A stretch of 64,000 bases of DNA from Conexibacter arvalis (GTDB lineage: Bacteria; Actinomycetota; Thermoleophilia; Solirubrobacterales; Solirubrobacteraceae). The stretch covers positions 1 through 64,000 of the forward strand of contig NZ_JACHNU010000002.1 of NCBI RefSeq assembly GCF_014199525.1, in the 5' to 3' direction. Below, piece after piece: positions 1 to 64,000 of the stretch; the first letter of the stretch is position 1; each line of letters opens with the position of its first letter. The notes under the pieces are model-generated. The model did no database searches and was not told the DNA's origin. It was given only the letters and a program-made list of their open reading frames with translations. The translations under genes and the position numbers were made by a program.

Positions 1-349
1 AGCACCTCCCCGACGACGCCGACCACGGCATCGTCTTAAAGCCCCCGGACAGCACAAACCCCGGCCACAGGCCGGGGTTTGTGCGACACCCTCTAGCGCG
101 GGGGTTTCTGCGTTTCTGGGGCGCGTCGGCGCCGGGTGCGCGGAGGGTGATTTCAGGCACGAGTGCCTTTATTCCGGCAAACTAGGTCCGATTGGCTTGG
201 CTCGCGCCCATGCCCCGCCGTACCCATCCCACCGAAGCGCGGGCGGGCTTCACGCCCGGCGAATGCATCGGTCGCGCTCCGTTCACTGACGTGCCTGACA
301 ACACATGCGCTGTAGAGGTTCCGTGGGCCGGCGTGCGACACTGGGAGGC
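1..349. other. Window edge and non-coding stretch
   Basis: The first ~40 bases could be the 3' end of a gene that begins outside the window; one frame stops at TAA at position 37-39, but too little is present to name it. The hairpin at 52-84 follows directly. From 85 to 349 I see no open frame with convincing coding character and no clear promoter. This region is annotated only to say it was read. Confidence 0.4.
52..84. terminator. Perfect 15-bp hairpin, terminator-like
   Basis: The arm GCACAAACCCCGGCC at 52-66 pairs perfectly with 70-84 across the three-base loop ACA. There is no T-tract on either side, which is usual for GC-rich actinobacterial terminators. It lies just after the possible gene end at the window edge and before a gene-free stretch, so it most likely ends transcription entering from the left. 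Confidence 0.6.
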
Positions 350-547
350 ATGGACGAGGCGCACGTGAAGCTGACCGGCGATCTGTCGGGCGACTATGTG
401 GTCGAGGATCAGCGGGCGGATGGGCGTCTGGTGTTGCGGCCCGACCTCAGCGTCGAGGCGATCCTTGCGCGCCACGGCGAGCGTGAGCTGGCGCCGGACG
501 AGTTCGATCGTCACTTCGGGCATCTGCCCGCCGACGGCGAAGGCTGA
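350..547 (+). CDS. Small acidic protein, possible antitoxin
   Basis: A 65-residue protein reading MDEAHVKLTGDLSG and ending ADGEG. It contains an acidic, probably helical C-terminal half (VEAILARHGE, LAPDEFDRHF) but no family that I recognise. A GGGAGG lies immediately before the ATG, so an upstream in-frame ATG at 305 is an alternative start. The stop is followed two bases later by the GTG of a RelE-like gene, so the two are co-transcribed. By position and size it could be the antitoxin of a type II toxin-antitoxin pair; that role is inference from context only. Confidence 0.55.
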   Translation: MDEAHVKLTGDLSGDYVVEDQRADGRLVLRPDLSVEAILARHGERELAPDEFDRHFGHLPADGEG

Positions 548-549
548 CC

Positions 550-927
550 GTGGCAGACAGCCCGGTCGGGCCTGTGGTGCCTGTTCTCTTCGACGAGCAC
601 GCCATCGCGGAGGATCTGCACCATCTGCCGGGCGGCGCGCGTGTCGCGCTTGAGACGTTTCAGCGCGACCTGAACCGTTCGGGCGGTCTTCAGATGGCTC
701 GTTTGAAGCGATGTGACGCAGAAGGCCGCGATGGCACCGATCTCGGCGGGTGCCTGAAGACGTATGTGCCCTGGCCGACTGGGCGCTTCGGACTCGTCTT
801 CGTTCCTGCCGTTCATCCATCCCGACCGCTCGCGCTGCGAGTGATTGCGTTCGGCGTCCGCCACCCGAGCGGCAACCGGCCGAGCGTCTATCGGATCGCG
901 CACGAGCGCAAGCACGGCAAGCGGTAG
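550..927 (+). CDS. RelE/ParE-like small protein, possible toxin
   Basis: This 125-residue protein starts with GTG two bases after the preceding small gene. Its C-terminal half (FGLVFVPAVHP, then LRVIAFGVRHP and SVYRIAHERKH) resembles the beta-strand core of RelE/ParE-type toxins, in which a basic and aromatic strand near the C-terminus reads like VYRIAHER. The N-terminal half is helical with DLHHLPGGARVALETF, matching the usual RelE helix pair. A role as an mRNA interferase or gyrase inhibitor is inferred from this fold-level likeness and from the tight pairing with a small acidic protein upstream. No catalytic residue can be assigned with certainty. Confidence 0.5.
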   Translation: MADSPVGPVVPVLFDEHAIAEDLHHLPGGARVALETFQRDLNRSGGLQMARLKRCDAEGRDGTDLGGCLKTYVPWPTGRFGLVFVPAVHPSRPLALRVIAFGVRHPSGNRPSVYRIAHERKHGKR

Positions 928-1103
928 CGCGTTCACGCCAGCGGCAGGAGTCGTTCCGGCACTCACGCCCTGCGAGTGGCTGAATCCCGCGGAATCGCCC
1001 ACCATCCACGCCAATCCGCTGGGGCCTCCTGCGCAAAGCGGCGCCGCGCCCGCGCGCAGAACTCCCTGCAAATCCCGGACTTCTGCGACGTTCGCAGCGT
1101 CTG

Positions 1104-1156
1104 AGAGCGCCTTATTGTGGTCCAGGCGGTCGCGGGTCCGAGTCCCGTCGCTCATC
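1104..1156 (+). pseudogene. 3' fragment of a tRNA(His)-like gene
   Basis: The sequence has a recognisable tRNA 3' half: end of the D arm (GAGCGC), an anticodon loop TTGTGGT giving anticodon GTG (histidine), a variable region, a T arm with loop TCCGAGT between GCGGG and CCCGT, then the acceptor strand CGCTCA. The anticodon stem CCTTA/CCAGG has two mismatches, the T-loop has C where T55 is expected, and no matching 5' acceptor or D arm lies upstream. It is therefore a partial, degenerate copy, as left at an attachment site when an element integrates into a tRNA gene. Confidence 0.55.
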
Positions 1157-1245
1157 CTCAAGAATGCCGCGCAAACTTCGGGTTTTCTGCCTCAAGGGAA
1201 GCGCGCCTCACAGCCGCTGACCGACGCTGCCTGCGCGCCGCGACC

Positions 1246-1504
1246 TCACGGAGCCAAGGCGACGTCGTGGCGTGCGAGTGCGCGGAACAGCTCGCCGGCG
1301 TCGAACGTCACCGTCTGGGAGCGGCGTGCTCGGTCGCGCGGAGCATGCCGGGACGCGGTCTTGCTCCAGCTGATCGCCAGCTCGAGGCGCTCCGCCATCG
1401 AGCGCTCGCGGGACCAACCCCGCCGCGATGATCGCGCCGGGGTTGGCGAATGGGTCGCGCACGAACTCGCCGGGCGTCGGTTCGTCTCGAACTGGGCGAC
1501 TCAT
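1246..1504 (-). pseudogene. Frameshifted and truncated gene remnant
   Basis: On the minus strand one frame from 1504 reads MSRPVRDEPTPGEFV and IIAAGLVPRAL. A second frame from an ATG at 1398 reads MAERLELAISWSKTAS and FDAGELFRALARHDV before stopping at 1246. The last phrase is how proteins with an MNT/AbiEii-like nucleotidyltransferase domain often begin (LFRALARHDVDY...), which suggests a gene cut off just before that domain. The 50-codon piece alone could be translated. Assignment to the nucleotidyltransferase family is from memory of such N-termini and is weak. Confidence 0.35.
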
Positions 1505-1624
1505 AGCCGCCGCGTACCGGCATCAGTGTCGAAGCTAGGGCATCCTCGGCGAGGACCGCGCCGGCGTGCCGGCGGGCGCCCCCGCGCAGGGCTGGACCCG
1601 AGCGCTCCGGGTATCTGAAGCGTC

Positions 1625-2143
1625 ATGGCTGGACGGACAGACGACAAGCGGCACGGGTCCGGCGGCGAGGAGCCGGGCCGCGAGCAATCGCACGGGCCGG
1701 TCGGGCAGGCGGTCGCGACGTCGGTGCACGGCAACGCGACCGCGTTCGGCTTCTCGATCATGATCACCGCCACGTTCGGTGCGCTCACCACGATCGAGGG
1801 CTCCGGCACGGTCGCGGAGATCCTGCTGTTCGGCGTCGGCGCCGCGCTCTCGGTGGCCCTGCTGGAGGGGATCGTCTCGCGCGGGTTCCGCGTTCGTTCC
1901 CGCGTCGCGCACGCAGAGGTCAGACTGCTCGGCACCGCGCTCAACGTCGCCTCCGTCAGCGCGGGCGTGGGCGCGGCGATCGGAACGGCCGAGCTGGTCG
2001 ACGGCGCCGCCGCCTGGCCGCTGGCGAGCTTCGCCGCCGCGCTCGTCTACGTCGTCGTCGAGTCGGCCGAGATCGGGCTCGCGGAGCTGGTGCAGAAGGC
2101 GCGCGGCGACACCCAGGCCGAAGGCGGCCGCCAGGAGGGCTGA
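1625..2143 (+). CDS. Four-helix integral membrane protein, unknown function
   Basis: A 172-residue protein with a charged N-terminal tail (MAGRTDDKRHGSGGEEPG), then four hydrophobic segments at roughly residues 38-58, 62-80, 100-122 and 128-148, and a charged C-terminal tail. I do not recognise a family. It stands alone: upstream is the gene-free scar and downstream is a convergent VOC gene. The small number of helices and absence of conserved polar residues inside them give no hint of transport or catalysis. Confidence 0.65.
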   Translation: MAGRTDDKRHGSGGEEPGREQSHGPVGQAVATSVHGNATAFGFSIMITATFGALTTIEGSGTVAEILLFGVGAALSVALLEGIVSRGFRVRSRVAHAEVRLLGTALNVASVSAGVGAAIGTAELVDGAAAWPLASFAAALVYVVVESAEIGLAELVQKARGDTQAEGGRQEG

Positions 2144-2150
2144 CCGCGCC

Positions 2151-2223
2151 CGGCCGCACAGCGCGCCCGCGGCGGCCGGACAGCGCGCCCGCGCGCCCGC
2201 GGCGGCCGCACAGCACGCCCGCG
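2151..2223. repeat. Imperfect GC-rich tandem repeat between convergent genes
   Basis: Three imperfect copies of a unit that begins CGGCCG[C/G]ACAGC and continues with CGCCCGCG occur at about 2151, 2173 and 2203. They fill the gap between the membrane-protein gene and the convergent VOC gene. No coding role is apparent; the region may simply be slippage-generated. Confidence 0.55.
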
Positions 2224-2243
2224 CCCCGACGCGCCCGCGCCCC

Positions 2244-2963
2244 TCACCGTCTGTGGTCGACGATCTCGACGTTGTTGCCGTCGGGGTCGAGCACGAAGGC
2301 GCCGTAGTAGCCCGGGTGGTACTCCGGCCGCTCGCCCGGCGCGCCGTGGTCGCGGTATCCGGCGGCGAGCGCCTCGCGGTGGAACGCCTCGACCTGCGCG
2401 GCCGTGCCGGGGAAGGCGAGGTGGACGTGCTCGGTCGGCGCTCTGTCGTCCAGGAGCGAGAACGAGCCGCCGCGCGGCCCGCCGCTGAAGCGCACGTAGC
2501 CCTCGCGCCTCTCGACCGGCCGGAAGCCGCCGTGCGGCGCGACCAGCTCGTAGAAGCGCGTCGCGGCCGGCACGTCGGCGACGCGGATCCAGAGGTGGTC
2601 GATCTCGCCCTGGTCGCGCATCGTGCCGTAGTGGACGGCCTCGATGCTGTTGCCGTCCGGGTCGAGCAGGAAGCCGCCGTAATAGTCCTCGACGTACTGC
2701 GGCCGCGGGCCCGGCTCGCCGTCGCTGCACCAGCCGGCGGCGGTGCCGGCCTGCCAGAAGGCGTCGACCGCCGCGCGCGACGGCGCGCGGAAGCCGATGT
2801 GGAGACCGCGCGTCGCCGGCCGCGCGTCGCTCGCCGACGCGATCGAGAAGTCGCCGAACTCGTCGAAGGCCGTCGGCTCGATCCCCAGCGTGGCGAGGAT
2901 CGCGGCGTAGACCGGCACCGAGGCCTCCCGGTCCGCGACGGTGATCGTGACGTGGTCGAACAT
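2244..2963 (-). CDS. VOC (glyoxalase/bleomycin-resistance superfamily) protein, two modules
   Basis: A 239-residue protein made of two vicinal-oxygen-chelate modules. The first, residues 1-115, opens MFDHVTITVADREASV with metal-site candidates His4 and the Glu of NSIEAVHY. The second, residues 119-239, opens IDHLWIRVADV and ends DPDGNNVEIVDHRR. Both modules keep the beta-alpha-beta-beta-beta pattern and the LDPDGN turn. Members include dioxygenases, isomerases and drug-binding proteins, so the substrate cannot be named. It is monocistronic and convergent with the upstream membrane gene. Confidence 0.8.
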   Translation of the reverse strand: MFDHVTITVADREASVPVYAAILATLGIEPTAFDEFGDFSIASASDARPATRGLHIGFRAPSRAAVDAFWQAGTAAGWCSDGEPGPRPQYVEDYYGGFLLDPDGNSIEAVHYGTMRDQGEIDHLWIRVADVPAATRFYELVAPHGGFRPVERREGYVRFSGGPRGGSFSLLDDRAPTEHVHLAFPGTAAQVEAFHREALAAGYRDHGAPGERPEYHPGYYGAFVLDPDGNNVEIVDHRR

Positions 2964-3046
2964 CCGACGCAGTCTCGCAGGCGCCGGAGACGGCGCCCAC
3001 CCCGAGCCCCGCTGCGGCCCGAACCCGCCCTGCTAGCCTCGGCTCG

Positions 3047-4066
3047 ATGGGCGAACTCGTCTGGATCGAGGACGCACGCGGCCCGGAGAGAGCATCGCCG
3101 CCGCCCCGGCGCGAACGGCCCGACGACGGCGAGGCGCTCGACGCCTACTCGCGCGTCGTGACGGAGGTGGCCGAGCAGCTCGCGCCGTCGGTCGCCAACC
3201 TGCGCGCACGCGGGCGCACGGCCGGCGGGCGCCCGGTCGAGGGCGGCGGCAGCGGGGTCCTGATCACGCCGGACGGCTTCATGCTGACCTCCGCACACGT
3301 CGTCGAGCGCGCCACGCGGGTACGGGCGTCGTTCGTCGACGGCACCGACCGCACCGCGGAGATCATCGGCGTCGACCCCCTGTCGGACCTGGCGCTGCTG
3401 CGGACCGACGGCGCCGGACTCGCGCCGGCCCAGCTCGGCGACGCCGACCGCCTGCGCGTCGGCCAGCTCGTCGTCGCGATCGGCAACCCGCACGGGTTCG
3501 CCGGAACGGTCACCGCCGGTGTCGTCTCGGCGCTCGGCCGCTCCCTGCCGGCACGGGGGATCGCGCGGGTGATCGACAACGTGATCCAGACCGACGCCGC
3601 GCTCAACCCGGGCAGCTCCGGCGGCGCGCTCGTCGACGGGCGCGGCGCGGTCGTCGGCATCAACACCGCCGTCGCCGGCGTCGGCCTCGGGCTCGCCGTG
3701 CCGATCAACGAGGCGACGCGGCAGATCGTCTCCGCGCTGATGCGCGACGGCCGCGTCCGCCGCGCGTACGTCGGCATCGCCGGCGGCTCGCGCCCGCTGC
3801 CGCCGCGGATCGCCGCGCGACTCGGGCGCTCCAGCTGCATCGAGGTGGTCGAGATCGTCGACGGCAGCCCCGCCGCGCGCGCCGGCCTGCGCCCCGAGGA
3901 TCTGATCGTCGCGGTCGACGACACGCCGATCGCGAGCGTCTCCGAGCTCCAGCGACTGCTCGTCGCCGAGCTGATCGACCAGCGCGTCGCGCTGCGGATC
4001 GTCCGCGGCGGCGAGGAGCGGACGCTCGAGCTGCGGCCGGTCGAGCTGCAGGTCGGCGGACGCTGA
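3047..4066 (+). CDS. Trypsin-like serine protease with C-terminal PDZ domain (HtrA/DegP family)
   Basis: A 339-residue S1C protease. The catalytic triad is visible as His84 (TSAHVV), Asp114 (SDLALL) and Ser191 (NPGSSGGAL). A PDZ domain spans about residues 235-335 (YVGIAGG, SPAARAGLRPEDLIVAVDD). Unlike most HtrA proteins it has no signal peptide or membrane anchor: the N-terminus is hydrophilic and proline/arginine-rich, so it is probably cytoplasmic or released by another route. Family members degrade or refold damaged proteins. It is monocistronic and ends in a hairpin shared with the convergent acetolactate synthase gene. Confidence 0.88.
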   Translation: MGELVWIEDARGPERASPPPRRERPDDGEALDAYSRVVTEVAEQLAPSVANLRARGRTAGGRPVEGGGSGVLITPDGFMLTSAHVVERATRVRASFVDGTDRTAEIIGVDPLSDLALLRTDGAGLAPAQLGDADRLRVGQLVVAIGNPHGFAGTVTAGVVSALGRSLPARGIARVIDNVIQTDAALNPGSSGGALVDGRGAVVGINTAVAGVGLGLAVPINEATRQIVSALMRDGRVRRAYVGIAGGSRPLPPRIAARLGRSSCIEVVEIVDGSPAARAGLRPEDLIVAVDDTPIASVSELQRLLVAELIDQRVALRIVRGGEERTLELRPVELQVGGR

Positions 4067-4081
4067 GCGGCCGCCGACCTG
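4049..4081. terminator. Bidirectional hairpin between protease and acetolactate synthase genes
   Basis: CAGGTCGGCGG at 4049-4059 pairs perfectly with CCGCCGACCTG at 4071-4081, with further pairing (CGCT/AGCG) inside the loop. It overlaps the protease stop codon and sits 8 bases from the stop of the convergent acetolactate synthase gene, so it can end both transcripts. Confidence 0.65.
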
Positions 4082-4088
4082 CCCGCGC

Positions 4089-5930
4089 TCACCGCCGCGG
4101 CGCCGCCAGCGCCGGATGCTCGACCATGTCGACCGCCGCGCGGCCGGGCTCGATCATCGGGTAGAGGACCTCGCCCGGCGCGGTGTGGACGTCGAGCACC
4201 GCCGTGCCGCCCGCGGCGAGCGCCTCCTCGAGCGCCCGCTCCAGCTCGGCGACGGTGCGAACCGTCCACGCCCGCGCGCCGAAGCCGCGCGCGACCGCGG
4301 CGCAGTCAGTCGGCTCCGACAGGTCGACGTGGGAGCGGCGCGACTCGAAGAACTGGTGCTGCCACTGGTCGACCATCCCCAGCACCCGGTTGTTCAGCAC
4401 GACGACCAGCACGGGCAGATCGGCCTGGACCGCGGTCGCCAGCTCCTGCGCGGCCATCTGGAAGGAGCCGTCGCCGTCGACGCAGACGACCGTCGCGCCC
4501 GGCCGCGCCGCGCGGGCGCCGACCGCGGCGGGGACGCCGAAGCCCATCGTGCCGTGACCGCCGGAGGTGAGGAACGACCGCGGCCGCTCGCAGCCCAGGT
4601 ACTGCATCGCCCACATCTGGTGCTGGCCGACGCCGGTCGTCCAGATCGCGTCGCCGCCGCGCTCGGCGACCGCCGCGTGCAGCAGCTCGAGCGCCTGCTG
4701 CGGCTTCGGCGGCGCGTCGGCCGGCGCCGGCTCGTAGTGGAGCGGGAAGCGCTCGCGCCAGGCGGCGATCCGCTCGCGCCAGGCGGCGGTCCGTGACGCG
4801 GCCGCGTCACCCCCGTCGACCTGCTCGGCGAGCCGCGCGAGCGTCTCGCGCAGGGAGCCGACGAGCGCGACGTCGGCGCGGCGGATCTTGCCGATCTCGC
4901 GCGGGTCGACGTCGAGGTGGACGACCTTCGCGACCGGCGCGAAGGCGTCGAGCCGGCCGGTGACGCGGTCGTCGAAGCGCGCGCCGACCGCCACCACGAG
5001 ATCGGCCTCGTTGAGCGTAAGGTTGGCGAACTTGTGCCCGTGCATGCCCGGGATGCCGGCGTGCAGCGGGTGCGACTCCGGCAGCGCGCCCTTCGCCATC
5101 AACGTCGTCACGACCGGCGCCTGCGCCCGCTCGGCGAGCGCGCGCAGCTCCGCGCCGGCGTCGGCGTTGACCGCGCCCCCGCCGACGTAGAGGACCGGGC
5201 GCTGCGCCGCGGCGATCAGCGCCGCCGCCTCCCCCACCGCCGCCGCCTCCGGCCGCGGCTCCGCGCCGCGCGAGCGCGCTCCGACCGCCCCGTCGGCCCC
5301 TCCCGCGGACCGCGGCGCGGCGTACGCGCACGGCGCCTCCTGCACGTCGCGCGGGATGTCGACGAGCACCGGGCCGGGCCGGCCGCTGCGGGCGAGCCGG
5401 AATGCGTCGTGCAGCACCTCGGCGAGCCGCTCGACGTCGCGCACCTGCCACGCGCGCTTCACCAGCGGCGCGACGACGGAGGCGATGTCGCACTCCTGGA
5501 AGGCGTCGGTGCCGATCAGCTCGGCGCGCACCTGGCCGGTCACGCAGACCAGCGGCGTCGAGTCCATCCGCGCGTTCGCGATCGGCGTGACGAGGTTGGT
5601 CGCGCCGGGGCCCGAGGTCGCGAGCGCGACGCCGACCTCACCCGACGCACGCGCGTAGCCCTCCGCCATGTGCCCGGCGCCCTGCTCGTGGCGGACGAGC
5701 ACGTGCCGGACCGACGTCCTCCGCGCGATCGCGTCGTAGATCGGCAGGATCGCCCCTCCCGGCATGCCGAAGCAGACCGTCACCCCCTCGGCCTCGAAGG
5801 CGCGCAGCACGACGTCGGCGCCGACCGACGGGCGAGCGGTCGCGGGAGCGGTCGCAGCGACGGCTGCGGCGGGCGGGGCGGTTGCGGCGGTGTCCGCGAC
5901 GGCGGTCGCGGCGGGCTTGTCGACGGGCAT
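4089..5930 (-). CDS. ilvB: Acetolactate synthase, large (catalytic) subunit
   Basis: A 613-residue thiamine-diphosphate enzyme that condenses pyruvate to 2-acetolactate (or with 2-oxobutyrate) in branched-chain amino acid synthesis. The N-terminal TPP-binding domain has FGMPGGAILPIYDA and the catalytic Glu region VLVRHEQGAGHMAEGYARASG. The central domain reads PVVTTLMAKGALP. The C-terminal TPP domain has the GDGSFQMAAQEL and NNRVLGMV motif. I chose the ATG at 5930 (MPVDKPAAT), preceded by AGGA, because the frame upstream is not protein-like. The first ~45 residues are an Ala/Pro-rich extension. No regulatory subunit gene (ilvN) or ilvC follows, which is unusual; those genes must lie elsewhere. 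Confidence 0.9.
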   Translation of the reverse strand: MPVDKPAATAVADTAATAPPAAAVAATAPATARPSVGADVVLRAFEAEGVTVCFGMPGGAILPIYDAIARRTSVRHVLVRHEQGAGHMAEGYARASGEVGVALATSGPGATNLVTPIANARMDSTPLVCVTGQVRAELIGTDAFQECDIASVVAPLVKRAWQVRDVERLAEVLHDAFRLARSGRPGPVLVDIPRDVQEAPCAYAAPRSAGGADGAVGARSRGAEPRPEAAAVGEAAALIAAAQRPVLYVGGGAVNADAGAELRALAERAQAPVVTTLMAKGALPESHPLHAGIPGMHGHKFANLTLNEADLVVAVGARFDDRVTGRLDAFAPVAKVVHLDVDPREIGKIRRADVALVGSLRETLARLAEQVDGGDAAASRTAAWRERIAAWRERFPLHYEPAPADAPPKPQQALELLHAAVAERGGDAIWTTGVGQHQMWAMQYLGCERPRSFLTSGGHGTMGFGVPAAVGARAARPGATVVCVDGDGSFQMAAQELATAVQADLPVLVVVLNNRVLGMVDQWQHQFFESRRSHVDLSEPTDCAAVARGFGARAWTVRTVAELERALEEALAAGGTAVLDVHTAPGEVLYPMIEPGRAAVDMVEHPALAAPRR

Positions 5931-6079
5931 CGGAGTCCTGGGGTCGCGGAGATCGTGTGCGGCTCCGCCGGCGGCGCCGCGCCGTGGCGCCGGCTGCGGG
6001 CGGAGCGGCCTCGGCGGCACCGGCGCACCGGCTGCGGCGAGGCCTGGGGTTGGGAGGCGTGCGAGGACGCTGTCGACCG

Positions 6080-6178
6080 ATTCCCCTAGCGGGGAATGGC
6101 GCGCACGATCGCGGCGAGGCGAGCCGACCGCGGGAGGTCCCGGTGCGGGGAGCGCATGCTGGGAGCCGCGACGGTCAT
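6080..6178 (-). promoter_or_regulatory. Possible leader peptide and hairpin upstream of acetolactate synthase gene
   Basis: A 30-codon frame runs from ATG at 6178 to TAG at 6086 (MTVAAPSMRS ... LAAIVRAIPR). Its stop codon lies in the 5' arm and loop of a perfect 7-bp hairpin (ATTCCCC and GGGGAAT around GCTA, 6080-6097). Leader peptides whose stop lies at a hairpin control branched-chain amino acid operons by attenuation in many bacteria. Six of the 30 codons are Val, Leu or Ile, which is not striking, and no clear ribosome site precedes the ATG, so this remains a suggestion. The remaining 150 bases to the start codon hold nothing else I can name. Confidence 0.3.
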
Positions 6179-6298
6179 GGCGTGATCGTAGCCCACCCGC
6201 GCTCGCGCGCAGCCCGACGCCTGTGGCGCCGGAACCGAGGTCGGCGCGACAGCCGTCGCCCCGCGCCGCCGCCCGCCACCGCGCTTAGGATCAGCCCC

Positions 6299-6679
6299 GT
6301 GACCCTGACACTGATGCACAACCCCCACTGCTCCACCTCGGCGCACGCGCTCGACGCCCTCACCGAGGCTGGCCACGACGTGACCGTCCGCAAGTACCTG
6401 CTCGTCGCCGAGCGGCTGTCGGAGGCCGAGCTGCGGTCGCTGGCCGCGCGCCTCCAGGGCGATCCGGTCGACGCGCTGATCCGGCGCGACAAGAAGTACA
6501 GAGACCTTGGGCTCGACGCCGACGGCCTCGACGCCGACGCCGTCGTCGCGATCCTGCTCGAGCATCCCTCGCTGCTGCAGCGGCCGATCCTCGACGACGG
6601 CGTGAACGTCGTGATCGGGCGCCCCCGCGAGCGCCAGCGCGCGTGGGCCGCGACCGGGAGAGCCGTCGTCGAGGCGTGA
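6299..6679 (+). CDS. ArsC/Spx-family thioredoxin-fold protein
   Basis: A 126-residue protein of the ArsC-like family. It begins MTLTLMHNPHCSTSAHALDAL; Cys11 in HNPHCSTS is the expected active-site cysteine. The rest follows the family: VRKYLL, SEAELRSLAARL, DALIRRDKKYRDLGL and RPILDDGVNVVIGRPRERQ. Family members reduce arsenate with glutathione or act as redox regulators; without other ars genes nearby the arsenate role is not supported, and a general thiol reductase is possible. The GTG at 6299 is chosen because it gives the standard N-terminal strand; an ATG at 6314 would cut into it. Confidence 0.8.
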   Translation: MTLTLMHNPHCSTSAHALDALTEAGHDVTVRKYLLVAERLSEAELRSLAARLQGDPVDALIRRDKKYRDLGLDADGLDADAVVAILLEHPSLLQRPILDDGVNVVIGRPRERQRAWAATGRAVVEA

Positions 6680-6727
6680 GCGAGCCGGGTCGCCCGGCCC
6701 GCCCAGCCGCCGGCGAGCCGACGGTTT

Positions 6728-6747
6728 GCCGACTGTAGACAGTAGGC
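6728..6747. promoter_or_regulatory. Inverted repeat, probable operator for the malic enzyme gene
   Basis: ACTGT-AG-ACAGT at 6732-6743 is a perfect inverted repeat, flanked by GCC (6728-6730) and GGC (6745-6747) which extend the symmetry. The core TGTNNACA is the kind of half-site bound by GntR/FadR-type regulators. It lies about 43 bases upstream of the malic enzyme start, in a position to overlap the promoter. No regulator gene is adjacent, so the binding protein is unknown. Confidence 0.45.
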
Positions 6748-6790
6748 TACGGCGCCGACCGCACTCGCCGACCGCTGAGAAGGCTGCTCC

Positions 6791-8137
6791 ATGGCTCTGG
6801 ACTGCACGTATCGACTTCGGATCCCGCACCGCGTCGGGCAGCTGGCGACGGTGTGCGCCTGCATCGCCCGCCACGGCGGCGTCGTCGGAGACGTCTCGAC
6901 GATCTCCGTCGCCCGCCACGAGGCGCTGCGCGAGATCACGATCGAGGTGCGCGACAAGGCGCACGCCGACGAGCTGGCGGCGGGCCTGGCCGAGCTGCCG
7001 GACGTGCACGTCAGCTGGTACCACGACCGCGCGTTCATCGCCCACGACGGCGGCAAGCTCGAGGTCCGCGGCGTGCGCGCGGTCGAGTCCAACCAGCACG
7101 TCCGCGACGTCTACACGCCCGGCGTCGCGCGCGTCTCGACCGCGATCCACGAGCATCCCGAGCTGGCGCGCAAGTTCACGATGATCGGGCGCTCGGTCGC
7201 GATCGTCACCAACGGGACGCGCGTGCTCGGCCTCGGCGACATCGGCCCGGTCGCCGCGATGCCGGTGATGGAGGGCAAGGCGCTCTTCTACGGCCAGCTG
7301 GTCGGGATCAGCGCGGTGCCGATCCTCGTCGACACCAAGGACGTCGACGAGTTCGTCGAGACGGTCGTCCGCATCGCGCCGGGCTTCGGCGGGATCCACC
7401 TGGAGGACATCTCGGCGCCGGCCTGCTTCGAGATCGAGCGGCGGCTGATCGAGGCCCTCCCCCAGCCGGTGATGCACGACGACGTCCACGGCACGGCCGT
7501 CGTCACCTTCGCGGCGGCGATCGCCGCCTGCCGCCACGCCGGCATGCGGCTCGACGAGGCGGTCGTCGGCCAGATCGGCCTCGGCGCGGCCGGCTTCGGC
7601 ATCGCCAGCCTGATCCACGACGCCGGCGTCAGACGCCTCGTCGCGACCGATCCCAACCCCGGCGCCCGCGACCGCGCGAGCGCGCGCGGGATGGAGGTCG
7701 CAGACCTCGAGACGGTGATGCGCGAGGCCGACGTCGTCGTGGCGACCAGCGGCCAGCCCGGTCTGATCTCGCCCGAGCTCGTGCGCCCGGGACAGGTCGT
7801 GCTGGCGCTGACCAACCCGGTGCCGGAGATCGAGCCCGACGTCGCGCTGGCGGCCGGCGCGGCCTTCGCCGCCGACGGCACCTCGGTCAACAACGTGCTC
7901 GGCTACCCGGGCATCTTCCACGGTGCCCTGCTGGCCGGCGCGAGCGCGATCAACCTCGAGATGAAGCGCGCGGCCGCCTGGGCGCTGGCGGGGCTGACGG
8001 TCGAGTCCGAGCTGGTCCCCGACGTGCTCGACCCGGCCGTCCACGACGCCGTCGCCCAGGCCGTCCGGCAGGCCGCGATCGACAGCGGCGCCGCGGTGGA
8101 CGGCGGCGGCGCCGCAGCGGCGCCGCGCGCCGCCTGA
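6791..8137 (+). CDS. Malic enzyme (NAD(P)-dependent, decarboxylating) with N-terminal ACT domain
   Basis: A 448-residue protein. Residues 1-75 form an ACT-type ligand-binding domain ([24 protein letters not shown] typical of amino acid sensors). Residues 80-440 are the malic enzyme: VYTPGVARV, the N-terminal catalytic domain with [19 protein letters not shown] and the metal-binding [10 protein letters not shown], and a Rossmann domain with [13 protein letters not shown]. It should convert malate to pyruvate and CO2, linking the TCA cycle to pyruvate. The fused ACT domain suggests allosteric control by a small ligand such as an amino acid. An Ala/Gly-rich tail ends the protein. The gene is monocistronic and preceded by an operator-like inverted repeat. 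Confidence 0.9.
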
Positions 8138-8141
8138 CCGC

Positions 8142-9023
8142 TCACGTCATCTTGTCGACGGCGCCCTTGACCTTGTCCATGACGCCGCCGCCCTGACCGT
8201 CGGAGCGGGTCGCCTCGCGGCCGGCGTGGACCGAGACGGGGCCGCCCATCAGCTCCGGCTCCTGGCCCGCGACGGCATGCGGGTCGCCGACGTGGAACTC
8301 GCTCCGCCCGTCCAGCGACGCGCCCTGGGACCAGCGGCCCATCTCCGCGTCGGGCGAGTCGGAGTGGTTGAAGAAGGCGTAGGCGTACTCCTTGTAGCCG
8401 CCCTCGTCGATCACGTCGTTGGGTGCCGAGGCGAAGGTGTCGCCGATGTCCTCGATCGCCGCCATCCACTGCTGCTGGTGCATCGTGTCGCGCGCGATCA
8501 GGAACGACAGCATGTCCTTCATCCCCGGATCGTCGGTCAGCTCCCGCAGCCGCGCCGCGAGCGTGCGTCCGATCGCCTCGGCGGCGACGTTGGCGCGCAT
8601 GTTCGCGGTCAGGTTGCCGCCGACGTCGATGCAAGCGGCGTTGAACGGGACGCCGTTGGCGTCGGAGGGCATCGCCGCGAGGCCCGCGGAGAGGAAGTGG
8701 CGCGGCTCGATCCCGCCCATCCGCGCGGAGACCAGCGGGTTCGTCACAACGTCCTCGACCTTCTCGGACGGCATCCCGTCGAGGTTCATCGCGACCGCGG
8801 TCGCCAGCACCTCGATGTGGCCGATCTCCTCCGTCCCGGTGGCGAGCAGCATGTCGCGGTATCTCTTCGGCCCGCGCGTCCCCCACGCCTGGAAGAGATA
8901 CTGGTTCATCACCCGCATCTCGCCCTCAGGGCCGCCGATCGCCTGCTGCAGCATGCGCCCGAAGACCGGGTTCGGTCTGTCGACGCGCACCGTGTAGGCC
9001 AGCTCTCTGTGATGGTGGAACAT
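8142..9023 (-). CDS. Manganese (non-haem) catalase
   Basis: A 293-residue di-manganese catalase that breaks down hydrogen peroxide. The metal ligands known for the family are in place: Glu35 (GPEGEMRVMNQY), Glu66 and His69 (TEEIGHIE), Glu149 (AAEA) and His182 (RDTMHQQQW). The C-terminal tail is longer than the four-helix core and ends with a Gly-rich, Lys-rich stretch (GGGVMDKVKGAVDKMT). It is convergent with the malic enzyme gene, only 4 bases apart, and lies downstream of a DUF4142-like exported-protein gene on the same strand, a common neighbour of stress genes. Confidence 0.93.
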   Translation of the reverse strand: MFHHHRELAYTVRVDRPNPVFGRMLQQAIGGPEGEMRVMNQYLFQAWGTRGPKRYRDMLLATGTEEIGHIEVLATAVAMNLDGMPSEKVEDVVTNPLVSARMGGIEPRHFLSAGLAAMPSDANGVPFNAACIDVGGNLTANMRANVAAEAIGRTLAARLRELTDDPGMKDMLSFLIARDTMHQQQWMAAIEDIGDTFASAPNDVIDEGGYKEYAYAFFNHSDSPDAEMGRWSQGASLDGRSEFHVGDPHAVAGQEPELMGGPVSVHAGREATRSDGQGGGVMDKVKGAVDKMT

Positions 9024-9100
9024 GAAGCCTCCTCGTTGTGGCCTGGACCGCTTACGTGCCCGCCCGTCGCCGGCTCAACCACGCGAGCGGCGCGCCGTCC

Positions 9101-9775
9101 TCAGCGCTGACGCGCGTGGGCATGGCGGTGGTGGCCGTGCTTGCGGCCGCCGTGGTCGCCGCGATCGCCGTGGTCACCGCGGCGTCCGTTGTCCCCGTGC
9201 CGGTCGTTCCCCGGGCCGCGGGCGGCCTCGGAGAGGTCGAGCAGCTCGCCGAGGTGACGGGTGATGATCGGCAGCGCGCCCTGGCCGAGCGTGCGGATCT
9301 GCGGCTGCTCGCCGCGGATGGCGGCGCGGAGGTTCAGCAGCAGCGCGTCCCGGTGCGCCGCGATCTGCGCGTCGATCCAGGCCGCGTCGAAGTCGGGACC
9401 GCGGAGACGCGCGAGCGCCTCGACGGTCGCCTGCTGCCGCGGTGAGAGTCCCTCCGGCACGGCGACGCCGAGGGCGGCCGCGACGGCGCTGCCCTGCTCG
9501 AGCAGTCTGGTGTGGTCGGTCACGAACATCGCGCCGAGCGCTCTGACCTCGCTCGACTCGGCCCGCTGCTGGGCGAGCTGCCCGGTCACGATCTCGAAGC
9601 GGTTGGCCTGTGCCGCCGCGGGCAGGTACGCCTCCGCGGAGATCGGGGCGATCCGCGCGTGGCGACTGTGCCCGTCGGCATGCCTCGGGCCGTCGTTCGC
9701 GGATGCGGTGGAGGGCAGGACGACGAGGGCCGCCGCGGCGATCACGACCGCGAGCGGCTTGGGTGAGAGGCGCAT
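9101..9775 (-). CDS. Exported DUF4142-like (ferritin-like fold) protein
   Basis: A 224-residue protein with a signal peptide (MRLSPKPLAVVIAAAALVVLPSTASA, cleavage near residue 26). The body, residues 48-185, is a helical domain with FEIVTGQLAQQRAESSEVRALGAMFVTDHTRLLEQ, which matches the DUF4142 pattern of long amphipathic helices and the D-H-T motif. The tail, residues 186-224, is very rich in Gly, Asp, His and Arg (DRHGDNGRRGDHGD, KHGHHRHAHARQR) and may bind metal. Its position next to Mn catalase suggests a stress or metal-related role, which is inference. Confidence 0.7.
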   Translation of the reverse strand: MRLSPKPLAVVIAAAALVVLPSTASANDGPRHADGHSRHARIAPISAEAYLPAAAQANRFEIVTGQLAQQRAESSEVRALGAMFVTDHTRLLEQGSAVAAALGVAVPEGLSPRQQATVEALARLRGPDFDAAWIDAQIAAHRDALLLNLRAAIRGEQPQIRTLGQGALPIITRHLGELLDLSEAARGPGNDRHGDNGRRGDHGDRGDHGGRKHGHHRHAHARQR

Positions 9776-9853
9776 GGCCGCTCCTTTCCAAGTTGACGGA
9801 CCGCTTCGATACCCACCGACCGCAGGCTCACGCGGGCGTTGCCGCGCACCCGG

Positions 9854-9877
9854 CGCCCGGGCACTTCTGCCCGGGCG
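9854..9877. terminator. Ten-bp hairpin with tetraloop
   Basis: CGCCCGGGCA at 9854-9863 pairs perfectly with TGCCCGGGCG at 9868-9877 around the tetraloop CTTC (GAAG on the minus strand). It lies 34 bases past the stop of the enolase-superfamily gene and before the DUF4142-like gene, so it probably terminates the former. Confidence 0.6.
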
Positions 9878-9910
9878 GCGGGCGGCTCCCCCGGTCTGTC
9901 CCGTCGCCCG

Positions 9911-10975
9911 CTACGCGGCCCAGCGAAAGCCGACCGCGTCGGGGCGGGGCGTCAGCGGACTGCCCGGCAGCTCGCCTGCCGGCGCGTCCTCGTTGTACGC
10001 GCTCGGCGCCACGTCGTTGGGCGCGTCGGCGTGGAAGAGCGCGGCCAGCAGCTCGATCTGGCCGCGGCCGACGCCCAGCTCGCCCATGCCGCCGCCGTAC
10101 ATCGGCCGCCGCTCTCGCGCGCAGCGGGCGTAGACCTCGAACAGCTCGCGCAGGCTGCCGATGCGCGACGGCTTGACGTTCACCACGCGTCCGGGCGGCG
10201 ACGTCGCGCCGATGTCGTCGGCGGTGTGGATCGGCGCGTCGTAGGAGACGCGCTCGACGTGGGCGCCGAGCCGCCGCGCGATCTCGGGCAGGTCGTGCGG
10301 ATCCTCCAGGTAGGCGTCGGGGAACGCGGCGAGCACGCGGTCGTACAGCGCGCCGAGCGCCGCCGGATCCTCGACCTCGAAGCCGTAGCGGCCCTTGAAG
10401 TCGATCGTGTCGACCGCGCCGGTCGCGGCCACCTCGTCGACCAGCGCCGGCGCCCAGGTCGCCTCCGCGTCGAGTTTGAAGCGCACGCCCGGCGAGCGGG
10501 CGAGCCGCCGGCGGACGTGCTCGATCGACGGCTGCTCGCCGAGGCCGAGCGAGTTGACGAAGCGGACCGGTCGCGGCTCGAGGCCGAGCGCGTCGTGCAG
10601 CGAGCGGCCGGCCTGGCGCAGGGCGAGGTCGAGCGCCGCCGACTCGAACGCCCAGGTGCGATAGCGCCGGGCCGCCTCCCACTCCGGCGGTCTCGGCCAC
10701 GGATCGAGCGTCGCGAGGTGGTCGCAGAAGCCGGCGAGCGTCCACACGCCGGCGAGCGGCAGCGCGGGCCGGGCCTCGTGCAGCGACGTGCCGTCCTCGA
10801 CATGGACCGAGACGTCCTCCCCCACCCCTTCGACGCCGCCGCCGGCGAGCCGCACGTGCGTCGTCACGCGCTCGAACTCGTGGGCGAGGACGGCGTGCAG
10901 CCGCTCGTACTCGCACGACTCGACGACGAGCGGCAGGTCAGCCAGCCGCGGCCAGAGCGATTCCGTGTGCGCCAT
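9911..10975 (-). CDS. Enolase-superfamily enzyme (mandelate racemase/muconate cycloisomerase-like)
   Basis: A 354-residue protein with an N-terminal capping domain (residues 1-120) and a TIM-barrel domain. The barrel shows the staggered metal ligands of the superfamily as IDFKGRYG, YLEDPHDL and VSYDAPIH, and a lysine strand reading VRFKLDAEATW. The strand VNVKPSRIGSLRELFE and the motif YGGGMGELGVGRGQ also fit. The superfamily removes a proton next to a carboxylate (racemases, epimerases, cycloisomerases, dehydratases); which reaction applies here cannot be read from sequence alone. It is a single gene in tandem behind the TetR gene. Confidence 0.78.
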   Translation of the reverse strand: MAHTESLWPRLADLPLVVESCEYERLHAVLAHEFERVTTHVRLAGGGVEGVGEDVSVHVEDGTSLHEARPALPLAGVWTLAGFCDHLATLDPWPRPPEWEAARRYRTWAFESAALDLALRQAGRSLHDALGLEPRPVRFVNSLGLGEQPSIEHVRRRLARSPGVRFKLDAEATWAPALVDEVAATGAVDTIDFKGRYGFEVEDPAALGALYDRVLAAFPDAYLEDPHDLPEIARRLGAHVERVSYDAPIHTADDIGATSPPGRVVNVKPSRIGSLRELFEVYARCARERRPMYGGGMGELGVGRGQIELLAALFHADAPNDVAPSAYNEDAPAGELPGSPLTPRPDAVGFRWAA

Positions 10976-11009
10976 CGCCCCGCAGCCTAGCCCGAGCGGC
11001 CGGCTGCGG

Positions 11010-11705
11010 TCAGCGGCCTGACGTGCCGGTGCCGTCGCCGTCGCCCGCGCCGGCGTGCCGAGCGAGGCCGTCGAGCAGGTAGTCGAGTCCGAGCGCGAAG
11101 GTCCGGTCCTCGTCGCGGTCGTCGAGATGGCCGTGGGCGTGGAGGGTCGGGTAGTCGTCGCGGTGGGCGCGGAGGTGGTCGCGAGCGGCGCGGCGGAGCT
11201 CGGGGTCGGTGGTGCGCTCCCAGCTGGAGCGGGTGACGGCCGAGCCGATCGCGTAGTCGGCGATCGCGTGGGTGCCGGCGGTGAGATGCGGCTCGCGCAG
11301 GCCGGCGCGCCGCAGCGTCGCCTGGAGGTGCTCGGTGCGCGCGAGGACGTTGGGGCCGAGCAGCGGGCGGCCGAGCAGCGCGGCCGACCAGCCGTGCCGC
11401 AGCATCGCGGCGTGCCAGGCGGAGACGAGCGCGCGGACGTCGCGGCGCCAGTCGCGGCTCGGGCGTCTCGGGATCGGGACGTCGGCGAAGATCGCGTCGA
11501 GCGCGAGGTCGATCACGTCGTCCTTGGTCGGGACGTGCCAGTAGAGCGTCGTCGGGCCGGCGTCGAGCCGCTCGGCCAGGCGGCGCATCGTCAGGCCGGC
11601 GACCCCCTCCTCGTCGAGCAGCGCGACCGCCTCCTCGACGATCCGCGCACGGGTCAGCGACGGCTTGTCCCGCCCCCGGCGCTCGGGCTGCAACCAGACG
11701 CTCAT
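11010..11705 (-). CDS. TetR-family transcriptional repressor
   Basis: A 231-residue regulator. The N-terminal helix-turn-helix spans residues 18-65 (RIVEEAVALLDEEGVAGLTMRRLAERLDAGPTTLYWHV). The C-terminal part resembles the TetR_C ligand-binding domain (WRRDVRALVSAWHAAMLRH, ADYAIGSAVT, FALGLDYLLDGL). It is divergent from the ABC-F gene, and a 25-bp inverted repeat between them is its likely operator. The arrangement suggests that it represses both genes until a ligand, probably an antibiotic-like compound, is bound. Confidence 0.88.
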   Translation of the reverse strand: MSVWLQPERRGRDKPSLTRARIVEEAVALLDEEGVAGLTMRRLAERLDAGPTTLYWHVPTKDDVIDLALDAIFADVPIPRRPSRDWRRDVRALVSAWHAAMLRHGWSAALLGRPLLGPNVLARTEHLQATLRRAGLREPHLTAGTHAIADYAIGSAVTRSSWERTTDPELRRAARDHLRAHRDDYPTLHAHGHLDDRDEDRTFALGLDYLLDGLARHAGAGDGDGTGTSGR

Positions 11706-11726
11706 CGCTCGGCAGGCTATCGTTCC

Positions 11727-11751
11727 GGTTCTAGAACAGTGTTCGAGAACC
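11727..11751. promoter_or_regulatory. TetR-type operator in the divergent promoter
   Basis: GGTTCTAGAAC at 11727-11737 and GTTCGAGAACC at 11741-11751 form a 25-bp inverted repeat with one mismatch and a three-base centre (AGT). Each half is itself a GTTCNAGAAC palindrome. It lies between the divergent TetR and ABC-F starts, 22 and 26 bases away, where bound repressor would block both promoters. Confidence 0.75.
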
Positions 11752-11776
11752 AGATCATCGATCCGGAAGCACTGGG

Positions 11777-13387
11777 ATGACCGGCGCCGCGCACCTGGAG
11801 GTCCGCGACCTGCGCTACGTGCGGCCCGACGGCCGGCTGCTGCTCGACGGCGTCTCGTTCGCCGTCGGCGGCGGCGAGACGGTCGCCCTCGTCGGGCCCA
11901 ACGGCGGCGGCAAGACGACGCTGCTGCGACTGATCGCCGGCGAGCTGCACCCCGACGGCGGCAGCGTCACCGCGTCGGCCGGCGTCGGCTTCATGCCGCA
12001 GCTGATCGGCGCCGGCCCGGGGAGCGGGAGCGTCCGCGACCAGCTGCTGGCCGTCGCGCCTCCGCGGATCCGGCGCGCCGCCGCCGCGCTCGCCCGCGCC
12101 GAGGCGCGGCTGGCCGAGCGCGGCGACGAGGCGACGCAGCTCGCCTACGCGGCGGCGCTCGCCGAGCAGGCCGACGCCGGCGGCTACGAGCTCGAGGTCG
12201 TGTGGGATGCCGTCGCCCGCGACGCGCTCGGGCTTCCCTACGCCGAGGTCGCCGATCGTCCCGTCGCCTCGCTCTCCGGCGGCGAGCGGAAGCGGCTCGT
12301 GCTGGAGGCGCTGCTGCGCGGGCCCGACGAGATCGTGCTGCTGGACGAGCCCGACAACGCGCTCGACGTTCCCGCCAAGGAACGGCTCGAGCACGACCTG
12401 CGGGCGACCGCCAAGACGGTCGTGCTCGTCTCCCACGACCGCCAGGTGATCGCCGCCGCGGCCGACCGCGTCGTCACCGTCGAGGACGGCGGCGTCTGGG
12501 TGCACCCGGCCGGCTTCGCCACCTACGCCGAGGCGCGCCGCCGTCGCCTCGGCCGGCTCGAGGCGCGGCGACGCGACTGGAACCGCGAGCGCGCGCGGCT
12601 GCGCCAGCTCGTGCACGCGCGCCGCCAGAGCGCCGCGCGCAATGACGGGCTGGCCGGCTCGTACCGCGCCGCGCAGGCACGTCTCGCGCGGTTCGAGGCA
12701 GCCGGGCCGCCGACCGCGCCGCCGCAGCCGCAGAACGTCCGCATGCGGCTGCGGGGCGGCCGCACCGGCAAGCAGGCGGTGATCGCCGAGCGGCTCGCGA
12801 TCCCCGGCCTGCTGCGACCGTTCGACCTCGAGGTCTGGTTCGGCGAGCGCGTCGCGCTGCACGGCGCCAATGGCGTTGGCAAGTCCCGCTTCCTCGAGCT
12901 GCTCGCCGACGCGGGGCGGCCGGGCGCCCGAATGGCGCCCGGGCCGTCGCGCCCGCCCCACGACGGCACGCTCCGCTTCGGCGCCCGCGTTCTCCCCGGC
13001 CTCTTCGTCCAGACCCACCGGCGCCCCGACCTCCACGGCCGCACGCCCGCCGCGATCGTCATGGCCGACCACGCGCTGGAGAGCGGCGAGGCGATCGCAG
13101 CGCTGGCCCGCTACGAGCTCGCCGCGACCCGCGACCAGCCGTTCGAGACGCTCTCCGGCGGCGAGCAGGCGCGGCTGCAGATCCTCCTGCTGGAGCTGGC
13201 CGGCGCCACGCTCCTGCTGCTCGACGAGCCGACCGACAACCTCGACCTCCACAGCGCCGACGCGCTCCAGCAGGGTCTCCAGGGCTACGCCGGCGCCGTC
13301 CTCTTCGCCACCCACGACCGCTGGTTCGCCGCCGACGCCGACCGCCGCCTCCACTTCGCGGACGACGGCTCGGTGCGCGAGGCCTGA
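11777..13387 (+). CDS. ABC-F family ATPase (ribosome-associated, antibiotic-resistance type)
   Basis: A 536-residue protein with two ABC ATPase domains and no membrane segments. The first has Walker A GPNGGGKTT (about residue 42), signature LSGGERKR and Walker B LLDEPDNALD. The second has GANGVGKS, LSGGEQAR and LLLDEPTDNLD. A charged inter-domain linker (ARRRRLGRLEARRRDWNRERARLRQLVHARR, described in part) fits the ABC-F tRNA-interaction region. ABC-F proteins bind the ribosome and dislodge drugs or resolve stalled states. Divergent control by a TetR regulator fits an inducible resistance factor. Confidence 0.85.
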   Translation: MTGAAHLEVRDLRYVRPDGRLLLDGVSFAVGGGETVALVGPNGGGKTTLLRLIAGELHPDGGSVTASAGVGFMPQLIGAGPGSGSVRDQLLAVAPPRIRRAAAALARAEARLAERGDEATQLAYAAALAEQADAGGYELEVVWDAVARDALGLPYAEVADRPVASLSGGERKRLVLEALLRGPDEIVLLDEPDNALDVPAKERLEHDLRATAKTVVLVSHDRQVIAAAADRVVTVEDGGVWVHPAGFATYAEARRRRLGRLEARRRDWNRERARLRQLVHARRQSAARNDGLAGSYRAAQARLARFEAAGPPTAPPQPQNVRMRLRGGRTGKQAVIAERLAIPGLLRPFDLEVWFGERVALHGANGVGKSRFLELLADAGRPGARMAPGPSRPPHDGTLRFGARVLPGLFVQTHRRPDLHGRTPAAIVMADHALESGEAIAALARYELAATRDQPFETLSGGEQARLQILLLELAGATLLLLDEPTDNLDLHSADALQQGLQGYAGAVLFATHDRWFAADADRRLHFADDGSVREA

Positions 13388-13401
13388 GCGGAAGCGAGCG
13401 C

Positions 13402-14850
13402 TCAGCCGAGGTGGCCGCCGTACCCGGCGAGCTTGTTGCCGAGCGCGAGGATCCGCGACGGCTTGCCGGTGCGCAGCTCGCGTCTGTCGCCGACGTCGCG
13501 CATCGCCCACACGAGCGTCGAGCCGATCGCGCGCAGCGGCTCCGGGTGCCAGCGCGGCAGCGGGCGGCTGTCGACCCACGGCAGGCGCGACAGCTCGGTG
13601 TCGCGGCCCAGCAGCAGGTCGGCGAGCGTGCGGCCGGCGAGGTTCGACGGCGCGACGCCCTCGCCGACGTAGCCGCCGGCCCAGGCGAGGCCGGTCGCGC
13701 GGTCGACGCCGACGGTCGGGACCCAGCGGCGCGAGGTGCCGAAGACGCCGGTCCAGCTCCGCTCGATCTTCACGTCGCGCAGCGCCGGGAACAGCTTCAC
13801 CAGCTCGGCGTGGTACATCGCCCGCACTCTCTCGATCGCCGGACCGGGCTCGCCGGGGCTGGAGCGGAACTTGTACGGGACGCGGTTGTCGTCGCCCCCG
13901 ATCGTGATGCGGCCGTCGGCGGTGTGCTGGAGGTGCAGGAAGGGATGCTCGGCGAGCAGCGCCTCCCGTCTGGCCCAGCCGACCTGCTCCCACAGCTCCG
14001 CGGGGATCGGCTCGGTCACGAGCATCGAGGTGTGGATCGGGACGATCAGCCCGCTCGCGCCGCCGACGCTCTCCGTGTACGCCTCGGTCGCGCGCACGAC
14101 GAATCTCGCCCGCACCGTTCCGCGCGCCGTGTGCGCCGCGTGCGGCTCGACGCGGGTGACCGGCGAGTGGTCGTGGATCGTCGCGCCGAGCCGCTCGACC
14201 GCGTCGGCGAGGCCCCGCACGAGCCGCCCCGGGTGCATGCTGGCGCAGTGGCGGCTGAAGCGCGCACCGAGCGCGCCGTCGATCGCGATCCGCTCCGCGA
14301 CGCCGGCGGCGTCGAGCATCGTGCTGTCCTCCGGCCCGAAGCCCCAGCGGCGGTCGGCCTCGACCGACGCCTGGAAGCGACGCAGCTCCAGGTCGTTGCG
14401 CGCGACCATCATCACGCCGTTCTTGGAGAAGGAGCAGTCGATCCCCTCGCGCTCGACGGTCGCGCCGATCTCGTCGACGGTCGCCTGCAGCGCCCGCTCG
14501 ATCGCGAGCGCGCCGTCGCGCCCGCCCCGCTGCACCCAATGCTCGCGCGAGCCGGCGAGCTGCGCGATCACGGCGCCGCCGTTGCGGCCGGAGGCGCCGA
14601 AGCCGGTCGTCTCGGCGTCGAGCAGCACGACGTCGAGCGACGGCTCGGCGCGCTTGAGCGCGTACGCCGTCCACAGGCCGGTGTAGCCGGCGCCGACGAT
14701 GCAGACGTCCGCGTCGCGCGAGCCGCTCAGCGGCGCGCGCGCCGGAACCGCGGCCTGCTCGCCGTACATCTGCGCGAACCAGTGCGAGATCTCTGCTGCC
14801 TTCTGTGCCACGTCTGTCTGTCCTCTGTCGTGGGGAGTCTGCTGCGTCAC
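13402..14850 (-). CDS. FAD-dependent amino-acid/amine oxidase (DAO family)
   Basis: A 482-residue flavoprotein. The FAD-binding Rossmann motif is DVCIVGAGYTGLWTAYAL (about residues 47-66), followed by the ribose-binding acid in VVLLDAE and the family's GFGASGRNGG. The C-terminal half has VFGTSRRWVPTVGVD and AGGYVGEGVAPSNLAGRTLADLLLG, typical of the DAO/gamma-glutamylputrescine oxidase branch. Such enzymes oxidise secondary or primary amines to imines with oxygen. It starts 7 bases after the stop of the SDR-like gene, so the two form an operon, which lies at the left end of the IclR-linked island. Confidence 0.83.
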   Translation of the reverse strand: MTQQTPHDRGQTDVAQKAAEISHWFAQMYGEQAAVPARAPLSGSRDADVCIVGAGYTGLWTAYALKRAEPSLDVVLLDAETTGFGASGRNGGAVIAQLAGSREHWVQRGGRDGALAIERALQATVDEIGATVEREGIDCSFSKNGVMMVARNDLELRRFQASVEADRRWGFGPEDSTMLDAAGVAERIAIDGALGARFSRHCASMHPGRLVRGLADAVERLGATIHDHSPVTRVEPHAAHTARGTVRARFVVRATEAYTESVGGASGLIVPIHTSMLVTEPIPAELWEQVGWARREALLAEHPFLHLQHTADGRITIGGDDNRVPYKFRSSPGEPGPAIERVRAMYHAELVKLFPALRDVKIERSWTGVFGTSRRWVPTVGVDRATGLAWAGGYVGEGVAPSNLAGRTLADLLLGRDTELSRLPWVDSRPLPRWHPEPLRAIGSTLVWAMRDVGDRRELRTGKPSRILALGNKLAGYGGHLG

Positions 14851-14857
14851 GCGGCGT

Positions 14858-15502
14858 TCACGCGTACGCGACGGTGAAGCGAGCGCGCACGTGCGCGCCG
14901 CGCTCCAGCTCGTCGACGAGCGCGACCGCGTAGTCCTCGATCGAGATGCGGCTGTCGCCGTCGGCGTCGCGCACCATCTGCTCGCCGCCGATCGCGTAGG
15001 CGCCGGTCCGCTCGCCCGGCTCGATCACGTCGGCCGGGCTGAGGTAGGTCCAGGCGAGCACGCCGGCCTCGGCGCGGTAGATCTCGAGCGCTTCGCGCTG
15101 CGCGAGCGAGGCCGGCTTCCACGCGTCCGGGAAGCCGGGCGCGTCGACCGCCTGGAGGCCCGGGGCGACGAACAGGCTGCCGGCGCCGCCGACGACCAGC
15201 AGCCGCTCGACGCCGCCCTGCGGCAGCCCGGCGATCAGCGCCCGCGCCGCCGCGACCGCGACCGGCGGCCCCTCCGGCGGCACGCCGCCGACGGCGCTGA
15301 CCACGGCGTCGTGGCCGCGCACGGCCGCGGCGACGCTCGCCGCGTCGGTCACGTCGCCGACGACGGGGGTGCAGCCGGGCGGCAGCGCCTGCGCGCGCGC
15401 CGCATCGCGGACGACCGCGGTGACGGCGTGGCCGCGCCCGAGCGCCTCGACGGCGACACGGCTGCCGATCGCGCCCGTCGCGCCGAAGATCGCGACGTTC
15501 AT
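14858..15502 (-). CDS. NAD(P)H-binding (atypical SDR) protein
   Basis: A 214-residue protein starting MNVAIFGATGAIGSRVAVEALGRGH, a GxxGxxG Rossmann motif of atypical short-chain dehydrogenases (NmrA/NAD(P)-binding type). It continues VTAVVRDAARAQALPPGCTPVVGDVTDAASV, the standard second and third strand. The C-terminus contains AYAIGGEQMVRDADGDSRISIEDYAVALVDELE, typical for the family. AAGGAG precedes the ATG at 15502 by 9 bases, and this start fixes the Rossmann strand at the N-terminus. The reaction is unknown; it shares an operon with an amine-oxidase-like flavoprotein. Confidence 0.82.
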   Translation of the reverse strand: MNVAIFGATGAIGSRVAVEALGRGHAVTAVVRDAARAQALPPGCTPVVGDVTDAASVAAAVRGHDAVVSAVGGVPPEGPPVAVAAARALIAGLPQGGVERLLVVGGAGSLFVAPGLQAVDAPGFPDAWKPASLAQREALEIYRAEAGVLAWTYLSPADVIEPGERTGAYAIGGEQMVRDADGDSRISIEDYAVALVDELERGAHVRARFTVAYA

Positions 15503-15545
15503 GGGTGACATCTCCTTGGTGCAGGACGAAGCGAGAGCGGCGACT

Positions 15546-15580
15546 ATACCGTAAGTCGAACACATTAGCTCGATATTCGG
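15546..15580. promoter_or_regulatory. Operator-like motif, copy A of five
   Basis: Between the divergent SDR and MFS genes. It reads ATACCGT, then CGAAC at 15557-15561, nine bases, and CGATATTCGG ending at 15580. It matches copy B (33334-33368) at 29 of 35 positions without gaps, and shares CGAAC-N9-CGA with copies at 17652, 26187 (minus) and 31083. The outer CGAA and TTCG give dyad symmetry. The likely binder is the IclR regulator encoded at 16826-17530. Confidence 0.7.
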
Positions 15581-15596
15581 GTACCGTGCTCGCACG

Positions 15597-16757
15597 ATGG
15601 CCTCCACTTCCGCGGCGCCGAGCGTCCGCCGCGTCCTCCCGCTGGTCGCGCCGGCCCTCTTCCTCGAAGGCGCGATGTTCACCGTGCTGGCGCCGCTGCT
15701 GCCCCACTACGAGCGGGAGCTCGAGCTGGGACCGGCCGCGACCGGCCTGCTGTCGGCCGCCTTCCCCGCCGGCGCGCTGCTGTTCGCGCTGCCTGCCGGC
15801 GCGCTCGCCGCGCGACTCGGCGGCAAGCGGGCGATGCTGCTCGGCCTCGCGCTCCTGTCGCTGGCGAGCATCGCCTTCGGGCTCGCGCCGACGCCCGCGC
15901 TGCTCGACGCCGCCCGCTTCGCACAGGGCTGCGGCGCCGCCGCGATCGGCGCCGCCGGCCTGACCTGGGTCGCCGCCGTCGCGCCGGCCCACCAGCGCGC
16001 GACCGCGCTCGGCACGCTGCTCGGCCTCGCGCCGGCCGGCGCGCTGCTGGGGCCGCCGCTCGGAGCGCTCGCCGTCGCGCTCTCCCCCGCGCTGCTGTTC
16101 GCGCTGATCCCGGCGCTCGCGCTCGCGCTCGCCGCCGGGATGGCGCGACTCCCGGACGGCGCCCCGCCACAGGAGGAACGCCGCTCGCCGGCGGCGCTGG
16201 CGGCGCGGGGCGCGCGCGGCGAGACGGCGTGGTCGCTGTGGCTCGTACTGCTGCCGGCGACGGCGCTCGGCCTCGTCTACTACCTCGGCCCGCTGCGACT
16301 CGACGCGCTCGGCGCCTCGGCCGCGCTGATCGCCGTCGTCTTCGTCGTCGCGGGCGGCAGCGAGGCGCTGCTCAACCCGCTGCTCGGCCGCGTCGCCGAC
16401 GGTCGCGGCGTCCGCTGGCCGGTGCTGCTCCGCCTGCCGCTGATGGCCGCGCCGATCGCGCTGCTCGGCTCGCTCGGCACGCTGCCGGCGCTCGCCGCCG
16501 CGCTCGTGCTCGGCGGCGCCGCCTCGGCCTGCTTCTGGCCGGCCGGCAGCGTCCGCCTCCATCGACTGGTCGAGCGCGCCGGCGTCGGCGACGGCCACGC
16601 CTTCGCGCTCTTCAACCTCTGCTGGTCCGGCGGCCAGATCGTCGGCTCGGCGGGCGCCGGCGCGCTGTCGTCGCTCAGCGGCGCGGCGGCGCCGTGCCTG
16701 GCGACGGCGGCCGCGATGGTCGCGACCGCGGCGCTGCTCGCGCGGCAGCCGGCCTGA
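15597..16757 (+). CDS. MFS transporter
   Basis: A 386-residue membrane protein with about 12 hydrophobic segments. The first half has the MFS loop motif GALAARLGGKRAMLLG (about residues 66-81, the G-x-x-x-D/R-x-x-G-x-R/K region between helices 2 and 3), and the second half has LLGRVADGRGVRWPVLL. It probably exports or imports a small molecule by proton coupling. It is divergent from the SDR/FAD-oxidase operon, with the shared operator copy A between them, so it belongs to the same regulon and may carry the substrate or a toxic intermediate. Confidence 0.83.
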   Translation: MASTSAAPSVRRVLPLVAPALFLEGAMFTVLAPLLPHYERELELGPAATGLLSAAFPAGALLFALPAGALAARLGGKRAMLLGLALLSLASIAFGLAPTPALLDAARFAQGCGAAAIGAAGLTWVAAVAPAHQRATALGTLLGLAPAGALLGPPLGALAVALSPALLFALIPALALALAAGMARLPDGAPPQEERRSPAALAARGARGETAWSLWLVLLPATALGLVYYLGPLRLDALGASAALIAVVFVVAGGSEALLNPLLGRVADGRGVRWPVLLRLPLMAAPIALLGSLGTLPALAAALVLGGAASACFWPAGSVRLHRLVERAGVGDGHAFALFNLCWSGGQIVGSAGAGALSSLSGAAAPCLATAAAMVATAALLARQPA

Positions 16758-16825
16758 GGCGACCGCGCCCCCGCCGCTCGGCGACCGTGGAGCCCCCGCG
16801 CCGCGCGGGCGCTCCGCGGCACGAC

Positions 16826-17530
16826 TCAGCCGTACAGCTTCGCGGCGACCTGCGCGGAGGCCTCGCGCAGCACGTCGATGTGCTCGGCGAGGCCGGTCGC
16901 GCGCGTCGTCGGAACGAGGATCGCGAGCGAGGCGACGGCGTGGCCGTCGTGCATCACGGGCACCGCGAGGCCGTGGACGCCCTGCTGCAGCTCGTCGTGG
17001 GAGAGCGCGTAGCCGAGCTGCCGAACCCCCTCCAGCTGCTTGCGCAGGCCCTCGGGCGAGGGCACTCTGCGCAGCACGCGGTCGATCGTCGCCGGCGACA
17101 TGAAGGCGAGCAGCGCGCGACCGCTGGCGCCCTGCGTGAGCGAGTGGCGCGAGCCGATCATGTGCTCGACGCGGACGACGTGCTGGTCGCCGACGTACTG
17201 CTCGAGCACCATCGCGTCGTCGCCGTCGGCGATGTGCAGGACGATCGTCTCGCCGACGTCTCTGCCGAGGCGGGCCATCACGCCGGCCGCCGCCGCGCGC
17301 AGCTCCGGCTGCACCCGCTCGGCCATCCGCACGACGATCGCGCCGGGGACATAGCCGCCGCCGGAGCGGGTGACGAAGCCGCGCTCGCGCAGCGTCGTCA
17401 GCAGGCGATGGACGACGGTGCGGTTGAGCCCCAGCTCGCGCGCCAGCTCGGCCGGCGTCATCGGACCGTCCTCGGTCAGCTTCAGCAGCACGGTGAGCGC
17501 GTGGTCGGCGGTCTTCGAAGTCTCTGCCAT
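16826..17530 (-). CDS. IclR-family transcriptional regulator
   Basis: A 234-residue regulator. The winged helix-turn-helix occupies residues 8-60 (ALTVLLKLTEDGPMTPAELARELGLNRTVVHRLLTTLRERGF, in part). The IclR effector-binding domain fills the rest, with RHSLTQGASGRALLAFM, LGYALSHDELQQGVHGLAVPV and ILVPTTR. It is divergent from the FAH operon and flanked by operator copies A and C. It is the only regulator within the 13.4-34.7 kb catabolic island, so it is the best candidate to recognise all five motif copies; that link is inference. Confidence 0.9.
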   Translation of the reverse strand: MAETSKTADHALTVLLKLTEDGPMTPAELARELGLNRTVVHRLLTTLRERGFVTRSGGGYVPGAIVVRMAERVQPELRAAAAGVMARLGRDVGETIVLHIADGDDAMVLEQYVGDQHVVRVEHMIGSRHSLTQGASGRALLAFMSPATIDRVLRRVPSPEGLRKQLEGVRQLGYALSHDELQQGVHGLAVPVMHDGHAVASLAILVPTTRATGLAEHIDVLREASAQVAAKLYG

Positions 17531-17651
17531 GGGTCGTGGGCCTCGGTCGGGGAGCGCGTCTCCAACGGCCGAGTTTATCCGCTATGCGGAACAAACCATG
17601 CCGTTGCGTTCGCAGCGGACGGCTCGGAAGCGTTGACGACTCCGCCGAACA

Positions 17652-17686
17652 GACGCTATCGTCGAACTACTGTAACCGAATAACGG
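17652..17686. promoter_or_regulatory. Operator-like motif, copy C of five
   Basis: GTCGAAC (CGAAC at 17663-17667), nine bases, then CGAATAACGG ending at 17686, eight bases before the start codon of the FAH-family gene. The spacing from CGAAC to CGA is 14 bases, exactly as in copies A, B, D and E. The right arm keeps CGA and CGG but not the centre. The divergent IclR gene starts at 17530. Confidence 0.55.
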
Positions 17687-17693
17687 ACGCCAC

Positions 17694-18647
17694 ATGCGAA
17701 TTGCGACGTACCTCCAGGCCGGCGAGCAGCGGCTCGGAGCCCTCGACGGAGGCGACGCCGTCGTCGACCTCAACCGCGCCGCGGCCGCGCGCGCCCGCGC
17801 CGCCGGGCGCGCGACCGCGCAGGCCCACGCCGACGCGACCGTCCCCGCCGACGTGCTCGCCTTCCTCGCGCTCGGCGAGCCGGCGCTCGCCGACGCCCGG
17901 GCCGCGCTCGACCATGCCCGCTCGCTCGACCCGGCGAGCGCCGCCGCGCAGCTGCTGCGCGCCCCGCTCGCCGACGTGCAGCTGCTGCCGCCGGTGCCGC
18001 AGCCGCCGAAGATCATCTGCGTCGGGCGCAACTACGCCGAGCACGCGCGGGAGGCCGGCAGAGAGCTCTCCCCCATACCGATCATCTTCACCCGCTTCGC
18101 CGCGACGCTGCTGCCCGACGGCGGCGCGCTCGTGCGCCCGACCGTCTCCGAGCAGTTCGACTGGGAGGGCGAGCTGGCGATCGTGATCGGGAGACGCGGC
18201 CGCCACATCGCCAAGGAGGCGGCCTTCGACCACATCGCCGGCTACTCGGTCTTCAACGACGCGACGATCCGCGACTTCCAGTTCCGCACGACCCAGTACA
18301 CGGCCGGCAAGAACTTCCACGCCTCCGGGCCGTTCGGCCCCGCGCTCGTCACCAAGGACGAGGTCGCCGACCCGCACGCGCTGCGGATCACGACCCACAT
18401 CGACGGCGAGCTGCAGCAGGACGGCAACACGAAGGACATGCTGTTCGACATCCCCACCATCGTCGCCCACCTCTCCGAGTTCGTCGAGCTGGAGCCCGGC
18501 GACGTGATCCCGACCGGCACGCCGGCCGGCGTCGGCTTCAAGCGCACGCCGCCGCGCTTCCTGCAGCCGGGCGAGGTCGTGCGCGTCGAGGTCGAGGGCG
18601 TCGGCGTGCTCACCAACCCGGTCGTCGCCGAGGAGGCGCTGCGATGA
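17694..18647 (+). CDS. Fumarylacetoacetate hydrolase (FAH) family protein
   Basis: A 317-residue protein with the FAH C-terminal domain from about residue 100. The metal-binding acids are present: KIICVGRNYAEHARE, FDWEGELAIVIG (the E-x-E pair) and YSVFNDATIRDFQ (Asp). The TGTPAGVG loop near the C-terminus also fits. Family members hydrolyse a carbon-carbon bond in acylpyruvates or decarboxylate/hydrate 2-oxo-dienoates at the end of aromatic ring degradation. It heads an operon with a carboxymuconolactone-decarboxylase-like gene and a RibB-like gene, all overlapping by four bases. Confidence 0.88.
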   Translation: MRIATYLQAGEQRLGALDGGDAVVDLNRAAAARARAAGRATAQAHADATVPADVLAFLALGEPALADARAALDHARSLDPASAAAQLLRAPLADVQLLPPVPQPPKIICVGRNYAEHAREAGRELSPIPIIFTRFAATLLPDGGALVRPTVSEQFDWEGELAIVIGRRGRHIAKEAAFDHIAGYSVFNDATIRDFQFRTTQYTAGKNFHASGPFGPALVTKDEVADPHALRITTHIDGELQQDGNTKDMLFDIPTIVAHLSEFVELEPGDVIPTGTPAGVGFKRTPPRFLQPGEVVRVEVEGVGVLTNPVVAEEALR

Positions 18648-19054
18648 GCGACGAGCTGTTCGAGCGCGGGCTGGAGATCCGCCGCGCCGTCGTCGGCGCC
18701 GAGTACGTCGACAGAGCGCTGGAGGGCGGCGCCGACGACTTCTCGCGCGACTTCCAGCGGCTCGTGACCGAGTTCTGCTGGGGCGCCGGCTGGGGCCGCG
18801 AGGAGCACGGCGCGCTGTCGCGGCGCGACCGCTCGCTGCTCAACCTCGCGATGATCGGGACGCTCAACCGCTCCGACGAGTTCAAGCTCCACCTGCGCGG
18901 CGCGCTGCGCAACGGCTGCACCCGCGAGGAGATCCGCGACACGCTGATCCAGCTCGCGATCTACGCCGGCATCCCCGCCGGCGTCGAGGCCTTCCGGCTC
19001 GCGAGAGAGGTCTTCGCCGCGGTCGACGCCGAGTCCGACGCCGCGTCGGCATGA
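18644..19054 (+). CDS. Carboxymuconolactone decarboxylase family protein
   Basis: A 136-residue all-helical protein. It reads MSDELFERGLEIRRAVVG, then LSRRDRSLLNLAMIGTLNRSDEFKLHLRGALRNGCTREEI in parts, which is the PcaC-like core with the His of LHLRGAL. The CxxC of AhpD-type peroxidases is missing, so the protein belongs to the decarboxylase-like branch (4-carboxymuconolactone to enol-lactone in the protocatechuate pathway). Its ATG overlaps the FAH stop (ATGA), so it is translationally coupled. Its presence supports a ring-cleavage pathway, although the exact substrate is unknown. Confidence 0.85.
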   Translation: MSDELFERGLEIRRAVVGAEYVDRALEGGADDFSRDFQRLVTEFCWGAGWGREEHGALSRRDRSLLNLAMIGTLNRSDEFKLHLRGALRNGCTREEIRDTLIQLAIYAGIPAGVEAFRLAREVFAAVDAESDAASA

Positions 19055-20106
19055 CCCCCGCCGGACTGCTCGCCGCGCCCGCGTCGGCCGCCTTCGAGGC
19101 GGCCGTCGCTGAGGTCGCGGCGGGCGAGATGGCGCTGCTGGTCGAGCCGCCGGAGACCGGCGGCGCCGGCTTCCTCGTCGCCGCCGCACGCACGGTCACG
19201 GCCGACATGGTCGCGACGATGCTGCGCGAGGCGGCCGGCATGCCGCTGCTGGCGCTCGAGGAGGAGCGCTGCCGGGCGCTGGAGCTGTGGGCGCTCGGCC
19301 GCCCGCGGCCCGGCGGCCCGCCGCCGGCGATGGTCGCGATCGAGGCCGCCGAAGGCGTGACGACCGGTATCTCCGCGGCCGATCGCGCGCTGACGATGCG
19401 GATCGCCAGCTCGCCGGAGGCGACCGCCGCCGACGTCGCCAAGCCCGGCCACATCACCGCCCACCGCGTCGAGCGCGACGACCTGCCACGGCGCCCCGAC
19501 GCCTTCGCGGCCGGCGCCGCGCTCGCCGCCTTCGCCGGCCTCCCGGGCGGCGCCGCGCTCTGCCAGGCGATGGACGCCGCCGGCCAGCCGGCGACCGGTG
19601 CGGCGCTCGACGCGCTCGCCGAGCGGATCGGCGCGCGGGTCGTCTCGACGATCGAGGTGCTCGACCACCTGCTGCGCTCCGAGCCGCTCGTGCGGCGGGT
19701 CGCCGACCGACCGCTGGAGACGACCGCCGGGCCGGTCCGCGCCGTCTCCTATGCCGACCGGCTGCTGCCGGGCCGACACCTCGCGCTGCTGCCGGCCGAC
19801 CGCGACGCGGCCGCCCCGGCGCCGGTCGAGGTGCACGTGCAGGACCCCCTGCTCGACGCCTTCGACGCCGCCCGCGCCGGCCGCCGTGCGCAGCTGGATG
19901 CCGCGCTCGCGCGCACGGCGAAGCGCGGCGGCGTGCTGCTGTCGCTCGCCCCGCGCACGCTCGCGGACGGCGAGGACGGGCCGGCCGACGGCTTCGCCGC
20001 CTCCGCCCACGACCTCCTCGCCGCCACGCACCACGCGCACGTCGCCACGCACGTCCTGACGGACCTCGGCGTGCGCTCGCTCAAGACGCGCCCCTTCTCG
20101 CTTTGA
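19051..20106 (+). CDS. DHBP synthase (RibB)-like protein lacking catalytic residues
   Basis: A 351-residue protein whose first 215 residues align with 3,4-dihydroxy-2-butanone 4-phosphate synthase: AIEAAEGVTTGISAADR is nearly identical to the RibB core. However the acidic catalytic loop of RibB (D-D-E-D-R-E-N-E-G-D) is replaced by VEPPETGGAGF, and the His-Thr-Glu motif after RPGH is replaced (KPGHITAHRV, RRPDAFA). The C-terminal part ends VLTDLGVRSLKTR, like the end of the GTP cyclohydrolase II half of RibBA proteins, but is otherwise degenerate. It should not make DHBP. It is coupled (ATGA) to the decarboxylase gene, so it probably has a different role in the pathway. Confidence 0.75.
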   Translation: MTPAGLLAAPASAAFEAAVAEVAAGEMALLVEPPETGGAGFLVAAARTVTADMVATMLREAAGMPLLALEEERCRALELWALGRPRPGGPPPAMVAIEAAEGVTTGISAADRALTMRIASSPEATAADVAKPGHITAHRVERDDLPRRPDAFAAGAALAAFAGLPGGAALCQAMDAAGQPATGAALDALAERIGARVVSTIEVLDHLLRSEPLVRRVADRPLETTAGPVRAVSYADRLLPGRHLALLPADRDAAAPAPVEVHVQDPLLDAFDAARAGRRAQLDAALARTAKRGGVLLSLAPRTLADGEDGPADGFAASAHDLLAATHHAHVATHVLTDLGVRSLKTRPFSL

Positions 20107-20114
20107 GAAGCGAA

Positions 20115-20145
20115 ACGCCGCCGCCGGCGATGCCGGCGGCGGCGT
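20115..20145. terminator. Bidirectional 14-bp hairpin
   Basis: ACGCCGCCGCCGGC at 20115-20128 pairs perfectly with 20132-20145 around GAT. It lies 8 bases past the stop of the RibB-like gene and 25 bases past the stop of the convergent VOC gene. On the minus strand it is followed by a pyrimidine-rich TTTCGCTTCTC, so it should stop both operons. Confidence 0.75.
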
Positions 20146-20170
20146 CCTCGTTCCCCTCGTGTCGCCCCGC

Positions 20171-20743
20171 TCAGGCGACGCGGTCCCCCGAGGCCTGCTC
20201 CTGGGCGGCCGCGGCGTCCTGCTCGCGCTGGGCCAGGAACGCCTCGAAGTCGAACGACTCGAGGTCGATCTCCTCGATCGGCGGGTAGGGGCGCGGACGG
20301 CCGTCCCAGCCGATGTGGTCGATGCCCCAGTAGAACTCGAGCAGGTTGCCGTCGGGGTCGCGCGCGTAGAAGCGCGGCTGGTTGCCCGGCCCGCCGCGGC
20401 GGGCGTTGACGATCTCGACCCCGCGCGACTTGAACTCGCGGTACAGCTCCAGGAGCCGCTCCGGCGTCGCGATCTCGAACGCGATGTGGTGCAGCCCGTA
20501 GCCGACGCCCTCGACCTCTTCGGCGCCCTGCTTGAGCGTGAAGATCGAGATGCAGTGATGGGTCGTGTCGCAGCGGACGAACGCGCCCGCCGTGACCGCG
20601 ACGCCGTGACCGATCTCGTCCTCGGGGTACTCGAACTGCTCGGTCAGGCGCAGGCCCAGGACCTCCGTGTAGAAGCGGATCGTCCGCTCCATGTCGCGCA
20701 CCGCGATGCCGATGTGCCCGATCTTCTCCACTGCCACTGCCAT
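20171..20743 (-). CDS. VOC-family extradiol dioxygenase-like protein
   Basis: A 190-residue single-module vicinal-oxygen-chelate protein. Metal ligand candidates are His10 (EKIGHIGIAVRD), the His pair in LHHIAFEI and the Glu of NLLEFYWG. The DPDGN turn is present. After residue 150 comes an acidic tail (EEIDLESFDFEAFLAQRE). One-module VOC proteins include small extradiol dioxygenases, isomerases and lyases. It is the last gene of the eight-gene operon that starts with aldehyde dehydrogenase, which suits a ring-fission or isomerase step. Confidence 0.8.
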   Translation of the reverse strand: MAVAVEKIGHIGIAVRDMERTIRFYTEVLGLRLTEQFEYPEDEIGHGVAVTAGAFVRCDTTHHCISIFTLKQGAEEVEGVGYGLHHIAFEIATPERLLELYREFKSRGVEIVNARRGGPGNQPRFYARDPDGNLLEFYWGIDHIGWDGRPRPYPPIEEIDLESFDFEAFLAQREQDAAAAQEQASGDRVA

Positions 20744-20782
20744 TGCGACGGTCCTCCTGATCAGATGAGTGAGGGAGCGCCG

Positions 20783-21073
20783 TCAGGCGACGAGCGTCCC
20801 GAAGTCGTGGGCCAGCAGACGCTCGACGTTGGCGACGAACGCCTGGAACTCCGGCATGTCGTGCTCGGTCGCCTGCGCGTGGTCGGCGTCGGCGCGCGTT
20901 CTCCACACGAACAGGTCGGCGTAGGTGCCGTCCTCCAGCCGCCCGAGGCGCAGGTCGACGAGGCCCGGGTAGGCGGCGCGGAAGGCGGCCTCCATCGCCG
21001 GGCGGGCCGCCGCCAGCGCCTCCTCGGCGCCGGCCTTCGGCGCGAAGCGGACCAGCTCGAAGCAGGCGCTCAT
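20783..21073 (-). CDS. Small dimeric alpha/beta-barrel protein (ABM/EthD-like)
   Basis: A 96-residue protein: MSACFELVRFAPKAGAEEALAAARPAMEAAFRAAYPG, then DLRLGRLEDGTYADLFVWRTRADADHA. The order strand, long helix, two strands is that of the dimeric alpha/beta-barrel superfamily (antibiotic biosynthesis monooxygenases, EthD, NIPSNAP). Such proteins act as cofactor-free oxygenases or accessory factors in aromatic pathways. It overlaps the RidA-like gene by one base. I cannot tell an enzyme from an accessory role. Confidence 0.65.
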   Translation of the reverse strand: MSACFELVRFAPKAGAEEALAAARPAMEAAFRAAYPGLVDLRLGRLEDGTYADLFVWRTRADADHAQATEHDMPEFQAFVANVERLLAHDFGTLVA

Positions 21074-21480
21074 CAGCCGTTGGCCGGGTGGGCGACGCGG
21101 CGGGCGCCCTTGACGGCGACCGCCTCGAACTCGAGTCTCATGCCGGGGAAGGCGAGGTCGCAGATGACCAGTGCGCCCGAGGCCGGCGGGATCTCGCCGA
21201 TGAACTCCTTGATCACCTCGTCCATCTCCAGCGCGTACTCGCGCTTGGTGACGTACGGGTGGAACCAGACGATCTCGTCGAGCGACGAGCCCGACGCCTC
21301 CAGCGACGCCTTCAGGTTGAGCATCGCCTGGCGCGCCTGCGCCGGGATGTCGTCGGGCAGCTCGCCGGTCTCCGGATCGTGGCCGCTGAGGCCCGAGACG
21401 AAGACGGCCTGGTCGCTCGCGATCGCGAGCGCGAACGGATGCGGGGTGCCGGGCGGCCGGAACGAGACCCAGTCGGACAT
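21073..21480 (-). CDS. RidA/YjgF-family protein
   Basis: A 135-residue Rid-family protein: FALAIASDQAVFVSGLSGHD, AQARQAMLNLKASLEASGSSLDEIVWFHPYVT and RLEFEAVAV are standard. In imine deaminases the active-site Arg sits in a P-A-R-S/T motif; here the equivalent reads PPASGALV, so that Arg is absent. This puts it in one of the Rid subfamilies linked to catabolic clusters that act on other carbonyl or enamine intermediates (compare RutC). It lies between the hydrolase and the ABM-like gene in the operon. Confidence 0.83.
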   Translation of the reverse strand: MSDWVSFRPPGTPHPFALAIASDQAVFVSGLSGHDPETGELPDDIPAQARQAMLNLKASLEASGSSLDEIVWFHPYVTKREYALEMDEVIKEFIGEIPPASGALVICDLAFPGMRLEFEAVAVKGARRVAHPANG

Positions 21481-21523
21481 CGTGCGTTCTCCTTCTGCTG
21501 TGTGGTGGGTTCGGTGTGGCCGC

Positions 21524-22354
21524 TCAGGCGCCGGCCTGCGCGGCGACGAAGTCGGCGATCGTCGTGGCGAGCTTCCGCGGCTCGGTCACGTGCGGCAGGT
21601 GGCCGGTCGGGTGCCTGTCGCCCGTGAGGACCTCCAGGCGCCCGTTCGGCAGCAGCTCCGCCCAGCGCTCCATGTGCGCGCCGGGGATCAGGCGGTCGTC
21701 CTCCGCGGCGACGAGCAGCGCCGGAGCGGTCACGCGCGCGAGGCGGTGGTCGAGCTTGACGTCGTAGCGCGGGTTGAAGTGCAGCCGCGCGAGCATCGTC
21801 ATCTCCTGGTAGCCGTGGATCAGCGCCTCGCCGGGGTCGCCCTCCTCCAGGTACTCCGCGTACTCCGCCGCGTGCCCGTTGAAGAGCAGGCCGTCGGCCT
21901 CCTCCGGCGTCATGCGGAAGACGTCGGCCATCGGGTGCCCGGGGACGCGCAGGCCCGGTGCGGTCACGAGCGTGAGGCTCTTGACCCGCTCCGGGTAGTA
22001 GACGGCGAACTCGGCCGCGAGGAAGCCGCCGAGCGAGTGGCCGACGAGGTGGAAGCGCTCCCACCCGAAGGCGCGCACGAGCGCGTCGTAGTGGAGCACG
22101 ACGTCGTCGATGCGGTCGACCTCGGGGGTCAGCGGCGTGTCGCCGAAGCCGGGGTGCTCGGGCGCCAGCAGCTCGACCCGCTCCGCCAGCGCCTGGTGGA
22201 ACGGCAGCCACCGGCGCGTCTGCCCGGCGCCGTGCAGGAACAGCACCGGCTCGCCGGCGCCGTCGCGGCGGTAGGCGGTTCTGAGGCCGTCGACCTCGAT
22301 GAACTCCGGCTCGGTGTGGAACGGCCACAGCGGGGCCGTCGTCGTCTCAGCCAT
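21524..22354 (-). CDS. Alpha/beta hydrolase
   Basis: A 276-residue alpha/beta-hydrolase. The oxyanion segment is VLFLHGAGQTRRW, the nucleophile elbow is GHSLGG (about residue 109), the acid is likely Asp in VAAEDDRLIP and the histidine is in TGHLPHVTEP. The N-terminus (FIEVDGLRTAYRRDGAGEPVLFLHG) resembles meta-cleavage-product hydrolases. It is 42% of the same pattern by eye as the second hydrolase at 33396 only in these motifs; no percentage was computed beyond visual reading. It sits directly downstream of the LLM monooxygenase, suggesting it hydrolyses the oxygenated product. Confidence 0.83.
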   Translation of the reverse strand: MAETTTAPLWPFHTEPEFIEVDGLRTAYRRDGAGEPVLFLHGAGQTRRWLPFHQALAERVELLAPEHPGFGDTPLTPEVDRIDDVVLHYDALVRAFGWERFHLVGHSLGGFLAAEFAVYYPERVKSLTLVTAPGLRVPGHPMADVFRMTPEEADGLLFNGHAAEYAEYLEEGDPGEALIHGYQEMTMLARLHFNPRYDVKLDHRLARVTAPALLVAAEDDRLIPGAHMERWAELLPNGRLEVLTGDRHPTGHLPHVTEPRKLATTIADFVAAQAGA

Positions 22355-22382
22355 GAGGCTCCTTCTGCAGATCGGGAAGAGG

Positions 22383-23720
22383 TCAGGCGTCGAGCCGATC
22401 GCGCACCGCTCTGCGCAGCTCGGGGACGTGGGCCGTCAGCGTCTCGACGATGCCGACGCCCTCGATCTCGGCCTGCGGCTGGCGCCTCGGCTGCGAGCGG
22501 ACGGCCAGCTCGGCGCGCGTGCGCGGGATCGGCTGCGGCTCGCGCGCCCAGGTCGGGGCGGCGCCCTTGGGGCGGAAGCGCGGCAGCACCTGCTCGGCGA
22601 AGAGCGTCAGGCTCTTGTGGATCATCCACAGCGGCTCGGTGCCGTTGTTGGCCGACAGGCAGACGCGCCCGGCGCCCAGCTCGTCGACGATCTCCTCGAT
22701 CCCCGCGGCGACCGTCTCGGGCGAGCCGACAACGATCCAGCGCTCGCGCACGAGGTCGTCCCAGGTCATCTCGGCGGGCGGCTTGCTGCGGTAGCCGCCG
22801 TCGACCATCCCCCGCAGCGACCTCAGCGAGACGTGCCCGGGCGGGAACGAGTCCTGGAAGGTCGAGCGGAAGAAGTTCTGCATCAGCCACATGATGTGCG
22901 GCTCCACCTCGCGCCGGGCCTGCTCGTCGGTCTCGGCGACGTGGACGAAGAGGTTGACCGAGATCTGCCGCGGATCGGCCTCGTAGCCGTTCTGCTCGCA
23001 CAGCTCGCGGAAGAGGTCGCAGTTGCGCTTCAGCGCCGCGCGCGGGTTGAGGACCGCCTGGTAGGTGTATCTGTGCTTCGCGGTCAGCTCCAGCGTCTCG
23101 CGGGAGCCGGCCGCCGGGATGAAGATCGGCGGGTGCGGCGCCTGGACCGGGCGCGGCCACAGGTTCACGTACGGGACGTGGAAGTGCTTGCCCTGGAAGT
23201 CGAACGGGCCCGGTCTCGTCATCGCCGCGATCAGCAGCTCGTGGGCCTCGTTCCAGCGCTCGCGTGCGAACGCCGGGTTCATGTTCCCGTAGCTGTGGTA
23301 CTGCATCCCGGTGCCCATCGGCAGGCCGAGCACCAGCCGCCCGTTGGAGAGCTGGTCGACCAGCGCGACCTCCTCCGCGAGCCGGATCGGCGACTGGTAG
23401 GCGTTCATGATCGGGCCGACGGCGGCGATCTTGATGTTGCTCGTGACCGCCGCGATGTAGGCCGACAGCGTCAGGCCGCTGCCGCTGAGGCCGATCGGGC
23501 CGTTGTGCTGCTCGCTGTGCAGGACGCCGTCGAAGCCGAGCTTCTCGGCCAAGACGAAGGTGTCGAGGAAGTCGTCGAGCATCCGGCGCGCCGACGGGCC
23601 GTCGTAGAACTCGGTCGGCAGCGAGATGAAGTTCGTGCGCGACCACTGGCCGATCTCGTCGTTGTGCGGCACGAACGGGTACTCGCCGTCGTGGAGCACG
23701 AAGAATTCGATGTCTCTCAT
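22383..23720 (-). CDS. LLM-class flavin-dependent monooxygenase (first of two)
   Basis: A 445-residue luciferase-like (F420/FMN) monooxygenase. Its TIM-barrel signatures are FVLAEKLGFDGVLHSEQHN, LVDQLSNGRLVLGLPMGTGMQY and PPIFIPAAGSRETLELTAKH. The ATG at 23720 (MRDIEFFVLHDGEYPF) is the right start because it places the first barrel strand at the N-terminus; upstream residues are not protein-like. It is very similar in layout to the second copy at 31941-33263. A flavin reductase gene two genes upstream can supply reduced FMN. It likely adds oxygen to the pathway substrate. Confidence 0.88.
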   Translation of the reverse strand: MRDIEFFVLHDGEYPFVPHNDEIGQWSRTNFISLPTEFYDGPSARRMLDDFLDTFVLAEKLGFDGVLHSEQHNGPIGLSGSGLTLSAYIAAVTSNIKIAAVGPIMNAYQSPIRLAEEVALVDQLSNGRLVLGLPMGTGMQYHSYGNMNPAFARERWNEAHELLIAAMTRPGPFDFQGKHFHVPYVNLWPRPVQAPHPPIFIPAAGSRETLELTAKHRYTYQAVLNPRAALKRNCDLFRELCEQNGYEADPRQISVNLFVHVAETDEQARREVEPHIMWLMQNFFRSTFQDSFPPGHVSLRSLRGMVDGGYRSKPPAEMTWDDLVRERWIVVGSPETVAAGIEEIVDELGAGRVCLSANNGTEPLWMIHKSLTLFAEQVLPRFRPKGAAPTWAREPQPIPRTRAELAVRSQPRRQPQAEIEGVGIVETLTAHVPELRRAVRDRLDA

Positions 23721-23734
23721 CTGCTGGTCCTTGC

Positions 23735-24160
23735 TCAGCCGAGCGGGATGATCCCCAGCGCGTGCAGCACGCTGGCCTTGTTCCATGACGCCCAGTCCTC
23801 GACGATCAGCCCCTCGGAGTCGAAGCGGCTGATCGTGATCCCGGTCGCGGTGATGCGCTTGTGGGTCGGGCCGATCCCGAGGTAGTCGCCGGCGTGCGTG
23901 CCGATCGCGACCCAGCGGTAGGCGACGCGGTCGCCCTCGGCGACGGCGTCCTCGATCCGCGTGCTCAGATCCGGGAAGCCGCGCTTGAGCGCGGCGAGCA
24001 CGTCGCGGAAGCCCTCGCGCGTGTACTCGCCGTCGGCCGAGCGGCGGACGTAGCCGGGCGCGAACCAGCGGCCCATCTCATCCAGCCGCCCCTCGTCGTC
24101 GATCGCCCTCCAGGCGGCGAGCAGCGCGGAGCGGTTGGCCTCTGCAGCGGTCGTGCTCAT
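23735..24160 (-). CDS. SnoaL-like polyketide-cyclase-fold protein
   Basis: A 141-residue protein with a cone-shaped SnoaL/NTF2-like fold: SALLAAWRAIDDEGRLDEMGRWFAPGYVRRSADGEY, FRDVLAALKRGFPDLSTRIEDAVAEGDRVAYRWVAIGTH and ISRFDSEGLIVEDWASWN (given in parts). The family includes cyclases, dehydratases and isomerases. Its ATG overlaps the stop of the flavin reductase gene (ATGA), so it is coupled to it. A role as isomerase or hydratase in the pathway is inference. Confidence 0.82.
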   Translation of the reverse strand: MSTTAAEANRSALLAAWRAIDDEGRLDEMGRWFAPGYVRRSADGEYTREGFRDVLAALKRGFPDLSTRIEDAVAEGDRVAYRWVAIGTHAGDYLGIGPTHKRITATGITISRFDSEGLIVEDWASWNKASVLHALGIIPLG

Positions 24161-24723
24161 GCGGCCTCCCCGGCCGGTTGCAGGCGGTCGCCGTCGTAGA
24201 GGCGGCCGCCAAGGTAGACGAGCGGTGCCGCGCCGGTGGAGTCGGCGTCGACGACGCGCCCGACGAAGATCGTGTGCGTGTGGGCCGGCGTCCTCGACTC
24301 GACCTCCACCTCGAGGTGGGCGGCGGCGCCGTCCAGCAGCGGCGAGCCGCGGCGGCCGGGCCGCCAGCGCAGCGCGGCGAACTTGTCGCCGCCCGACCTG
24401 GCGAAGGCGGCCGCGACGGCGGCCTGGTCGTGCGCGAGCACGTTGACCGCGAAGTGGTCGCCGCGCAGCAGGTGCGGGTGGGTCTGCGACGACTCCGCGA
24501 CGCAGGCCATCACCGTCGGCGGCTCCAGCGAGATCGACGAGAAGGCGTTGACGGCGAGGCCGTACGGGACCCCGTCGACCGCGACCGTCACGATCGTGAC
24601 GCCGGTCGGGTAGCCGCGGTGGACCTGACGGACGGCGTCGGCGAGCGACGCGCCGGGCGCTCCGGGTGCGGGCGCGCCGGGCGCGGTCGCGGACCGGGCC
24701 GCGTCAGAGGATGACCGAGACAA
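24157..24723 (-). CDS. Flavin reductase (FMN-binding split-barrel)
   Basis: A 188-residue protein of the flavin-reductase-like family: GYPTGVTIVTVAVDGVPYGLAVNAFSSISLEPPTVMACVA is the diagnostic N-terminal split barrel, followed by LLRGDHFAVNVLA and a terminal TIFVGRVVDADS strand pair. These enzymes reduce FMN with NAD(P)H and hand it to two-component monooxygenases, here presumably the LLM proteins. The first ~25 residues are an Ala/Pro/Gly-rich extension that overlaps the end of the aldehyde dehydrogenase gene by 20 bases. Confidence 0.88.
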   Translation of the reverse strand: MSRSSSDAARSATAPGAPAPGAPGASLADAVRQVHRGYPTGVTIVTVAVDGVPYGLAVNAFSSISLEPPTVMACVAESSQTHPHLLRGDHFAVNVLAHDQAAVAAAFARSGGDKFAALRWRPGRRGSPLLDGAAAHLEVEVESRTPAHTHTIFVGRVVDADSTGAAPLVYLGGRLYDGDRLQPAGEAA

Positions 24724-26158
24724 CCTTCTCCTCCGTGTTCGCGTGCAGCCCCGCGAGGCCGAGCTCGCGGCCGATGCCGCTCGCCTTCACGCCGCCCCAC
24801 GGCAGCCGCGGGTCGGGGATACCCCAGCCGTTGACCCACACGGCGCCGGCGCGGACGCCGGCGGCGAGCCGGTGGGCGGCCGACAGGTCGCGCGTCCACA
24901 GCATCGCGACGAGGCCGTATCTCGTGTCGTTGGCGAGCGCGAGCGCCTCGGCGTCGTCGGCGAACTCGATCACCGTGCCGACCGGGCCGAAGATCTCCTC
25001 GCGCGCGATCGTGAGGTCGTTGCGACCGAGGAAGACGGTCGGCTCGACGAAGTGGCCCGGGCGGTCGATCCGGCGCCCGCCGGTCACGAGCGTCGCCCCC
25101 TCGCGCTCGCCCGCGGCGACGTAGCCGAGCACCCGCTCGCGCTGGGCGGCGTTGATCAGCGCGCCCATTCTCGTCGCGGGGTCGAACGGGTCGCCGACGG
25201 TCAGCTCGCGCGCCGCCGCGGCGAGCCGCTCGACGACCTCGTCGCGTCGGTCGCGATGGACGAGCACGCGCGAGCCGGCGGCGCAGATCTCGCCGGCGTT
25301 GGCGAACAGCGCGGCGGCGACGACCGGCAGCGCGGCGTCGAGGTCGGCGTCGGCGCGGATCACCTGCGGCGACTTGCCGCCCAGCTCCAGCGTCACCTTC
25401 TTGAACGGCGGCCCGGCGACGCGCGCGATCTCGGCGCCGACCTCCGGGCTGCCGGTGAAGGAGACCTTGTCGACGCCGGGGTGGCGGACGAGCGCCGCGC
25501 CGGCGACCGCGCCGAGCCCGGGCAGCACGTTGAGGACCCCGGCCGGGATGCCGGCCTCCGCGGCCAGCTCGGCGAGCTTGAGCGCGGTCAGCGGCGCATC
25601 CTCCGGCGGCTTGACGACGACGGTGCAGCCGGCCGCCAGCGCCGGCGCGATCTTCCAGGCGGCGATCATCGTCGGCGCGTTCCACGGCGTGATCGCCGCG
25701 ACGACGCCGACCGGCTCGCGCACGGTGTAGGAGAGGCGCGGTCTGCCGCCCATCTCCGGGACGGGGATCGTCGCGCCGTGGAGCTTGTCGGCCCAGCCGG
25801 CGAAGTGGCGGAAGGTCTCGGCGGCGGCCGGCACGTCGATCGCGCGCGGGTCGCCGACCGGCTTGCCGACCTCCAGCGCCTCCAGCGTCGCCAGCTCGTC
25901 GACGTCGCGCTCGATCAGGTCGGCGAGGCGGTTGAGCAGGCGTCCGCGCTCGGCGCCGGGCATGCGGGACCAGGGGCCGCCGTCGAACTGGCGCCGGGCG
26001 GCGGCGACGGCGGCGTCGACGTCGCGCTCGGTCGCGGACGCGACCTCGGCGATCCGCTCCTCGGTGGCCGGGTTCTCCAGCGCGAAGGCGCCGCCGTCGG
26101 CGGCGTCGCGCCACTCCCCGTCCAGATACAGCTGCGTCGCCGGCAGCCTGACCGTCAT
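24704..26158 (-). CDS. Aldehyde dehydrogenase
   Basis: A 484-residue NAD(P)-dependent aldehyde dehydrogenase. Catalytic residues are Cys292 (NAGEICAAGS), Glu258 (LELGGK) and Asn160 (TPWN). The nucleotide-binding FTGSPEVG is at residue 234 onward. It oxidises an aldehyde product to an acid. It is the first gene of the eight-gene operon running down to the VOC gene at 20171, and is preceded by operator-like copy D. The length and full motif set indicate an intact enzyme. Confidence 0.93.
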   Translation of the reverse strand: MTVRLPATQLYLDGEWRDAADGGAFALENPATEERIAEVASATERDVDAAVAAARRQFDGGPWSRMPGAERGRLLNRLADLIERDVDELATLEALEVGKPVGDPRAIDVPAAAETFRHFAGWADKLHGATIPVPEMGGRPRLSYTVREPVGVVAAITPWNAPTMIAAWKIAPALAAGCTVVVKPPEDAPLTALKLAELAAEAGIPAGVLNVLPGLGAVAGAALVRHPGVDKVSFTGSPEVGAEIARVAGPPFKKVTLELGGKSPQVIRADADLDAALPVVAAALFANAGEICAAGSRVLVHRDRRDEVVERLAAAARELTVGDPFDPATRMGALINAAQRERVLGYVAAGEREGATLVTGGRRIDRPGHFVEPTVFLGRNDLTIAREEIFGPVGTVIEFADDAEALALANDTRYGLVAMLWTRDLSAAHRLAAGVRAGAVWVNGWGIPDPRLPWGGVKASGIGRELGLAGLHANTEEKVVSVIL

Positions 26159-26186
26159 CTCCCTGCTCCCATCTCAATCACAGTGT

Positions 26187-26221
26187 CCGATTATCGATGC
26201 GTGACGTTCGTTATTGTAGCA
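26187..26221 (-). promoter_or_regulatory. Operator-like motif, copy D of five
   Basis: Read on the minus strand, CGAAC, nine bases, then CGATAATCGG. Compared with copy A the left arm CGAAC and nine of ten bases of the right arm agree, with identical spacing; the flanks do not. It lies 29-63 bases upstream of the aldehyde dehydrogenase start, in the promoter of the eight-gene operon. Confidence 0.65.
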
Positions 26222-26231
26222 CCCGTGGCCG

Positions 26232-27350
26232 TCATGCGGACGGGCGCGGAACCTCGCCGACCAGCGCCGCCGCGGCCTCGATCGCCGCCTCCTGATGGGG
26301 CTGCAGCGCCTGCCAGCCCATCGACGCGATCGGCAGCTCCCACGGGTCCTCGACCTCGGTCCGCTCGCCCGACAGCTGCTCCATCACCGCGAGGCCGCAG
26401 AACGGCGCGAGGCCGGTGTGATAGCCGCCCTCGTGGGTCATCGCCAGCCGTCCGGCGCAATGGCGCTCGGCGACCTCCATCGCATGCCGCGTCATCGTGC
26501 GGAAGGCGCCGGGGTTGAGCTGCTGGCGGCCCATCGGATCGTGCGCGCCGGCGTCGAAGCCGCAGGCGATCAGCAGCAGGTCGGGCGCGAAGGCGTCGAG
26601 CGCCGGCACGATCACCCGCTCGAACGCCGCCTCGTAGGCGCCGATCCCGCAGCCGGGCGGCAGCGGCAGGTTGAGGTTGGCCCCATGGCCGGCGCCGCCG
26701 CCGCGCTCCTCCAGCGCGCCGGAGCCCGGCGGGAAGACGTTCTCCTGGTGGAGCGAGATCGTCAGCGTCGACGGGTCCGCCCAGAAGGCCTCCTGGGCGC
26801 CGTTGCCGTGGTGGACGTCCCAGTCGACGATCGCGATCCGCTCGGCGCCGTGCTCGGCGCGCGCGTGCAGCGCCGCCAGCACGACGTTGTTGTAGATGCA
26901 GAAGCCCTTGCCCTCCGCCGCGACGGCGTGATGGCCGCAGGGGCGGATCAGCGCGTAGGCGTTCGCCACCCGGCCCGCCATCACGGCGTCGACCGCCGCG
27001 ATCGCGCCGCCGGCCGCCAGCCGCGCGATCGGCTCCGAGCCGCGGCCGACGAAGGCGTCGAAGCCGAACGGGCCGCCCTCCCCCTCCGACAGCTCCCGCG
27101 CGCGGGCGATGTGGGCGGGCGTGTGGAAGCGCTCCAGCTGCGCGTCGGTCGCCGGCGCCGGCTCGAGCTGCACCAGCTTGCCCAGCAGTCCGCTCGCGTC
27201 GATCAGGTTGCGGATCCGCCGCTTCGTCGCGGCGTGCTCGGCATGCTGCTCGCCGGGCTCGACCCAGCCGCCCGCGCGCAGCGGGCCGGTGCCTGCGCCG
27301 ATGTCATGCCAGGCGTAGCGCTCGTGCCAGACGAAACCGGTCGTTGCCAT
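26232..27350 (-). CDS. Histone deacetylase / acetylpolyamine amidohydrolase family protein
   Basis: A 372-residue zinc hydrolase of the HDAC fold. Zinc and catalytic residues are visible: RPCGHHAVAAEGKGFCIYNN (His pair), IVDWDVHHGNG (Asp and His ligands) and CGFDAGAHD (third ligand Asp). The start MATTGFVWHERYAWHD follows GAGGAA. Bacterial members deacetylate polyamines, acetoin-like or other N-acyl compounds. It follows the ABC importer genes on the same strand, behind a strong hairpin, and may deacylate the imported substrate. The metal residues are complete, so it should be active. Confidence 0.87.
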   Translation of the reverse strand: MATTGFVWHERYAWHDIGAGTGPLRAGGWVEPGEQHAEHAATKRRIRNLIDASGLLGKLVQLEPAPATDAQLERFHTPAHIARARELSEGEGGPFGFDAFVGRGSEPIARLAAGGAIAAVDAVMAGRVANAYALIRPCGHHAVAAEGKGFCIYNNVVLAALHARAEHGAERIAIVDWDVHHGNGAQEAFWADPSTLTISLHQENVFPPGSGALEERGGGAGHGANLNLPLPPGCGIGAYEAAFERVIVPALDAFAPDLLLIACGFDAGAHDPMGRQQLNPGAFRTMTRHAMEVAERHCAGRLAMTHEGGYHTGLAPFCGLAVMEQLSGERTEVEDPWELPIASMGWQALQPHQEAAIEAAAALVGEVPRPSA

Positions 27351-27367
27351 CGATTCCTCCCTCGGCG

Positions 27368-27393
27368 CGGGGCGCGCCGGACGGCGCGCCCCG
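27368..27393. terminator. Perfect 12-bp hairpin between transporter and deacetylase genes
   Basis: CGGGGCGCGCCG at 27368-27379 pairs perfectly with CGGCGCGCCCCG at 27382-27393 across two bases. It follows the substrate-binding protein stop by 17 bases. With the deacetylase gene in the same direction downstream, it may be a full or partial terminator that lowers expression of that gene relative to the transporter. Confidence 0.6.
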
Positions 27394-27409
27394 TCGCGTC
27401 TCTTCCGCT

Positions 27410-28456
27410 CTAGCCCCACTCGGGGGTGAACGCGTCCACGTTGTCCTGCTTGAGGACGCGCGGCTCGGTCAGGTCGTAGACGCTGACCGCGTCTCTCTCG
27501 ATCGCTCTGCCGTTGACGGCGTCGACGATCATCTGCGCCGCGATCTCGCCCATCTGGACGGGAAGGAGCGCCTGCGTCGAGAAGACGTCGCCGGCGGCGA
27601 TCCCCTTCACGCCCTCCCTGGAGCCGCCGTCGCCGGTGATCAGCACTCTCCCCTCGCGGCCGAGGTCCTTGACGACCTTCGCCGCCTGCACCGCCGTCGA
27701 GTCGGTCGAGGCGACGATCACGTCGGTGTTCGGCTGCGCGCGCAGCAGGTCGTTGACGACTCTCTGCCCGACGGCGCCGTCGTAGCCGTCCTCGCCGAGG
27801 CCGAGCCGCTTGTAGCCGGCGTCTCCGCCGAGCTGCTCCTCGAAGACCTTCATGCGCGTGTCGTCGAGCTGGTAGGAGCGGTCGCCGATGATCAGCAGGT
27901 AGTTGCACGGGTCGGCTCTCAGCTGCTCGCACGCCTCTCTCAACAGCTCGATCTGCCCCTCGGCGGTCGAGGAGGCCGGAATCAGCACCGAGCCGACGAC
28001 GCCCTCGACCTGCGGCTCGAGCTTCTCCGGGTCGGGGCCGATCGCCGTCTCCAGCGCGACGATCGGGATGCCGGCCTCGCGCGCGGCGGTGACGCAGGCG
28101 ACGGCGGCCGGGCCGCTGTTGCCGTTCATCACGATGCCGTTGTACTTGCCGGTCGTGACGACGTCCTGGCAGTCGGCGTTCTGTCTCTGCGCGTCGAAGC
28201 CGCCGTCGAAGATCGTCAGGCTGCCGCCGTTGGCCTCGGCGACGCTTCTGAGGCCGTTGACCTGGCCCTGGCCGAAGTCGCTGATGTCGCCCGTCAGGAA
28301 GGCGATCTTGGGCGCCGTCGCGCCGTCGGCGGTCGTCGCCGCCGCCGTCGCGCCGCTGCCGCCGTCGTCGTCGCCGGATCCGCAGCCGACGCCGAACGCG
28401 GCGATCGCCGCGATCGCGCCGACCGCCGCCAGACGCGTACCGAATGTGCTCCTCAC
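27410..28456 (-). CDS. Sugar-type ABC importer substrate-binding lipoprotein (RbsB-like)
   Basis: A 348-residue periplasmic-binding-protein type 1 lipoprotein. The N-terminus is a signal peptide ending in the lipobox FGVGCGS, then a Gly/Ser/Asp linker, then the binding domain from KIAFLTGDISDFGQGQVNGL, with VVTTGKYNGIVMNGN and DVIVASTDSTAVQAAKVV. The GTG at 28456 is chosen because AGGAGG precedes it by 6 bases and it leads straight into the signal peptide. Arginine codons are unusual for this genome: by hand count 10 of 18 are AGA or AGG. It is the third gene of the importer operon. Confidence 0.9.
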   Translation of the reverse strand: MRSTFGTRLAAVGAIAAIAAFGVGCGSGDDDGGSGATAAATTADGATAPKIAFLTGDISDFGQGQVNGLRSVAEANGGSLTIFDGGFDAQRQNADCQDVVTTGKYNGIVMNGNSGPAAVACVTAAREAGIPIVALETAIGPDPEKLEPQVEGVVGSVLIPASSTAEGQIELLREACEQLRADPCNYLLIIGDRSYQLDDTRMKVFEEQLGGDAGYKRLGLGEDGYDGAVGQRVVNDLLRAQPNTDVIVASTDSTAVQAAKVVKDLGREGRVLITGDGGSREGVKGIAAGDVFSTQALLPVQMGEIAAQMIVDAVNGRAIERDAVSVYDLTEPRVLKQDNVDAFTPEWG

Positions 28457-28509
28457 CACTGACCTCCTGGACACGCCGACACGCGGGCCGGCGTCGTTGT
28501 CGAGAACCT

Positions 28510-29520
28510 TCAGGCCCGCTTGCCGCGGCGAATCCACGCGTCGCTCCCGACCGCGAGGATGATGATCGCCCCGGTGAAGATCCGCTGGTACAGCGGATCG
28601 GTTCCGAGCAGGTTGAAGCCGTTGCCCACCAGCGCGAGCAGGAAGACGCCGAGGATCGTGCGCCAGATCGCGCCCTCGCCGCCCATCACCGAGGTCCCTC
28701 CGACGAGGACCGCGGCGATCGCGTCGAACTCGATGCCCATGCCGGTGTTGCCGTCGACCGTCAGCGTCCGGCTCGCGACCAGCACGCCGCCGAGCGCCGA
28801 GGCGAAGCCCATCAGGACGTAGGCGAGCGCGCGGACGCGGTTGACGCGCACGCCCGAGAGCCGCGCCGCCTCGGCGTTCCCGCCGACCGCGAACAGGTGC
28901 CGTCCGTAGACGGTGCGGTTGAGCAGGAAGGCGCAGAAGAGCGCGAACGCGGCGAAGATGAAGACCGATATGCGAACGTCGAGCACTCTCGGCTGCGAGA
29001 GGTTGCCGAACGAGGCGTCCGAGATCGCCACGAGGAAGCCGCCCGAGATCGCCAGCGCCAGCCCGCGGAAGACGAGCGTCGTCGCGATCGTCGCGACGAA
29101 CGGGTTGAGCCGCCCGACGGTCGCGAGCACGCCGTTGACGAGGCCGAGCGCCATGCCGGCCGTCAACGCGGCCAGCACGCCCAGCTCGGCGCCGGAGGAG
29201 TTGGTCACCTTCGCGCCGACGATCGCGGTGACGGCGAAGATCGCGCCGACCGAGAGGTCGAAGCCGCCCGCGATGATCACGAGCGTCATCCCGCAGGCGA
29301 GGATCCCGAGCGCCGCCGACTGGTCGGCGAGGTTGAGCAGGTTGCCCTTCGTCAGGAAGACGTCCGAGCTGAACGTCAGGACCAGGAAGAGCGCGATGAA
29401 CGCGAAGACGATGCCGTAGTCGCGCAGGCTGCCGACCTCGAACGAGCGCCGCGCGCCGCCGCGGGCCTGAGTGCGCGCGTCGAGCGCGGCGGTCGGGCCC
29501 TGCGGTTCGTTGGTGCTCAC
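28510..29520 (-). CDS. Sugar-type ABC importer permease (RbsC-like)
   Basis: A 336-residue permease with about 10 membrane helices, of the branched-chain/ribose type. The family signature is ILACGMTLVIIAGGFDLSVGAIFAV, and the C-terminal half has AAVLVGGTSVMGGEGAIWRTILGVFLL. The GTG start at 29520 overlaps the ATPase stop (GTGA) and is preceded by GAGGAGGAA. It forms the channel of the importer together with the flanking ATPase and lipoprotein. Confidence 0.9.
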   Translation of the reverse strand: MSTNEPQGPTAALDARTQARGGARRSFEVGSLRDYGIVFAFIALFLVLTFSSDVFLTKGNLLNLADQSAALGILACGMTLVIIAGGFDLSVGAIFAVTAIVGAKVTNSSGAELGVLAALTAGMALGLVNGVLATVGRLNPFVATIATTLVFRGLALAISGGFLVAISDASFGNLSQPRVLDVRISVFIFAAFALFCAFLLNRTVYGRHLFAVGGNAEAARLSGVRVNRVRALAYVLMGFASALGGVLVASRTLTVDGNTGMGIEFDAIAAVLVGGTSVMGGEGAIWRTILGVFLLALVGNGFNLLGTDPLYQRIFTGAIIILAVGSDAWIRRGKRA

Positions 29521-31070
29521 GCTGCTTCCTCCTCGTCGATGCCCTTGACTCGTCTGCTGGTGCCGAAGGCCGCGGTCAGCACCTTCTCGTCGGTCGCCTC
29601 GTCGCTCGAGAGCTCGGCCGCGACGCGGCCCCGGCGCATCACCAGCACCCGGTTCGCGAGGCCGAGCACCTCCTCCAGCTCGCTGGAGATCACGAGCACG
29701 GCGACGCCCTGCGCGGCGAGGCCGCGCAGCAGGTCGTAGATCGCGCTCTTGGCGCCGACGTCGACGCCGCGCGTCGGCTCGTCGGCGATCAGCACGCGCG
29801 GCGTCTTCATCAGCCACTTGGCGAGCGCGACCTTCTGCTGGTTGCCGCCGGAGAGGCTCGCGACCGGCGCGTCGGCGCCGTCGCACTTGACCCCAAGGCG
29901 CTCGATCAGCTCCCGCGCTCTGGCGCTCTCGCCGCGGCGGCGGACGACCCCGCCGCCGGCGACCAGGCGCAGGTGCGGGAGCGTGATGTTCTCGCCGACG
30001 GAGCGGAGCATCAGCAGCCCCTGCTCCTTGCGGCTCTCCGGCAGCATCGCGATCCCGGCGCGGATCGCGTCGGCCGGCGCGCGCAGCCTCAGCGCCCTGC
30101 CGTCGAGCTCGATCGTGCCGGCGTCGATCCGGTCGGCGCCGAACAGCGCCCGCGCGACCTCCGTGCGGCCGCTGCCGACGAGGCCGGCGATGCCGACGAT
30201 CTCGCCGGCGCGCAGCGTCACGTCGACGCCCTCGATCGCGCCGGCGCGGGTCAGGCCACGCGCCCGCAGCACGACCGGGGCGTCGTCGGCGGGCGGCGCC
30301 GGGTCGGGGAAGGCGACGTCGAGCGAGCGCCCCAGCATCGCCAGCACGAGGCTGTCCTGCGTCTGCTCGGAGGCCGGCCCGCTCTGCACGAAGCGGCCGT
30401 CCTTGAGGACGGTGATCGTGTCCGACAGCGCCAGCACCTCGCGCAGGAAGTGCGAGACGAAGACGATCGTCGTGCCTCTGTCGCGCAGGTCGCGCATGAT
30501 CGCGTGGAGCCGCTGCGCCTCGTCGGGCGTCAGCGGAGCGGTCGGCTCGTCCATCACGATCAGCTCGGCGTTGCGGGCGAGCGCGCGCAGGATCTCGACC
30601 TTCTGCTGGTCGGCGACGCGGAGGCTGCCGACGGGCGCGTCGGGATCGAGGTCGAAGCCGGTCCGCGCGGCGAGCGCGCGGAAGCGCTCGCGCGCCTGGC
30701 GGTCCTTCGCGACGCCGGCGCGGTGCTGCTCGCTGCCGAGGAAGACGTTGTCGAGCACCGAGCGCGCCGGGACGAGCGCCAGCTCCTGGTCGATCATCGC
30801 GATCCCGTCGCGGATCGCCTCGTGCGGGGCGCGGTAGTGGACGGCGCGGCCGCCGACGGAGACCGTGCCGCCGTCCGGCCGCACGACGCCGGCGAGGATC
30901 TTGCCGAGCGTCGACTTGCCGGCTCCGTTCTCCCCCACCAGCGCGTGGATCTCGCCGCGGCGGATCGTCACGTCGACGTCGCGCAGCGCGTGCACGCCGC
31001 CGTAGCGCTTCACCACGCCACGGGCCTCGATGTGCGGGGGCCGGTGGTCCGGCGTCCCTGTCGCAGTCAC
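29517..31070 (-). CDS. Sugar-type ABC importer ATPase, two domains (RbsA/XylG-like)
   Basis: A 517-residue protein with two fused ABC domains. The first has Walker A GENGAGKST and Walker B LIVMDEPTAPL; the second lacks a full Walker A (GLVGSGRTE) but has the signature SLSGGNQQK and LIADEPTRGVD, as is normal for this family. GTG at 31070 is chosen over an upstream in-frame codon because the preceding residues are not conserved-looking and GGGAG lies just upstream. It is the first gene of the importer operon, under operator-like copy E. Confidence 0.9.
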   Translation of the reverse strand: MTATGTPDHRPPHIEARGVVKRYGGVHALRDVDVTIRRGEIHALVGENGAGKSTLGKILAGVVRPDGGTVSVGGRAVHYRAPHEAIRDGIAMIDQELALVPARSVLDNVFLGSEQHRAGVAKDRQARERFRALAARTGFDLDPDAPVGSLRVADQQKVEILRALARNAELIVMDEPTAPLTPDEAQRLHAIMRDLRDRGTTIVFVSHFLREVLALSDTITVLKDGRFVQSGPASEQTQDSLVLAMLGRSLDVAFPDPAPPADDAPVVLRARGLTRAGAIEGVDVTLRAGEIVGIAGLVGSGRTEVARALFGADRIDAGTIELDGRALRLRAPADAIRAGIAMLPESRKEQGLLMLRSVGENITLPHLRLVAGGGVVRRRGESARARELIERLGVKCDGADAPVASLSGGNQQKVALAKWLMKTPRVLIADEPTRGVDVGAKSAIYDLLRGLAAQGVAVLVISSELEEVLGLANRVLVMRRGRVAAELSSDEATDEKVLTAAFGTSRRVKGIDEEEAA

Positions 31071-31082
31071 TCCATCACTCCC

Positions 31083-31117
31083 TGTCCGAAAAACGAACAC
31101 TTAAGTTCGATGTCTGG
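31083..31117 (+). promoter_or_regulatory. Operator-like motif, copy E of five
   Basis: CGAAC at 31094-31098, nine bases (ACTTAAGTT, six of nine identical to copy A), then CGATGTCTGG ending at 31117. The spacing is the same as in the other copies. It lies 13-47 bases upstream of the importer ATPase start. The centre ACTTAAGT is also a small palindrome. Confidence 0.6.
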
Positions 31118-31467
31118 AATCCTAAGGATGCCGGCGGCGGGCTGTCAAGGCTCCGGACGGCGAGATGCGGGATTGACCAACTCACCATCCGAGCAGGGGA
31201 AATCGCGCGCTGACGCGTCCTTCGCGCAGCACGTCACAGCCCGGTCTCTCTCCGGGTGACAGCATCCAATACTTCGATTCCCGACACCACGCGCCCGCGT
31301 AGTGGGCGGCGGCGGCGGGCGGGCCGGGCGGCGCGCGGCGGCGCGGGCGACGCGGCGGCGCGGGCGACGCGGCGGCGCGGGCGGCGCGGCAGGCGCGCCG
31401 GGCGCGACACGCGCGGGAGGCGCAGCCTGCGCGGGCCGGCACGGGCCGGCGCGACAGGCGCGGTCGC
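31118..31467. other. Gene-free GC-rich stretch
   Basis: About 350 bases between the importer promoter and the riboflavin kinase stop. It begins with less GC-rich promoter-like sequence (31118-31200) and turns into very GC-rich short repeats from about 31310 to 31450 (see the tandem repeat at 31335). I see no coding sequence with protein-like composition. Confidence 0.5.
31335..31385. repeat. Three 17-bp tandem repeats
   Basis: GCGGCGGCGCGGGCGAC occurs exactly at 31335-31351 and 31352-31368, and with one change at 31369-31385. Further degenerate GC-rich units follow. The repeat sits downstream of the riboflavin kinase gene and is not part of a gene. Confidence 0.7.
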
Positions 31468-31944
31468 TCAGCCGGGCGACACGAGCCGCCGCACCTCGGC
31501 GACGTCGGCGGCGATCTGCGCGATCAGCTCCGCCTCGCCGGCGAACGCCAGCTCCGGTCGCAGCCGGTGCAGCAGCACCACCTCCAGCTCGACGCCGTAG
31601 AGATCGCCCTCGAAGTCGAGCAGGTGGGCCTCCAGCAGCGGCTCCAGGCCGCTGCCGTAGGTCGGCCGCACGCCGATCGAGACCGCCGCGGGGCGACCGC
31701 CGGCCGTGCCGGCGTAGACGCCGAACGGCGGCAGCTGCGCCCCCGGCCCCGGCCGCAGGTTCGCGGTGGGGAAGCCGAGCAGCCGCCCGCGCCTGTCGCC
31801 CGGCACGACGACGCCGCGGACGACCGCGAGCGGCTCGATCGCCTCGCCGCCGACGGCGCCGCGGAGTGCGTGCTCGCCGGCCGCCCGCCCACCGGTCGCC
31901 GCGCCGCCCGCCGGCCGGCCGGCGGCGCGCGACGGACCGCTCAC
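31468..31944 (-). CDS. Stand-alone riboflavin kinase
   Basis: A 158-residue protein matching the C-terminal kinase domain of RibF: VVRGVVVPGDRRGRLLGFPTANL (the GxPTAN motif that holds Mg-ATP), PFGVYAGTAGGRPAAVSIGVRPTYG, LEAHLLDFEGDLYG and LRPELAFAGEAELIAQI. The FAD synthetase half found in ordinary bacterial RibF is absent. It should turn riboflavin into FMN. Its GTG overlaps the stop of the second LLM monooxygenase (GTGA), so FMN supply is coupled to an FMN-using enzyme. The first ~35 residues are Ala/Gly-rich. The housekeeping RibF is presumably elsewhere. Confidence 0.85.
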   Translation of the reverse strand: MSGPSRAAGRPAGGAATGGRAAGEHALRGAVGGEAIEPLAVVRGVVVPGDRRGRLLGFPTANLRPGPGAQLPPFGVYAGTAGGRPAAVSIGVRPTYGSGLEPLLEAHLLDFEGDLYGVELEVVLLHRLRPELAFAGEAELIAQIAADVAEVRRLVSPG

Positions 31945-33263
31945 GGCCGCAGCGGGGCGCGCAGCTCCTCGACGTGCGCGGTCCGCACGTCGACGACGCC
32001 GTGGCCGGGGATCCGCGCCTGCGGGAATCGCTCCGGCGCCTCGCGCACCGCGCCGAGCTGGGCGTGGGTGCCTGCGGGACGCGGGTCCTCCTGCGCCCAG
32101 ATCGGCTTGCCGCCGGGGTCGCGGAAGCGCGGCATCACCTGCTCGGCCATCAGCGTCAGCGACTTGCGGATCAGCCAGTTGGGCATCGCGCCGAAGTCGG
32201 CGACGTGGATCACGATCCCGGCGCCGAGCTCGGCGACGATCTCCTCGAGCTGCTCGGTGACCGTGTCGGGCGATCCGATCACCGCCCACCCCTCGGCGGT
32301 CAGCTCGTCGTAGGTCATCTGGCCCATGTCCTTCTCGCGGTAGCCGCCGCCGAGCATGAAGCCGCGCAGCGACTCGATGCTGAAGTGGCCGGGCGGGAAG
32401 GCGTCGTGTCTGGGGGAGCGGTTGATGTTCTGGAACAGCCACATCAGGTGCGGCTCGGCCTCGCGGCGGGCCTGCTCGTCGGACTCGGCGACGTGGATGA
32501 AGAGGACCGCGGCGATCTGCTTGGGCGACGGCTCGTAGCCGTGCTTGTCGGCGGCCTTTCTGAACGTCTCGACGTTGCGCTTCAGCACCCGCCGCGGCGA
32601 GAACAGCGCCTGGTAGGTGTATCTGTGCTCGGCGCACTTCTCCAGCGTCAGCTTCGAGCCGGCGGCGGGGATCCAGACGTGCGGGTGGGGCTGCTGGATC
32701 GGCCGCGGCCACAGGTTCGCGTACGGCACGTGGAAATACTTGCCCTGCCACTCGAACGGACCCGGCGAGGTGAATGCCTTCATCATCAGGTCATGTCCCT
32801 CCCAGTACCGCTCCCGCGCCTGCGAGGGGTTCATCGTGGCGGCGGCGTGATAGTTCATGCCGTGGCCCATCGGCAGCCCGACGATCAGCCGCCCGCCCGA
32901 CATCGCGTCGAGCATCGCCAGCTCCTCGGCGGCGCGCATCGGCGAGCTGAAGACGTTGAGGATCGGCCCGAGCGTGCCGATCATGATCCGCTCGGTCTTC
33001 GCCGCCAGGTACGCGGCGGTCAGGTTGGCCGACGGCGTCATCCCGACCGGGCCGCCCATCTGCGTCGTCGTGTGGATGCCGTCGAAGCCGAGCTTCTCGC
33101 CGAAGACCAGCGTGTCGAGGTAGGAGTCGAGGTACCACTGGCCGCGGACCGGGTCGTAGTGCCTGTTGGGCAGGTCGATGTAGGCCGAGTTCGGCAGCTC
33201 GTCGGCGTGCGGGATGTCCGGGTACGCGCCGTAGTTGAAGAGGTGGAACTCAAGCCGATTCAT
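31941..33263 (-). CDS. LLM-class flavin-dependent monooxygenase (second of two)
   Basis: A 440-residue luciferase-like monooxygenase, closely parallel to the first copy: LVFGEKLGFDGIHTTTQMGG, MLDAMSGGRLIVGLPMGHGMNY and HVWIPAAGSKLTLEKCAEHRYTYQA. The ATG at 33263 (MNRLEFHLFNYGAYPD) follows GGGAGA and places the first strand at the N-terminus. It is divergent from an alpha/beta hydrolase gene, with operator-like copy B between them. The two LLM proteins may act on successive intermediates or form a heteromer; both are inference. Confidence 0.88.
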   Translation of the reverse strand: MNRLEFHLFNYGAYPDIPHADELPNSAYIDLPNRHYDPVRGQWYLDSYLDTLVFGEKLGFDGIHTTTQMGGPVGMTPSANLTAAYLAAKTERIMIGTLGPILNVFSSPMRAAEELAMLDAMSGGRLIVGLPMGHGMNYHAAATMNPSQARERYWEGHDLMMKAFTSPGPFEWQGKYFHVPYANLWPRPIQQPHPHVWIPAAGSKLTLEKCAEHRYTYQALFSPRRVLKRNVETFRKAADKHGYEPSPKQIAAVLFIHVAESDEQARREAEPHLMWLFQNINRSPRHDAFPPGHFSIESLRGFMLGGGYREKDMGQMTYDELTAEGWAVIGSPDTVTEQLEEIVAELGAGIVIHVADFGAMPNWLIRKSLTLMAEQVMPRFRDPGGKPIWAQEDPRPAGTHAQLGAVREAPERFPQARIPGHGVVDVRTAHVEELRAPLRP

Positions 33264-33333
33264 CGTCTCCCTTTCATGCACTGTCACCGTGACCCTTCAC
33301 CTGGCCCGCGCTTGACGTGCGAGGTCTCCCTCA

Positions 33334-33368
33334 ATACCGTTAGCCGAACATAGCAGCCCGATATTCGG
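33334..33368. promoter_or_regulatory. Operator-like motif, copy B of five
   Basis: ATACCGT, then CCGAACA at 33344-33350, and CCGATATTCGG ending at 33368. The outer CCGAA and TTCGG make a clean inverted repeat. It matches copy A at 29 of 35 positions. It lies between the divergent LLM2/riboflavin-kinase operon and the alpha/beta-hydrolase operon and covers an ATG at 33369, which argues for the downstream GTG start at 33396. Confidence 0.7.
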
Positions 33369-33395
33369 ATGCCAAGACCTGTAGGGAGGAATTCC

Positions 33396-34238
33396 GTGGC
33401 GCACGACACCGCAACGCTGGAGGCCCGTTCCTGGGCCCATTGGACGACGCCCGCGTGGGCGACCGTCGACGGCCTGGAGACGGCCTACCGGCGCGAGGGC
33501 GAGGGCGAGCCGCTGCTGTTCCTGCACGGCGCCGGCCTGACGCGCATGTGGCAGCCGCTGTACGCGCGGCTCGCCGAGTCGTTCGACACGATCGTGCCCG
33601 AGCATCCCGGCTTCGGCGACACCGCGATGCCGGAATGGCTCGACGGGATCGACGACCTCGTCCTCCACTACGACGCCTTCCTCGACGGCCTCGGCGTCGA
33701 GCGCGTCCACCTCGTCGGCCACTCGCTCGGCGCGTGGATCGCGGCGAGCCTCGCGCTCACCTACCCGCGCCGCTTCGCATCGCTGACGTTGATGGCGCCG
33801 ATCGGCCTGCGCGTCCCGGAGGCGCCGCCGGCCGACCCCTTCCGCTGGTCGCCGGAGGTCGCGCTGGAGACCCTCTTCAGCGGCGTCGGCGAGCGCTACG
33901 CCGAGTACCTCGAGCAGGCCGGCGAGGTCGAGGACACGCTCCACGCCTACGGCGAGTCGATCACCTTCGCGCGGCTGACCTGGAACCCCCGCTACGACGT
34001 CCGGCTCGACCGCCGCCTCGCGCGCGTCGCCGCGCCGACGCAGGTGATCGGCTTCGCCGACGACCGCTTCGTTCCGGCCGCCCACCCGCGCCGCTGGGCC
34101 GAGCTGATTTCGGGCGCGACCCACGTCGAGCTGGAGGGCGTCGGCGACGAGCCGGCCTCCCACCTCGCCGTCGTCCAGCAGCCCGACCGGATCGCCGAGC
34201 TGATCGCCGCCCACGCGCACCGCAACGCGCTCGCGTGA
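33396..34238 (+). CDS. Alpha/beta hydrolase
   Basis: A 280-residue alpha/beta-hydrolase: LLFLHGAGLTRMW, nucleophile elbow GHSLGA (about residue 112), acid in FADDRFVP and a C-terminal histidine in PASHLAVV. It parallels the hydrolase at 21524-22354 segment by segment (ATVDGLETAYRREGEGEP against FIEVDGLRTAYRRDGAGEP), so they are paralogues of one pathway. The GTG at 33396 follows GGGAGGA by 5 bases and clears the operator. Downstream it overlaps a Gly/Ala-repeat gene by four bases. Confidence 0.86.
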   Translation: MAHDTATLEARSWAHWTTPAWATVDGLETAYRREGEGEPLLFLHGAGLTRMWQPLYARLAESFDTIVPEHPGFGDTAMPEWLDGIDDLVLHYDAFLDGLGVERVHLVGHSLGAWIAASLALTYPRRFASLTLMAPIGLRVPEAPPADPFRWSPEVALETLFSGVGERYAEYLEQAGEVEDTLHAYGESITFARLTWNPRYDVRLDRRLARVAAPTQVIGFADDRFVPAAHPRRWAELISGATHVELEGVGDEPASHLAVVQQPDRIAELIAAHAHRNALA

Positions 34239-34732
34239 GGCTCGTCGTACGCGCGAGTGCGAGCGCGGGCGGTGCCGACGGCGCGGGCCCGGCGGGCGCG
34301 GGCGGTGCCGCGGGCGCGGCGGGCGCGGGCGGAGCGGGCACGGCGGGCGCGGGCGGAGCGGACGCGGCGGGCGCGGGCGGAGCGGACGCGGCGGGCGCGG
34401 GCGGAGCGGGCGCGGGCGCGGGCGCCGGCGGTGCTGACATGCGGCACGCGACCGTCGCGCTCGAAGAGCCCGACGACTTCGGCCGCTTCGCCGTGATCGA
34501 CGGCACCGGCGACGACGCGGGGCTCGGCGAGGCGATCGCCGGACACGGCCGTCTCACCGACGGCGGCGACGTGTTCGTCGCGATCGACGCGCTGCTGGCG
34601 CTCGCCGGCGAGCGCGCCGACGACCCCGCCTGGCGCGCCGGCTTCGACCAGATGGTCGCGTTCGCCCGCGGGCATGGCTGGCTCGACGAGGCGGGCACGG
34701 CGGTCCGCGCCCACGTCGAGCCGCTCGGCTAG
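34235..34732 (+). CDS. Protein with Gly/Ala-repeat N-terminus and unknown C-terminal domain
   Basis: A 165-residue frame that begins at a GTG overlapping the hydrolase stop (GTGA). Residues 10-67 are low-complexity Gly/Ala with repeated GAGGADAA units, produced by 24-bp DNA repeats. Residues 69-165 (MRHATVALEEPDDFGRFAVIDG, then LTDGGDVFVAIDALLALAGERADDP and WRAGFDQMVAFARGHGWLD) form a compact domain that I do not recognise. An ATG at 34439 would give the C-terminal domain alone (97 residues) but has no clear ribosome site. The overlap favours the longer form. Confidence 0.6.
   Translation: MRLVVRASASAGGADGAGPAGAGGAAGAAGAGGAGTAGAGGADAAGAGGADAAGAGGAGAGAGAGGADMRHATVALEEPDDFGRFAVIDGTGDDAGLGEAIAGHGRLTDGGDVFVAIDALLALAGERADDPAWRAGFDQMVAFARGHGWLDEAGTAVRAHVEPLG
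34319..34414 (+). repeat. Four 24-bp tandem repeats inside the Gly/Ala gene
   Basis: Four head-to-tail 24-bp units at 34319, 34343, 34367 and 34391 each begin GCGGGCGCGGGCGGAGCGG and differ only in the last five bases. Each keeps the reading frame and encodes eight residues of the pattern A-G-A-G-G-A-x-A. Such units expand and contract by slippage. Confidence 0.75.
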
Positions 34733-34781
34733 CGCGTCGTCCGAGACGCCGCGCAGCGCTCCGCCACCGGACGCCCGGGCG

Positions 34782-34828
34782 CGCATTGGCTTTCTGCACG
34801 TCTCTGAGACGTGCAGAAAGCCAATGCG
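34782..34828. terminator. Perfect 47-base palindrome between convergent operons
   Basis: The 23-base arm that starts CGCATTGGCTTTCTGCACG at 34782 is matched exactly in inverse by 34806-34828, around a single T at 34805. It lies between the ends of the hydrolase operon (34732) and the EamA operon (34980), so as RNA it would form a very stable hairpin in both directions. There is no T-tract. Its sequence is less GC-rich than its surroundings, which hints that it may be a mobile or repeated element. Confidence 0.65.
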
Positions 34829-34844
34829 GGGGCGTTTAGCCGCC

Positions 34845-34961
34845 GCGCATCCAGCGGGCGCGCGTCCAGCCGGCGCGTGTCCAGCCGGCGCGCGTCCAAC
34901 CGCCGCGCGTCCAGCGGGCGCCGTCCCGCCACCGCGCGTCCCGCCGCCCGCCCGTCCAGCC
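34845..34961. repeat. 15-bp tandem repeat array
   Basis: Five phased 15-bp units (type GCGCGTCCAGCCGGC) run from 34845 to 34919, with up to three single-base differences each, followed by two or three shorter degenerate units to 34961. The array lies between the large palindrome and the EamA gene stop and is not in a gene I can support. The whole interval 34733-34979 holds only the palindrome and this array. Confidence 0.7.
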
Positions 34962-34979
34962 ACCTCGCGCGGGCTCGGG

Positions 34980-35960
34980 TCAGGCGGCGGCGGGATCCGG
35001 GCCGCCGACGACCACGCCGACACTCGCGACGGTGACGAGCGCGACGCCGGCGACCTGCGCGGCGCCGAGGCGCTGACCGAGCGCGACGAGGCCGACGAGC
35101 GCGGCGACCGCGGGGTCGAGGCAGAGCAGGACGCTGACGACGCGCAGGCCGGCCCGCCGCAGCGCGATCAGCTCGCAGGCGTACGGCAGCGCGACGCCGA
35201 GCAGGCTCAGCAGCGCGACGAGCGCGAGGTCGCCCGGCCGCGGCTCCCGCGCGAGCGCGTCGAGCGCGAACGGCAGTGTCACGACGGCGCTGACCGCGAC
35301 GGCGAGCGCGAGCCCGTCGAGGCCGGCCGAGTCGTCGCCGACCCGTCGCGCGCTGAGGAGGTAGCCGGCCCAGCAGGCCGCCGAGCCGAGCGCGAATGCC
35401 GCGCCGGCGAGCGAGTCGAGCGCGAGGCCGCCGCAGACGAGCAGGACGCCGGCGACGGCGAGCGCGACCCACGCCAGGTCGCGCGGGCGGCGCGAGCGGC
35501 TCGCGGCGACCAGCAGCGGACCGCAGAACTGGATCGCGACCGCGGTGCCGAGCGGGATGCGGTCGATCGCGCAGTAGAGCCCGACGTTGGCGCCGGCGAT
35601 CGACAGTCCCATCCCGCCGATCCCGAGCCAGGCGCCGCGCGACCGTCGGCCGATCCCGCCGCGCAGGAGGCCGGCGAGCATCAGCGCCCCGAAGGCGAAG
35701 CGCAGCCCGCTCGTGCCGAGCGCGCCGAGCGTCTTGAAGACCGAGGTCGCGAGCGCCGACGAGGTCTGGATCAGCAGCGACGCGCTCAGCACGAGCGCGG
35801 CGCCGGAGACCTCGCCCGCGCCACCCGCACCGCGCCCGCCGCTGGCGGTTCCTGCACCGCCCTCCCCGCTCGCCACGGCGGCGCCGGAGCCGTCGCTCCG
35901 GCGCCGCGTGGGCCGTCCGTCGCTTCCCTGCCGGGCGTCGAGCGCCCGGTCGATCGTCAC
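34980..35960 (-). CDS. EamA-family (drug/metabolite) transporter
   Basis: A 326-residue protein with a ~45-residue hydrophilic, Gly/Ser-rich N-terminal tail and about 10 membrane helices in two EamA repeats. Signatures are FKTLGALGTSGLRFAFGALML, IPLGTAVAIQFCGPLLVA and RRAGLRVVSVLLCLDPAVAALVG, close to RhtA-type threonine/homoserine exporters. The GTG at 35960 overlaps the stop of the M24-ureohydrolase fusion gene (GTGA), so it is the last gene of that operon. It may export a pathway product such as an amine or amino acid. Confidence 0.83.
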   Translation of the reverse strand: MTIDRALDARQGSDGRPTRRRSDGSGAAVASGEGGAGTASGGRGAGGAGEVSGAALVLSASLLIQTSSALATSVFKTLGALGTSGLRFAFGALMLAGLLRGGIGRRSRGAWLGIGGMGLSIAGANVGLYCAIDRIPLGTAVAIQFCGPLLVAASRSRRPRDLAWVALAVAGVLLVCGGLALDSLAGAAFALGSAACWAGYLLSARRVGDDSAGLDGLALAVAVSAVVTLPFALDALAREPRPGDLALVALLSLLGVALPYACELIALRRAGLRVVSVLLCLDPAVAALVGLVALGQRLGAAQVAGVALVTVASVGVVVGGPDPAAA

Positions 35961-38224
35961 CGCGCCCGCGCGGTCGCGATCAGGCAGCAGATCTCGAACA
36001 GCAGGTTCGCGCCGCTGAACTGCGTCAGGCCGGTCGGGTCGAGCGACGGGGCGATCTCGCAGACGTCGCCGCCGATCACGTCCATCCCGCTCATCGAGCG
36101 CAGGATCACCTGCGAGTCGCGCATCGACAGGCCGCCGGGCTCGCGCGCGGCGGTGCCGGGCGCGTGCGACGGGTCGAGGCCGTCGATGTCGTAGGTGACG
36201 TACACCGGCGCGTCGCCGATCACCTCGCGGATCCGCTCGATCACCGCCGCGCGGCCGATCTCCTCGTACTCGTCGTAGGTGATCGCGGTGAAGCCGGCGT
36301 CGACCCCGTACTGGATGTCGTCGTCGCCGAAGCGGGTCCCGCGCAGGCCGATCTGCACGACGCGGCGCGGGTCGATCAGCCCCTCCTCGACCGCCCGCCG
36401 CATCAGCGAGGCGTGCGTGTCCCTCTGGCCGAAGAAGCGGTCCTGGATGTCGGCGTGGGAGTCGAACTGGACGACGCCGAACGGCGCCGCGTCGCGCAGG
36501 CCGCGGAAGATCGGCAGCGTCGTCGAGTGGTCGCCGCCGACCGCCAGCGGCGCGACGCCGTGCTCGCGCAGCTCGCGCACGTACCGCTCGACCGCCGCGA
36601 ACGACCCCGGCACGTCGAGCACGTTGACCGGCGCGTCGCCGACGTCGGCGACGTTGACGAGGTCGAACGGGCTCGTGCCGGTCGACGGGTTGACGCGCCG
36701 GATCGCCCGCGACGCCTCGCGCACGGCCGCCGGCCCTTCCCGCGTGCCGCCGCGGAAGGTGGCGTTGTCGAACGGCACGCCGAAGACGCCGACGTCGACG
36801 TGCTCCAGGCTCTCCACGCGCGGCAGCCGCATGAAGGTCGCGACCTCGGCATAGCGCGGGATCACGGCCGAGTCGAGCGGCTGCAGGTCGGGACGCCCCG
36901 CCTGCGCGTCCGCGAAAGGCGAGGCGGAGGGCGACGCGGCGGTCGCGACCGGCTGCTCCGCCCGTGCCGGCCCCGCCTGCGCGCCCGCCTGCGCCTCCCC
37001 TGCCGCCCGCGCCGGCCCCGCCGCCCCGCCGATCACGCGCAACTCCTCCGGGAAGCGGACCGACAGCGGCTGGTGGCCGCCGTCGGCGACGACGACCTCC
37101 TCCTCGCCGACCAGCCAGCCGACGCCGGCGAACTCGCCGTTGGGCTCGAGGCAGAGCACCTCGCCGGCGCGCAGCGGCGTCGGGTCGTGCGGCGACAGCG
37201 ACGGCGGCTCGGGCATCTCCTGCCCGAGCCCGTGGCCGGCGCGGGCGTAGATCGACGGCGCCTCGCCGAGCAGCGCGGCGGCCAGCTCGGCGACCGGCGT
37301 GCCGGCCGCGACGACCTCGCGCGCACGCCGCAGCGCGACGTTGAGCTGTTCGTAGGCGGCCTGCTGCTCGCGCGTCGGCGGCGCGCTCGCGTAGACGCGG
37401 TTGAAGTCGGCGAAGTAGCCGCCGCCGATCTGCAGGCAGAGGTCGGCGAACAGCAGCTGCCCGCGCTCCCACGGCCGGTCGGTCGGACCGCCGAGCGGGG
37501 CGCGGTCGACGCCGGCGATGATGCCGCTGTAGCCGATCCGCTCGGCGCCGGCGTCGTAGGCGCAGCGCCGCAGCAGGCGGCCGAGGTCGCGCTCGCTCAT
37601 GCCGACGCGCGCCTGCGCCGCGAACGCCTGGTGGGCTTCCTCGCAGATCTCCGCGGCATGTCGCATCCGCTCCAGCTCCCACGGCGACTTGACCCGCCGG
37701 GCCCGCCAGATCAGCCCGGAGGCGTCGCTCACCTGCCCGTCGAACAGGCGCAGGCGGTCGAAGGCGTGCAGCGTGAAGCCGGGAATGAAGTGCCACTTCT
37801 CCTCGATCCCGATCGCCGCGACGTCGCGCTCGTGTAGCAACGCGACGAGCTCCTCGACCGCCGGCACCTGGTAGTCGACCTGGACGCCGTCGGCGTCGAG
37901 CACCGCCGGCCCGACGTACGGCCGGACGGCGACGTCGATCGCGTCCAGCTCGACGCTCGTCGCCTCGCCGACGTGGCAGACGACGGTCGCCGTACCGTCG
38001 GCCAGCAGCACGACGACGAACGGCTTCGAGCGGTTGCCGAAGAAGGTCGTCTCGTAGCCGGTCAGGTAGTGGGCGTTCGCCTCGCTGGCGACGACGAGTG
38101 CGTCGAGGCCCCGTTCTCTCAGCAGCCGCGCGAGCGTCGCACGGCGCGCCGCGACGTCGGCCTCCAGGCCGCGCCGGTCGAGCGCGCGGCTGGCCGCGAA
38201 GCCTGGCGTGTCGATCGTCGTCAT
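35957..38224 (-). CDS. Fusion of M24 (creatinase/Xaa-Pro peptidase-like) and agmatinase/arginase-type ureohydrolase
   Basis: A 755-residue frame with two complete enzymes. Residues 1-396 are an M24 metallohydrolase: N-terminal creatinase domain, then metal ligands in LLFADLCLQIGGGYFADFNR (two Asp), RAGHGLGQEM (His), LCLEPNGEF (Glu) and VGEEEVVV (Glu). Residues ~397-440 are an Ala/Pro/Gly linker. Residues ~441-755 are a ureohydrolase with manganese ligands AVGGDHST, QFDSHADIQD and TYDIDGLDPSHAPGT. There is no stop between them. At residue 397 a GTG (37036) follows GGAGGAG by six bases, so a separate 359-residue ureohydrolase could also be made. The gene overlaps both neighbours by four bases. 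Confidence 0.87.
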   Translation of the reverse strand: MTTIDTPGFAASRALDRRGLEADVAARRATLARLLRERGLDALVVASEANAHYLTGYETTFFGNRSKPFVVVLLADGTATVVCHVGEATSVELDAIDVAVRPYVGPAVLDADGVQVDYQVPAVEELVALLHERDVAAIGIEEKWHFIPGFTLHAFDRLRLFDGQVSDASGLIWRARRVKSPWELERMRHAAEICEEAHQAFAAQARVGMSERDLGRLLRRCAYDAGAERIGYSGIIAGVDRAPLGGPTDRPWERGQLLFADLCLQIGGGYFADFNRVYASAPPTREQQAAYEQLNVALRRAREVVAAGTPVAELAAALLGEAPSIYARAGHGLGQEMPEPPSLSPHDPTPLRAGEVLCLEPNGEFAGVGWLVGEEEVVVADGGHQPLSVRFPEELRVIGGAAGPARAAGEAQAGAQAGPARAEQPVATAASPSASPFADAQAGRPDLQPLDSAVIPRYAEVATFMRLPRVESLEHVDVGVFGVPFDNATFRGGTREGPAAVREASRAIRRVNPSTGTSPFDLVNVADVGDAPVNVLDVPGSFAAVERYVRELREHGVAPLAVGGDHSTTLPIFRGLRDAAPFGVVQFDSHADIQDRFFGQRDTHASLMRRAVEEGLIDPRRVVQIGLRGTRFGDDDIQYGVDAGFTAITYDEYEEIGRAAVIERIREVIGDAPVYVTYDIDGLDPSHAPGTAAREPGGLSMRDSQVILRSMSGMDVIGGDVCEIAPSLDPTGLTQFSGANLLFEICCLIATARAR

Positions 38225-39420
38225 CGGTCGCTCCGCCCGTCGCAGAGCCGCACGATCAGGTCGGCGTAGATGCGGCTGGCCCGCACCAGCTGGTCGATCG
38301 GGACGTGCTCGTCGCGGGTGTGGGCGAAGTCCTCGCTGCCGGGCCCGATGCCGATCGTCGGGATGCCGGCGGCGCCCATGAACGTCGCGTTGACGCCGAA
38401 CCGCCAGGTCTTCAGGCGCGGCTCGCTCCCCGTGACGGCGGCGATCGCGGCGCGGCCGGCGTCGACGAGCGGGTGGTCGGCCGGGATCGACATCAGCGGG
38501 TAGACGTTGACGAGCGCGACCTCGGCGGCCGTGCCGGTCTCGCGCCCGACCCGCTCGACCAGCGCCCTGATCTCGGCGAGCGCCGACTCGGGCGTCTCCG
38601 ACGGCACGTAGCGGCGGTCGATCCGGATCGTGCAGCCGCTCGGGACGACCGCGACCTCCGCGCCGGGGTCGGCTCTGACGTCGGTGACGGTGACCGTGCC
38701 GCGGCCGTACAGCTCGTCGGCGGGCAGCGTCCGCGGCATCTGCTCCAGCGCCCGCAGGAAGGGGATCGCGCGGTAGACCGCGTTGACGCCGTCCTCCGGC
38801 GTCGAGGCGTGGCTGGAGCGGCCCTTCACCGTCACGTCGACCTGGATCTTGCCGCGGTGGCCGAGGTACAGGTCGAGCTGGGTCGACTCGCCGCTCAGCC
38901 CGTACTCGGCGCGGATCCCGCGCTCCAGCAGCGCCGGCACGCCGAGCGGCGAGTCGGTCTCCTCCTGCACGTCGGCGGTGAACACGTAGGTCCCGTCGCG
39001 CAGCTGCTGCGGGTCGAGGAATGCGGCCGCGTAGGCGCCGGCCGCGACGTTGGCCTTCATGTCGCACGAGCCGCGGCCGCGGATCGCGAAGCCGCTGCCG
39101 CCGTAGGCCGCCGCGTCGACGATCTGCGCGCCGTACGGGTCGTCCATCGCCGCCGGCGGGACGTGGTCGACGTGGCCGTTGAACATCAGCCGGTTCGGCC
39201 CGCTGCCGATCCGCGCGACGACGTTGCCGTGCTCGTCGCGCTCGATCTCGCGGTAACCGAGCGTCTCCAGCTCGGCGACGAGCAGGTCGGCGACGGCCGC
39301 CTCCTCGCCGGGGAGGCTCGGCGTCGCGACGAGCCGCTGCGCGAAGCGGACCAGCCGCCGCTCGACTTCGTCGAGGCCGCTCAGCGCCGCCGCGGCGAGG
39401 TCCGGTGCCTGCGCGCTCAT
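38221..39420 (-). CDS. M20-family metallohydrolase (ArgE/DapE type)
   Basis: A 399-residue dinuclear zinc hydrolase. Metal and catalytic positions are NGHVDHVPPA (His, and Asp two residues on), RGRGSCDMKANVAAG (bridging Asp), VQEETDSPLG (general base Glu followed by Glu ligand) and PGSEDFAHTRDEHV (last ligand His). The dimerisation domain is at about residues 180-290. Members remove acyl or carbamoyl groups from amino acids or cut dipeptides. Its ATG overlaps the aminotransferase stop and its stop overlaps the fusion gene start, so all are co-translated. Confidence 0.88.
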   Translation of the reverse strand: MSAQAPDLAAAALSGLDEVERRLVRFAQRLVATPSLPGEEAAVADLLVAELETLGYREIERDEHGNVVARIGSGPNRLMFNGHVDHVPPAAMDDPYGAQIVDAAAYGGSGFAIRGRGSCDMKANVAAGAYAAAFLDPQQLRDGTYVFTADVQEETDSPLGVPALLERGIRAEYGLSGESTQLDLYLGHRGKIQVDVTVKGRSSHASTPEDGVNAVYRAIPFLRALEQMPRTLPADELYGRGTVTVTDVRADPGAEVAVVPSGCTIRIDRRYVPSETPESALAEIRALVERVGRETGTAAEVALVNVYPLMSIPADHPLVDAGRAAIAAVTGSEPRLKTWRFGVNATFMGAAGIPTIGIGPGSEDFAHTRDEHVPIDQLVRASRIYADLIVRLCDGRSDR

Positions 39421-40742
39421 GCGCCCTCCCCTCCCCGTTCCAGCTCGGCGTCGGCGACCGCAAGGCCGTGGTCGAGCGCGGCGGCGATCGCCTTGATGTC
39501 GTCGGCCTCGGCGATCAGCGGCGGCGCGATGAACAGCGAGGTCTGCTCGCCGCTGGTCGTGATCAGCACGTCGGCCTCCAGCGCCCGCGCGGCGACGCGG
39601 CTGGCGAGCGGCTCGGCCTCCTCGCCCTTCCACGTGCGCCAGTCGGGCCCGTGCAGCTCGACGGTCCAATGCAGGCCGCGCCCGTCGATCCGGCGGACCG
39701 ACGGGTGGGCCTCGGCGATCAGCCGCATCTGCTCCTCCATCACCGCGTCGAGCTCGGTCGCGCGCTCGTGGACGCGGTCGCGCTCGGCGACCTTCAGGTG
39801 GGCGCGGATCGCGGCGACCTCGATCGGATGGCCGCGGAAGGTGCTGTAGGTCTGCCACGCCTTGCCCGACAGCCGCTCCAGCATCTGCTTGGAGATCAGC
39901 AGCGCGCCGGCCGCCGCGCCGCCGGCCGCCAGCGACTTGCCCATCGTCACCATGTCGGGCCGCGAGTCGCCCCTGTGGAACTGCTGCCAGCCGCCGACGC
40001 GGCCGAAGCCGGTGACCGTCTCGTCGGCGATCCAGATCGTCCCCGTCTCGCGGGCGATCGCGGCGACGCGGTCCTGGTAGTGGGGCGCGTGGTAGATGCC
40101 GCCCTGGCTGTAGTCGAGGATCACCGCCGCGCTCTTGGAGAGCTTCTCGGTCGCGTCGGCGACCCAGCCGTCGTCGGCGAGCGTCGGGTCGGCCTGGCCG
40201 GTGATCCGCCCGCTCGTCGGCGCGGCGATCGTGTGCACCGGCACCATCGGCGGCGCCGGCGCGACGCCGCCCTCCAGCGACGAGAGGCCGCCGTGCCACT
40301 GGGGCTGGACGGTCATGTCGCGGGCGAGGCCGGCGCCGCCGTGGTAGGCGCGCAGGCGGGTCGCGAGGTCGCGCCGGCCGGTCAGCGCCTGGCAGAGCGC
40401 GAGCGCGACGTCGTTGGCCTCCGAGGCGCTGATGAAGAAGCGGACGGCGCCGATCCACTCCTCGTCCTGGAAGCCGATGCGGATCAGGTCCTCGGCGGCC
40501 GCCTCGCGCTCCCACCAGCCCCAGCCCTCGTTGACGACGGGGGCGTCGGCCGCGGCGCGGACGGCCTCGACGATCTCCGGATGGCGGTGGCCGAGCGGGG
40601 CGGCGGTGTTGCTGGCGTCGATGACGCGCCGCCCGTCCTTCAGCTCGAAGTGGATCCCGTCGCCGCCGACGACCGTCGGCACCGCCGCCTTGCCGGCGGT
40701 GAGGCTGGTCGACAGCAGGCGGGTCGGTGCGGTCGTCGCCAT
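39417..40742 (-). CDS. Class III (ornithine/omega-amino-acid type) aminotransferase
   Basis: A 441-residue PLP enzyme. The lysine that binds PLP is in VTMGKSLAAGG; the phosphate/ring region has FFISASEANDVALAL and WIADETVTGFGRVGGW (Asp-Glu pair before the lysine). Class III enzymes act on omega-amino groups, 4-aminobutyrate, diaminobutyrate, beta-alanine, taurine or glutamate-1-semialdehyde. The start at 40742 overlaps the tautomerase stop (TGATG). In this operon it may transaminate an amine released by the hydrolases. Confidence 0.88.
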   Translation of the reverse strand: MATTAPTRLLSTSLTAGKAAVPTVVGGDGIHFELKDGRRVIDASNTAAPLGHRHPEIVEAVRAAADAPVVNEGWGWWEREAAAEDLIRIGFQDEEWIGAVRFFISASEANDVALALCQALTGRRDLATRLRAYHGGAGLARDMTVQPQWHGGLSSLEGGVAPAPPMVPVHTIAAPTSGRITGQADPTLADDGWVADATEKLSKSAAVILDYSQGGIYHAPHYQDRVAAIARETGTIWIADETVTGFGRVGGWQQFHRGDSRPDMVTMGKSLAAGGAAAGALLISKQMLERLSGKAWQTYSTFRGHPIEVAAIRAHLKVAERDRVHERATELDAVMEEQMRLIAEAHPSVRRIDGRGLHWTVELHGPDWRTWKGEEAEPLASRVAARALEADVLITTSGEQTSLFIAPPLIAEADDIKAIAAALDHGLAVADAELERGGEGA

Positions 40743-40930
40743 CAGATCCGCGCCTTGCCGCCGAAGCCCCACTGGGGTCTCGGCACGCCGATCAGCACGA
40801 CCTCGGTCTCGCGACCGACCTGCTCGCCGAACGTGTCGGCCATCGCCTTGGTGATGCGCTCGATCAGCTCGGCGGTCTTCTCGGGGGACTCCCAGCGGGT
40901 GTCGAATGCCTTGACTTCGATGAACGGCAC
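40742..40930 (-). CDS. 4-oxalocrotonate tautomerase family protein
   Basis: A 62-residue protein starting with GTG-CCG, so that after removal of fMet the N-terminus is PFIEVKAFDTRW with the catalytic Pro1. The length equals the classical 62-residue tautomerase. AGGAG lies 11 bases upstream. A GTG three codons earlier (40939) would bury Pro1 and is therefore rejected. Family members shift keto-enol double bonds or act as dehalogenases. It lies between the importer genes and the aminotransferase, suggesting that a keto or enol acid is formed in this pathway. Confidence 0.85.
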   Translation of the reverse strand: MPFIEVKAFDTRWESPEKTAELIERITKAMADTFGEQVGRETEVVLIGVPRPQWGFGGKARI

Positions 40931-40961
40931 GGCTTTCACTGCTCCTGATTCGGGGGGATGT

Positions 40962-41735
40962 TCAGGCCCGCGTCTCCGCGGCGGTCTCGTGGATCAGCTC
41001 GAGGATCTCGCGCTTGTAGTCGGCGAACTCGGGCGTCGTGAGGACCTCGGGGTCGCGCGAGCGCGGCAGGTCGATCACGACCTCCTTGCGCAGGCGCCCC
41101 GGCCGGGGTGACATGACGTAGACGCGATCGGCGAGGAAGACCGCCTCGTCGATGTCGTGGGTGACGAAGGCGATCGTCCGCCTCCGCTGCTCCCACAGGT
41201 TGGTGAGGAAGCGCTGGGCGCCGCTGCGGGTCAGCGCGTCGAGCGCGCCGAACGGCTCGTCCATCAGCAGCACGTCGGGGTCGTTGGCGATCGCGCGCAC
41301 GATCGCGACCCGCTGCTGCATGCCGCCCGACAGCTCTGACGGATAGGCGTCGGCGAACTCCGACAGCCCCATCTGCGCCAGCAGCTCGTCCGACTGCCCG
41401 TGGCGCTCCTTCGCCGGCGTGCCGGCCAGCGACGGGCCGAACTCGACGTTCTCGCGCACGCGCAGCCACGGGTAGAGCGTGTAGCTCTGGAAGACCATGC
41501 CGCGGTCGGGGCCGGGGCCGGTCACCGGCCGCCCGCCGACGAGCGCGGCGCCCTCGGTCGGCGGCTCCAGGCCCGCGATGACGTTCAGCAGCGTCGACTT
41601 GCCGCAGCCCGATCCGCCGACGATGCAGCCGAACTCCCCGTCGGGGATCGTCAGCGAGACGTCGTCGAGGGCGAGCACGTCGCGGCGGTCGGCGTTGTAG
41701 ACCTTCGTGACGCGGTCGATCTGGATGGCGCCCAT
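40962..41735 (-). CDS. ABC importer ATPase, nitrate/taurine/sulfonate type
   Basis: A 257-residue ATPase: Walker A GGSGCGKST, Q-loop VFQSYTLYPWL, signature ELSGGMQQRVAIVRA, Walker B VLLMDEPFGALD and H-loop VTHDIDEAV. The phrase YTLYPWLRVRENVEFG is typical of the SsuB/TauB/NrtD group. The ATG at 41735 overlaps the permease stop (TGATG). It energises the importer whose permease and binding protein are encoded just upstream. Confidence 0.92.
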   Translation of the reverse strand: MGAIQIDRVTKVYNADRRDVLALDDVSLTIPDGEFGCIVGGSGCGKSTLLNVIAGLEPPTEGAALVGGRPVTGPGPDRGMVFQSYTLYPWLRVRENVEFGPSLAGTPAKERHGQSDELLAQMGLSEFADAYPSELSGGMQQRVAIVRAIANDPDVLLMDEPFGALDALTRSGAQRFLTNLWEQRRRTIAFVTHDIDEAVFLADRVYVMSPRPGRLRKEVVIDLPRSRDPEVLTTPEFADYKREILELIHETAAETRA

Positions 41736-42616
41736 CAGCGACGGCCTTTCGCGTAGGGGAACAGGCGGCGGTGGAGCAGGCGGAACAGCGCGTCGCTGAC
41801 GAGGCCGAGCGCCCCGATCGTGAGGATCCCGGCGATCACCGTCTCGCTGTCCATGTAGCGGCCGGCGTTGAGGATCGAGTGGCCGATCCCCGTCTCGGCG
41901 GAGACGAGCTCGGCGACGATCAGGTAGGTCCACGCCCACCCCATCGCGATCCGCAGGTTGTCGATCACGCCCGGCCAGCAGGCCGGCAGCAGCACGCGCG
42001 TGAAGACCTGGCGGTTGGAGGCGCCGAGCGTGTAGGCGATCGACAGCAGGTTCTTCTGGACGTTCGCCGACACGTCGGCGACGAGCAGCGTCAGCGGGAA
42101 GAAGACGCCCATGCAGATGACGGCGACCTTCTCGGTCTCGTCGATGCCGAACCAGATGATGAACAGCGGGATGAACGCGGTCGCGGGCATGAAGCGGACC
42201 GCGGCGACCAGCGGCTCGATGAACGCCTGCACCGCGCGGAAGGAGCCGATCGCGATGCCGAGCGGGACGGCGACGACCGCCGACAGCGCGAAGGCGATCA
42301 GGATCCGCCGCGTGCTCGACCAGACGTCGCCGGCGAAGCCCTCGTTCGCGAACAGCTGGTAGAGCCGGTCGGCGGTCGCGCTCGGCGTCGGCAGGAAGAG
42401 GTCGTCGACCAGCTCGCCGTAGGAGACGATGCTCCAGAGCGCGAGCACGAGCAGGAAGCAGCCGCTCGTGAGCGCGAGCGCGAGCGGGCGCGAGATCGGC
42501 TCCTTCGGCCGCATCGCGGTGCTGAGGCGGGAGCGCCGGGCCCGCAGCGGAAGCTGCGGGCCGGGCGCCGTCGCGGCCGTGCGATCGGCCGCGTCGCGGG
42601 CGTGCGTCTCAACCAT
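41735..42616 (-). CDS. ABC importer permease, nitrate/taurine/sulfonate type
   Basis: A 293-residue permease with about six membrane helices after a ~45-residue hydrophilic tail. The EAA loop reads YTLGASNRQVFTRVLLPACWPGVIDNLRIAMGWAW, as in SsuC/TauC. It overlaps the binding-protein gene by eight bases and the ATPase gene by one. No unusual feature beyond the N-terminal tail. Confidence 0.92.
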   Translation of the reverse strand: MVETHARDAADRTAATAPGPQLPLRARRSRLSTAMRPKEPISRPLALALTSGCFLLVLALWSIVSYGELVDDLFLPTPSATADRLYQLFANEGFAGDVWSSTRRILIAFALSAVVAVPLGIAIGSFRAVQAFIEPLVAAVRFMPATAFIPLFIIWFGIDETEKVAVICMGVFFPLTLLVADVSANVQKNLLSIAYTLGASNRQVFTRVLLPACWPGVIDNLRIAMGWAWTYLIVAELVSAETGIGHSILNAGRYMDSETVIAGILTIGALGLVSDALFRLLHRRLFPYAKGRR

Positions 42617-43628
42617 TGCCGAGGTACTGGGGGTCGAGCGCGTCGGTCGCCTTCACGGCCGTCGAGACGTCGCCTATCTCGCTCCAGAAGCGGCCGGCCT
42701 CGTCGGCGACGGCGTACAGCGGGCCGGGCGCGTCGGCCGTGCCCATCAGTCTGCGCGCCTCCGCGGAGGTGTAGAACTTGATCGACTCGAGCTGGTCCTC
42801 GATGTCGCTCGCTCTCGTGTCGAGGCCGCGCGACATGATCTCGATCGCCTCCTTGGGGTTGGAGCGCAGGAACTCGATCGATCTGTCCCAGCCGGCGATC
42901 GCGGCGCGGACGGCGTCGGGGTTGTCCTCGGCCCACTCCCTGCCGAGCGCGATCGTGTCGACGATCACGTCGGGGTAGTCCTTCGTCGAGGCGAGCACCG
43001 TGCCGCCGCTTTCGGCCGCCTGGTCGAGCCACGGCTGCCAGGTCGCGGCGGCCGGGACTCTGCCGGCGACGAACGCCGAGCCGGCGGCGGAGGGATCGAG
43101 GTTGCGCGCGGTGATGTCGTCGAGGCTCATCCCGTTTCTCTGCAGCGCGTACGCGAGCAGGAACTGCGTCGTCGTGCCCTCCTGGACCGCGACCTCTCTG
43201 CCTCTCAGATCGGCGACCGTGCTCATGCCGTCGCCGCCGACGACGCCGTCCGCCCCGTCGGAGGCGTCGGTCACCATCACGTTCACGACCGGGACGCCCT
43301 TGGCGATCGTGTTGATGACCGTGTCGAGCGTCGTGGCGAAGCCCTCGAGCTTCCCGGCGCGGACCGCGACGCCGCGCTGCAGCGCGTCGTCGCCGACGAC
43401 CGTCGGCCGCAGGTCGACGCCGGCCTCCTCGAAGAAGCCCTTCTCCTTGCCGATGAAGTACGGGCCGTAGCCCGTGTAGCTCGAGATGCCGAGCCGCAGC
43501 ACCGGCTTGTCGCCCGATGCGGTGGACGCGCCGCCCGACGACTCGCCGCTGCTGCCGCATGCCGTCAGGGCAGCGGCCGAAGCGAGGGCGAGCGCAAGCG
43601 CCGCGAACCCACGGAAACACCTTCTCAT
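42609..43628 (-). CDS. ABC importer substrate-binding lipoprotein, nitrate/taurine/sulfonate type
   Basis: A 339-residue lipoprotein. The signal peptide ends in the lipobox LTACGSS; the binding domain starts VLRLGISSYTGYGPYFIGKEKGFFEEAGVDL, the standard NMT1/SsuA opening. GAGGA precedes the ATG at 43628. Its ligand is unknown. Arginine codons include 10 AGA/AGG of 21 by hand count, like the other two lipoproteins here. It is the first gene of the operon, divergent from the GntR gene. Confidence 0.9.
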   Translation of the reverse strand: MRRCFRGFAALALALASAAALTACGSSGESSGGASTASGDKPVLRLGISSYTGYGPYFIGKEKGFFEEAGVDLRPTVVGDDALQRGVAVRAGKLEGFATTLDTVINTIAKGVPVVNVMVTDASDGADGVVGGDGMSTVADLRGREVAVQEGTTTQFLLAYALQRNGMSLDDITARNLDPSAAGSAFVAGRVPAAATWQPWLDQAAESGGTVLASTKDYPDVIVDTIALGREWAEDNPDAVRAAIAGWDRSIEFLRSNPKEAIEIMSRGLDTRASDIEDQLESIKFYTSAEARRLMGTADAPGPLYAVADEAGRFWSEIGDVSTAVKATDALDPQYLGNG

Positions 43629-43693
43629 TGAACCGTCCTCTTTCTCGGGGATTAGGGGGGCGGTCTCCTCTGGGCGCACACGCTAACAGGATT

Positions 43694-43706
43694 GTCGACA
43701 GTCGAC
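43694..43706. promoter_or_regulatory. GntR-type operator, first copy
   Basis: GTCGACAGTCGAC is a 13-base palindrome with a single-base centre and contains TGTCGACA, the TGTNNACA core of FadR/GntR sites. It lies 66 bases upstream of the binding-protein gene of the importer operon. A second copy, its exact reverse complement, lies 78 bases away at 43772-43784. Confidence 0.6.
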
Positions 43707-43771
43707 TAGTCCACTTTCGCTCTGACCCCGATGACGCGCGACGCAAGCCCCCGCAGGGCATGCGCCATTCG

Positions 43772-43784
43772 GTCGACTGTCGAC
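43772..43784. promoter_or_regulatory. GntR-type operator, second copy
   Basis: GTCGACTGTCGAC, the exact reverse complement of the first copy. It is 34-46 bases upstream of the ATG at 43818 and just upstream of a possible -10 element (TAGGGT, 43804-43809), so a bound regulator could control its own gene as well as the divergent operon. The two sites are about 7.4 helical turns apart. Confidence 0.6.
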
Positions 43785-43853
43785 TTTCGTGGCGGGCGTG
43801 CGTTAGGGTATTCCGCGATGGCACCTCCGCGCAGGCCCAGAAAGGGAGCCGAC

Positions 43854-44528
43854 GTGCTCGCGTTCGACCGCGTCGATCGCCCGTCGCTCGCGGACATGGC
43901 CCACGCCAGCATCAGCAGGTCGATCCTCGCCGGCGAGGTGCCGCCGGGCACGCAGCTGAAGGAGACCCACCTCGCCGACCAGCTCGGCATGAGCCGCGCG
44001 CCGATCCGGGAGGCGTTCAAGCGGCTCGCCGACGAGCACCTCGTCGTCGAGCGCCCGCGCTACGGCGTCTTCGTGCGCGAGTTCGACGCCGACGACATCG
44101 CCGACATCTACAACCTGCGCGTCGCGATCGAGACGACCGCGGCGCGCCTCTTCATCCGCGCCGGCGCGTCGACCACCCCGCTGCGCGCGCTCGTCGACGA
44201 GATGGAGGCGGCGGCCGGCAGAGGCGACACCGAGGCCGTCGTCGACGCCGAGGTCCGCTTCCACCAGACGCTCTGCGACCTCTGCGGCAACGGCTACGTC
44301 AGCGCCGTCTTCCGCAACCTCCAGGGCCCGATCCACATGGCGATGGGGATGGACGACCGCAACTACGTCGACCTCGACGAGATCGTCCACGAGCACGACC
44401 CCGTCGTCGACGCGCTCGAAGGCGGCGACGAGCAGGTCGCCGTCGCCGTCATCGCCGAGCACATCACCTCGTCAGTCGCCTCCGTGATCGAGCGCCTCGG
44501 CGGCGACCCGGGCCGGATCCTCGACTGA
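43854..44528 (+). CDS. GntR-family transcriptional regulator (FadR/FCD subfamily)
   Basis: A 224-residue regulator. The winged helix is at residues ~12-75 (DMAHASISRSILAGEVPPGTQLKETHLADQLGMSRAPIREAFKRL, in part). The C-terminal FCD domain carries the metal-binding residues in IYNLRVAIETTAARLF (Asp/Arg region), VRFHQTLCDLCGN (His) and AVIAEHITSS (His). GTG at 43854 is chosen because AAGGGAG lies 5 bases upstream; an in-frame ATG at 43818 is the alternative and may be leaderless. It is divergent from the importer/tautomerase operon, which it most likely controls. Confidence 0.87.
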   Translation: MLAFDRVDRPSLADMAHASISRSILAGEVPPGTQLKETHLADQLGMSRAPIREAFKRLADEHLVVERPRYGVFVREFDADDIADIYNLRVAIETTAARLFIRAGASTTPLRALVDEMEAAAGRGDTEAVVDAEVRFHQTLCDLCGNGYVSAVFRNLQGPIHMAMGMDDRNYVDLDEIVHEHDPVVDALEGGDEQVAVAVIAEHITSSVASVIERLGGDPGRILD

Positions 44529-44550
44529 GGCGGGGCTCCCCGGCCCCGCC
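44529..44550. terminator. Bidirectional 8-bp hairpin
   Basis: GGCGGGGC at 44529-44536 pairs with GCCCCGCC at 44543-44550 around TCCCCG. It occupies the 27-base gap between the convergent GntR gene and the last gene of the organosulfur-like operon. Confidence 0.6.
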
Positions 44551-44555
44551 GTCGC

Positions 44556-45560
44556 TCAGGCCGCCGCGAGCGCGCCTGCGCCGAGCCGCCGGCGCCGGGC
44601 CGCGCGCGGATGCAGATCGGCCAGCGCGCGGGCGTCGCGCCACGCCGCGTCGAAGCCGAGCGCGTTGGCGGTGCCGCTCGTGCCGACGACCTGCCAGACG
44701 CGGTCGCCCTGCGCCTGGGCGGTCGTCAGCGCGACCTCCAGCGCCGCGAGCGCGCGGTCGCGCGCGGCCGCGACCGCGCTCGGGCGCAGACGGGAGGCGC
44801 GCGCGAAGGCGCCCGCGTCCTCCGCCGCCCGGCCCCCGACGGTCGCGGCCGCGCCGGGGCTGGCCGCGTCGCCCTCCCCGCCGCCGAGCAGCTCGCCGAG
44901 CTCGGCCGCCGCCGCGCGCACGAGCGCCGCGGCGCCCCACGCCTCGGAGAGCCCGGCTCCGAGCAGCGTCTGACTGAACGGGTCGCCGGTCGCCGCGCTC
45001 ACGCCAGGGAGCGGGCGCGGCCGCGGCCGTCTGCGCGTCAGCTCCGCCGACGCCTCGACGCTGCCGAGCGCGAGCCCCGCGGCGACGGCGCCGTCGAACA
45101 GCGCCTGCAGCGCCTCCAGCAGCACCGGAAGCGCCGCCTCGCCCGCAGGCGCCCGCTCCCGCCCGGCCGCCGGGACGGCGGCCGTCGCCCCGGCCGGCGT
45201 CCCGCCCGGCGGCGCGACCGCGTCCGGCACGCCGCGCAGCCCCACTCGCTCGGCGGCCGGCGGCAGCTCGCGGCCGTCGCCGAGCAGCGCTCCGCGCGCG
45301 GCGGCCGCGCGCAGCGCGGCCGCCGCGGCGCCGGGCGCCCCGAGCGCGAGCAGCGTCGCCATCACCGCAAAATGGGACCCGAGCGCGAAGGCGGCCGAGC
45401 CGTCGCGCTCGGCGGTCGCCCGCACCAGCTCGGCCGCCTCCGCGACGGACGCGCCCTCGCCGCCGAGCGAGCTCGGCGCCAGCAGCGCCGGCGCCCCCTC
45501 GGCGCGCAGCGCCGCGAGCGTCGCCGCGGTCGCGGCGCGGTGGTCGTCGATCGTCGTCAT
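44556..45560 (-). CDS. Acyl-CoA-dehydrogenase-fold protein with missing central domain
   Basis: A 334-residue protein. Residues 1-100 resemble the N-terminal helical domain of acyl-CoA dehydrogenase/DszC proteins (APSSLGGEGASVAEAAELVRATAERDGSAAFALGSHF). Residues ~165-334 resemble the C-terminal four-helix domain, ending in VWQVVGTSGTANALGFDAAWRDARALADLHPR, as in SfnC/DszC proteins. The central beta domain that holds the flavin is replaced by a short Ala/Pro/Gly stretch. It is likely unable to bind flavin alone and might be a partner subunit or a decaying gene. It is the last gene of the operon, 23 bases after the DszC-like gene. Confidence 0.7.
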   Translation of the reverse strand: MTTIDDHRAATAATLAALRAEGAPALLAPSSLGGEGASVAEAAELVRATAERDGSAAFALGSHFAVMATLLALGAPGAAAAALRAAAARGALLGDGRELPPAAERVGLRGVPDAVAPPGGTPAGATAAVPAAGRERAPAGEAALPVLLEALQALFDGAVAAGLALGSVEASAELTRRRPRPRPLPGVSAATGDPFSQTLLGAGLSEAWGAAALVRAAAAELGELLGGGEGDAASPGAAATVGGRAAEDAGAFARASRLRPSAVAAARDRALAALEVALTTAQAQGDRVWQVVGTSGTANALGFDAAWRDARALADLHPRAARRRRLGAGALAAA

Positions 45561-45583
45561 CGCAACAGTCCTCCTTGCTGGCG

Positions 45584-46777
45584 TCAGTCGCCGTAGAAGC
45601 GCGGCCCAAGCTCGCGTGAGCCGTTGAGCAGCACGTCGCCGACGATGCGGTGGTGGTAGATCGGCGGGTTGAGGTGGAGCGAGTGGATCCGCACGTCGCG
45701 CCAGTAGCGGTCGATGCCGGTCGCGTGGCGGCCGGCGGCGACGCCCGGCAGCTCGAGCACCTCGGTGCCGACCTCCAGGCCGACGCCGGCCGCGAACAGC
45801 CGCAGCGTCTCGGAGCGCTGCTTGAGCGCGACGATCTCCTCGACCTCCAGCTCGCGCCGCCGCGCGAAGCCGTCGGCGATCTCGGCGGCGACCTCGTCGC
45901 GCAGCGCGACCGCCGCCTGGACGCGCGCCGACAGGCGGCCGAGCAGCGACAGCGCCTCCGGATCCAGCTCGGCCGCGGTCGCCGGCGGCGGCTCGCCGCC
46001 GCCGCGCACCAGCCCGAGCGCCGTCCGCAGCGCCCCCTGCGCCGCCCCGACCAGGATCGAGGCGAAGAACAGCCCGCCCGGCGCCTCGTAGAACGGCGGG
46101 AACGAGTCGCGCGGTCCGGGGTGGCTGTCGGCGTAGACCTCCTCCGGCTTCACGACGACGTCTCTGAACTCGATCGTCACCGTCGCCGTGCGGCGCAGGC
46201 CGAGGTGGTCCCAGTCGTCGTGGAAGGTCTGGCCCTCCCGGTCTCTCGGCACCGCGACGTAGACGTAGGAGCGCTCGTCGGTGCGCGGCGCGAGCACCGT
46301 CGAGAGGTCGCCGGTCAGCGCGCCGGTGTTGAGCGGCTTGACGCCGTTGAGCACGTAGCCGCCCTCGGGCGTCGGCGTCGCTCTGAACGGCACGAACGGC
46401 TGCGTCACGTTGCCCCACAGCCACCGCCCGGCGGCCGAGGCGCGCTGCAGCTCCGCGTTGCCGCCGTCGTAGTCGAGCAGGTCGGGGATGAAGTTCGTGA
46501 AGTGGTAGGCGAGCAGGCCGCCGACGTTCGGGTCCAGCGCCGACAGCTCGCTGACGACCGCCGCGGCCTCGACGTGGGTCGCCCCCTCTCCCCCGTGCTC
46601 GCGCGGGATCAGCAGGTTGGTCAACCCCGCCGCCCGGACCGCCTGCAGCTCGGCGTGCGGCGGCTCGCCGGCGCGCTCGCGTTCGGCGACCGTCGCCGCG
46701 AACCCGGCGACGCTGCGGCGGGCGACGCTGACCCAGTCGGTGGTGGTCGCCGCCTCCGTGACCTCGGCGATGCTCAT
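45584..46777 (-). CDS. DszC/SfnC-like flavin-dependent monooxygenase (acyl-CoA dehydrogenase fold)
   Basis: A 397-residue protein with all three domains: N-terminal helices (LIPREHGGEGATHVEAAAVVSELSALDPNVGGLLAYHF), beta domain (GGYVLNGVKPLNTGALTGD, WDHLGLRRTATVTIEF) and C-terminal helices ending YWRDVRIHSLHLNPPIYHHRIVGDVLLNG. That ending is characteristic of DszC/SfnC sulfur-compound monooxygenases rather than true acyl-CoA dehydrogenases, and no catalytic Glu for acyl-CoA oxidation is obvious. GGAGGGGA precedes the ATG, which overlaps the aldo/keto reductase stop. Confidence 0.85.
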   Translation of the reverse strand: MSIAEVTEAATTTDWVSVARRSVAGFAATVAERERAGEPPHAELQAVRAAGLTNLLIPREHGGEGATHVEAAAVVSELSALDPNVGGLLAYHFTNFIPDLLDYDGGNAELQRASAAGRWLWGNVTQPFVPFRATPTPEGGYVLNGVKPLNTGALTGDLSTVLAPRTDERSYVYVAVPRDREGQTFHDDWDHLGLRRTATVTIEFRDVVVKPEEVYADSHPGPRDSFPPFYEAPGGLFFASILVGAAQGALRTALGLVRGGGEPPPATAAELDPEALSLLGRLSARVQAAVALRDEVAAEIADGFARRRELEVEEIVALKQRSETLRLFAAGVGLEVGTEVLELPGVAAGRHATGIDRYWRDVRIHSLHLNPPIYHHRIVGDVLLNGSRELGPRFYGD

Positions 46778-47814
46778 CGCTCCCCTCCTGCGGGTCGGCG
46801 GCGCGCCGCGGGCGACAGCGCCGGGTTGTCGTAGCCGCGGTCGGCCGGGTTGATCGTCGTCCCGGGCGGGACGATTTCGTCGATCCGGTCGAGCACGTCG
46901 TCGCTCAGCGCGACGTCGGCGGCGCCGAGCTGGCTCTCCAGCTGCGCGGAGGTGCGCGGGCCGATGATCGCGGAGGTGACCGCCGGGTGGCGGATCACGA
47001 ACGCGAGCGCGAGGTGGATCAGGCTGATCCCGGCCTCGTCGGCGAGCGCCTGCAGCCGCTCGACCGCCGCGTACTTGCGCTGGTTGACCGGCAGCGACAG
47101 GTCGTAGAGGTGCGGGAAGCGGGCTCCGCGCCGGCTCTCGGCGATCGCTCTGCCCCTGCCGGTCAGCCAGCCGCCGCCGAGCGGGCTGTACGGCAGGATC
47201 CCGATCCCGTGGCGCCGCGCGGTCGGCAGCACGTCCTTCTCGACCTCGCGGGCCAGCAGCGAGTACGGCGGCTGCTCGGAGACGAGCCGTTCGCGCCCGC
47301 GCCGCTCGGCGACCCACTGCGCCTCGACCAGCCACTCGGCCGGAAAGGTCGAGGAGCCGATCGAGCGGATCTTGCCGGCCGCGACGAGATCGCTCAGCGC
47401 GCCGAGCGTCTCGTCGAGGTCGGTGTGCCGGTCGAGCCGGTGGATCTGGAAGAGGTCGATCCAGTCGGTTCGCAGCCGGCGCAGCGACGCCTCGACCGCC
47501 TGCACGATCCAGCGGCGGCTGCCGCCCTGGTGGTTGGGGTCCTCGCTCATCGGCCGGTAGGCCTTGGTCGCGAGGATCACCCGCTCGCGGCGTCCGCCCG
47601 CGAGCGCCTTGCCGACGATCGTCTCCGACTCGCCTCTCGAGTAGACGTCGGCGGTGTCGACGACGTTGACGCCGGCGTCGAGCGCCTGGTGGACGATCCG
47701 GATCGCGTCGTCGTGGTCGGGGTTGCCGGCCGCGCCGAGCATCATCGTCCCGAGCGTCAGCGGCGTGACGCGCAGACCGCTGCGCCCACGGATGCGGTGG
47801 TCGGAGAGGCTCAT
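46774..47814 (-). CDS. Aldo/keto reductase
   Basis: A 346-residue TIM-barrel oxidoreductase. The catalytic tetrad is visible: Asp and Tyr in VVDTADVYSRGESE, Lys in VILATKAYRP and His in LFQIHRLDRHTD. The NADPH-binding end has SAIIGPRTSAQLESQL. It reduces aldehydes or ketones. It is translationally coupled on both sides (ATGA overlaps with the binding-protein gene and with the DszC-like gene). Its role in an organosulfur pathway is not evident. Confidence 0.9.
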   Translation of the reverse strand: MSLSDHRIRGRSGLRVTPLTLGTMMLGAAGNPDHDDAIRIVHQALDAGVNVVDTADVYSRGESETIVGKALAGGRRERVILATKAYRPMSEDPNHQGGSRRWIVQAVEASLRRLRTDWIDLFQIHRLDRHTDLDETLGALSDLVAAGKIRSIGSSTFPAEWLVEAQWVAERRGRERLVSEQPPYSLLAREVEKDVLPTARRHGIGILPYSPLGGGWLTGRGRAIAESRRGARFPHLYDLSLPVNQRKYAAVERLQALADEAGISLIHLALAFVIRHPAVTSAIIGPRTSAQLESQLGAADVALSDDVLDRIDEIVPPGTTINPADRGYDNPALSPAARRRPAGGER

Positions 47815-48923
47815 CCGACCGGGTCCTCGATCGAGTCGGCGTTCGCTCTCGTGATCACCCTGCCGCCGGACAGGACGACCTGTCTGGGCTGGTCTGCGTG
47901 CTGTCCGGTGAGCGCGTTGTACGCGGCCCAGACGAGCTGTCTGTGCAGCTCGTGCGGGCTGCTCCAGTAGGTCGCGAACAGGTCGCCGCGCTTGACGCCC
48001 TCCAGCGCCGGCCGGTAGCCGCCGTTGCCGATGATCTTCACCGCGTCCTGGCCGGAGGTGCGGGCGGCGGTCGAGACGCCGACCGAGAGGCTGTCGGTCG
48101 CGGTGAAGACGGCGTCGAGGTCGCGGTGCTTGGCGAACAGCGCGGTCCCGGCCTCGGCGCCGGCCTCGGGCGTGTCGACTCTCGCGTCGACGCGATCGAC
48201 GTACCGCAGGCCGAACCTGTCGCCCCAGTATCTGACCTGTCTGACCTTGTAGTCGAGCATCGGCGCCGGGATCCCGAGGCCGATCAGCGCGTACGTGGCG
48301 CCGGGCTGCGTCTCGGCGAGCAGCTTCGCGCGGTCGTAGGCCGACTTGTCGGTGCCGGAGAAGATCTCGCCGGCGAAGCCCTCCTGGAACGGCAGGTCGG
48401 CTCTGTATGGGACGTCGTTGACGAAGACGAGCGTGCCCTGCGCTCTGGCCTTGTCGAGCAGCGGCGTGAGCGAGTTGGGGTCGAGCGCCGAGAGGACGAT
48501 CGCGTCGACTCTCTGCGCCAGCAGCTGCTCGACGTCGGAGACCTGCTTCTGAACGCTGAACTGCGCGTCGGTCGCGATCACCCTGCCGCCGAGGCGCGCG
48601 ACCTCGTCTCTCACGGCCTCCTCCTGGGCGACCAGCGACGGGACCGCGGTCGACGGATTCGGGAAGCCGATCGTGAACCTGAAGCCCGCTCTGATCTCGG
48701 GCTCCGGGAAGCTCGTCGGGAGGTCGGCCTCCGGGCCGTCGTAGACGACGTCGGCGACCCGCGCGGCGCCGTCGCCGCCGCCGGCGGCGGGCGTCGCCGG
48801 CGCGGCGGCGGTCGCGGCGGCGTCGTCGTCGGACGAGCCGCACGCGGCGAGCGCGACGGCCGCGACGGCGGCGATCAGCAGCGCGAACGCGCGCTTCGCC
48901 CAATCGGGTGCGATGCGGTGCAT
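47811..48923 (-). CDS. Sugar-type ABC importer substrate-binding lipoprotein
   Basis: A 370-residue type 1 periplasmic-binding protein. The signal peptide ends LAACGSS (lipobox), followed by an Asp/Ala/Gly linker and the domain FTIGFPNPSTAVPSLVAQEEAVRDEVARLGGRVI in part, with QRVDAIVLSALDPNSLTPLLDKARAQGT. By hand count 15 of its 26 Arg codons are AGA or AGG, against very few in the flanking enzyme genes. AGGAG lies 11 bases before the ATG. It works with the permease and ATPase upstream. Confidence 0.9.
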   Translation of the reverse strand: MHRIAPDWAKRAFALLIAAVAAVALAACGSSDDDAAATAAAPATPAAGGGDGAARVADVVYDGPEADLPTSFPEPEIRAGFRFTIGFPNPSTAVPSLVAQEEAVRDEVARLGGRVIATDAQFSVQKQVSDVEQLLAQRVDAIVLSALDPNSLTPLLDKARAQGTLVFVNDVPYRADLPFQEGFAGEIFSGTDKSAYDRAKLLAETQPGATYALIGLGIPAPMLDYKVRQVRYWGDRFGLRYVDRVDARVDTPEAGAEAGTALFAKHRDLDAVFTATDSLSVGVSTAARTSGQDAVKIIGNGGYRPALEGVKRGDLFATYWSSPHELHRQLVWAAYNALTGQHADQPRQVVLSGGRVITRANADSIEDPVG

Positions 48924-48957
48924 CGGGGTGGTTCTCCTGGTTCTCGTGTGGTGATGG

Positions 48958-50055
48958 TCAGCCGCGCCCGGCCGCCAGCTCGCGGGCCAGCTCGAGCGGG
49001 CGCGGGTCGATCCACGCGTCGACGTCGAACGGCTGCGCGATGAAGCCGTGCGCGAGCAGGTGGTCGTGCTGGCTCTGCAGCACGGCCGCGGTGTCGTCGG
49101 GAAGCGCGACGTCGAGCGCGTCGGTGAGCGTGTCGCCGTAGCTCGCCTCCAGCAGCGCGGTCGGCAGCTGCAGGCGGTGCGACAGCAGCCGCGCCGACTC
49201 GTCGCGGTGCTCGCGCGACCACGCCGCCGCCTCCAGCAGCCGCGCGATCACGCGCGCGACCAGCTCGGGCCGCTCGCGCGCGAGGGCGCCGCTGACGGTC
49301 AGCGTGTCGGGGACGCCGTTGTTGACGCGCGCGATCCGGTCGGGCTGCTCGGCCTGGTCGAAGACGATCCGCGCGCCGGCCAGCCCCTGCAGCTCGAGCG
49401 CGTGGGTGCTCTGCGACGTGACCGCGTCGACCTCCCCGCGCACGAGCGGCCCGAGCACGGCGCGCTGGAAGTACCACTTGTCGTGCAGCGCCCAGCGCAG
49501 CCGGCCGCGCACGTCGGCGTGGTCGCTGTTCGGCAGCACGTGGTCGGGCTCGTCGACCTCGACCAGCTCGACGTCGTCGAAGCTCAGGTCCGCCGATCTC
49601 AGCGCCTCGGCGTAGACGCGCAGCGTCGAGGCGCGCCAGAAGTCGACGGCGGCGCCGTCGCGGCGTGGCACGAGCAGCCGGCGTCCCCTCAGGTCGGCCG
49701 CCCGCTCGATCCCTGACGCCGGCAGGGCCAGCACGGGGTACGGGACGCGCGTCCACGAGACGCCGATGACGACCGTGTCGGCGCCGCGGGCGCGGGCGAC
49801 GATCGCGGGCACGTTGCCGCCGTGGCGGAACGAGTTGGCCTTGCGGTGAGTGAAGTGCGACTGGTGAGTCGCCGGATCGGGCGAGGAGGCGATCGGCAGC
49901 CACGACAGCCCGCTGCCGTCGAACTCGCGCTCAAAGGCCCCGGTCGCGAGCGCCAGCTCGAAGGCGGTCGGGATCGGGCAGCGCGTGTACCAGAGCTCGT
50001 CGTCGGCCGACGGGATCGTGCGGTCGAGGTCGAGGCCGGCGGTGGTGGCGGTCAT
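48958..50055 (-). CDS. DszB-like sulfinate desulfinase
   Basis: A 365-residue soluble protein with a substrate-binding-protein fold and no signal peptide, the same length as DszB (2'-hydroxybiphenyl-2-sulfinate desulfinase). It begins with ELWYTRCPIPTAFELA, aligning with DszB YSNCPVPNAL; Cys26 matches the DszB nucleophile Cys27. His67 (SHFTHRK) and Arg77 (SFRHGGNVPAI) match His60 and Arg70 of DszB with the same 10-residue spacing, and the GG after Arg is kept. DVELVEVDEP also matches. It should release sulfite from an organic sulfinate. Alternatively it is an NMT1-type binding protein, but the Cys and the missing signal argue against that. Confidence 0.8.
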   Translation of the reverse strand: MTATTAGLDLDRTIPSADDELWYTRCPIPTAFELALATGAFEREFDGSGLSWLPIASSPDPATHQSHFTHRKANSFRHGGNVPAIVARARGADTVVIGVSWTRVPYPVLALPASGIERAADLRGRRLLVPRRDGAAVDFWRASTLRVYAEALRSADLSFDDVELVEVDEPDHVLPNSDHADVRGRLRWALHDKWYFQRAVLGPLVRGEVDAVTSQSTHALELQGLAGARIVFDQAEQPDRIARVNNGVPDTLTVSGALARERPELVARVIARLLEAAAWSREHRDESARLLSHRLQLPTALLEASYGDTLTDALDVALPDDTAAVLQSQHDHLLAHGFIAQPFDVDAWIDPRPLELARELAAGRG

Positions 50056-51095
50056 GCGCTGCTCCCTTCGTTGGCGGTGTCCGACGGGCGGTCGGCGGTG
50101 GCGGCGAGGCGGGCGCGCGCGGCGGCGATCAGCGGGCGGACGCCGCCGGCCGCGGAGATGCGGTCGCCGAGGACGGCGAGGACGAGGATCACGCCGGTCA
50201 CGACCTGCTGCCAGAACGACTGGACGCCCGCGATCGAGAGGCCGTTCTGCAGCACGCCGATGAAGAGGACGCCGAAGACGGTCCCGCCGACGCCGCCGGC
50301 GCCGCCCATCAGGCTCGTGCCGCCGAGCAGCACCGCGGCGGCGGCCTGCAGCGCGATCGCGTTGTCGACCTGCGGGCTGGCGGCGCCGATGCGACCGACG
50401 GCGATCAGCGCGGCGATCCCGGCGCAGAGGCCCGAGATGCCGTAGACGACCACGGTCGTGCGGACGGTGCGGATGCCGGCGAGCCGCGCGGCGACGCGGC
50501 TGCCGCCGACGGCGTAGATGTCGCGGCCGAGGTAGGTGCGGTGCTGGATCCACAGCGCGACGAGCAGCGTCGCGGCCATGATCCAGATCGGGGTCGCGAT
50601 CCCGAGGATCGAGCCCATCCCGATCTCGCGCAGCAGCCTCGCGGTGACGAACTGCGTCTCCGTCTGCGACCAGAGGCTGACGATGCCGGTCAGCGCCGTC
50701 ATCGAGCCGAGCGTCACGACGAAGAACGAGAGCCCGAGGCGGCCGATCAGGAGGCCGTTGACCCCGGCCCCGACGAGCCCGCCGAAGAGGACCGTCAAGA
50801 CGATCGCGACGCCGGGCGGGGCGCCCGCGCCGAGCGCTCTCGCGAGGAAGACGCCGGCGAGCGCGACGATCGCCGCGGCCGACAGGTCGACGCCGGCGCT
50901 GATCAGCACGAACGTCATCCCGAGCGCCAGCACCCACAGGATCGAGACGCCCGTCAGCAGGTTGCGCAGGTTGGTCGCGTCGAGGAAGCCCTCCTGCGTG
51001 ACGCCGAACAGCAGGAACAGCGCCGCCAGGATCAACAGCACCGGGCGGAAGCGGTGGGTGGCGGCCCAGGCGCGGCGGGGCAGTGCGGCAGTCAT
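50052..51095 (-). CDS. Sugar-type ABC importer permease (RbsC-like)
   Basis: A 347-residue permease with about 10 membrane helices: LALGMTFVLISAGVDLSAAAIVALAG is the family signature, and AAAVLLGGTSLMGGAGGVGGTVFGVLF the second. AGGAGGAC precedes the ATG at 51095, which overlaps the ATPase stop. The C-terminus is an Ala/Arg-rich cytoplasmic tail. It forms the channel for the lipoprotein at 47811 and the ATPase at 51092. Confidence 0.9.
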   Translation of the reverse strand: MTAALPRRAWAATHRFRPVLLILAALFLLFGVTQEGFLDATNLRNLLTGVSILWVLALGMTFVLISAGVDLSAAAIVALAGVFLARALGAGAPPGVAIVLTVLFGGLVGAGVNGLLIGRLGLSFFVVTLGSMTALTGIVSLWSQTETQFVTARLLREIGMGSILGIATPIWIMAATLLVALWIQHRTYLGRDIYAVGGSRVAARLAGIRTVRTTVVVYGISGLCAGIAALIAVGRIGAASPQVDNAIALQAAAAVLLGGTSLMGGAGGVGGTVFGVLFIGVLQNGLSIAGVQSFWQQVVTGVILVLAVLGDRISAAGGVRPLIAAARARLAATADRPSDTANEGSSA

Positions 51096-52732
51096 GCGTG
51101 TCCTCCTGCGAAGCGGGCGACGGCCTCCTCGGAGGCCTCCTCTGCGGTCAGCGACGCGACGACCTCGCCGCGCGCCAGCACGACGATGCGGTCGCACAGG
51201 GCGAGCAGCTCCTCGGTCTCGGAGGAGCTGACGAGCAGAGCGGCGCCGTCGGCGGCGGCCGCGCGCAGCAGCCGGTGGATCTCGGCCTTCGCGGCGACGT
51301 CGACGCCGCGCGTCGGCTCGTCGAGCAGCAGCACGCGCGAGCGGGCGGCGATCCACCTGCCGAGCGCGACCTTCTGCTGGTTGCCGCCGCTGAGCGTGCT
51401 GACCGGCGCTGCCGGCGAGGCGGCGACGATCCGCAGCGTCGCGATCGCCTCCCCGACGAGCGCGCGCTCGGCCGCGCCGCCGGGCGCGCGCAGGCGGCCG
51501 GCGTCGCGCGTGGCGACCATCGCGAGGTTGTCGGCGACCGAGCGCTGAAGGACGAGGCCCTGGTGCTTGCGGTCGGGCGGCAGGTAGCCGACCCCGGCGG
51601 CGATCGCCGCGCGCGGGTCGCGCGCCCGGAGCGCGCTGCCGTGCAGCTCGACCGTCCCGCTCGCGGGCAGCGCGCCGAAGATCGCCTCCAGCAGCTCGCT
51701 GCGCCCGGCCCCGACGACGCCGGCGAGGCCGACGACCTCGCCGGCCGCGACGTCGAGGTCGACCTCGCGCAGCAGGCCGGGCGCGCCGACGCCGCGCAGG
51801 CGCAGCGCGGGGACTGAGGCAGTGGTGGTGGTGGTGGATCCGGCGGTGGCGGCTGCGGGCCGCGTCGCGGCGCCGCTGCGGGCGCGCGCTCGCTCCGCGA
51901 CGGCCGGGCCGACCATCGCCTCGACGATGCGGTCGGCGTCGAAGTCGGCGATCGGGCCGGCGGCGACCGTCTCGCCGTCGCGCAGCACCGTCAGCTCGTC
52001 GGCGAGCGCGAGCAGCTCGGGCAGACGGTGGGAGACGAAGATCGTCGAGACGCCGCGCGCCCGCAGCCGCCGCACGGCGGCGAACAGCGCCTGCACCTCG
52101 TCGTCGCCGAGCGAGCTGGTCGGCTCGTCGAGGATCAGGATCCGCGCTTCCTGCGACAGCGCGCGGGCGATCTCGACCATCTGCTGGCGGTCGGGCCGCA
52201 GCCTGCCGACCGGCGTCGCGGGATCCTCGTCGAGGCCGAGGCTCGCGAGCAGCTCGGCGGCGCGCGCGTTGGAGGCGCGCCAGTCGATCCCGCGCACGCG
52301 GCGGCGGACGAGCCGGCCGCCGAGGAAGACGTTCTCCGCGATCGACAGGTCGGGCGCGAGCGCCGTCTCCTGCGAGACCATCGCGATCCCATGGCGCAGC
52401 GCCGCCAGCGGGCTGGTCAGCGCGATCTCGGCGCCGTCGAGCACGATCCTGCCGGCGTCGGGGCGCTGCTGACCGGAGAGGACGCCGAGCAGCGTCGACT
52501 TGCCCGAGCCGTTGGCGCCGATCAGCCCGTGGACGACGCCCGGCCGGGTCAGCGCCAGCCGCGCCCCGCGCAGCGCGTGGACGCCCCCGAAGCGCTTGCG
52601 GACGTCGTCGAGCAGCAGCTGGGGCGCGCCGTGCGGCGCCTCCGCCCCGCGCGCCGTCGCCGCCGCGCCGGTGGCCGCGCCCGTCGCCGCCGCGCCGGAC
52701 GCCGAGCGGGCGCTCGCCTCCGTCGCGCTCAT
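51092..52732 (-). CDS. Sugar-type ABC importer ATPase, two domains
   Basis: A 546-residue protein with two ABC modules. The first has Walker A GANGSGKST and Walker B ILILDEPTSSLG; the second has GVVGAGRSE in place of Walker A, signature TLSGGNQQK and LLLDEPTRGVD, the usual RbsA/XylG asymmetry. The ~38-residue N-terminus is Ala/Gly-rich, and a Thr-rich linker (AGSTTTTTASVP) joins the modules. Its ATG overlaps the stop of the FAD monooxygenase gene (ATGA). Confidence 0.9.
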   Translation of the reverse strand: MSATEASARSASGAAATGAATGAAATARGAEAPHGAPQLLLDDVRKRFGGVHALRGARLALTRPGVVHGLIGANGSGKSTLLGVLSGQQRPDAGRIVLDGAEIALTSPLAALRHGIAMVSQETALAPDLSIAENVFLGGRLVRRRVRGIDWRASNARAAELLASLGLDEDPATPVGRLRPDRQQMVEIARALSQEARILILDEPTSSLGDDEVQALFAAVRRLRARGVSTIFVSHRLPELLALADELTVLRDGETVAAGPIADFDADRIVEAMVGPAVAERARARSGAATRPAAATAGSTTTTTASVPALRLRGVGAPGLLREVDLDVAAGEVVGLAGVVGAGRSELLEAIFGALPASGTVELHGSALRARDPRAAIAAGVGYLPPDRKHQGLVLQRSVADNLAMVATRDAGRLRAPGGAAERALVGEAIATLRIVAASPAAPVSTLSGGNQQKVALGRWIAARSRVLLLDEPTRGVDVAAKAEIHRLLRAAAADGAALLVSSSETEELLALCDRIVVLARGEVVASLTAEEASEEAVARFAGGHA

Positions 52733-54402
52733 GCCGCCGCCTCCGCGCGCACGCGGCGGCCGCGGATCGCGTCGATCAGCGCGAGCGGGTCGCTCGGCGC
52801 CCCGGTCCCGCGCCAGGCGACCACGTGGTCGGGTCGCACGAGCACGAGCGGCAGCTCGTAGGCGGCGCGCGCCGCCGGCTCGTCGAGCGCGACGACCTCC
52901 AGCGGCAGGCCGGCCGCCTCCGCGGCGGTCGCGACCGCCGCGACGTCGGCGGGATCGGCGCCGAGGTCGAGCAGCGTGAACCAGTCGCCGAAGCGATCCG
53001 ACAGCGGCGTGCCGTCGGCCAGCCACAGGTGCGGCGCGCGGTGGCCGGGCGCCGACGACGGCGTCACCCGCTCGGGGTCGAACGGCGGCGCCGGCGGGCC
53101 GTCCTCCTGCGCGACGACGATCGGCGAGTCGGGGAAGCGGTGGTCGAAGACGATGCCGTCGCTGCCGGCGGAGAGGATCGCCGCCAGCTCGGCGCCAAGC
53201 TCGGCGCGCTGCGCCTCGCCCTCCGGCCCGTCCTGCTCCAGCGCCGTCAGCGCCTCCAGCCGCGCGCGCAGCTCGGCCATGCCGGCCGCGCTGGCCATCG
53301 TCGCGTCGGCGAGCCGGTGGGCGACGGCGGCGCGCTCGTGGGCGTAGGCGTCGAGCAGCGTGTCGCCGCCCCACCCCTGCACGACGGCGGCGAGCGCCCA
53401 GCCGAGCGTCGCGGCGGCGGCGATGCCGGAGTTGAGGTTCTGGCCGAGGTGCGGCGGGAAGGCCTGGACGGCGTCGCCGACGAGCAGGATGCGTCCCTTG
53501 CGCAGCGTCTCGGCGACCCGCTTCTGGACGAGGTGGGTCGAGACCGAGACCGCCTCCAGCACGATCTCCGGGCCGACGCCGAGGTAGCGGCGGGCGGCGT
53601 CGAGCAGCTGCGCCGCTTCGAGCGTGACCTCGACCGGCGTCGGGCCGATCCCGACGCGCCACAGCTCCGGCTCGAACGGCGAGATCAGGCCGTGGACGTC
53701 GGCGTTGAAGACCATGAAGAGGACGGCCGGCTCGACGCCGAGCGCCGCGAAGCCGCCCGGCAGACGGAAGACGAAGTTGTGGTAGCGGCCGAGCGGCTCG
53801 TCGGCGACCATCTCTATGCCGGCGCTGCGCCGCACGGCGCTGCGTCCGCCGTCGGCGCCGACGACCCATGCGGCCTCGACCGACCGCCGCTCGCCGTCGG
53901 GCCCGACGACCTCGACGGTCGCGGAGTCGGCGTCCTGGCTGACCTCCGCGACCTCCCACCCGAGCGCGATCCGCGCGCCGAGCTCGAGCGCCCGCTCGCG
54001 CAGGATGCGGTTGACGTGGTACTGCGGGAGGTCCTGCGGCGGCTCGGAGGCGAGCTCCCACCACGGCGCGGCCGGGCTCCAGGTCGGGCGGCCGGCGCCG
54101 AGCGGCGGGCACAGCTCCGCCCCGGCGACGCGCGTCGCGACGACGGTGCCGCGATGCCACGACTGCGGCAGCGTCTGCGCGGAGCGGAAGGCGCCGGCGA
54201 CGCCCCACCGCCGGCACAGCTCCAGCGTGCGGATCGAGATGTTGCGGGCGCGCACGTTCGCGGTCTGGATCGCGCGGCGGCGCTCGACGATCAGCGGGCG
54301 CACGCCGCGGCGGGCGAGCTCGAGCGCGAGCGCGGAGCCGACCGGTCCGCCGCCTGCGACCAGCACGTCGACCCGCGCCGGCGGCGCAGTGAGTTCATTC
54401 AT
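52729..54402 (-). CDS. FAD-dependent aromatic hydroxylase (group A flavoprotein monooxygenase)
   Basis: A 557-residue PheA/MhpA/TetX-type hydroxylase. Motifs are DVLVAGGGPVGSALALELARRG (FAD), WVVGADGGRSAVRR (DG motif) and ILLVGDAVQAFPPHLGQNLNSGIAAAATLGW (GD motif). The C-terminal thioredoxin-like domain (FGDWFTLLDLG) is typical of phenol hydroxylases. Such enzymes add a hydroxyl to an aromatic ring with NAD(P)H and oxygen. The ATG at 54402 is favoured because three operator-like repeats lie directly upstream; an ATG eight codons earlier would place one of them inside the gene. Confidence 0.88.
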   Translation of the reverse strand: MNELTAPPARVDVLVAGGGPVGSALALELARRGVRPLIVERRRAIQTANVRARNISIRTLELCRRWGVAGAFRSAQTLPQSWHRGTVVATRVAGAELCPPLGAGRPTWSPAAPWWELASEPPQDLPQYHVNRILRERALELGARIALGWEVAEVSQDADSATVEVVGPDGERRSVEAAWVVGADGGRSAVRRSAGIEMVADEPLGRYHNFVFRLPGGFAALGVEPAVLFMVFNADVHGLISPFEPELWRVGIGPTPVEVTLEAAQLLDAARRYLGVGPEIVLEAVSVSTHLVQKRVAETLRKGRILLVGDAVQAFPPHLGQNLNSGIAAAATLGWALAAVVQGWGGDTLLDAYAHERAAVAHRLADATMASAAGMAELRARLEALTALEQDGPEGEAQRAELGAELAAILSAGSDGIVFDHRFPDSPIVVAQEDGPPAPPFDPERVTPSSAPGHRAPHLWLADGTPLSDRFGDWFTLLDLGADPADVAAVATAAEAAGLPLEVVALDEPAARAAYELPLVLVRPDHVVAWRGTGAPSDPLALIDAIRGRRVRAEAAA

Positions 54403-54404
54403 GG

Positions 54405-54467
54405 TCACGGTGAGTACGTCGATCAACTCACGGTGAGGCGCCGGTCCGTCCGACCCCTCACGGTGAG
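54405..54467. promoter_or_regulatory. Three direct copies of a palindromic operator-like motif
   Basis: TCACGGTGAG occurs at 54405-54414, 54428-54437 and 54458-54467; the last two are part of CTCACGGTGAG, a perfect 11-base palindrome with a one-base centre. Spacing is 23 and 30 bases (about two and three helical turns). The cluster lies immediately upstream of the FAD hydroxylase start and is probably the binding array of a regulator that is not encoded nearby. Confidence 0.6.
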
Positions 54468-54510
54468 TGCACGAGCGATCACCCTAGCACAAACTCGACA
54501 ATCTTGATCG

Positions 54511-54527
54511 CTTTTATCGGAATAGTC
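54511..54527 (-). promoter_or_regulatory. Shared GACTATTCCG motif, first copy
   Basis: On the minus strand GACTATTCCGATAAAAG. The first ten bases and the pattern that follows recur upstream of the next operon gene at 55833 (GACTATTCCGGTCAATATAG). It lies about 110-125 bases upstream of the FAD hydroxylase and 30 bases past the end of the DszC-like gene. A common regulator is suggested; the sequence resembles sites of Rrf2/CymR-like sulfur regulators only loosely. Confidence 0.45.
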
Positions 54528-54556
54528 ACCGGACGGCGCCGCCCCGCCGCCGCCCG

Positions 54557-55804
54557 TCAGATCACGTGGTTGGTCGCCGACGGAGCGACGCCGTTGAGCA
54601 CGAAGTTGCCGACGTGGATGTACTTCCAGCGGTTGGGGTCGTGCAGCGTGTGCGTGCGCGCGTTGCGCCAGTGACGGTCGAGCCCGTGCTTGGCGTCGAC
54701 GCCGCTGGAGCCGGCCGACTCGAAGATCGCGGTCGCCACCTCCAGCGCGACCTCGCCGCCGAACGCCTTCGCCTCCGCGACCCCCAGCCGCGCGGCTGTG
54801 ACAGCCGCCTCGCCGCCTTCGTCGCGCGCGACGTCCATCAGCTCGGCGGCCCGCCGCAGCAGCTGCTCGGCGGCGTGGACGAGCGTCGTCAGCCGCCCGT
54901 AGTGGAGCTGGGTCGCCTGCTCGTCGGCGGCTCGCTCGACCTCAGCGTCGGGCCACGGCCGCGCCCGCGTGCGCACGAACGCGATGCCGTCCTCCAGCGC
55001 CCCGCGCGCGATGCCGACGTCGATCGCCGCGTGCTGCAGCTGCGGGAAGGCGCCGGAGATCGTCGGCCTCGGCGCGGCCGGCGCGAGGCCGTAGTCGAGC
55101 ACGTGCTCGTCCGGGACGTGGACCTCGTCCAGCGTCGTCGTGCCGCTCAGCGTCGAGCGCTGGCCGAAGGCGGTCCAGTCCTGGTCGACGGCGACCCCGG
55201 GCGCATCGCCGGGCACGTAGGCGAAGACCAACTCGCCGTCGTCCTTGGCCGCGAAGACGGCGATCCAGTCGGCCCCGAGCGCGCCGGTCGAGTAGTACTT
55301 GGCGCCGTTGAGCCGCCAGCCGCCGGCCGGGTCGCGCGTCAGCCGCGTGCGGTAGTCGCGCGCATGCTTGGTGCCGCGCTCCGACAGCGCGTTGCCGAAC
55401 CGCCTGCCGGCGACCGCCTCGCCGAAGAAGAACGCCTGCTGCGCCGGCGTCCCGAAGCGCCGCACGGCGTCGACGAAGGCGACGTGCGGCTGGACGATCT
55501 GCACGAAGGCCGGATCGGCGGCGGCGAGGATCCGGAAGACCTCGGCGATCACGACGTGCGAGGCGCCGACCCCGCCGTGCTCGGCCGGGACCGACAGCGC
55601 GAGCAGCCCCGAGCGCCGCAGCAGCTCCAGCTCCGCGTGCGGCAGCGCGTGCTCGCGGTCGCGCGCGACCGCCCCGGCCCGCACCTGCTCGGCGACCGCA
55701 TGCGCCGCCGCGACCGCCCGATCGCCCGAGGCGAGGCGGGCGACGGTCGCGCCGGCCGCCGTTCCGTCCGCCGCGGTCGCGGCGTCCGCCGTTGGTGAAG
55801 TCAT
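54557..55804 (-). CDS. DszC/SfnC-like flavin-dependent monooxygenase
   Basis: A 415-residue acyl-CoA-dehydrogenase-fold monooxygenase: LSVPAEHGGVGASHVVIAEVFRILAAADPAFVQIVQPHVAF, then GWRLNGAKYYSTGALGADWIAVFA and DWTAFGQRSTLSGTTTLDEVHVP in the beta domain, and the C-terminal ending HWRNARTHTLHDPNRWKYIHVGNFVLNGVAP (in parts), which is the DszC/SfnC hallmark. It likely oxidises sulfur or a related heteroatom with reduced flavin from a separate reductase. It is transcribed towards the FAD hydroxylase but separated from it by 154 bases that include operator-like repeats. Confidence 0.86.
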   Translation of the reverse strand: MTSPTADAATAADGTAAGATVARLASGDRAVAAAHAVAEQVRAGAVARDREHALPHAELELLRRSGLLALSVPAEHGGVGASHVVIAEVFRILAAADPAFVQIVQPHVAFVDAVRRFGTPAQQAFFFGEAVAGRRFGNALSERGTKHARDYRTRLTRDPAGGWRLNGAKYYSTGALGADWIAVFAAKDDGELVFAYVPGDAPGVAVDQDWTAFGQRSTLSGTTTLDEVHVPDEHVLDYGLAPAAPRPTISGAFPQLQHAAIDVGIARGALEDGIAFVRTRARPWPDAEVERAADEQATQLHYGRLTTLVHAAEQLLRRAAELMDVARDEGGEAAVTAARLGVAEAKAFGGEVALEVATAIFESAGSSGVDAKHGLDRHWRNARTHTLHDPNRWKYIHVGNFVLNGVAPSATNHVI

Positions 55805-55827
55805 GTGAGAGAAGCTCCCTGCGTGGC

Positions 55828-55859
55828 AACTTGACTATTCCGGTCAATATAGGCAAGTT
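55828..55859. promoter_or_regulatory. 32-bp inverted repeat with GACTATTCCG motif
   Basis: AACTTG at 55828-55833 and CAAGTT at 55854-55859 are the ends of an inverted repeat whose inner parts (CTATT and AATATAG) also nearly match. Inside it TTGAC-N7-GTCAA is perfect. It contains GACTATTCCGGTCAATATAG at 55833-55852, the second copy of the motif seen at 54511. It lies 24-55 bases upstream of the DszC-like gene start. Confidence 0.6.
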
Positions 55860-55920
55860 CGCAGACAGTCGCCGGCCGGCCGGCGGCGCGCGCCGGCCTG
55901 GTGGCGGTTCGACGGTCGCC

Positions 55921-56574
55921 TCAGACCCGCTCGGCGATTTGCGGGTAGTGGACGACGAGGCCGTCGTCGTCGAGCTCGAGCTCGGCGGCGAAGCCGGTCG
56001 GCTGGCTGAATGCGACGCGGCCCGGGGCGAGGTGCTCGTAGCGCTGGCGGTCGGCGTGGACGGCGAGGTCTGGCACCGAGACCCACGCCATCGTGAAGTC
56101 GTGGGCGCCGCGCGCGCGGTCGAGCGCGTGGCGGCGGATCGGCATCAGGTTGGTCAGCGGGCAGAGGCCGAGGTCGCAGTCGAGCGCCTCCGGCCCCAGC
56201 GCGGCCGCCGCCTCGGCCGTGAAGCCGGGCGCCGCCAGCCCGGCCGCCGCAGCCTCCGCGGCGAGCCCGGGCGCCGCGAGCGCGACCTCGCCCTCCTGCT
56301 GGGCGTTGCAGTGCCAGCGACCCGTTTCGTCGCGCAGCAGGTCGATCGAGCGCCGCCAGTTCTCGCCGGCGGCGGCGACGCGCAGGTGGCGGGTGGCGAA
56401 GCCCGGCCCGGTCGCGTCGAGCGCGTAGTCGAGCCGGTACGGCAGCCGATGGGAGCCGAGCTGCGTGCCGGTCGCGCGCAGGCCGTCGTCGCCGATCTCG
56501 ACGCGCGCCGCCTCCGCGGTCCACTCCTCCAGCCCTCGCCACAGCACCATCCGCCGGATCACGCCGGCGATCAT
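55921..56574 (-). CDS. Putative glycolipid-binding domain protein
   Basis: A 217-residue protein with the sequence pattern of the putative glycolipid-binding family: VLWRGLEEWTAEAARVEI, LPYRLDYALDATG, RWHCNAQQEGEVALA, DCDLGLCPLTNLMPIRRHAL, VSVPDLAVHADRQRYEHLAPG and LDDDGLVVHYPQIAERV. An Ala-rich insertion is present at about residues 100-125. The biochemical role of the family is poorly known. It is a single gene between an organosulfur-like operon and an L,D-transpeptidase gene. A start at 56550 (MVLWRG) is also possible. Confidence 0.8.
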   Translation of the reverse strand: MIAGVIRRMVLWRGLEEWTAEAARVEIGDDGLRATGTQLGSHRLPYRLDYALDATGPGFATRHLRVAAAGENWRRSIDLLRDETGRWHCNAQQEGEVALAAPGLAAEAAAAGLAAPGFTAEAAAALGPEALDCDLGLCPLTNLMPIRRHALDRARGAHDFTMAWVSVPDLAVHADRQRYEHLAPGRVAFSQPTGFAAELELDDDGLVVHYPQIAERV

Positions 56575-56663
56575 CGCAAACCGCCCGGCGCGCTCCGCGC
56601 CAGGCGTCGGCCTCCCACGGGCGCGGCGCGCCGGCGCCGAGCGCACCGGCGCCCGCGACCGGC

Positions 56664-57485
56664 TCAGCGGCGGATCGCGACCGGCGTGCCGGCCGGGACC
56701 CGATGGGCGAGCCAGCTCACGTCGGCGTTGGCGACGCGGATGCAGCCGTGGGAGCGCGCGCTGCCGAGCGGGTCGTTGAGGCTGAGGCCGGCGCGGCCGT
56801 GGATCGCGACGCGGCCCGGTCCGCCGCCGTAGTTCTCCAGCACGTTGGAGAGCGCGGTCAGCGACAGCGCCCACGGGCCGAGGAAGGCGCCCGGATCGGG
56901 CTGGCGGTTGCGCTCCCAGATCGCGAACAGGCCGTGCGGCGTCGGCGTGCCGGGCGCGCCGACGACGGCGCGGAAGCGGCGCACCACGCGACCGGCGCGG
57001 CGGACGGTGACGAGGCGGCGGGCGGTCGACACGTCGATCCAGTACCGGGTTCTCCGCAGCTGGACGTAGTCGGCCCGGATCCACCCCCTCGTGCCGTTCG
57101 GGCGGATCGGCAGCACGACCTTCAGCCAGCGGCGGCCCGCCTGGTCGCGCTTGCTGCGCAGCACCAGCAGCACCTGCGCCTGCCGCGACCAGCCGGTCGC
57201 CGTCGGCACCCGCCAGACCGCTCTCGCTCCCACGTCCGGCGCCGCCCGCGCCATCACCGGCGCGACGATCTTCGCCACGGTCGCGCCGCGGCGTGGGATC
57301 GGCCTCACCGGGGCGTCGGTGCGCGCGGCGGCGATCCACGCGCCGGCGGTGGGAGCGGCCGGCACGCCGGTGGCCGGCGCGGACGCGGACGCGGCGGTCG
57401 AAGCGGTCGCGGCGAGGAGGCCGGCGAGGGCCAGCAGCGCCGCGGCGCGCGCGGCGATGATCGCGGTCGTCGAAGTTCGGGACAT
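56664..57485 (-). CDS. L,D-transpeptidase (YkuD domain), exported
   Basis: A 273-residue protein. An N-terminal hydrophobic segment (AARAAALLALAGLLAATASTAASA) serves as signal peptide or anchor. The middle is a basic SH3-like region (WLKVVLPIRPNGTRGWIRADYVQLRR). The YkuD domain starts YWIDVSTARRLVTVRRAG and carries the catalytic motif IHGRAGLSLNDPLGSARSHGCIRV with Cys248 and its upstream His. It forms 3-3 cross-links in peptidoglycan or attaches proteins to it. The start at 57485 (MSRTSTT) puts the hydrophobic segment at the right place; longer frames are not protein-like. Confidence 0.88.
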   Translation of the reverse strand: MSRTSTTAIIAARAAALLALAGLLAATASTAASASAPATGVPAAPTAGAWIAAARTDAPVRPIPRRGATVAKIVAPVMARAAPDVGARAVWRVPTATGWSRQAQVLLVLRSKRDQAGRRWLKVVLPIRPNGTRGWIRADYVQLRRTRYWIDVSTARRLVTVRRAGRVVRRFRAVVGAPGTPTPHGLFAIWERNRQPDPGAFLGPWALSLTALSNVLENYGGGPGRVAIHGRAGLSLNDPLGSARSHGCIRVANADVSWLAHRVPAGTPVAIRR

Positions 57486-57625
57486 CCATCTGCTCACGGT
57501 CGGGAGTGCTCGCTTGATCGTCGCGCAAAGCGCCGCGCCGCCCCTCCCCGATCCCCGCCCGGGCTCCCGACCGGCTTCCGGCGCGCCGCTCGTTTCCATC
57601 GACCGCGAACGGGTATCGCCAGCAG

Positions 57626-59662
57626 ATGACGCGCGACGGCAGCGACGTCGACCAGGCGGTCGTGCGGCGCTCGATCGACACGATCCGGGCGCTCGCGATG
57701 GACAGCGTGCAACAGGCGAACTCGGGGCATCCCGGGACGGCGATGGCGCTGGCGCCGCTCGGCTACACGCTCTTCACCAGATTCCTGCGCTGCGACCCCG
57801 CCGCGCCGGAGTGGCCGGGCCGCGACCGCTTCGTGCTCTCCTCCGGCCACGCGGTGATCCTCCAGTACGCGCTGCTGCACCTGACCGGCTACGACCTGTC
57901 GCTGGACGACCTGAGGCAGTTCCGCCAGTGGGGGTCGCGCACCCCCGGCCACCCGGAGCGCGGCCACACCGCCGGCGTCGAGGTCACCACCGGTCCGCTC
58001 GGCCAGGGCGTCGGCAACGCCGTCGGGATGGCGCTCGCCGAGCGCTTCCTGCAGGAGCGCTACGGCCGCCCCGGCGGTCCGAGCCCGCTCGACCACCGCG
58101 TCTGGGCGATCTGCTCCGACGGCGACCTGATGGAGGGCGTCTCGCAGGAGGCCGCGGGGATCGCCGGCCAGCTCGGGCTCGGCAAGCTCTGCCTCTGCTA
58201 CGACGACAACCGCATCACGATCGACGGCACGACCGAGCTGTCGTTCAACGCCGAGGACCACCTGAAGCGGTTCGAGGCGCTCGGCTGGCACGTCCTCTCG
58301 GTCGACGACTCCGAGGACCTCGACGCGCTGCACGCCGCGCTCGCCGCCGCGCGCGAGGAGACGGAGCGGCCGAGCTTCGTCAAGATCCGCTCGCACATCG
58401 CCTATCCGGCGCCGAACGCCGTCGACACCGCCAAGAGCCACGGCTCCGCGCTCGGCGAGGAGGAGGTGCGCGCGACCAAGGAGGTGCTCGGCTTCGACCC
58501 CGACGCCCACTTCGCCGTCGACGAGGCGGTCTACCGCCACATGGACCTGCGCGAGCGCGGCGCCGCCGAGCGGGCGCGGTGGCAGGAGAGCTTCGACGCC
58601 TGGAGCGCCGCGCACCCCGACATGCGCGCAGAGTGGGACCGCGCCCACGCCGGCGAGCCCGAGCCCGGCTGGCGCGAGGCGCTGCCGACCTTCCCGGCCG
58701 GCGAGAAGCTCGCGACGCGCGCCGCCGGCAACGCCGTGATGCAGGCGCTCGCGCCGTACACGCCGACGATGATCGGCGGCGCCGCCGACCTCGTCGAGTC
58801 GACCCGCACGACCTTCGTCGGCGGCGGCCAGTTCGCGCGCGTCCACGCCGGCCGCAACGTCCCGTTCGGGATCCGCGAGCACGGCATGGGCGCGATCGTC
58901 AACGGCGCCGCCGCCCACGGCGGGATCCTCTCGCCGTACGGCTCGACCTTCCTGATCTTCTCCGACTACATGCGCGCCAGCGTCCGGCTCTCCGCGCTCT
59001 CGCGCCTGCCGGTCGTGTGGGCCTACACGCACGACTCCGTCGGCCTCGGCGAGGACGGCCCGACCCACCAGCCGGTCGAGCACTACGCCGCGCTGCGGGC
59101 GATCCCGCACCTCTGGTTCATCCGGCCGGCCGACGCGAACGAGACCGCCGTCGCCTGGCGCGTCGCGCTGGAGCGCGACGACGGCCCGGTCGCGCTCGCG
59201 CTCTCGCGCCAGGGGATCCCGACGCTCGACCGCGACAAGGTCGCCGCGGCCGACGGGCTCGCGCAGGGCGCCTACGTCCTGTGGGAGCCGGCCGGCGACG
59301 GCGACCCCGACGCGATCCTGATCGCGACCGGCGCCGAGGTCGGACCGACCTTGGACGCGGCGAGAGCGCTCGCCGACGCGGGCGTCCGCGCACGCGTCGT
59401 CTCGATGCCCTGCTGGGAGCTGTTCGAGGCCCAGGACGACGCCTACCGCGACGCCGTGCTGCCGCCGACGGTGCCGACGCGGCTGTCGGTCGAGCCGGGC
59501 GTGACGCTCGGCTGGTCGCGCTGGGTCGGCGACCGCGGCGCCTCGCTCGGCATCGACCGCTTCGGCGCCTCGGCGCCCGGCACCCGCGTGCTGGAGGAGC
59601 TCGGCTTCACGCAGGAGCGGATCGCGGCCGAGGCGCTCGCGCTGCTCGACCGCGTCGCATGA
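57626..59662 (+). CDS. tkt: Transketolase
   Basis: A 678-residue thiamine-diphosphate enzyme of the pentose phosphate pathway. It begins with SIDTIRALAMDSVQQANSGHPGTAM (conserved His), DRFVLSSGHAVILQYALLHLTGYDLSLDDLRQFRQWGSRTPGHPE, and the TPP-binding GDGDLMEGVSQEAAGIAG appears as SDGDLMEGVSQEAAG. The pyrimidine domain has FGIREHGMGAIVNG with the catalytic Glu. It transfers two-carbon units between sugar phosphates. Transaldolase follows 28 bases downstream on the same strand, the usual actinobacterial order. Confidence 0.95.
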   Translation: MTRDGSDVDQAVVRRSIDTIRALAMDSVQQANSGHPGTAMALAPLGYTLFTRFLRCDPAAPEWPGRDRFVLSSGHAVILQYALLHLTGYDLSLDDLRQFRQWGSRTPGHPERGHTAGVEVTTGPLGQGVGNAVGMALAERFLQERYGRPGGPSPLDHRVWAICSDGDLMEGVSQEAAGIAGQLGLGKLCLCYDDNRITIDGTTELSFNAEDHLKRFEALGWHVLSVDDSEDLDALHAALAAAREETERPSFVKIRSHIAYPAPNAVDTAKSHGSALGEEEVRATKEVLGFDPDAHFAVDEAVYRHMDLRERGAAERARWQESFDAWSAAHPDMRAEWDRAHAGEPEPGWREALPTFPAGEKLATRAAGNAVMQALAPYTPTMIGGAADLVESTRTTFVGGGQFARVHAGRNVPFGIREHGMGAIVNGAAAHGGILSPYGSTFLIFSDYMRASVRLSALSRLPVVWAYTHDSVGLGEDGPTHQPVEHYAALRAIPHLWFIRPADANETAVAWRVALERDDGPVALALSRQGIPTLDRDKVAAADGLAQGAYVLWEPAGDGDPDAILIATGAEVGPTLDAARALADAGVRARVVSMPCWELFEAQDDAYRDAVLPPTVPTRLSVEPGVTLGWSRWVGDRGASLGIDRFGASAPGTRVLEELGFTQERIAAEALALLDRVA

Positions 59663-59690
59663 GGCGCCCGACGAAAGGACCGCGACCGCC

Positions 59691-60797
59691 ATGACCGCGC
59701 CGACGACCTCCTCCCCGCTCCACCGCCTCTCGGCGCTCGGCCAGAGCATCTGGATCGACTTCCTCTCGCGCGCGGCGCTGCGCGACGGCACGATCGCCCG
59801 CCTGATCGAGCAGGACGCCGTCGTCGGCGCGACCTCCAACCCGACGATCTTCCAGAAGGCGATCGCCGCCGGCGACGCCTACGACGACCAGCTGCGCGAG
59901 CTGCGCGACGCCGACGCGAAGGAGGCGTTCTGGGCGCTCGCGACCCGCGACGTGCGCGAAGCCTGCGACCTCTTCCGCCCGATCTGGGACGGCAGCGCCG
60001 GCCGCGACGGCTACGTCTCGATCGAGGTCGACCCCGGCCTCGCCTACGACACGCTCGCGACCTTCCGCGAGGTGCGCCGGCTGCGCGACGAGGTCGACCG
60101 TCCGAACGTGCTGGTGAAGATCCCGGCGACGAAGCCCGGCCTCGCCGCGATCGAGGACGCGACGGCGGCCGGGATCTCGATCAACGTGACGCTGATCTTC
60201 TCGCTGCGCCGCTACGACGAGGTCGTCGTCTCCTACCTGCGCGGGCTCGAGCGCCTCGTCGCCGACGGCGGCGACCCGGCGCGGATCGCGTCGGTCGCGA
60301 GCTTCTTCGTCTCCCGCATCGACACCGAGGCCGACCGCCGCCTGGAGGAGGCCGGCGGCCCCGAGCGGCTGAAGGGCGAGCTGGCGATCGCCAACGCGCG
60401 GCTCGCCTACCAGCGCTGGCGCACCGCCTTCACCGGCGAGCGGTGGGAGTTCCTGACGAACAAGGGCGCGACGCCGCAGCGGGTGCTGTGGGCCTCGACC
60501 TCGGTCAAGAACCCCGCCTACCGCGACACCCGCTACGTCGAGGAGCTGATCGGCCCCGACACGATCGACACGATGCCGCTGGAGACGCTCGACGCCTTCC
60601 GCGACCACGGCCGCGCGGTGCCGCGGCTGGAGCTGGAGCTCGACGGCGCGCGCCGCGTCTTCGCCGAGCTGGCGGCCGCCGGCATCGACTACGACGACGT
60701 CACCGACACGCTCGAGCGCGAGGGCGTCGAGAAGTTCGCCGCCTCCTTCGACGAGCTGCTGGAGGGGCTGTCCGACAAGCGCGCGGCGACCGCCTGA
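59691..60797 (+). CDS. tal: Transaldolase
   Basis: A 368-residue TIM-barrel enzyme. The N-terminus SALGQSIWIDFLSRAALRDGTIARLIEQDAVVGATSNPTIFQKAI is the TalB-like actinobacterial form. The Schiff-base Lys is probably that of VLVKIPAT, with INVTLIFSLRRYDEVV and WASTSVKNP as further active-site strands. AAAGGA precedes the ATG by about 10 bases. It exchanges three-carbon units and completes the non-oxidative pentose phosphate branch with the transketolase upstream. Confidence 0.95.
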   Translation: MTAPTTSSPLHRLSALGQSIWIDFLSRAALRDGTIARLIEQDAVVGATSNPTIFQKAIAAGDAYDDQLRELRDADAKEAFWALATRDVREACDLFRPIWDGSAGRDGYVSIEVDPGLAYDTLATFREVRRLRDEVDRPNVLVKIPATKPGLAAIEDATAAGISINVTLIFSLRRYDEVVVSYLRGLERLVADGGDPARIASVASFFVSRIDTEADRRLEEAGGPERLKGELAIANARLAYQRWRTAFTGERWEFLTNKGATPQRVLWASTSVKNPAYRDTRYVEELIGPDTIDTMPLETLDAFRDHGRAVPRLELELDGARRVFAELAAAGIDYDDVTDTLEREGVEKFAASFDELLEGLSDKRAATA

Positions 60798-60819
60798 GCG
60801 GCCGCGGAGGGGCGGCCGC
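60798..60819. terminator. Bidirectional 8-bp hairpin
   Basis: GCGGCCGC at 60798-60805 pairs with the same palindromic sequence at 60812-60819 around GGAGGG. It begins one base after the transaldolase stop and lies 15 bases from the stop of the convergent methyltransferase gene. Confidence 0.55.
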
Positions 60820-60834
60820 GGCCGCGTGCGCGGG

Positions 60835-61464
60835 CTACTCCCCCAGGCGCTCGGCGCGCACGATCGTGTCGACCCGTCTGGTCGGCGCCTCGTCGCGGAA
60901 GGCGTGCTCGACCTCGCGCAGCTCGCAGGTGCGCAGCCGCCAGCCGTCGCGCGGCAGGTCGAGCTCGGCGACGACCTCCTCCAGCGTCGGCAGGTCGGCG
61001 TGGGGATGCGCGTCCGACGGCGCGTGGCCGATCACCAGCAGCGTGCCGCCGGGCGCGACCGCGTCGGCGGCAGCGCGCAGGATCCGGTCGCGCGGCAGCT
61101 CGACCGGCGAGTGCAGGAAGGTCGACGCGACGAGGTCGAAGCGGCCGGCCGGGAAGGAGAGGGCGAGGTCGTGCCGCTCCCAGCGGATCGCGTCGGCGGG
61201 CAGGCCGGCCGCCGCGGCCGCGCGCGCCGCCTGCTCCAGCGCGATCGACGAGATGTCGGCCGCGGTCACCCGCCAGCCCTGCTGCGCGAGCCAGATCGCG
61301 TCGGCGCCCTGGCCGCAGCCGAGGTCGAGCGCCGTCCCGGGCCACAGGCCGGCGACCTCGGCGGCCAGCGACCGGTTGACCTTGCCGCTCCAGCGGCCTC
61401 TCCCCTCGCGGTAGAACTCCTCCCACCACCGCGCCCGCTCGTTCCCGATCTCGGTCGTATCCAT
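60835..61464 (-). CDS. Class I SAM-dependent methyltransferase
   Basis: A 209-residue methyltransferase. Motif I is GTALDLGCGQGADAIWLAQQGW (about residues 43-64), followed by the acidic VTAADISSIAL, motif at WERHDLALSFPAGRFDLVASTFLHSP and the loop APGGTLLVIGHAP. The N-terminus (RARWWEEFYREG) resembles the TehB/UbiE-like small methyltransferases. The substrate is unknown. The ATG at 61464 (MDTTEIGNE) is chosen over an upstream frame without protein character. Confidence 0.85.
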   Translation of the reverse strand: MDTTEIGNERARWWEEFYREGRGRWSGKVNRSLAAEVAGLWPGTALDLGCGQGADAIWLAQQGWRVTAADISSIALEQAARAAAAAGLPADAIRWERHDLALSFPAGRFDLVASTFLHSPVELPRDRILRAAADAVAPGGTLLVIGHAPSDAHPHADLPTLEEVVAELDLPRDGWRLRTCELREVEHAFRDEAPTRRVDTIVRAERLGE

Positions 61465-61606
61465 GGTCGTCAGCGTGGCAGCGGGGCCGCAGGTCGGCAA
61501 GGGCGCTTGCCGTCTTGGCAAGATGCGTGGCCTCGGGACGACGCGCTACTCCTACTTCCCCGCACCGTTCGCGCCGACCCGTATCGCGGTGCCGAGCACT
61601 CGTCGC

Positions 61607-61933
61607 TCAGTCCCCGCGCTCGGTCAGCTTCGCCGCAATGGGAATCCACAGCAAATAGCAAATTCCGAGCGATGCGACGAAGATCGCCAATCCCGGGATG
61701 CCTCCGACGCCGTCCAGTACCGCCACGGCTCCCCCCACGACAACCGGCGGCACGTCGCGCACGACCGTTGTGTCGAATCTCGCCATCCCTCTCGCAAGCC
61801 GAGTCATCGACCGCAAAGCTCCTTCATCCACCCCCACGCGCCGGACACATCCTGCCATGCCGGATCGCTTCATCTCCCACGCGCCGATCCCGCGCGACGG
61901 TAGCGCCCCACCGCCCATTCGTTGATCGGCCAC
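61607..61933 (-). CDS. Small membrane protein, unknown
   Basis: A frame of 108 residues starting with a GTG just past the stop of the preceding small gene. The C-terminal part DVPPVVVGGAVAVLDGVGGIPGLAIFVASLGICYLLWIPIAAKLTERGD carries one or two hydrophobic segments (in part). The N-terminal 40 residues look less coding, so an internal start such as MTRLARGMARFD (about 61807) is possible. It is the last of a string of small genes behind the RHS toxin end, in DNA of lower GC than the surroundings. Confidence 0.45.
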   Translation of the reverse strand: MADQRMGGGALPSRGIGAWEMKRSGMAGCVRRVGVDEGALRSMTRLARGMARFDTTVVRDVPPVVVGGAVAVLDGVGGIPGLAIFVASLGICYLLWIPIAAKLTERGD

Positions 61934-61934
61934 G

Positions 61935-62171
61935 TCAGAGGTCCGCGACCATCACGACAACAGCCACCAACGCAATCCGCACTGTGACCGGAAGCGCTTC
62001 GGCCACTGTCCACAGGACCAGTCCAAGGACGACGATCGCGACACGCACTGCCCAGCCGGTCGCCACCAACGCGACGGCCGGTGCCTTCCGCGCGTAGTCA
62101 TCCGGACCACGCTGCATAGCGAACGTGGCGATGCGCCGCGCGATCTCATCGGCCTCCTGATCGGTCAGCAA
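61935..62171 (-). CDS. Small two-helix membrane protein, unknown
   Basis: A 78-residue protein if it starts at a TTG (62171): LLTDQEADEIARRIATFAMQRGPDDYARKAPAVALVATG (in part), then two hydrophobic segments (WAVRVAIVVLGLVLWTVAEAL and VRIALVAVVVMVADL). An earlier ATG at 62270 exists in frame, but the added part is read in another frame by the upstream gene, so the shorter form is preferred. It overlaps that upstream gene by 26 bases. No family is recognised. Confidence 0.5.
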   Translation of the reverse strand: MLTDQEADEIARRIATFAMQRGPDDYARKAPAVALVATGWAVRVAIVVLGLVLWTVAEALPVTVRIALVAVVVMVADL

Positions 62172-62499
62172 CGCGACGCCCCGACCGCCGCCCCGTCCAC
62201 CGCACAACCATCGTCCCGTCGCGCGTGAGGTCGAGCTCGTCACGTTCGGCAAAGGACGTGACGGCATCATTGCGCGCGGGTGCGCCTGCGGTGCGAAATG
62301 CCTCGGGAGCCCGCGCCATGATCGCTTCGAGCACCAGCACCCGGGTCAAGCGCAACTCGGCCTCCTGCTCATGCTCGCTCAACCGCAGCCATCGAAATCC
62401 GAGGCTCTGCTCGTCGACCCCATGCTGACCCGCCGGATCGGTCCGATGCACGCCTTCTGCCGGATGGACGCGGAAATGCCGGAGACGCTTTCGCTCCAT
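62146..62499 (-). CDS. Small soluble protein, unknown
   Basis: A 117-residue basic protein: MERKRLRHFRVHPAEG, then SLGFRWLRLSEHEQEAELRLTRVLVLEAIMARAPEAF (in part) and FAERDELDLTRDGTMVVRW. It has no membrane segment and no family that I know. No ribosome site is visible before the ATG. It lies within the string of small genes behind the RHS toxin end and could be an orphan immunity protein or cargo; that is inference from position. Confidence 0.45.
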   Translation of the reverse strand: MERKRLRHFRVHPAEGVHRTDPAGQHGVDEQSLGFRWLRLSEHEQEAELRLTRVLVLEAIMARAPEAFRTAGAPARNDAVTSFAERDELDLTRDGTMVVRWTGRRSGRRVADRSGGR

Positions 62500-62537
62500 C
62501 TCAGTCGAGGATGGTGAACGTGAACATGGCTACATCG

Positions 62538-62675
62538 TCACTTCGAAGCTGCGGCCGGCACGGCCCCGTGCCTCGCCGGCACAGCGGCGATGATGAACGA
62601 TCCGGCCGCAGCCACCAAGAGCGCCACTCCAACGAACACCCAGTGAAATTTCCACCCGCACAACAATAGACACAT
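62538..62675 (-). CDS. 45-residue membrane protein
   Basis: A short frame reading MCLLLCGWKFHWVFVGVALL and VAAAGSFIIAAVPARHGAV, ending at TGA 62538. Nearly the whole length is one hydrophobic hairpin or a single helix with two Cys near the N-terminus. It is too short to be certain of and has only a weak ribosome site. It sits between the putative immunity gene and the 117-residue gene. Confidence 0.4.
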   Translation of the reverse strand: MCLLLCGWKFHWVFVGVALLVAAAGSFIIAAVPARHGAVPAAASK

Positions 62676-62759
62676 TATCGCGCTGAATCACTTCCGAGCA
62701 CGACCAAGCGGTCGCCGCGACGCACATCTCCTAATCACAGACACTTCCGCGACGTCGCT

Positions 62760-63077
62760 TTATCCATGAGGATTCTGCGCCGCGCTATCGCGGTCACATG
62801 CAAAGTAGACCGCAACTGGCAAAAGCGACGCCAGCATTGCCTTGAAGGGTTGCGTGACGGAAAGCACATCCGCAACGAGCAACACCGCCCCCGAGACGCC
62901 GACGACCGTCCCGAGGATGTGCGCCGGCTCGATGCCCCGGCAGATCACGACCGCCGAGAAGATCACGAACGCCGCGACGGTGACCCAGGGCGTCGTCCAC
63001 ACACCTACGCCTACACCGATCACGACGAACAGCGTCGTGAGCACCCACGCAGGGGTCGATCTCGCAGTCTCGATCAT
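62760..63077 (-). CDS. Membrane protein overlapping the RHS toxin stop, candidate immunity protein
   Basis: A 105-residue protein: MIETARSTPAWVLTTLFVVIGVGVGVW, then VTVAAFVIFSAVVICRG, HILGTVVGVSGAVLLVADV and FKAMLASLLPVAVYFACD, about four membrane helices. Its ATG overlaps the TGA of the RHS gene (ATGA), so translation is coupled. Immunity genes of polymorphic toxins sit in exactly this position, and membrane immunity proteins protect against membrane-acting toxins. A longer in-frame start exists inside the toxin gene but is unlikely. Confidence 0.6.
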   Translation of the reverse strand: MIETARSTPAWVLTTLFVVIGVGVGVWTTPWVTVAAFVIFSAVVICRGIEPAHILGTVVGVSGAVLLVADVLSVTQPFKAMLASLLPVAVYFACDRDSAAQNPHG

Positions 63078-63583
63078 TCCAATACGAACCCGACCGGTGT
63101 ACAGCTCATTGCGATCCTTCCGACCTGACGCGCAGACGGCACGCTCTCGCGGCTTGCCGCGCTCAGCTTCCACCCAAAGCAAGCTGCCCAGCTAATACCA
63201 GTCGCCCCACGAGCGACTTTGACGAGTCTCTTACCGGCTGACCACGCCTGTTTTCCCTTCCTCACCATCCATCTCGCAGCTTTGCCTGCTTTCCGCATGC
63301 TCTTCTTGGCCACTTCAGGGCACGGCAGTTTCTTTCCAAACACCTTGACGCATCTGCCGTCGAGGTCGTTCAAGTTGACCGGGTCTTGCAGCGCGTATTC
63401 GTAGTCGTTCGCTGACCCGCCGTCGATCGGGTCGACCTGCAGGAAACGCCCGACAGCCGGGAGGTAGACGCGGACACCCATCTCCATCGGCGGCGCGGCG
63501 CCCTCGAACTGCTCGAACTCGGTGGTGCTGATGCGATCCGAGCCACCCATAGCCGGCCACGCCCTTGGTCCAGTCGAGCACAT
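63074..63583 (-). CDS. RHS-repeat protein, C-terminal part with variable toxin-like tail
   Basis: From about 63530 this frame carries the end of the RHS core, EMGVRVYLPAVGRFLQVDPIDGGSANDYEYALQDPVNLNDLDGR (given in parts), whose hallmark is the GRFLQVDP and ND-L-DG boundary. After it comes a tail of about 95 residues, rich in Lys and Arg (CVKVFGKKLPCPEVAKK, MVRKGKQAWSAGKRLVKVARG) and ending in CTPVGFVLE. In RHS polymorphic toxins this tail is the toxin domain; this one matches none that I know. The N-terminal ~18 residues of the frame are out of phase with the RHS core, which continues in the other frame. Confidence 0.65.
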   Translation of the reverse strand: MCSTGPRAWPAMGGSDRISTTEFEQFEGAAPPMEMGVRVYLPAVGRFLQVDPIDGGSANDYEYALQDPVNLNDLDGRCVKVFGKKLPCPEVAKKSMRKAGKAARWMVRKGKQAWSAGKRLVKVARGATGISWAACFGWKLSAASRESVPSARQVGRIAMSCTPVGFVLE

Positions 63584-64000
63584 TCGGAGCCGGCGAGATC
63601 ACAGCGCCGAAGGGGTTGTAGCTGGTGCTCGCACCCGGCGAACCGACGGGCGGAGCGGTCGCGACGATGCTGCCATGGACGTCGCGCAACTGGAACGCGA
63701 GCGTCGCACCGTCCTTGACCGCGACGAGCTGCCCGCTCGGGCCGCCGATGTTGCGGACTGTGGTGCTGTCGCTGCGGGTCGTGGCCACTGGCGTATCTGA
63801 GTCGTCGGCGTAGCGATGTCTGGAAGTCAGCGCGAGAATCGAGCCACCGGTCGAGACGACCGACGAGGTCCGCCCGAGAGGATCCCGATCGTAGGTGTGG
63901 GAGCGCCCGTCGAGCGTCAGTTGCCGCACGAGGTCATCAGCGTAGTAGACGGCTCTCAGCGCACCTCTGCTGCCGGAGTCGGGTGCCGGGACATCGGTTG
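63315..64000 (-). CDS. RHS-repeat protein, core (partial at window edge, frameshifted)
   Basis: This frame is open from the window edge and reads like an RHS core: RAVYYADDLVRQLTLDGRSHTYDRDPLGRTSSVV, SGQLVAVKDGATLAFQLRDVHGSIVAT and SYNPFGAVISPAPNVLDWTKGVAGYGWLGSHQ (in parts). After codon CAG at 63528-63530 the protein stops resembling RHS and runs as shifted frame to 63315, while the true continuation (TTEFEQFEGAAPP) appears in the neighbouring frame. So a one-base shift occurs near 63521-63535. It may be a mutation, a sequencing error or recoding. The 5' end lies outside the window. Confidence 0.6.
   Translation of the reverse strand, partial: TDVPAPDSGSRGALRAVYYADDLVRQLTLDGRSHTYDRDPLGRTSSVVSTGGSILALTSRHRYADDSDTPVATTRSDSTTVRNIGGPSGQLVAVKDGATLAFQLRDVHGSIVATAPPVGSPGASTSYNPFGAVISPAPNVLDWTKGVAGYGWLGSHQHHRVRAVRGRRAADGDGCPRLPPGCRAFPAGRPDRRRVSERLRIRAARPGQLERPRRQMRQGVWKETAVP

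Follow-up and report, generated by a model that had tools for sequence, protein, structure and literature searches.

The question raised by the gene at positions 35957 to 38224 of the analyzed window (64,000 nucleotides from Conexibacter arvalis) is whether an M24 peptidase-like enzyme and a ureohydrolase are truly encoded as one polypeptide and, if so, what the two enzymes could do together. The gene lies on the minus strand, where it is read from 38224 to 35957 as a single open frame of 755 codons plus a stop codon, with no internal stop in its translation; on the plus strand of the same region an in-frame stop is present. The 755-residue in-frame fusion described in an earlier note was confirmed by translation and by Pfam, and its strand was added. 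Three Pfam domains were identified, all far over the cut-off. The M24 half comprises a Creatinase_N domain (residues 27-178, 37691..38146; PF01321, 2.6e-12) and a Peptidase_M24 domain (residues 185-379, 37088..37672; 4e-29). The other half is a complete ureohydrolase domain of the arginase family (residues 445-755, 35960..36892), of which residues 477-746 match the Pfam Arginase domain at 1e-76. Between them lies a linker of 46 residues (residues 399-444, 36893..37030) rich in Ala, Gly, Pro, Arg and Gln. This locus is the single best place for such a gene in its own genome. The metal ligands previously claimed for both halves are indeed present in the alignments: D261, D273, H331, E360 and E374 in the M24 half, which align with those of prolidase and aminopeptidase P, and the manganese ligands H566, D588, H590, D592, D679 and D681 in the ureohydrolase half. 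The AlphaFold model of the fusion, computed with three relatives, had a mean pLDDT of 47 and was too poor for fold searches.

The closest relative cluster, located on a contig of the Actinomycetota MAG SZAS-11 and designated L028, contains the same genes in an unfused state. Its M24 gene ends with ..LRVIG and a stop codon at the junction, i.e. at residue 399 of the fusion or just before it, and its ureohydrolase begins with MPEFQPIDSS, the Met of which corresponds to residue 444 of the fusion, the last residue of the linker. The L028 ureohydrolase is a separate gene beside a GntR regulator and on the other strand. The order M20-M24-EamA is the same in both clusters; in L028 the EamA gene directly follows the M24 gene, and in the fusion cluster the ureohydrolase sits at this M24/EamA boundary. 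The M24 half is 61% and the ureohydrolase half 72% identical to the respective L028 protein, and neither half appears to evolve unusually fast, the identities of the fusion and of L028 to outgroups being alike. The most fitting reading of the fusion is an in-frame joining of two genes from a single catabolic operon, whose counterparts in the relative are separate genes of the same cluster.

Judged from its sequence, the domain fusion is genuine and unusual, the enzyme families themselves being known. It is convincing because both domains are complete and because the ureohydrolase has no in-frame start of its own: no ATG, GTG or TTG occurs in frame between codons 398 and 453 of the fusion gene, so that the ancestral ureohydrolase start has been lost. 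An artefact, in which an assembly or base-call error deleted the stop codon between two ordinary adjacent genes, is highly improbable. The linker (138 bases) is free of stops in all six frames, so that one error could join the genes; 80% of its base-shuffled versions are open too, and the open linker is in itself uninformative. After such an error, however, the ureohydrolase would be left without a normal start, both halves are complete, the gene overlaps both of its neighbours by 4 bp as in a tight operon, and the genome is 99% complete in 18 contigs. The proposal that a free ureohydrolase is produced alongside the fusion concerns an internal candidate start on the minus strand (37034..37049), which was found as the earlier note had described it: a GTG at codon 397 (first base 37036), preceded with a 6-nt spacer by GGAGGAG (37043-37049). 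It lies right at the junction and is the only candidate start before the ureohydrolase domain. Nevertheless, two products are quite unlikely, since a six-base Shine-Dalgarno match with good spacing, equal or similar to this one, precedes 8 of the 568 internal in-frame ATG or GTG codons in the 52 genes of the window, which were used as the background, and the site is therefore no better than chance. In addition, GGAGGAG corresponds to Glu-Glu codons of the M24 tail, the GTG codes for a Val that is also found in L028 (..LRVIG), and a free ureohydrolase made from this start would retain the entire linker as a 47-residue tail that is absent in all homologues seen here. A product starting at codon 397 is possible, and nothing favours it.

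The identity of the M24 half was then considered with respect to the M24B Xaa-Pro peptidases. The five metal ligands D, D, H, E and E of that group are present, but the HExP His, the second active-site His of M24 peptidases, is replaced by Pro338; this position is occupied by Pro also in L028 and by Thr in the alphaproteobacterial relatives. The active site of creatinase is devoid of these metal ligands, whereas the M24 half retains them, and no creatinase model was matched among its NCBIfam hits, so that the "creatinase-like" function suggested earlier was not borne out. Since the metal ligands are kept and the second active-site His is missing, the names "creatinase" and "peptidase" both appear doubtful for the M24 half, which we infer to be a small-molecule hydrolase. 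A function other than peptidase is established for one M24-fold metalloenzyme, the DMSP lyase DddP (PMC4108388). Its motifs point to a branch annotated as "Xaa-Pro peptidase family" in Rhizobiales and other Alphaproteobacteria (L040 and L052-L056), whose members are 28-35% identical to it and share GYFxDFxR, GHGLG, EE at the last ligand and the lack of the HExP His (Thr); in contrast to the fused enzyme, these proteins stand alone and have other neighbours. In a set of 385 genomes from the class to which a Rhodospirillaceae MAG belongs, relatives of the M24 half were only 29-35% identical at the threshold used. The M24 half belongs with this branch, which is alphaproteobacterial in our sample and retains the metal ligands.

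For the ureohydrolase half, the best phmmer matches in the PDB were 3nip, the 3-guanidinopropionase GpuA of P. aeruginosa (1.4e-85), and 3nio, the guanidinobutyrase GbuA of the same species (5.5e-75), followed by agmatinases at 1e-50 or weaker and by 7esr at 8e-32. GpuA and GbuA are thus the nearest solved structures, ahead of agmatinases, arginases and guanidine hydrolase. Against the agmatinase models, the ureohydrolase half scored below the cut-offs, just short of the first (TIGR01230, 170 vs 174.3 bits; PRK02190, 228 vs 302 bits), and an identity as agmatinase was rejected. Over the full ureohydrolase domain the identity is 45% to GpuA and 42% to GbuA, with the same manganese ligands and with the GGDH, DxHxD and DxD motifs in common. 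The active-site flanks are different: the ureohydrolase half has FDSHAD instead of FDAHSD/VDAHAD, THASL instead of THGTP/AHGTT, and a Phe where GpuA has Tyr157 and GbuA has Met161, residues that presumably have functional roles. The residues of FDSHAD and HAS are also found in the L028 ureohydrolase. These similarities are best explained by a guanidino-acid-type manganese ureohydrolase, whose exact guanidino-acid substrate may, given the differing flanks, be another than those of GpuA and GbuA. A caution about names in this family is provided by a human enzyme once named agmatinase and nearest to GbuA, which hydrolyses guanidino acids and for which agmatine hydrolysis was not detected (PMC9772407).

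The fusion gene is embedded in an operon on the minus strand, with a divergent GntR/FCD regulator on the plus strand (43818..44528; 49% identical to the L028 GntR). Starting from this regulator, the operon contains an importer composed of an ABC substrate-binding protein of the NMT1/SsuA family (42609..43679), an SsuC-like permease (41735..42616; 47% to the cousin cluster L033) and an SsuB-like ATPase (40962..41735; 53% to L033), a class III aminotransferase (39417..40772; 57% to L028), an M20-family metallohydrolase similar to DapE, ArgE and YgeY (38221..39420; 72% to L028), the fusion gene and an EamA-family transporter (34980..35960; 37% to L028). A 4-bp overlap connects the aminotransferase gene with the M20 gene. 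The L028 cluster differs in also containing an FAD oxidase, a different type of ABC importer and a ThDP enzyme that scores over the NCBIfam cut-off for 5-guanidino-2-oxopentanoate (2-ketoarginine) decarboxylase (545 vs 500). A contiguous set on a Pararhizobium plasmid comprises an SsuABC importer, ureohydrolase, aminotransferase, GntR, M20, a decarboxylase annotated, as in L028, as 2-ketoarginine decarboxylase, and an FAD oxidase; its aminotransferase is only 23% identical to that of the fusion operon. On a Rhodococcus plasmid, the ureohydrolase, aminotransferase and M20 genes are found together. The recurrence of this gene set in L028 and on the two plasmids argues for guanidino-acid catabolism, to which the operon fits, and this recurrent, unnamed cluster is probably guanidine-catabolic. 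The guanidino chemistry that had been suggested for the locus is in this respect supported indirectly, by the GpuA/GbuA-like ureohydrolase and by the L028 decarboxylase. No 2-ketoarginine decarboxylase was found in the fusion operon, and the best candidate in the same genome reached 331 bits against the cut-off of 500, which suggests that the pathway may start there from another compound.

We therefore consider it moderately probable, as the best explanation of the whole, that a gene joining gave rise to one polypeptide acting in a guanidino-compound catabolic operon; in this explanation we infer the substrate, the order of the steps and the activity of each half. The 755-residue product would consist of a non-canonical M24 hydrolase, a flexible linker and a manganese ureohydrolase. 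A guanidino or amidino compound would be taken up by the ABC importer, hydrolysis of an amide bond, a peptide bond or the amidine bond of a ring by M20 and by the M24 half would yield a guanidino acid in linear form, from which the ureohydrolase half would remove urea, and the class III aminotransferase would deaminate the resulting omega-amino acid. The GntR regulator would control the operon, and EamA could carry a metabolite across the membrane.

The two enzyme families were also found together at a second site. The genome contains 12 M24 genes and 6 ureohydrolase genes, and one further pair (L038, on C1) is adjacent and unfused, with genes for aminotransferase, aldehyde dehydrogenase and amino-acid oxidase nearby. 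The M24 protein of this pair resembles DoeA and shares only about 22-23% identity with the M24 half of the fusion, which indicates an independent pairing. An open frame of 819 codons at the second pair (L005) was considered as another fusion and was rejected, the M24 and ureohydrolase genes being separate with 3 bp between them. The probability of two same-strand pairs within 2.5 kb is about 6e-4 under random placement, for a coincidence that was noticed after the fact. Outside this genome, no second M24-ureohydrolase fusion was found in 60 close relatives or in 72,556 plasmids, nor, at thresholds that would miss strongly diverged cases, in 398 genomes of the class, 395 of the phylum and 145 other genomes of the family; the close relatives and the class and phylum sets together represent at least 764 distinct actinobacterial genomes. 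In G041, G009 and G002, M24 and ureohydrolase genes lie 5-7 kb apart and no fusion was found. As had been supposed, no precedent for an enzyme of this architecture was found in the library of papers searched, and literature searches for clusters of ectoine hydrolase with agmatinase and of Xaa-Pro peptidase with agmatinase gave no result. As far as tested, the fusion is unique.

Several other readings of the two halves were weighed against this explanation. The replacement of the HExP His by Pro, and the existence of non-peptidase M24-fold proteins, could indicate that the M24 half is degenerate and non-catalytic and is kept as an oligomerisation or regulatory domain. This is very unlikely, as the five metal ligands are kept in both the fusion and L028, the motifs GHGLG, GYFADF.R and EEE are conserved between them at 61% identity, and relatives at 30% keep the pattern with Thr in place of Pro338. 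In an ectoine-like catabolism of amidines, the M24 enzyme would open a cyclic amidine, the M20 enzyme would deacylate, the class III aminotransferase would take the diamino acid as its substrate, and that of the ureohydrolase would be an amidine instead of a guanidine. The enzyme classes of such a route parallel those of DoeA/EutD, DoeB/EutE and DoeD (PMC5924519), and Rhizobiales M24 homologues with the same motifs are found beside Ehu-type transporters or beside a diaminopropionate ammonia-lyase and a Zn-hydrolase. However, the M24 half scores far below the NCBIfam cut-offs for the ectoine hydrolase DoeA/EutD (58 vs 575 bits for DoeA, and 42 vs 613 bits), its metal His is present whereas that of the DoeA-like paralogue in the same genome is lacking, and the operon showed neither EutABC nor a gene of the EutE family; we regard this reading as unlikely. 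A similarly low probability is assigned to a bifunctional channelling enzyme, in which the M24 half would open or cleave a guanidino or amidino precursor and pass the product to the ureohydrolase half, the fusion itself being the point. In its favour, the two families occur together in this genome more often than expected by chance, as one fused and one adjacent pair, and an analogy may be seen in ectoine degradation, where EutD, the hydrolase, and EutE, which acts next, form a bimodule with transient contact (PMC8739950). On the other hand, L028 has the same genes unfused, the fusion was seen only once, and nothing in the linker, 46 residues of low complexity, suggests a docked interface. Most likely, the fusion secures equal dosage and co-localisation of the two enzymes; true channelling by the fusion is possible and not needed.

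Returning to the preferred guanidino-acid operon, the fusion of two genes strongly suggests that their products work together. It is a tentative, rather less than probable proposal that the locus represents a new guanidine-catabolic route, in which a non-peptidase M24 hydrolase frees a guanidino acid that is split by its own fused ureohydrolase; if true, the fusion would be a Rosetta-stone link to the substrate of the M24 branch. The fusion links enzymes that are called "Xaa-Pro peptidase" in databases and lack the peptidase His to guanidino-acid breakdown, and suggests a testable substrate class for these probably misnamed M24 enzymes, also in Rhizobiales. It also points to the recurrent cluster of ureohydrolase, class III aminotransferase, M20 hydrolase and importer.

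Among known systems, the arginine transaminase pathway has in common with the fusion operon a guanidinobutyrase-type ureohydrolase and an aminotransferase; its 2-ketoarginine decarboxylase is found in the L028 and L033 clusters and not in the fusion operon, and it is without the M20 and M24 steps that the fusion operon contains. With ectoine hydrolase DoeA/EutD, the M24 half shares the fold, and the pathway of that enzyme continues with a deacylase and a class III aminotransferase. GpuA and GbuA are stand-alone proteins, whereas their counterpart at this locus is part of a fusion.

A second M24-ureohydrolase pair, in this case unfused, was identified in the genome of C. arvalis itself, on contig C1 at about 1700770-1703037 (8771-11038 of locus L038), where a gap of 3 bp separates the two genes. 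The M24 protein of this pair is similar to the ectoine hydrolase DoeA, with a score of 218 bits against a cut-off of 575, and it has lost the metal His. The neighbouring genes encode a class III aminotransferase, a DAO oxidase, an ALDH and a Glu/Leu dehydrogenase, and together with the pair they look like a separate cluster for amidine or guanidine catabolism.

Around the fusion gene, Gly/Ala/Pro-rich low-complexity tails or inserts can be observed in several proteins (for example, AGAGGAGAAGAGGAGTAGAGG). Such sites are located at 34235-34732, at the N-terminus of the EamA-family transporter (34980-35960) and in the fusion linker (36893-37030), which may itself represent such an expansion.

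Rhizobial plasmids carry M24 genes from the branch to which the fused M24 half belongs (L040, 8905-10077; L059, 8860-10077; L041, 8983-10083), next to genes for diaminopropionate ammonia-lyase, an amino-acid ABC transporter and a Zn-hydrolase, or for an Ehu-type transporter. The name "Xaa-Pro peptidase" is doubtful for the L040 and L041 proteins, because both lack the HExP His, the second active-site His of M24 peptidases.

The genome of a Rhodospirillaceae MAG (G765) contains about a dozen ureohydrolase-family places, an unusually large set for one genome.

A complete, unnamed cluster was found on plasmid p4 of Pararhizobium qamdonense (L033, 9302-19848); it comprises an SsuABC-type importer, a GntR regulator and an NTF2-like protein, together with a ureohydrolase, a class III aminotransferase, an M20 enzyme, a 2-ketoarginine decarboxylase and an FAD oxidase.
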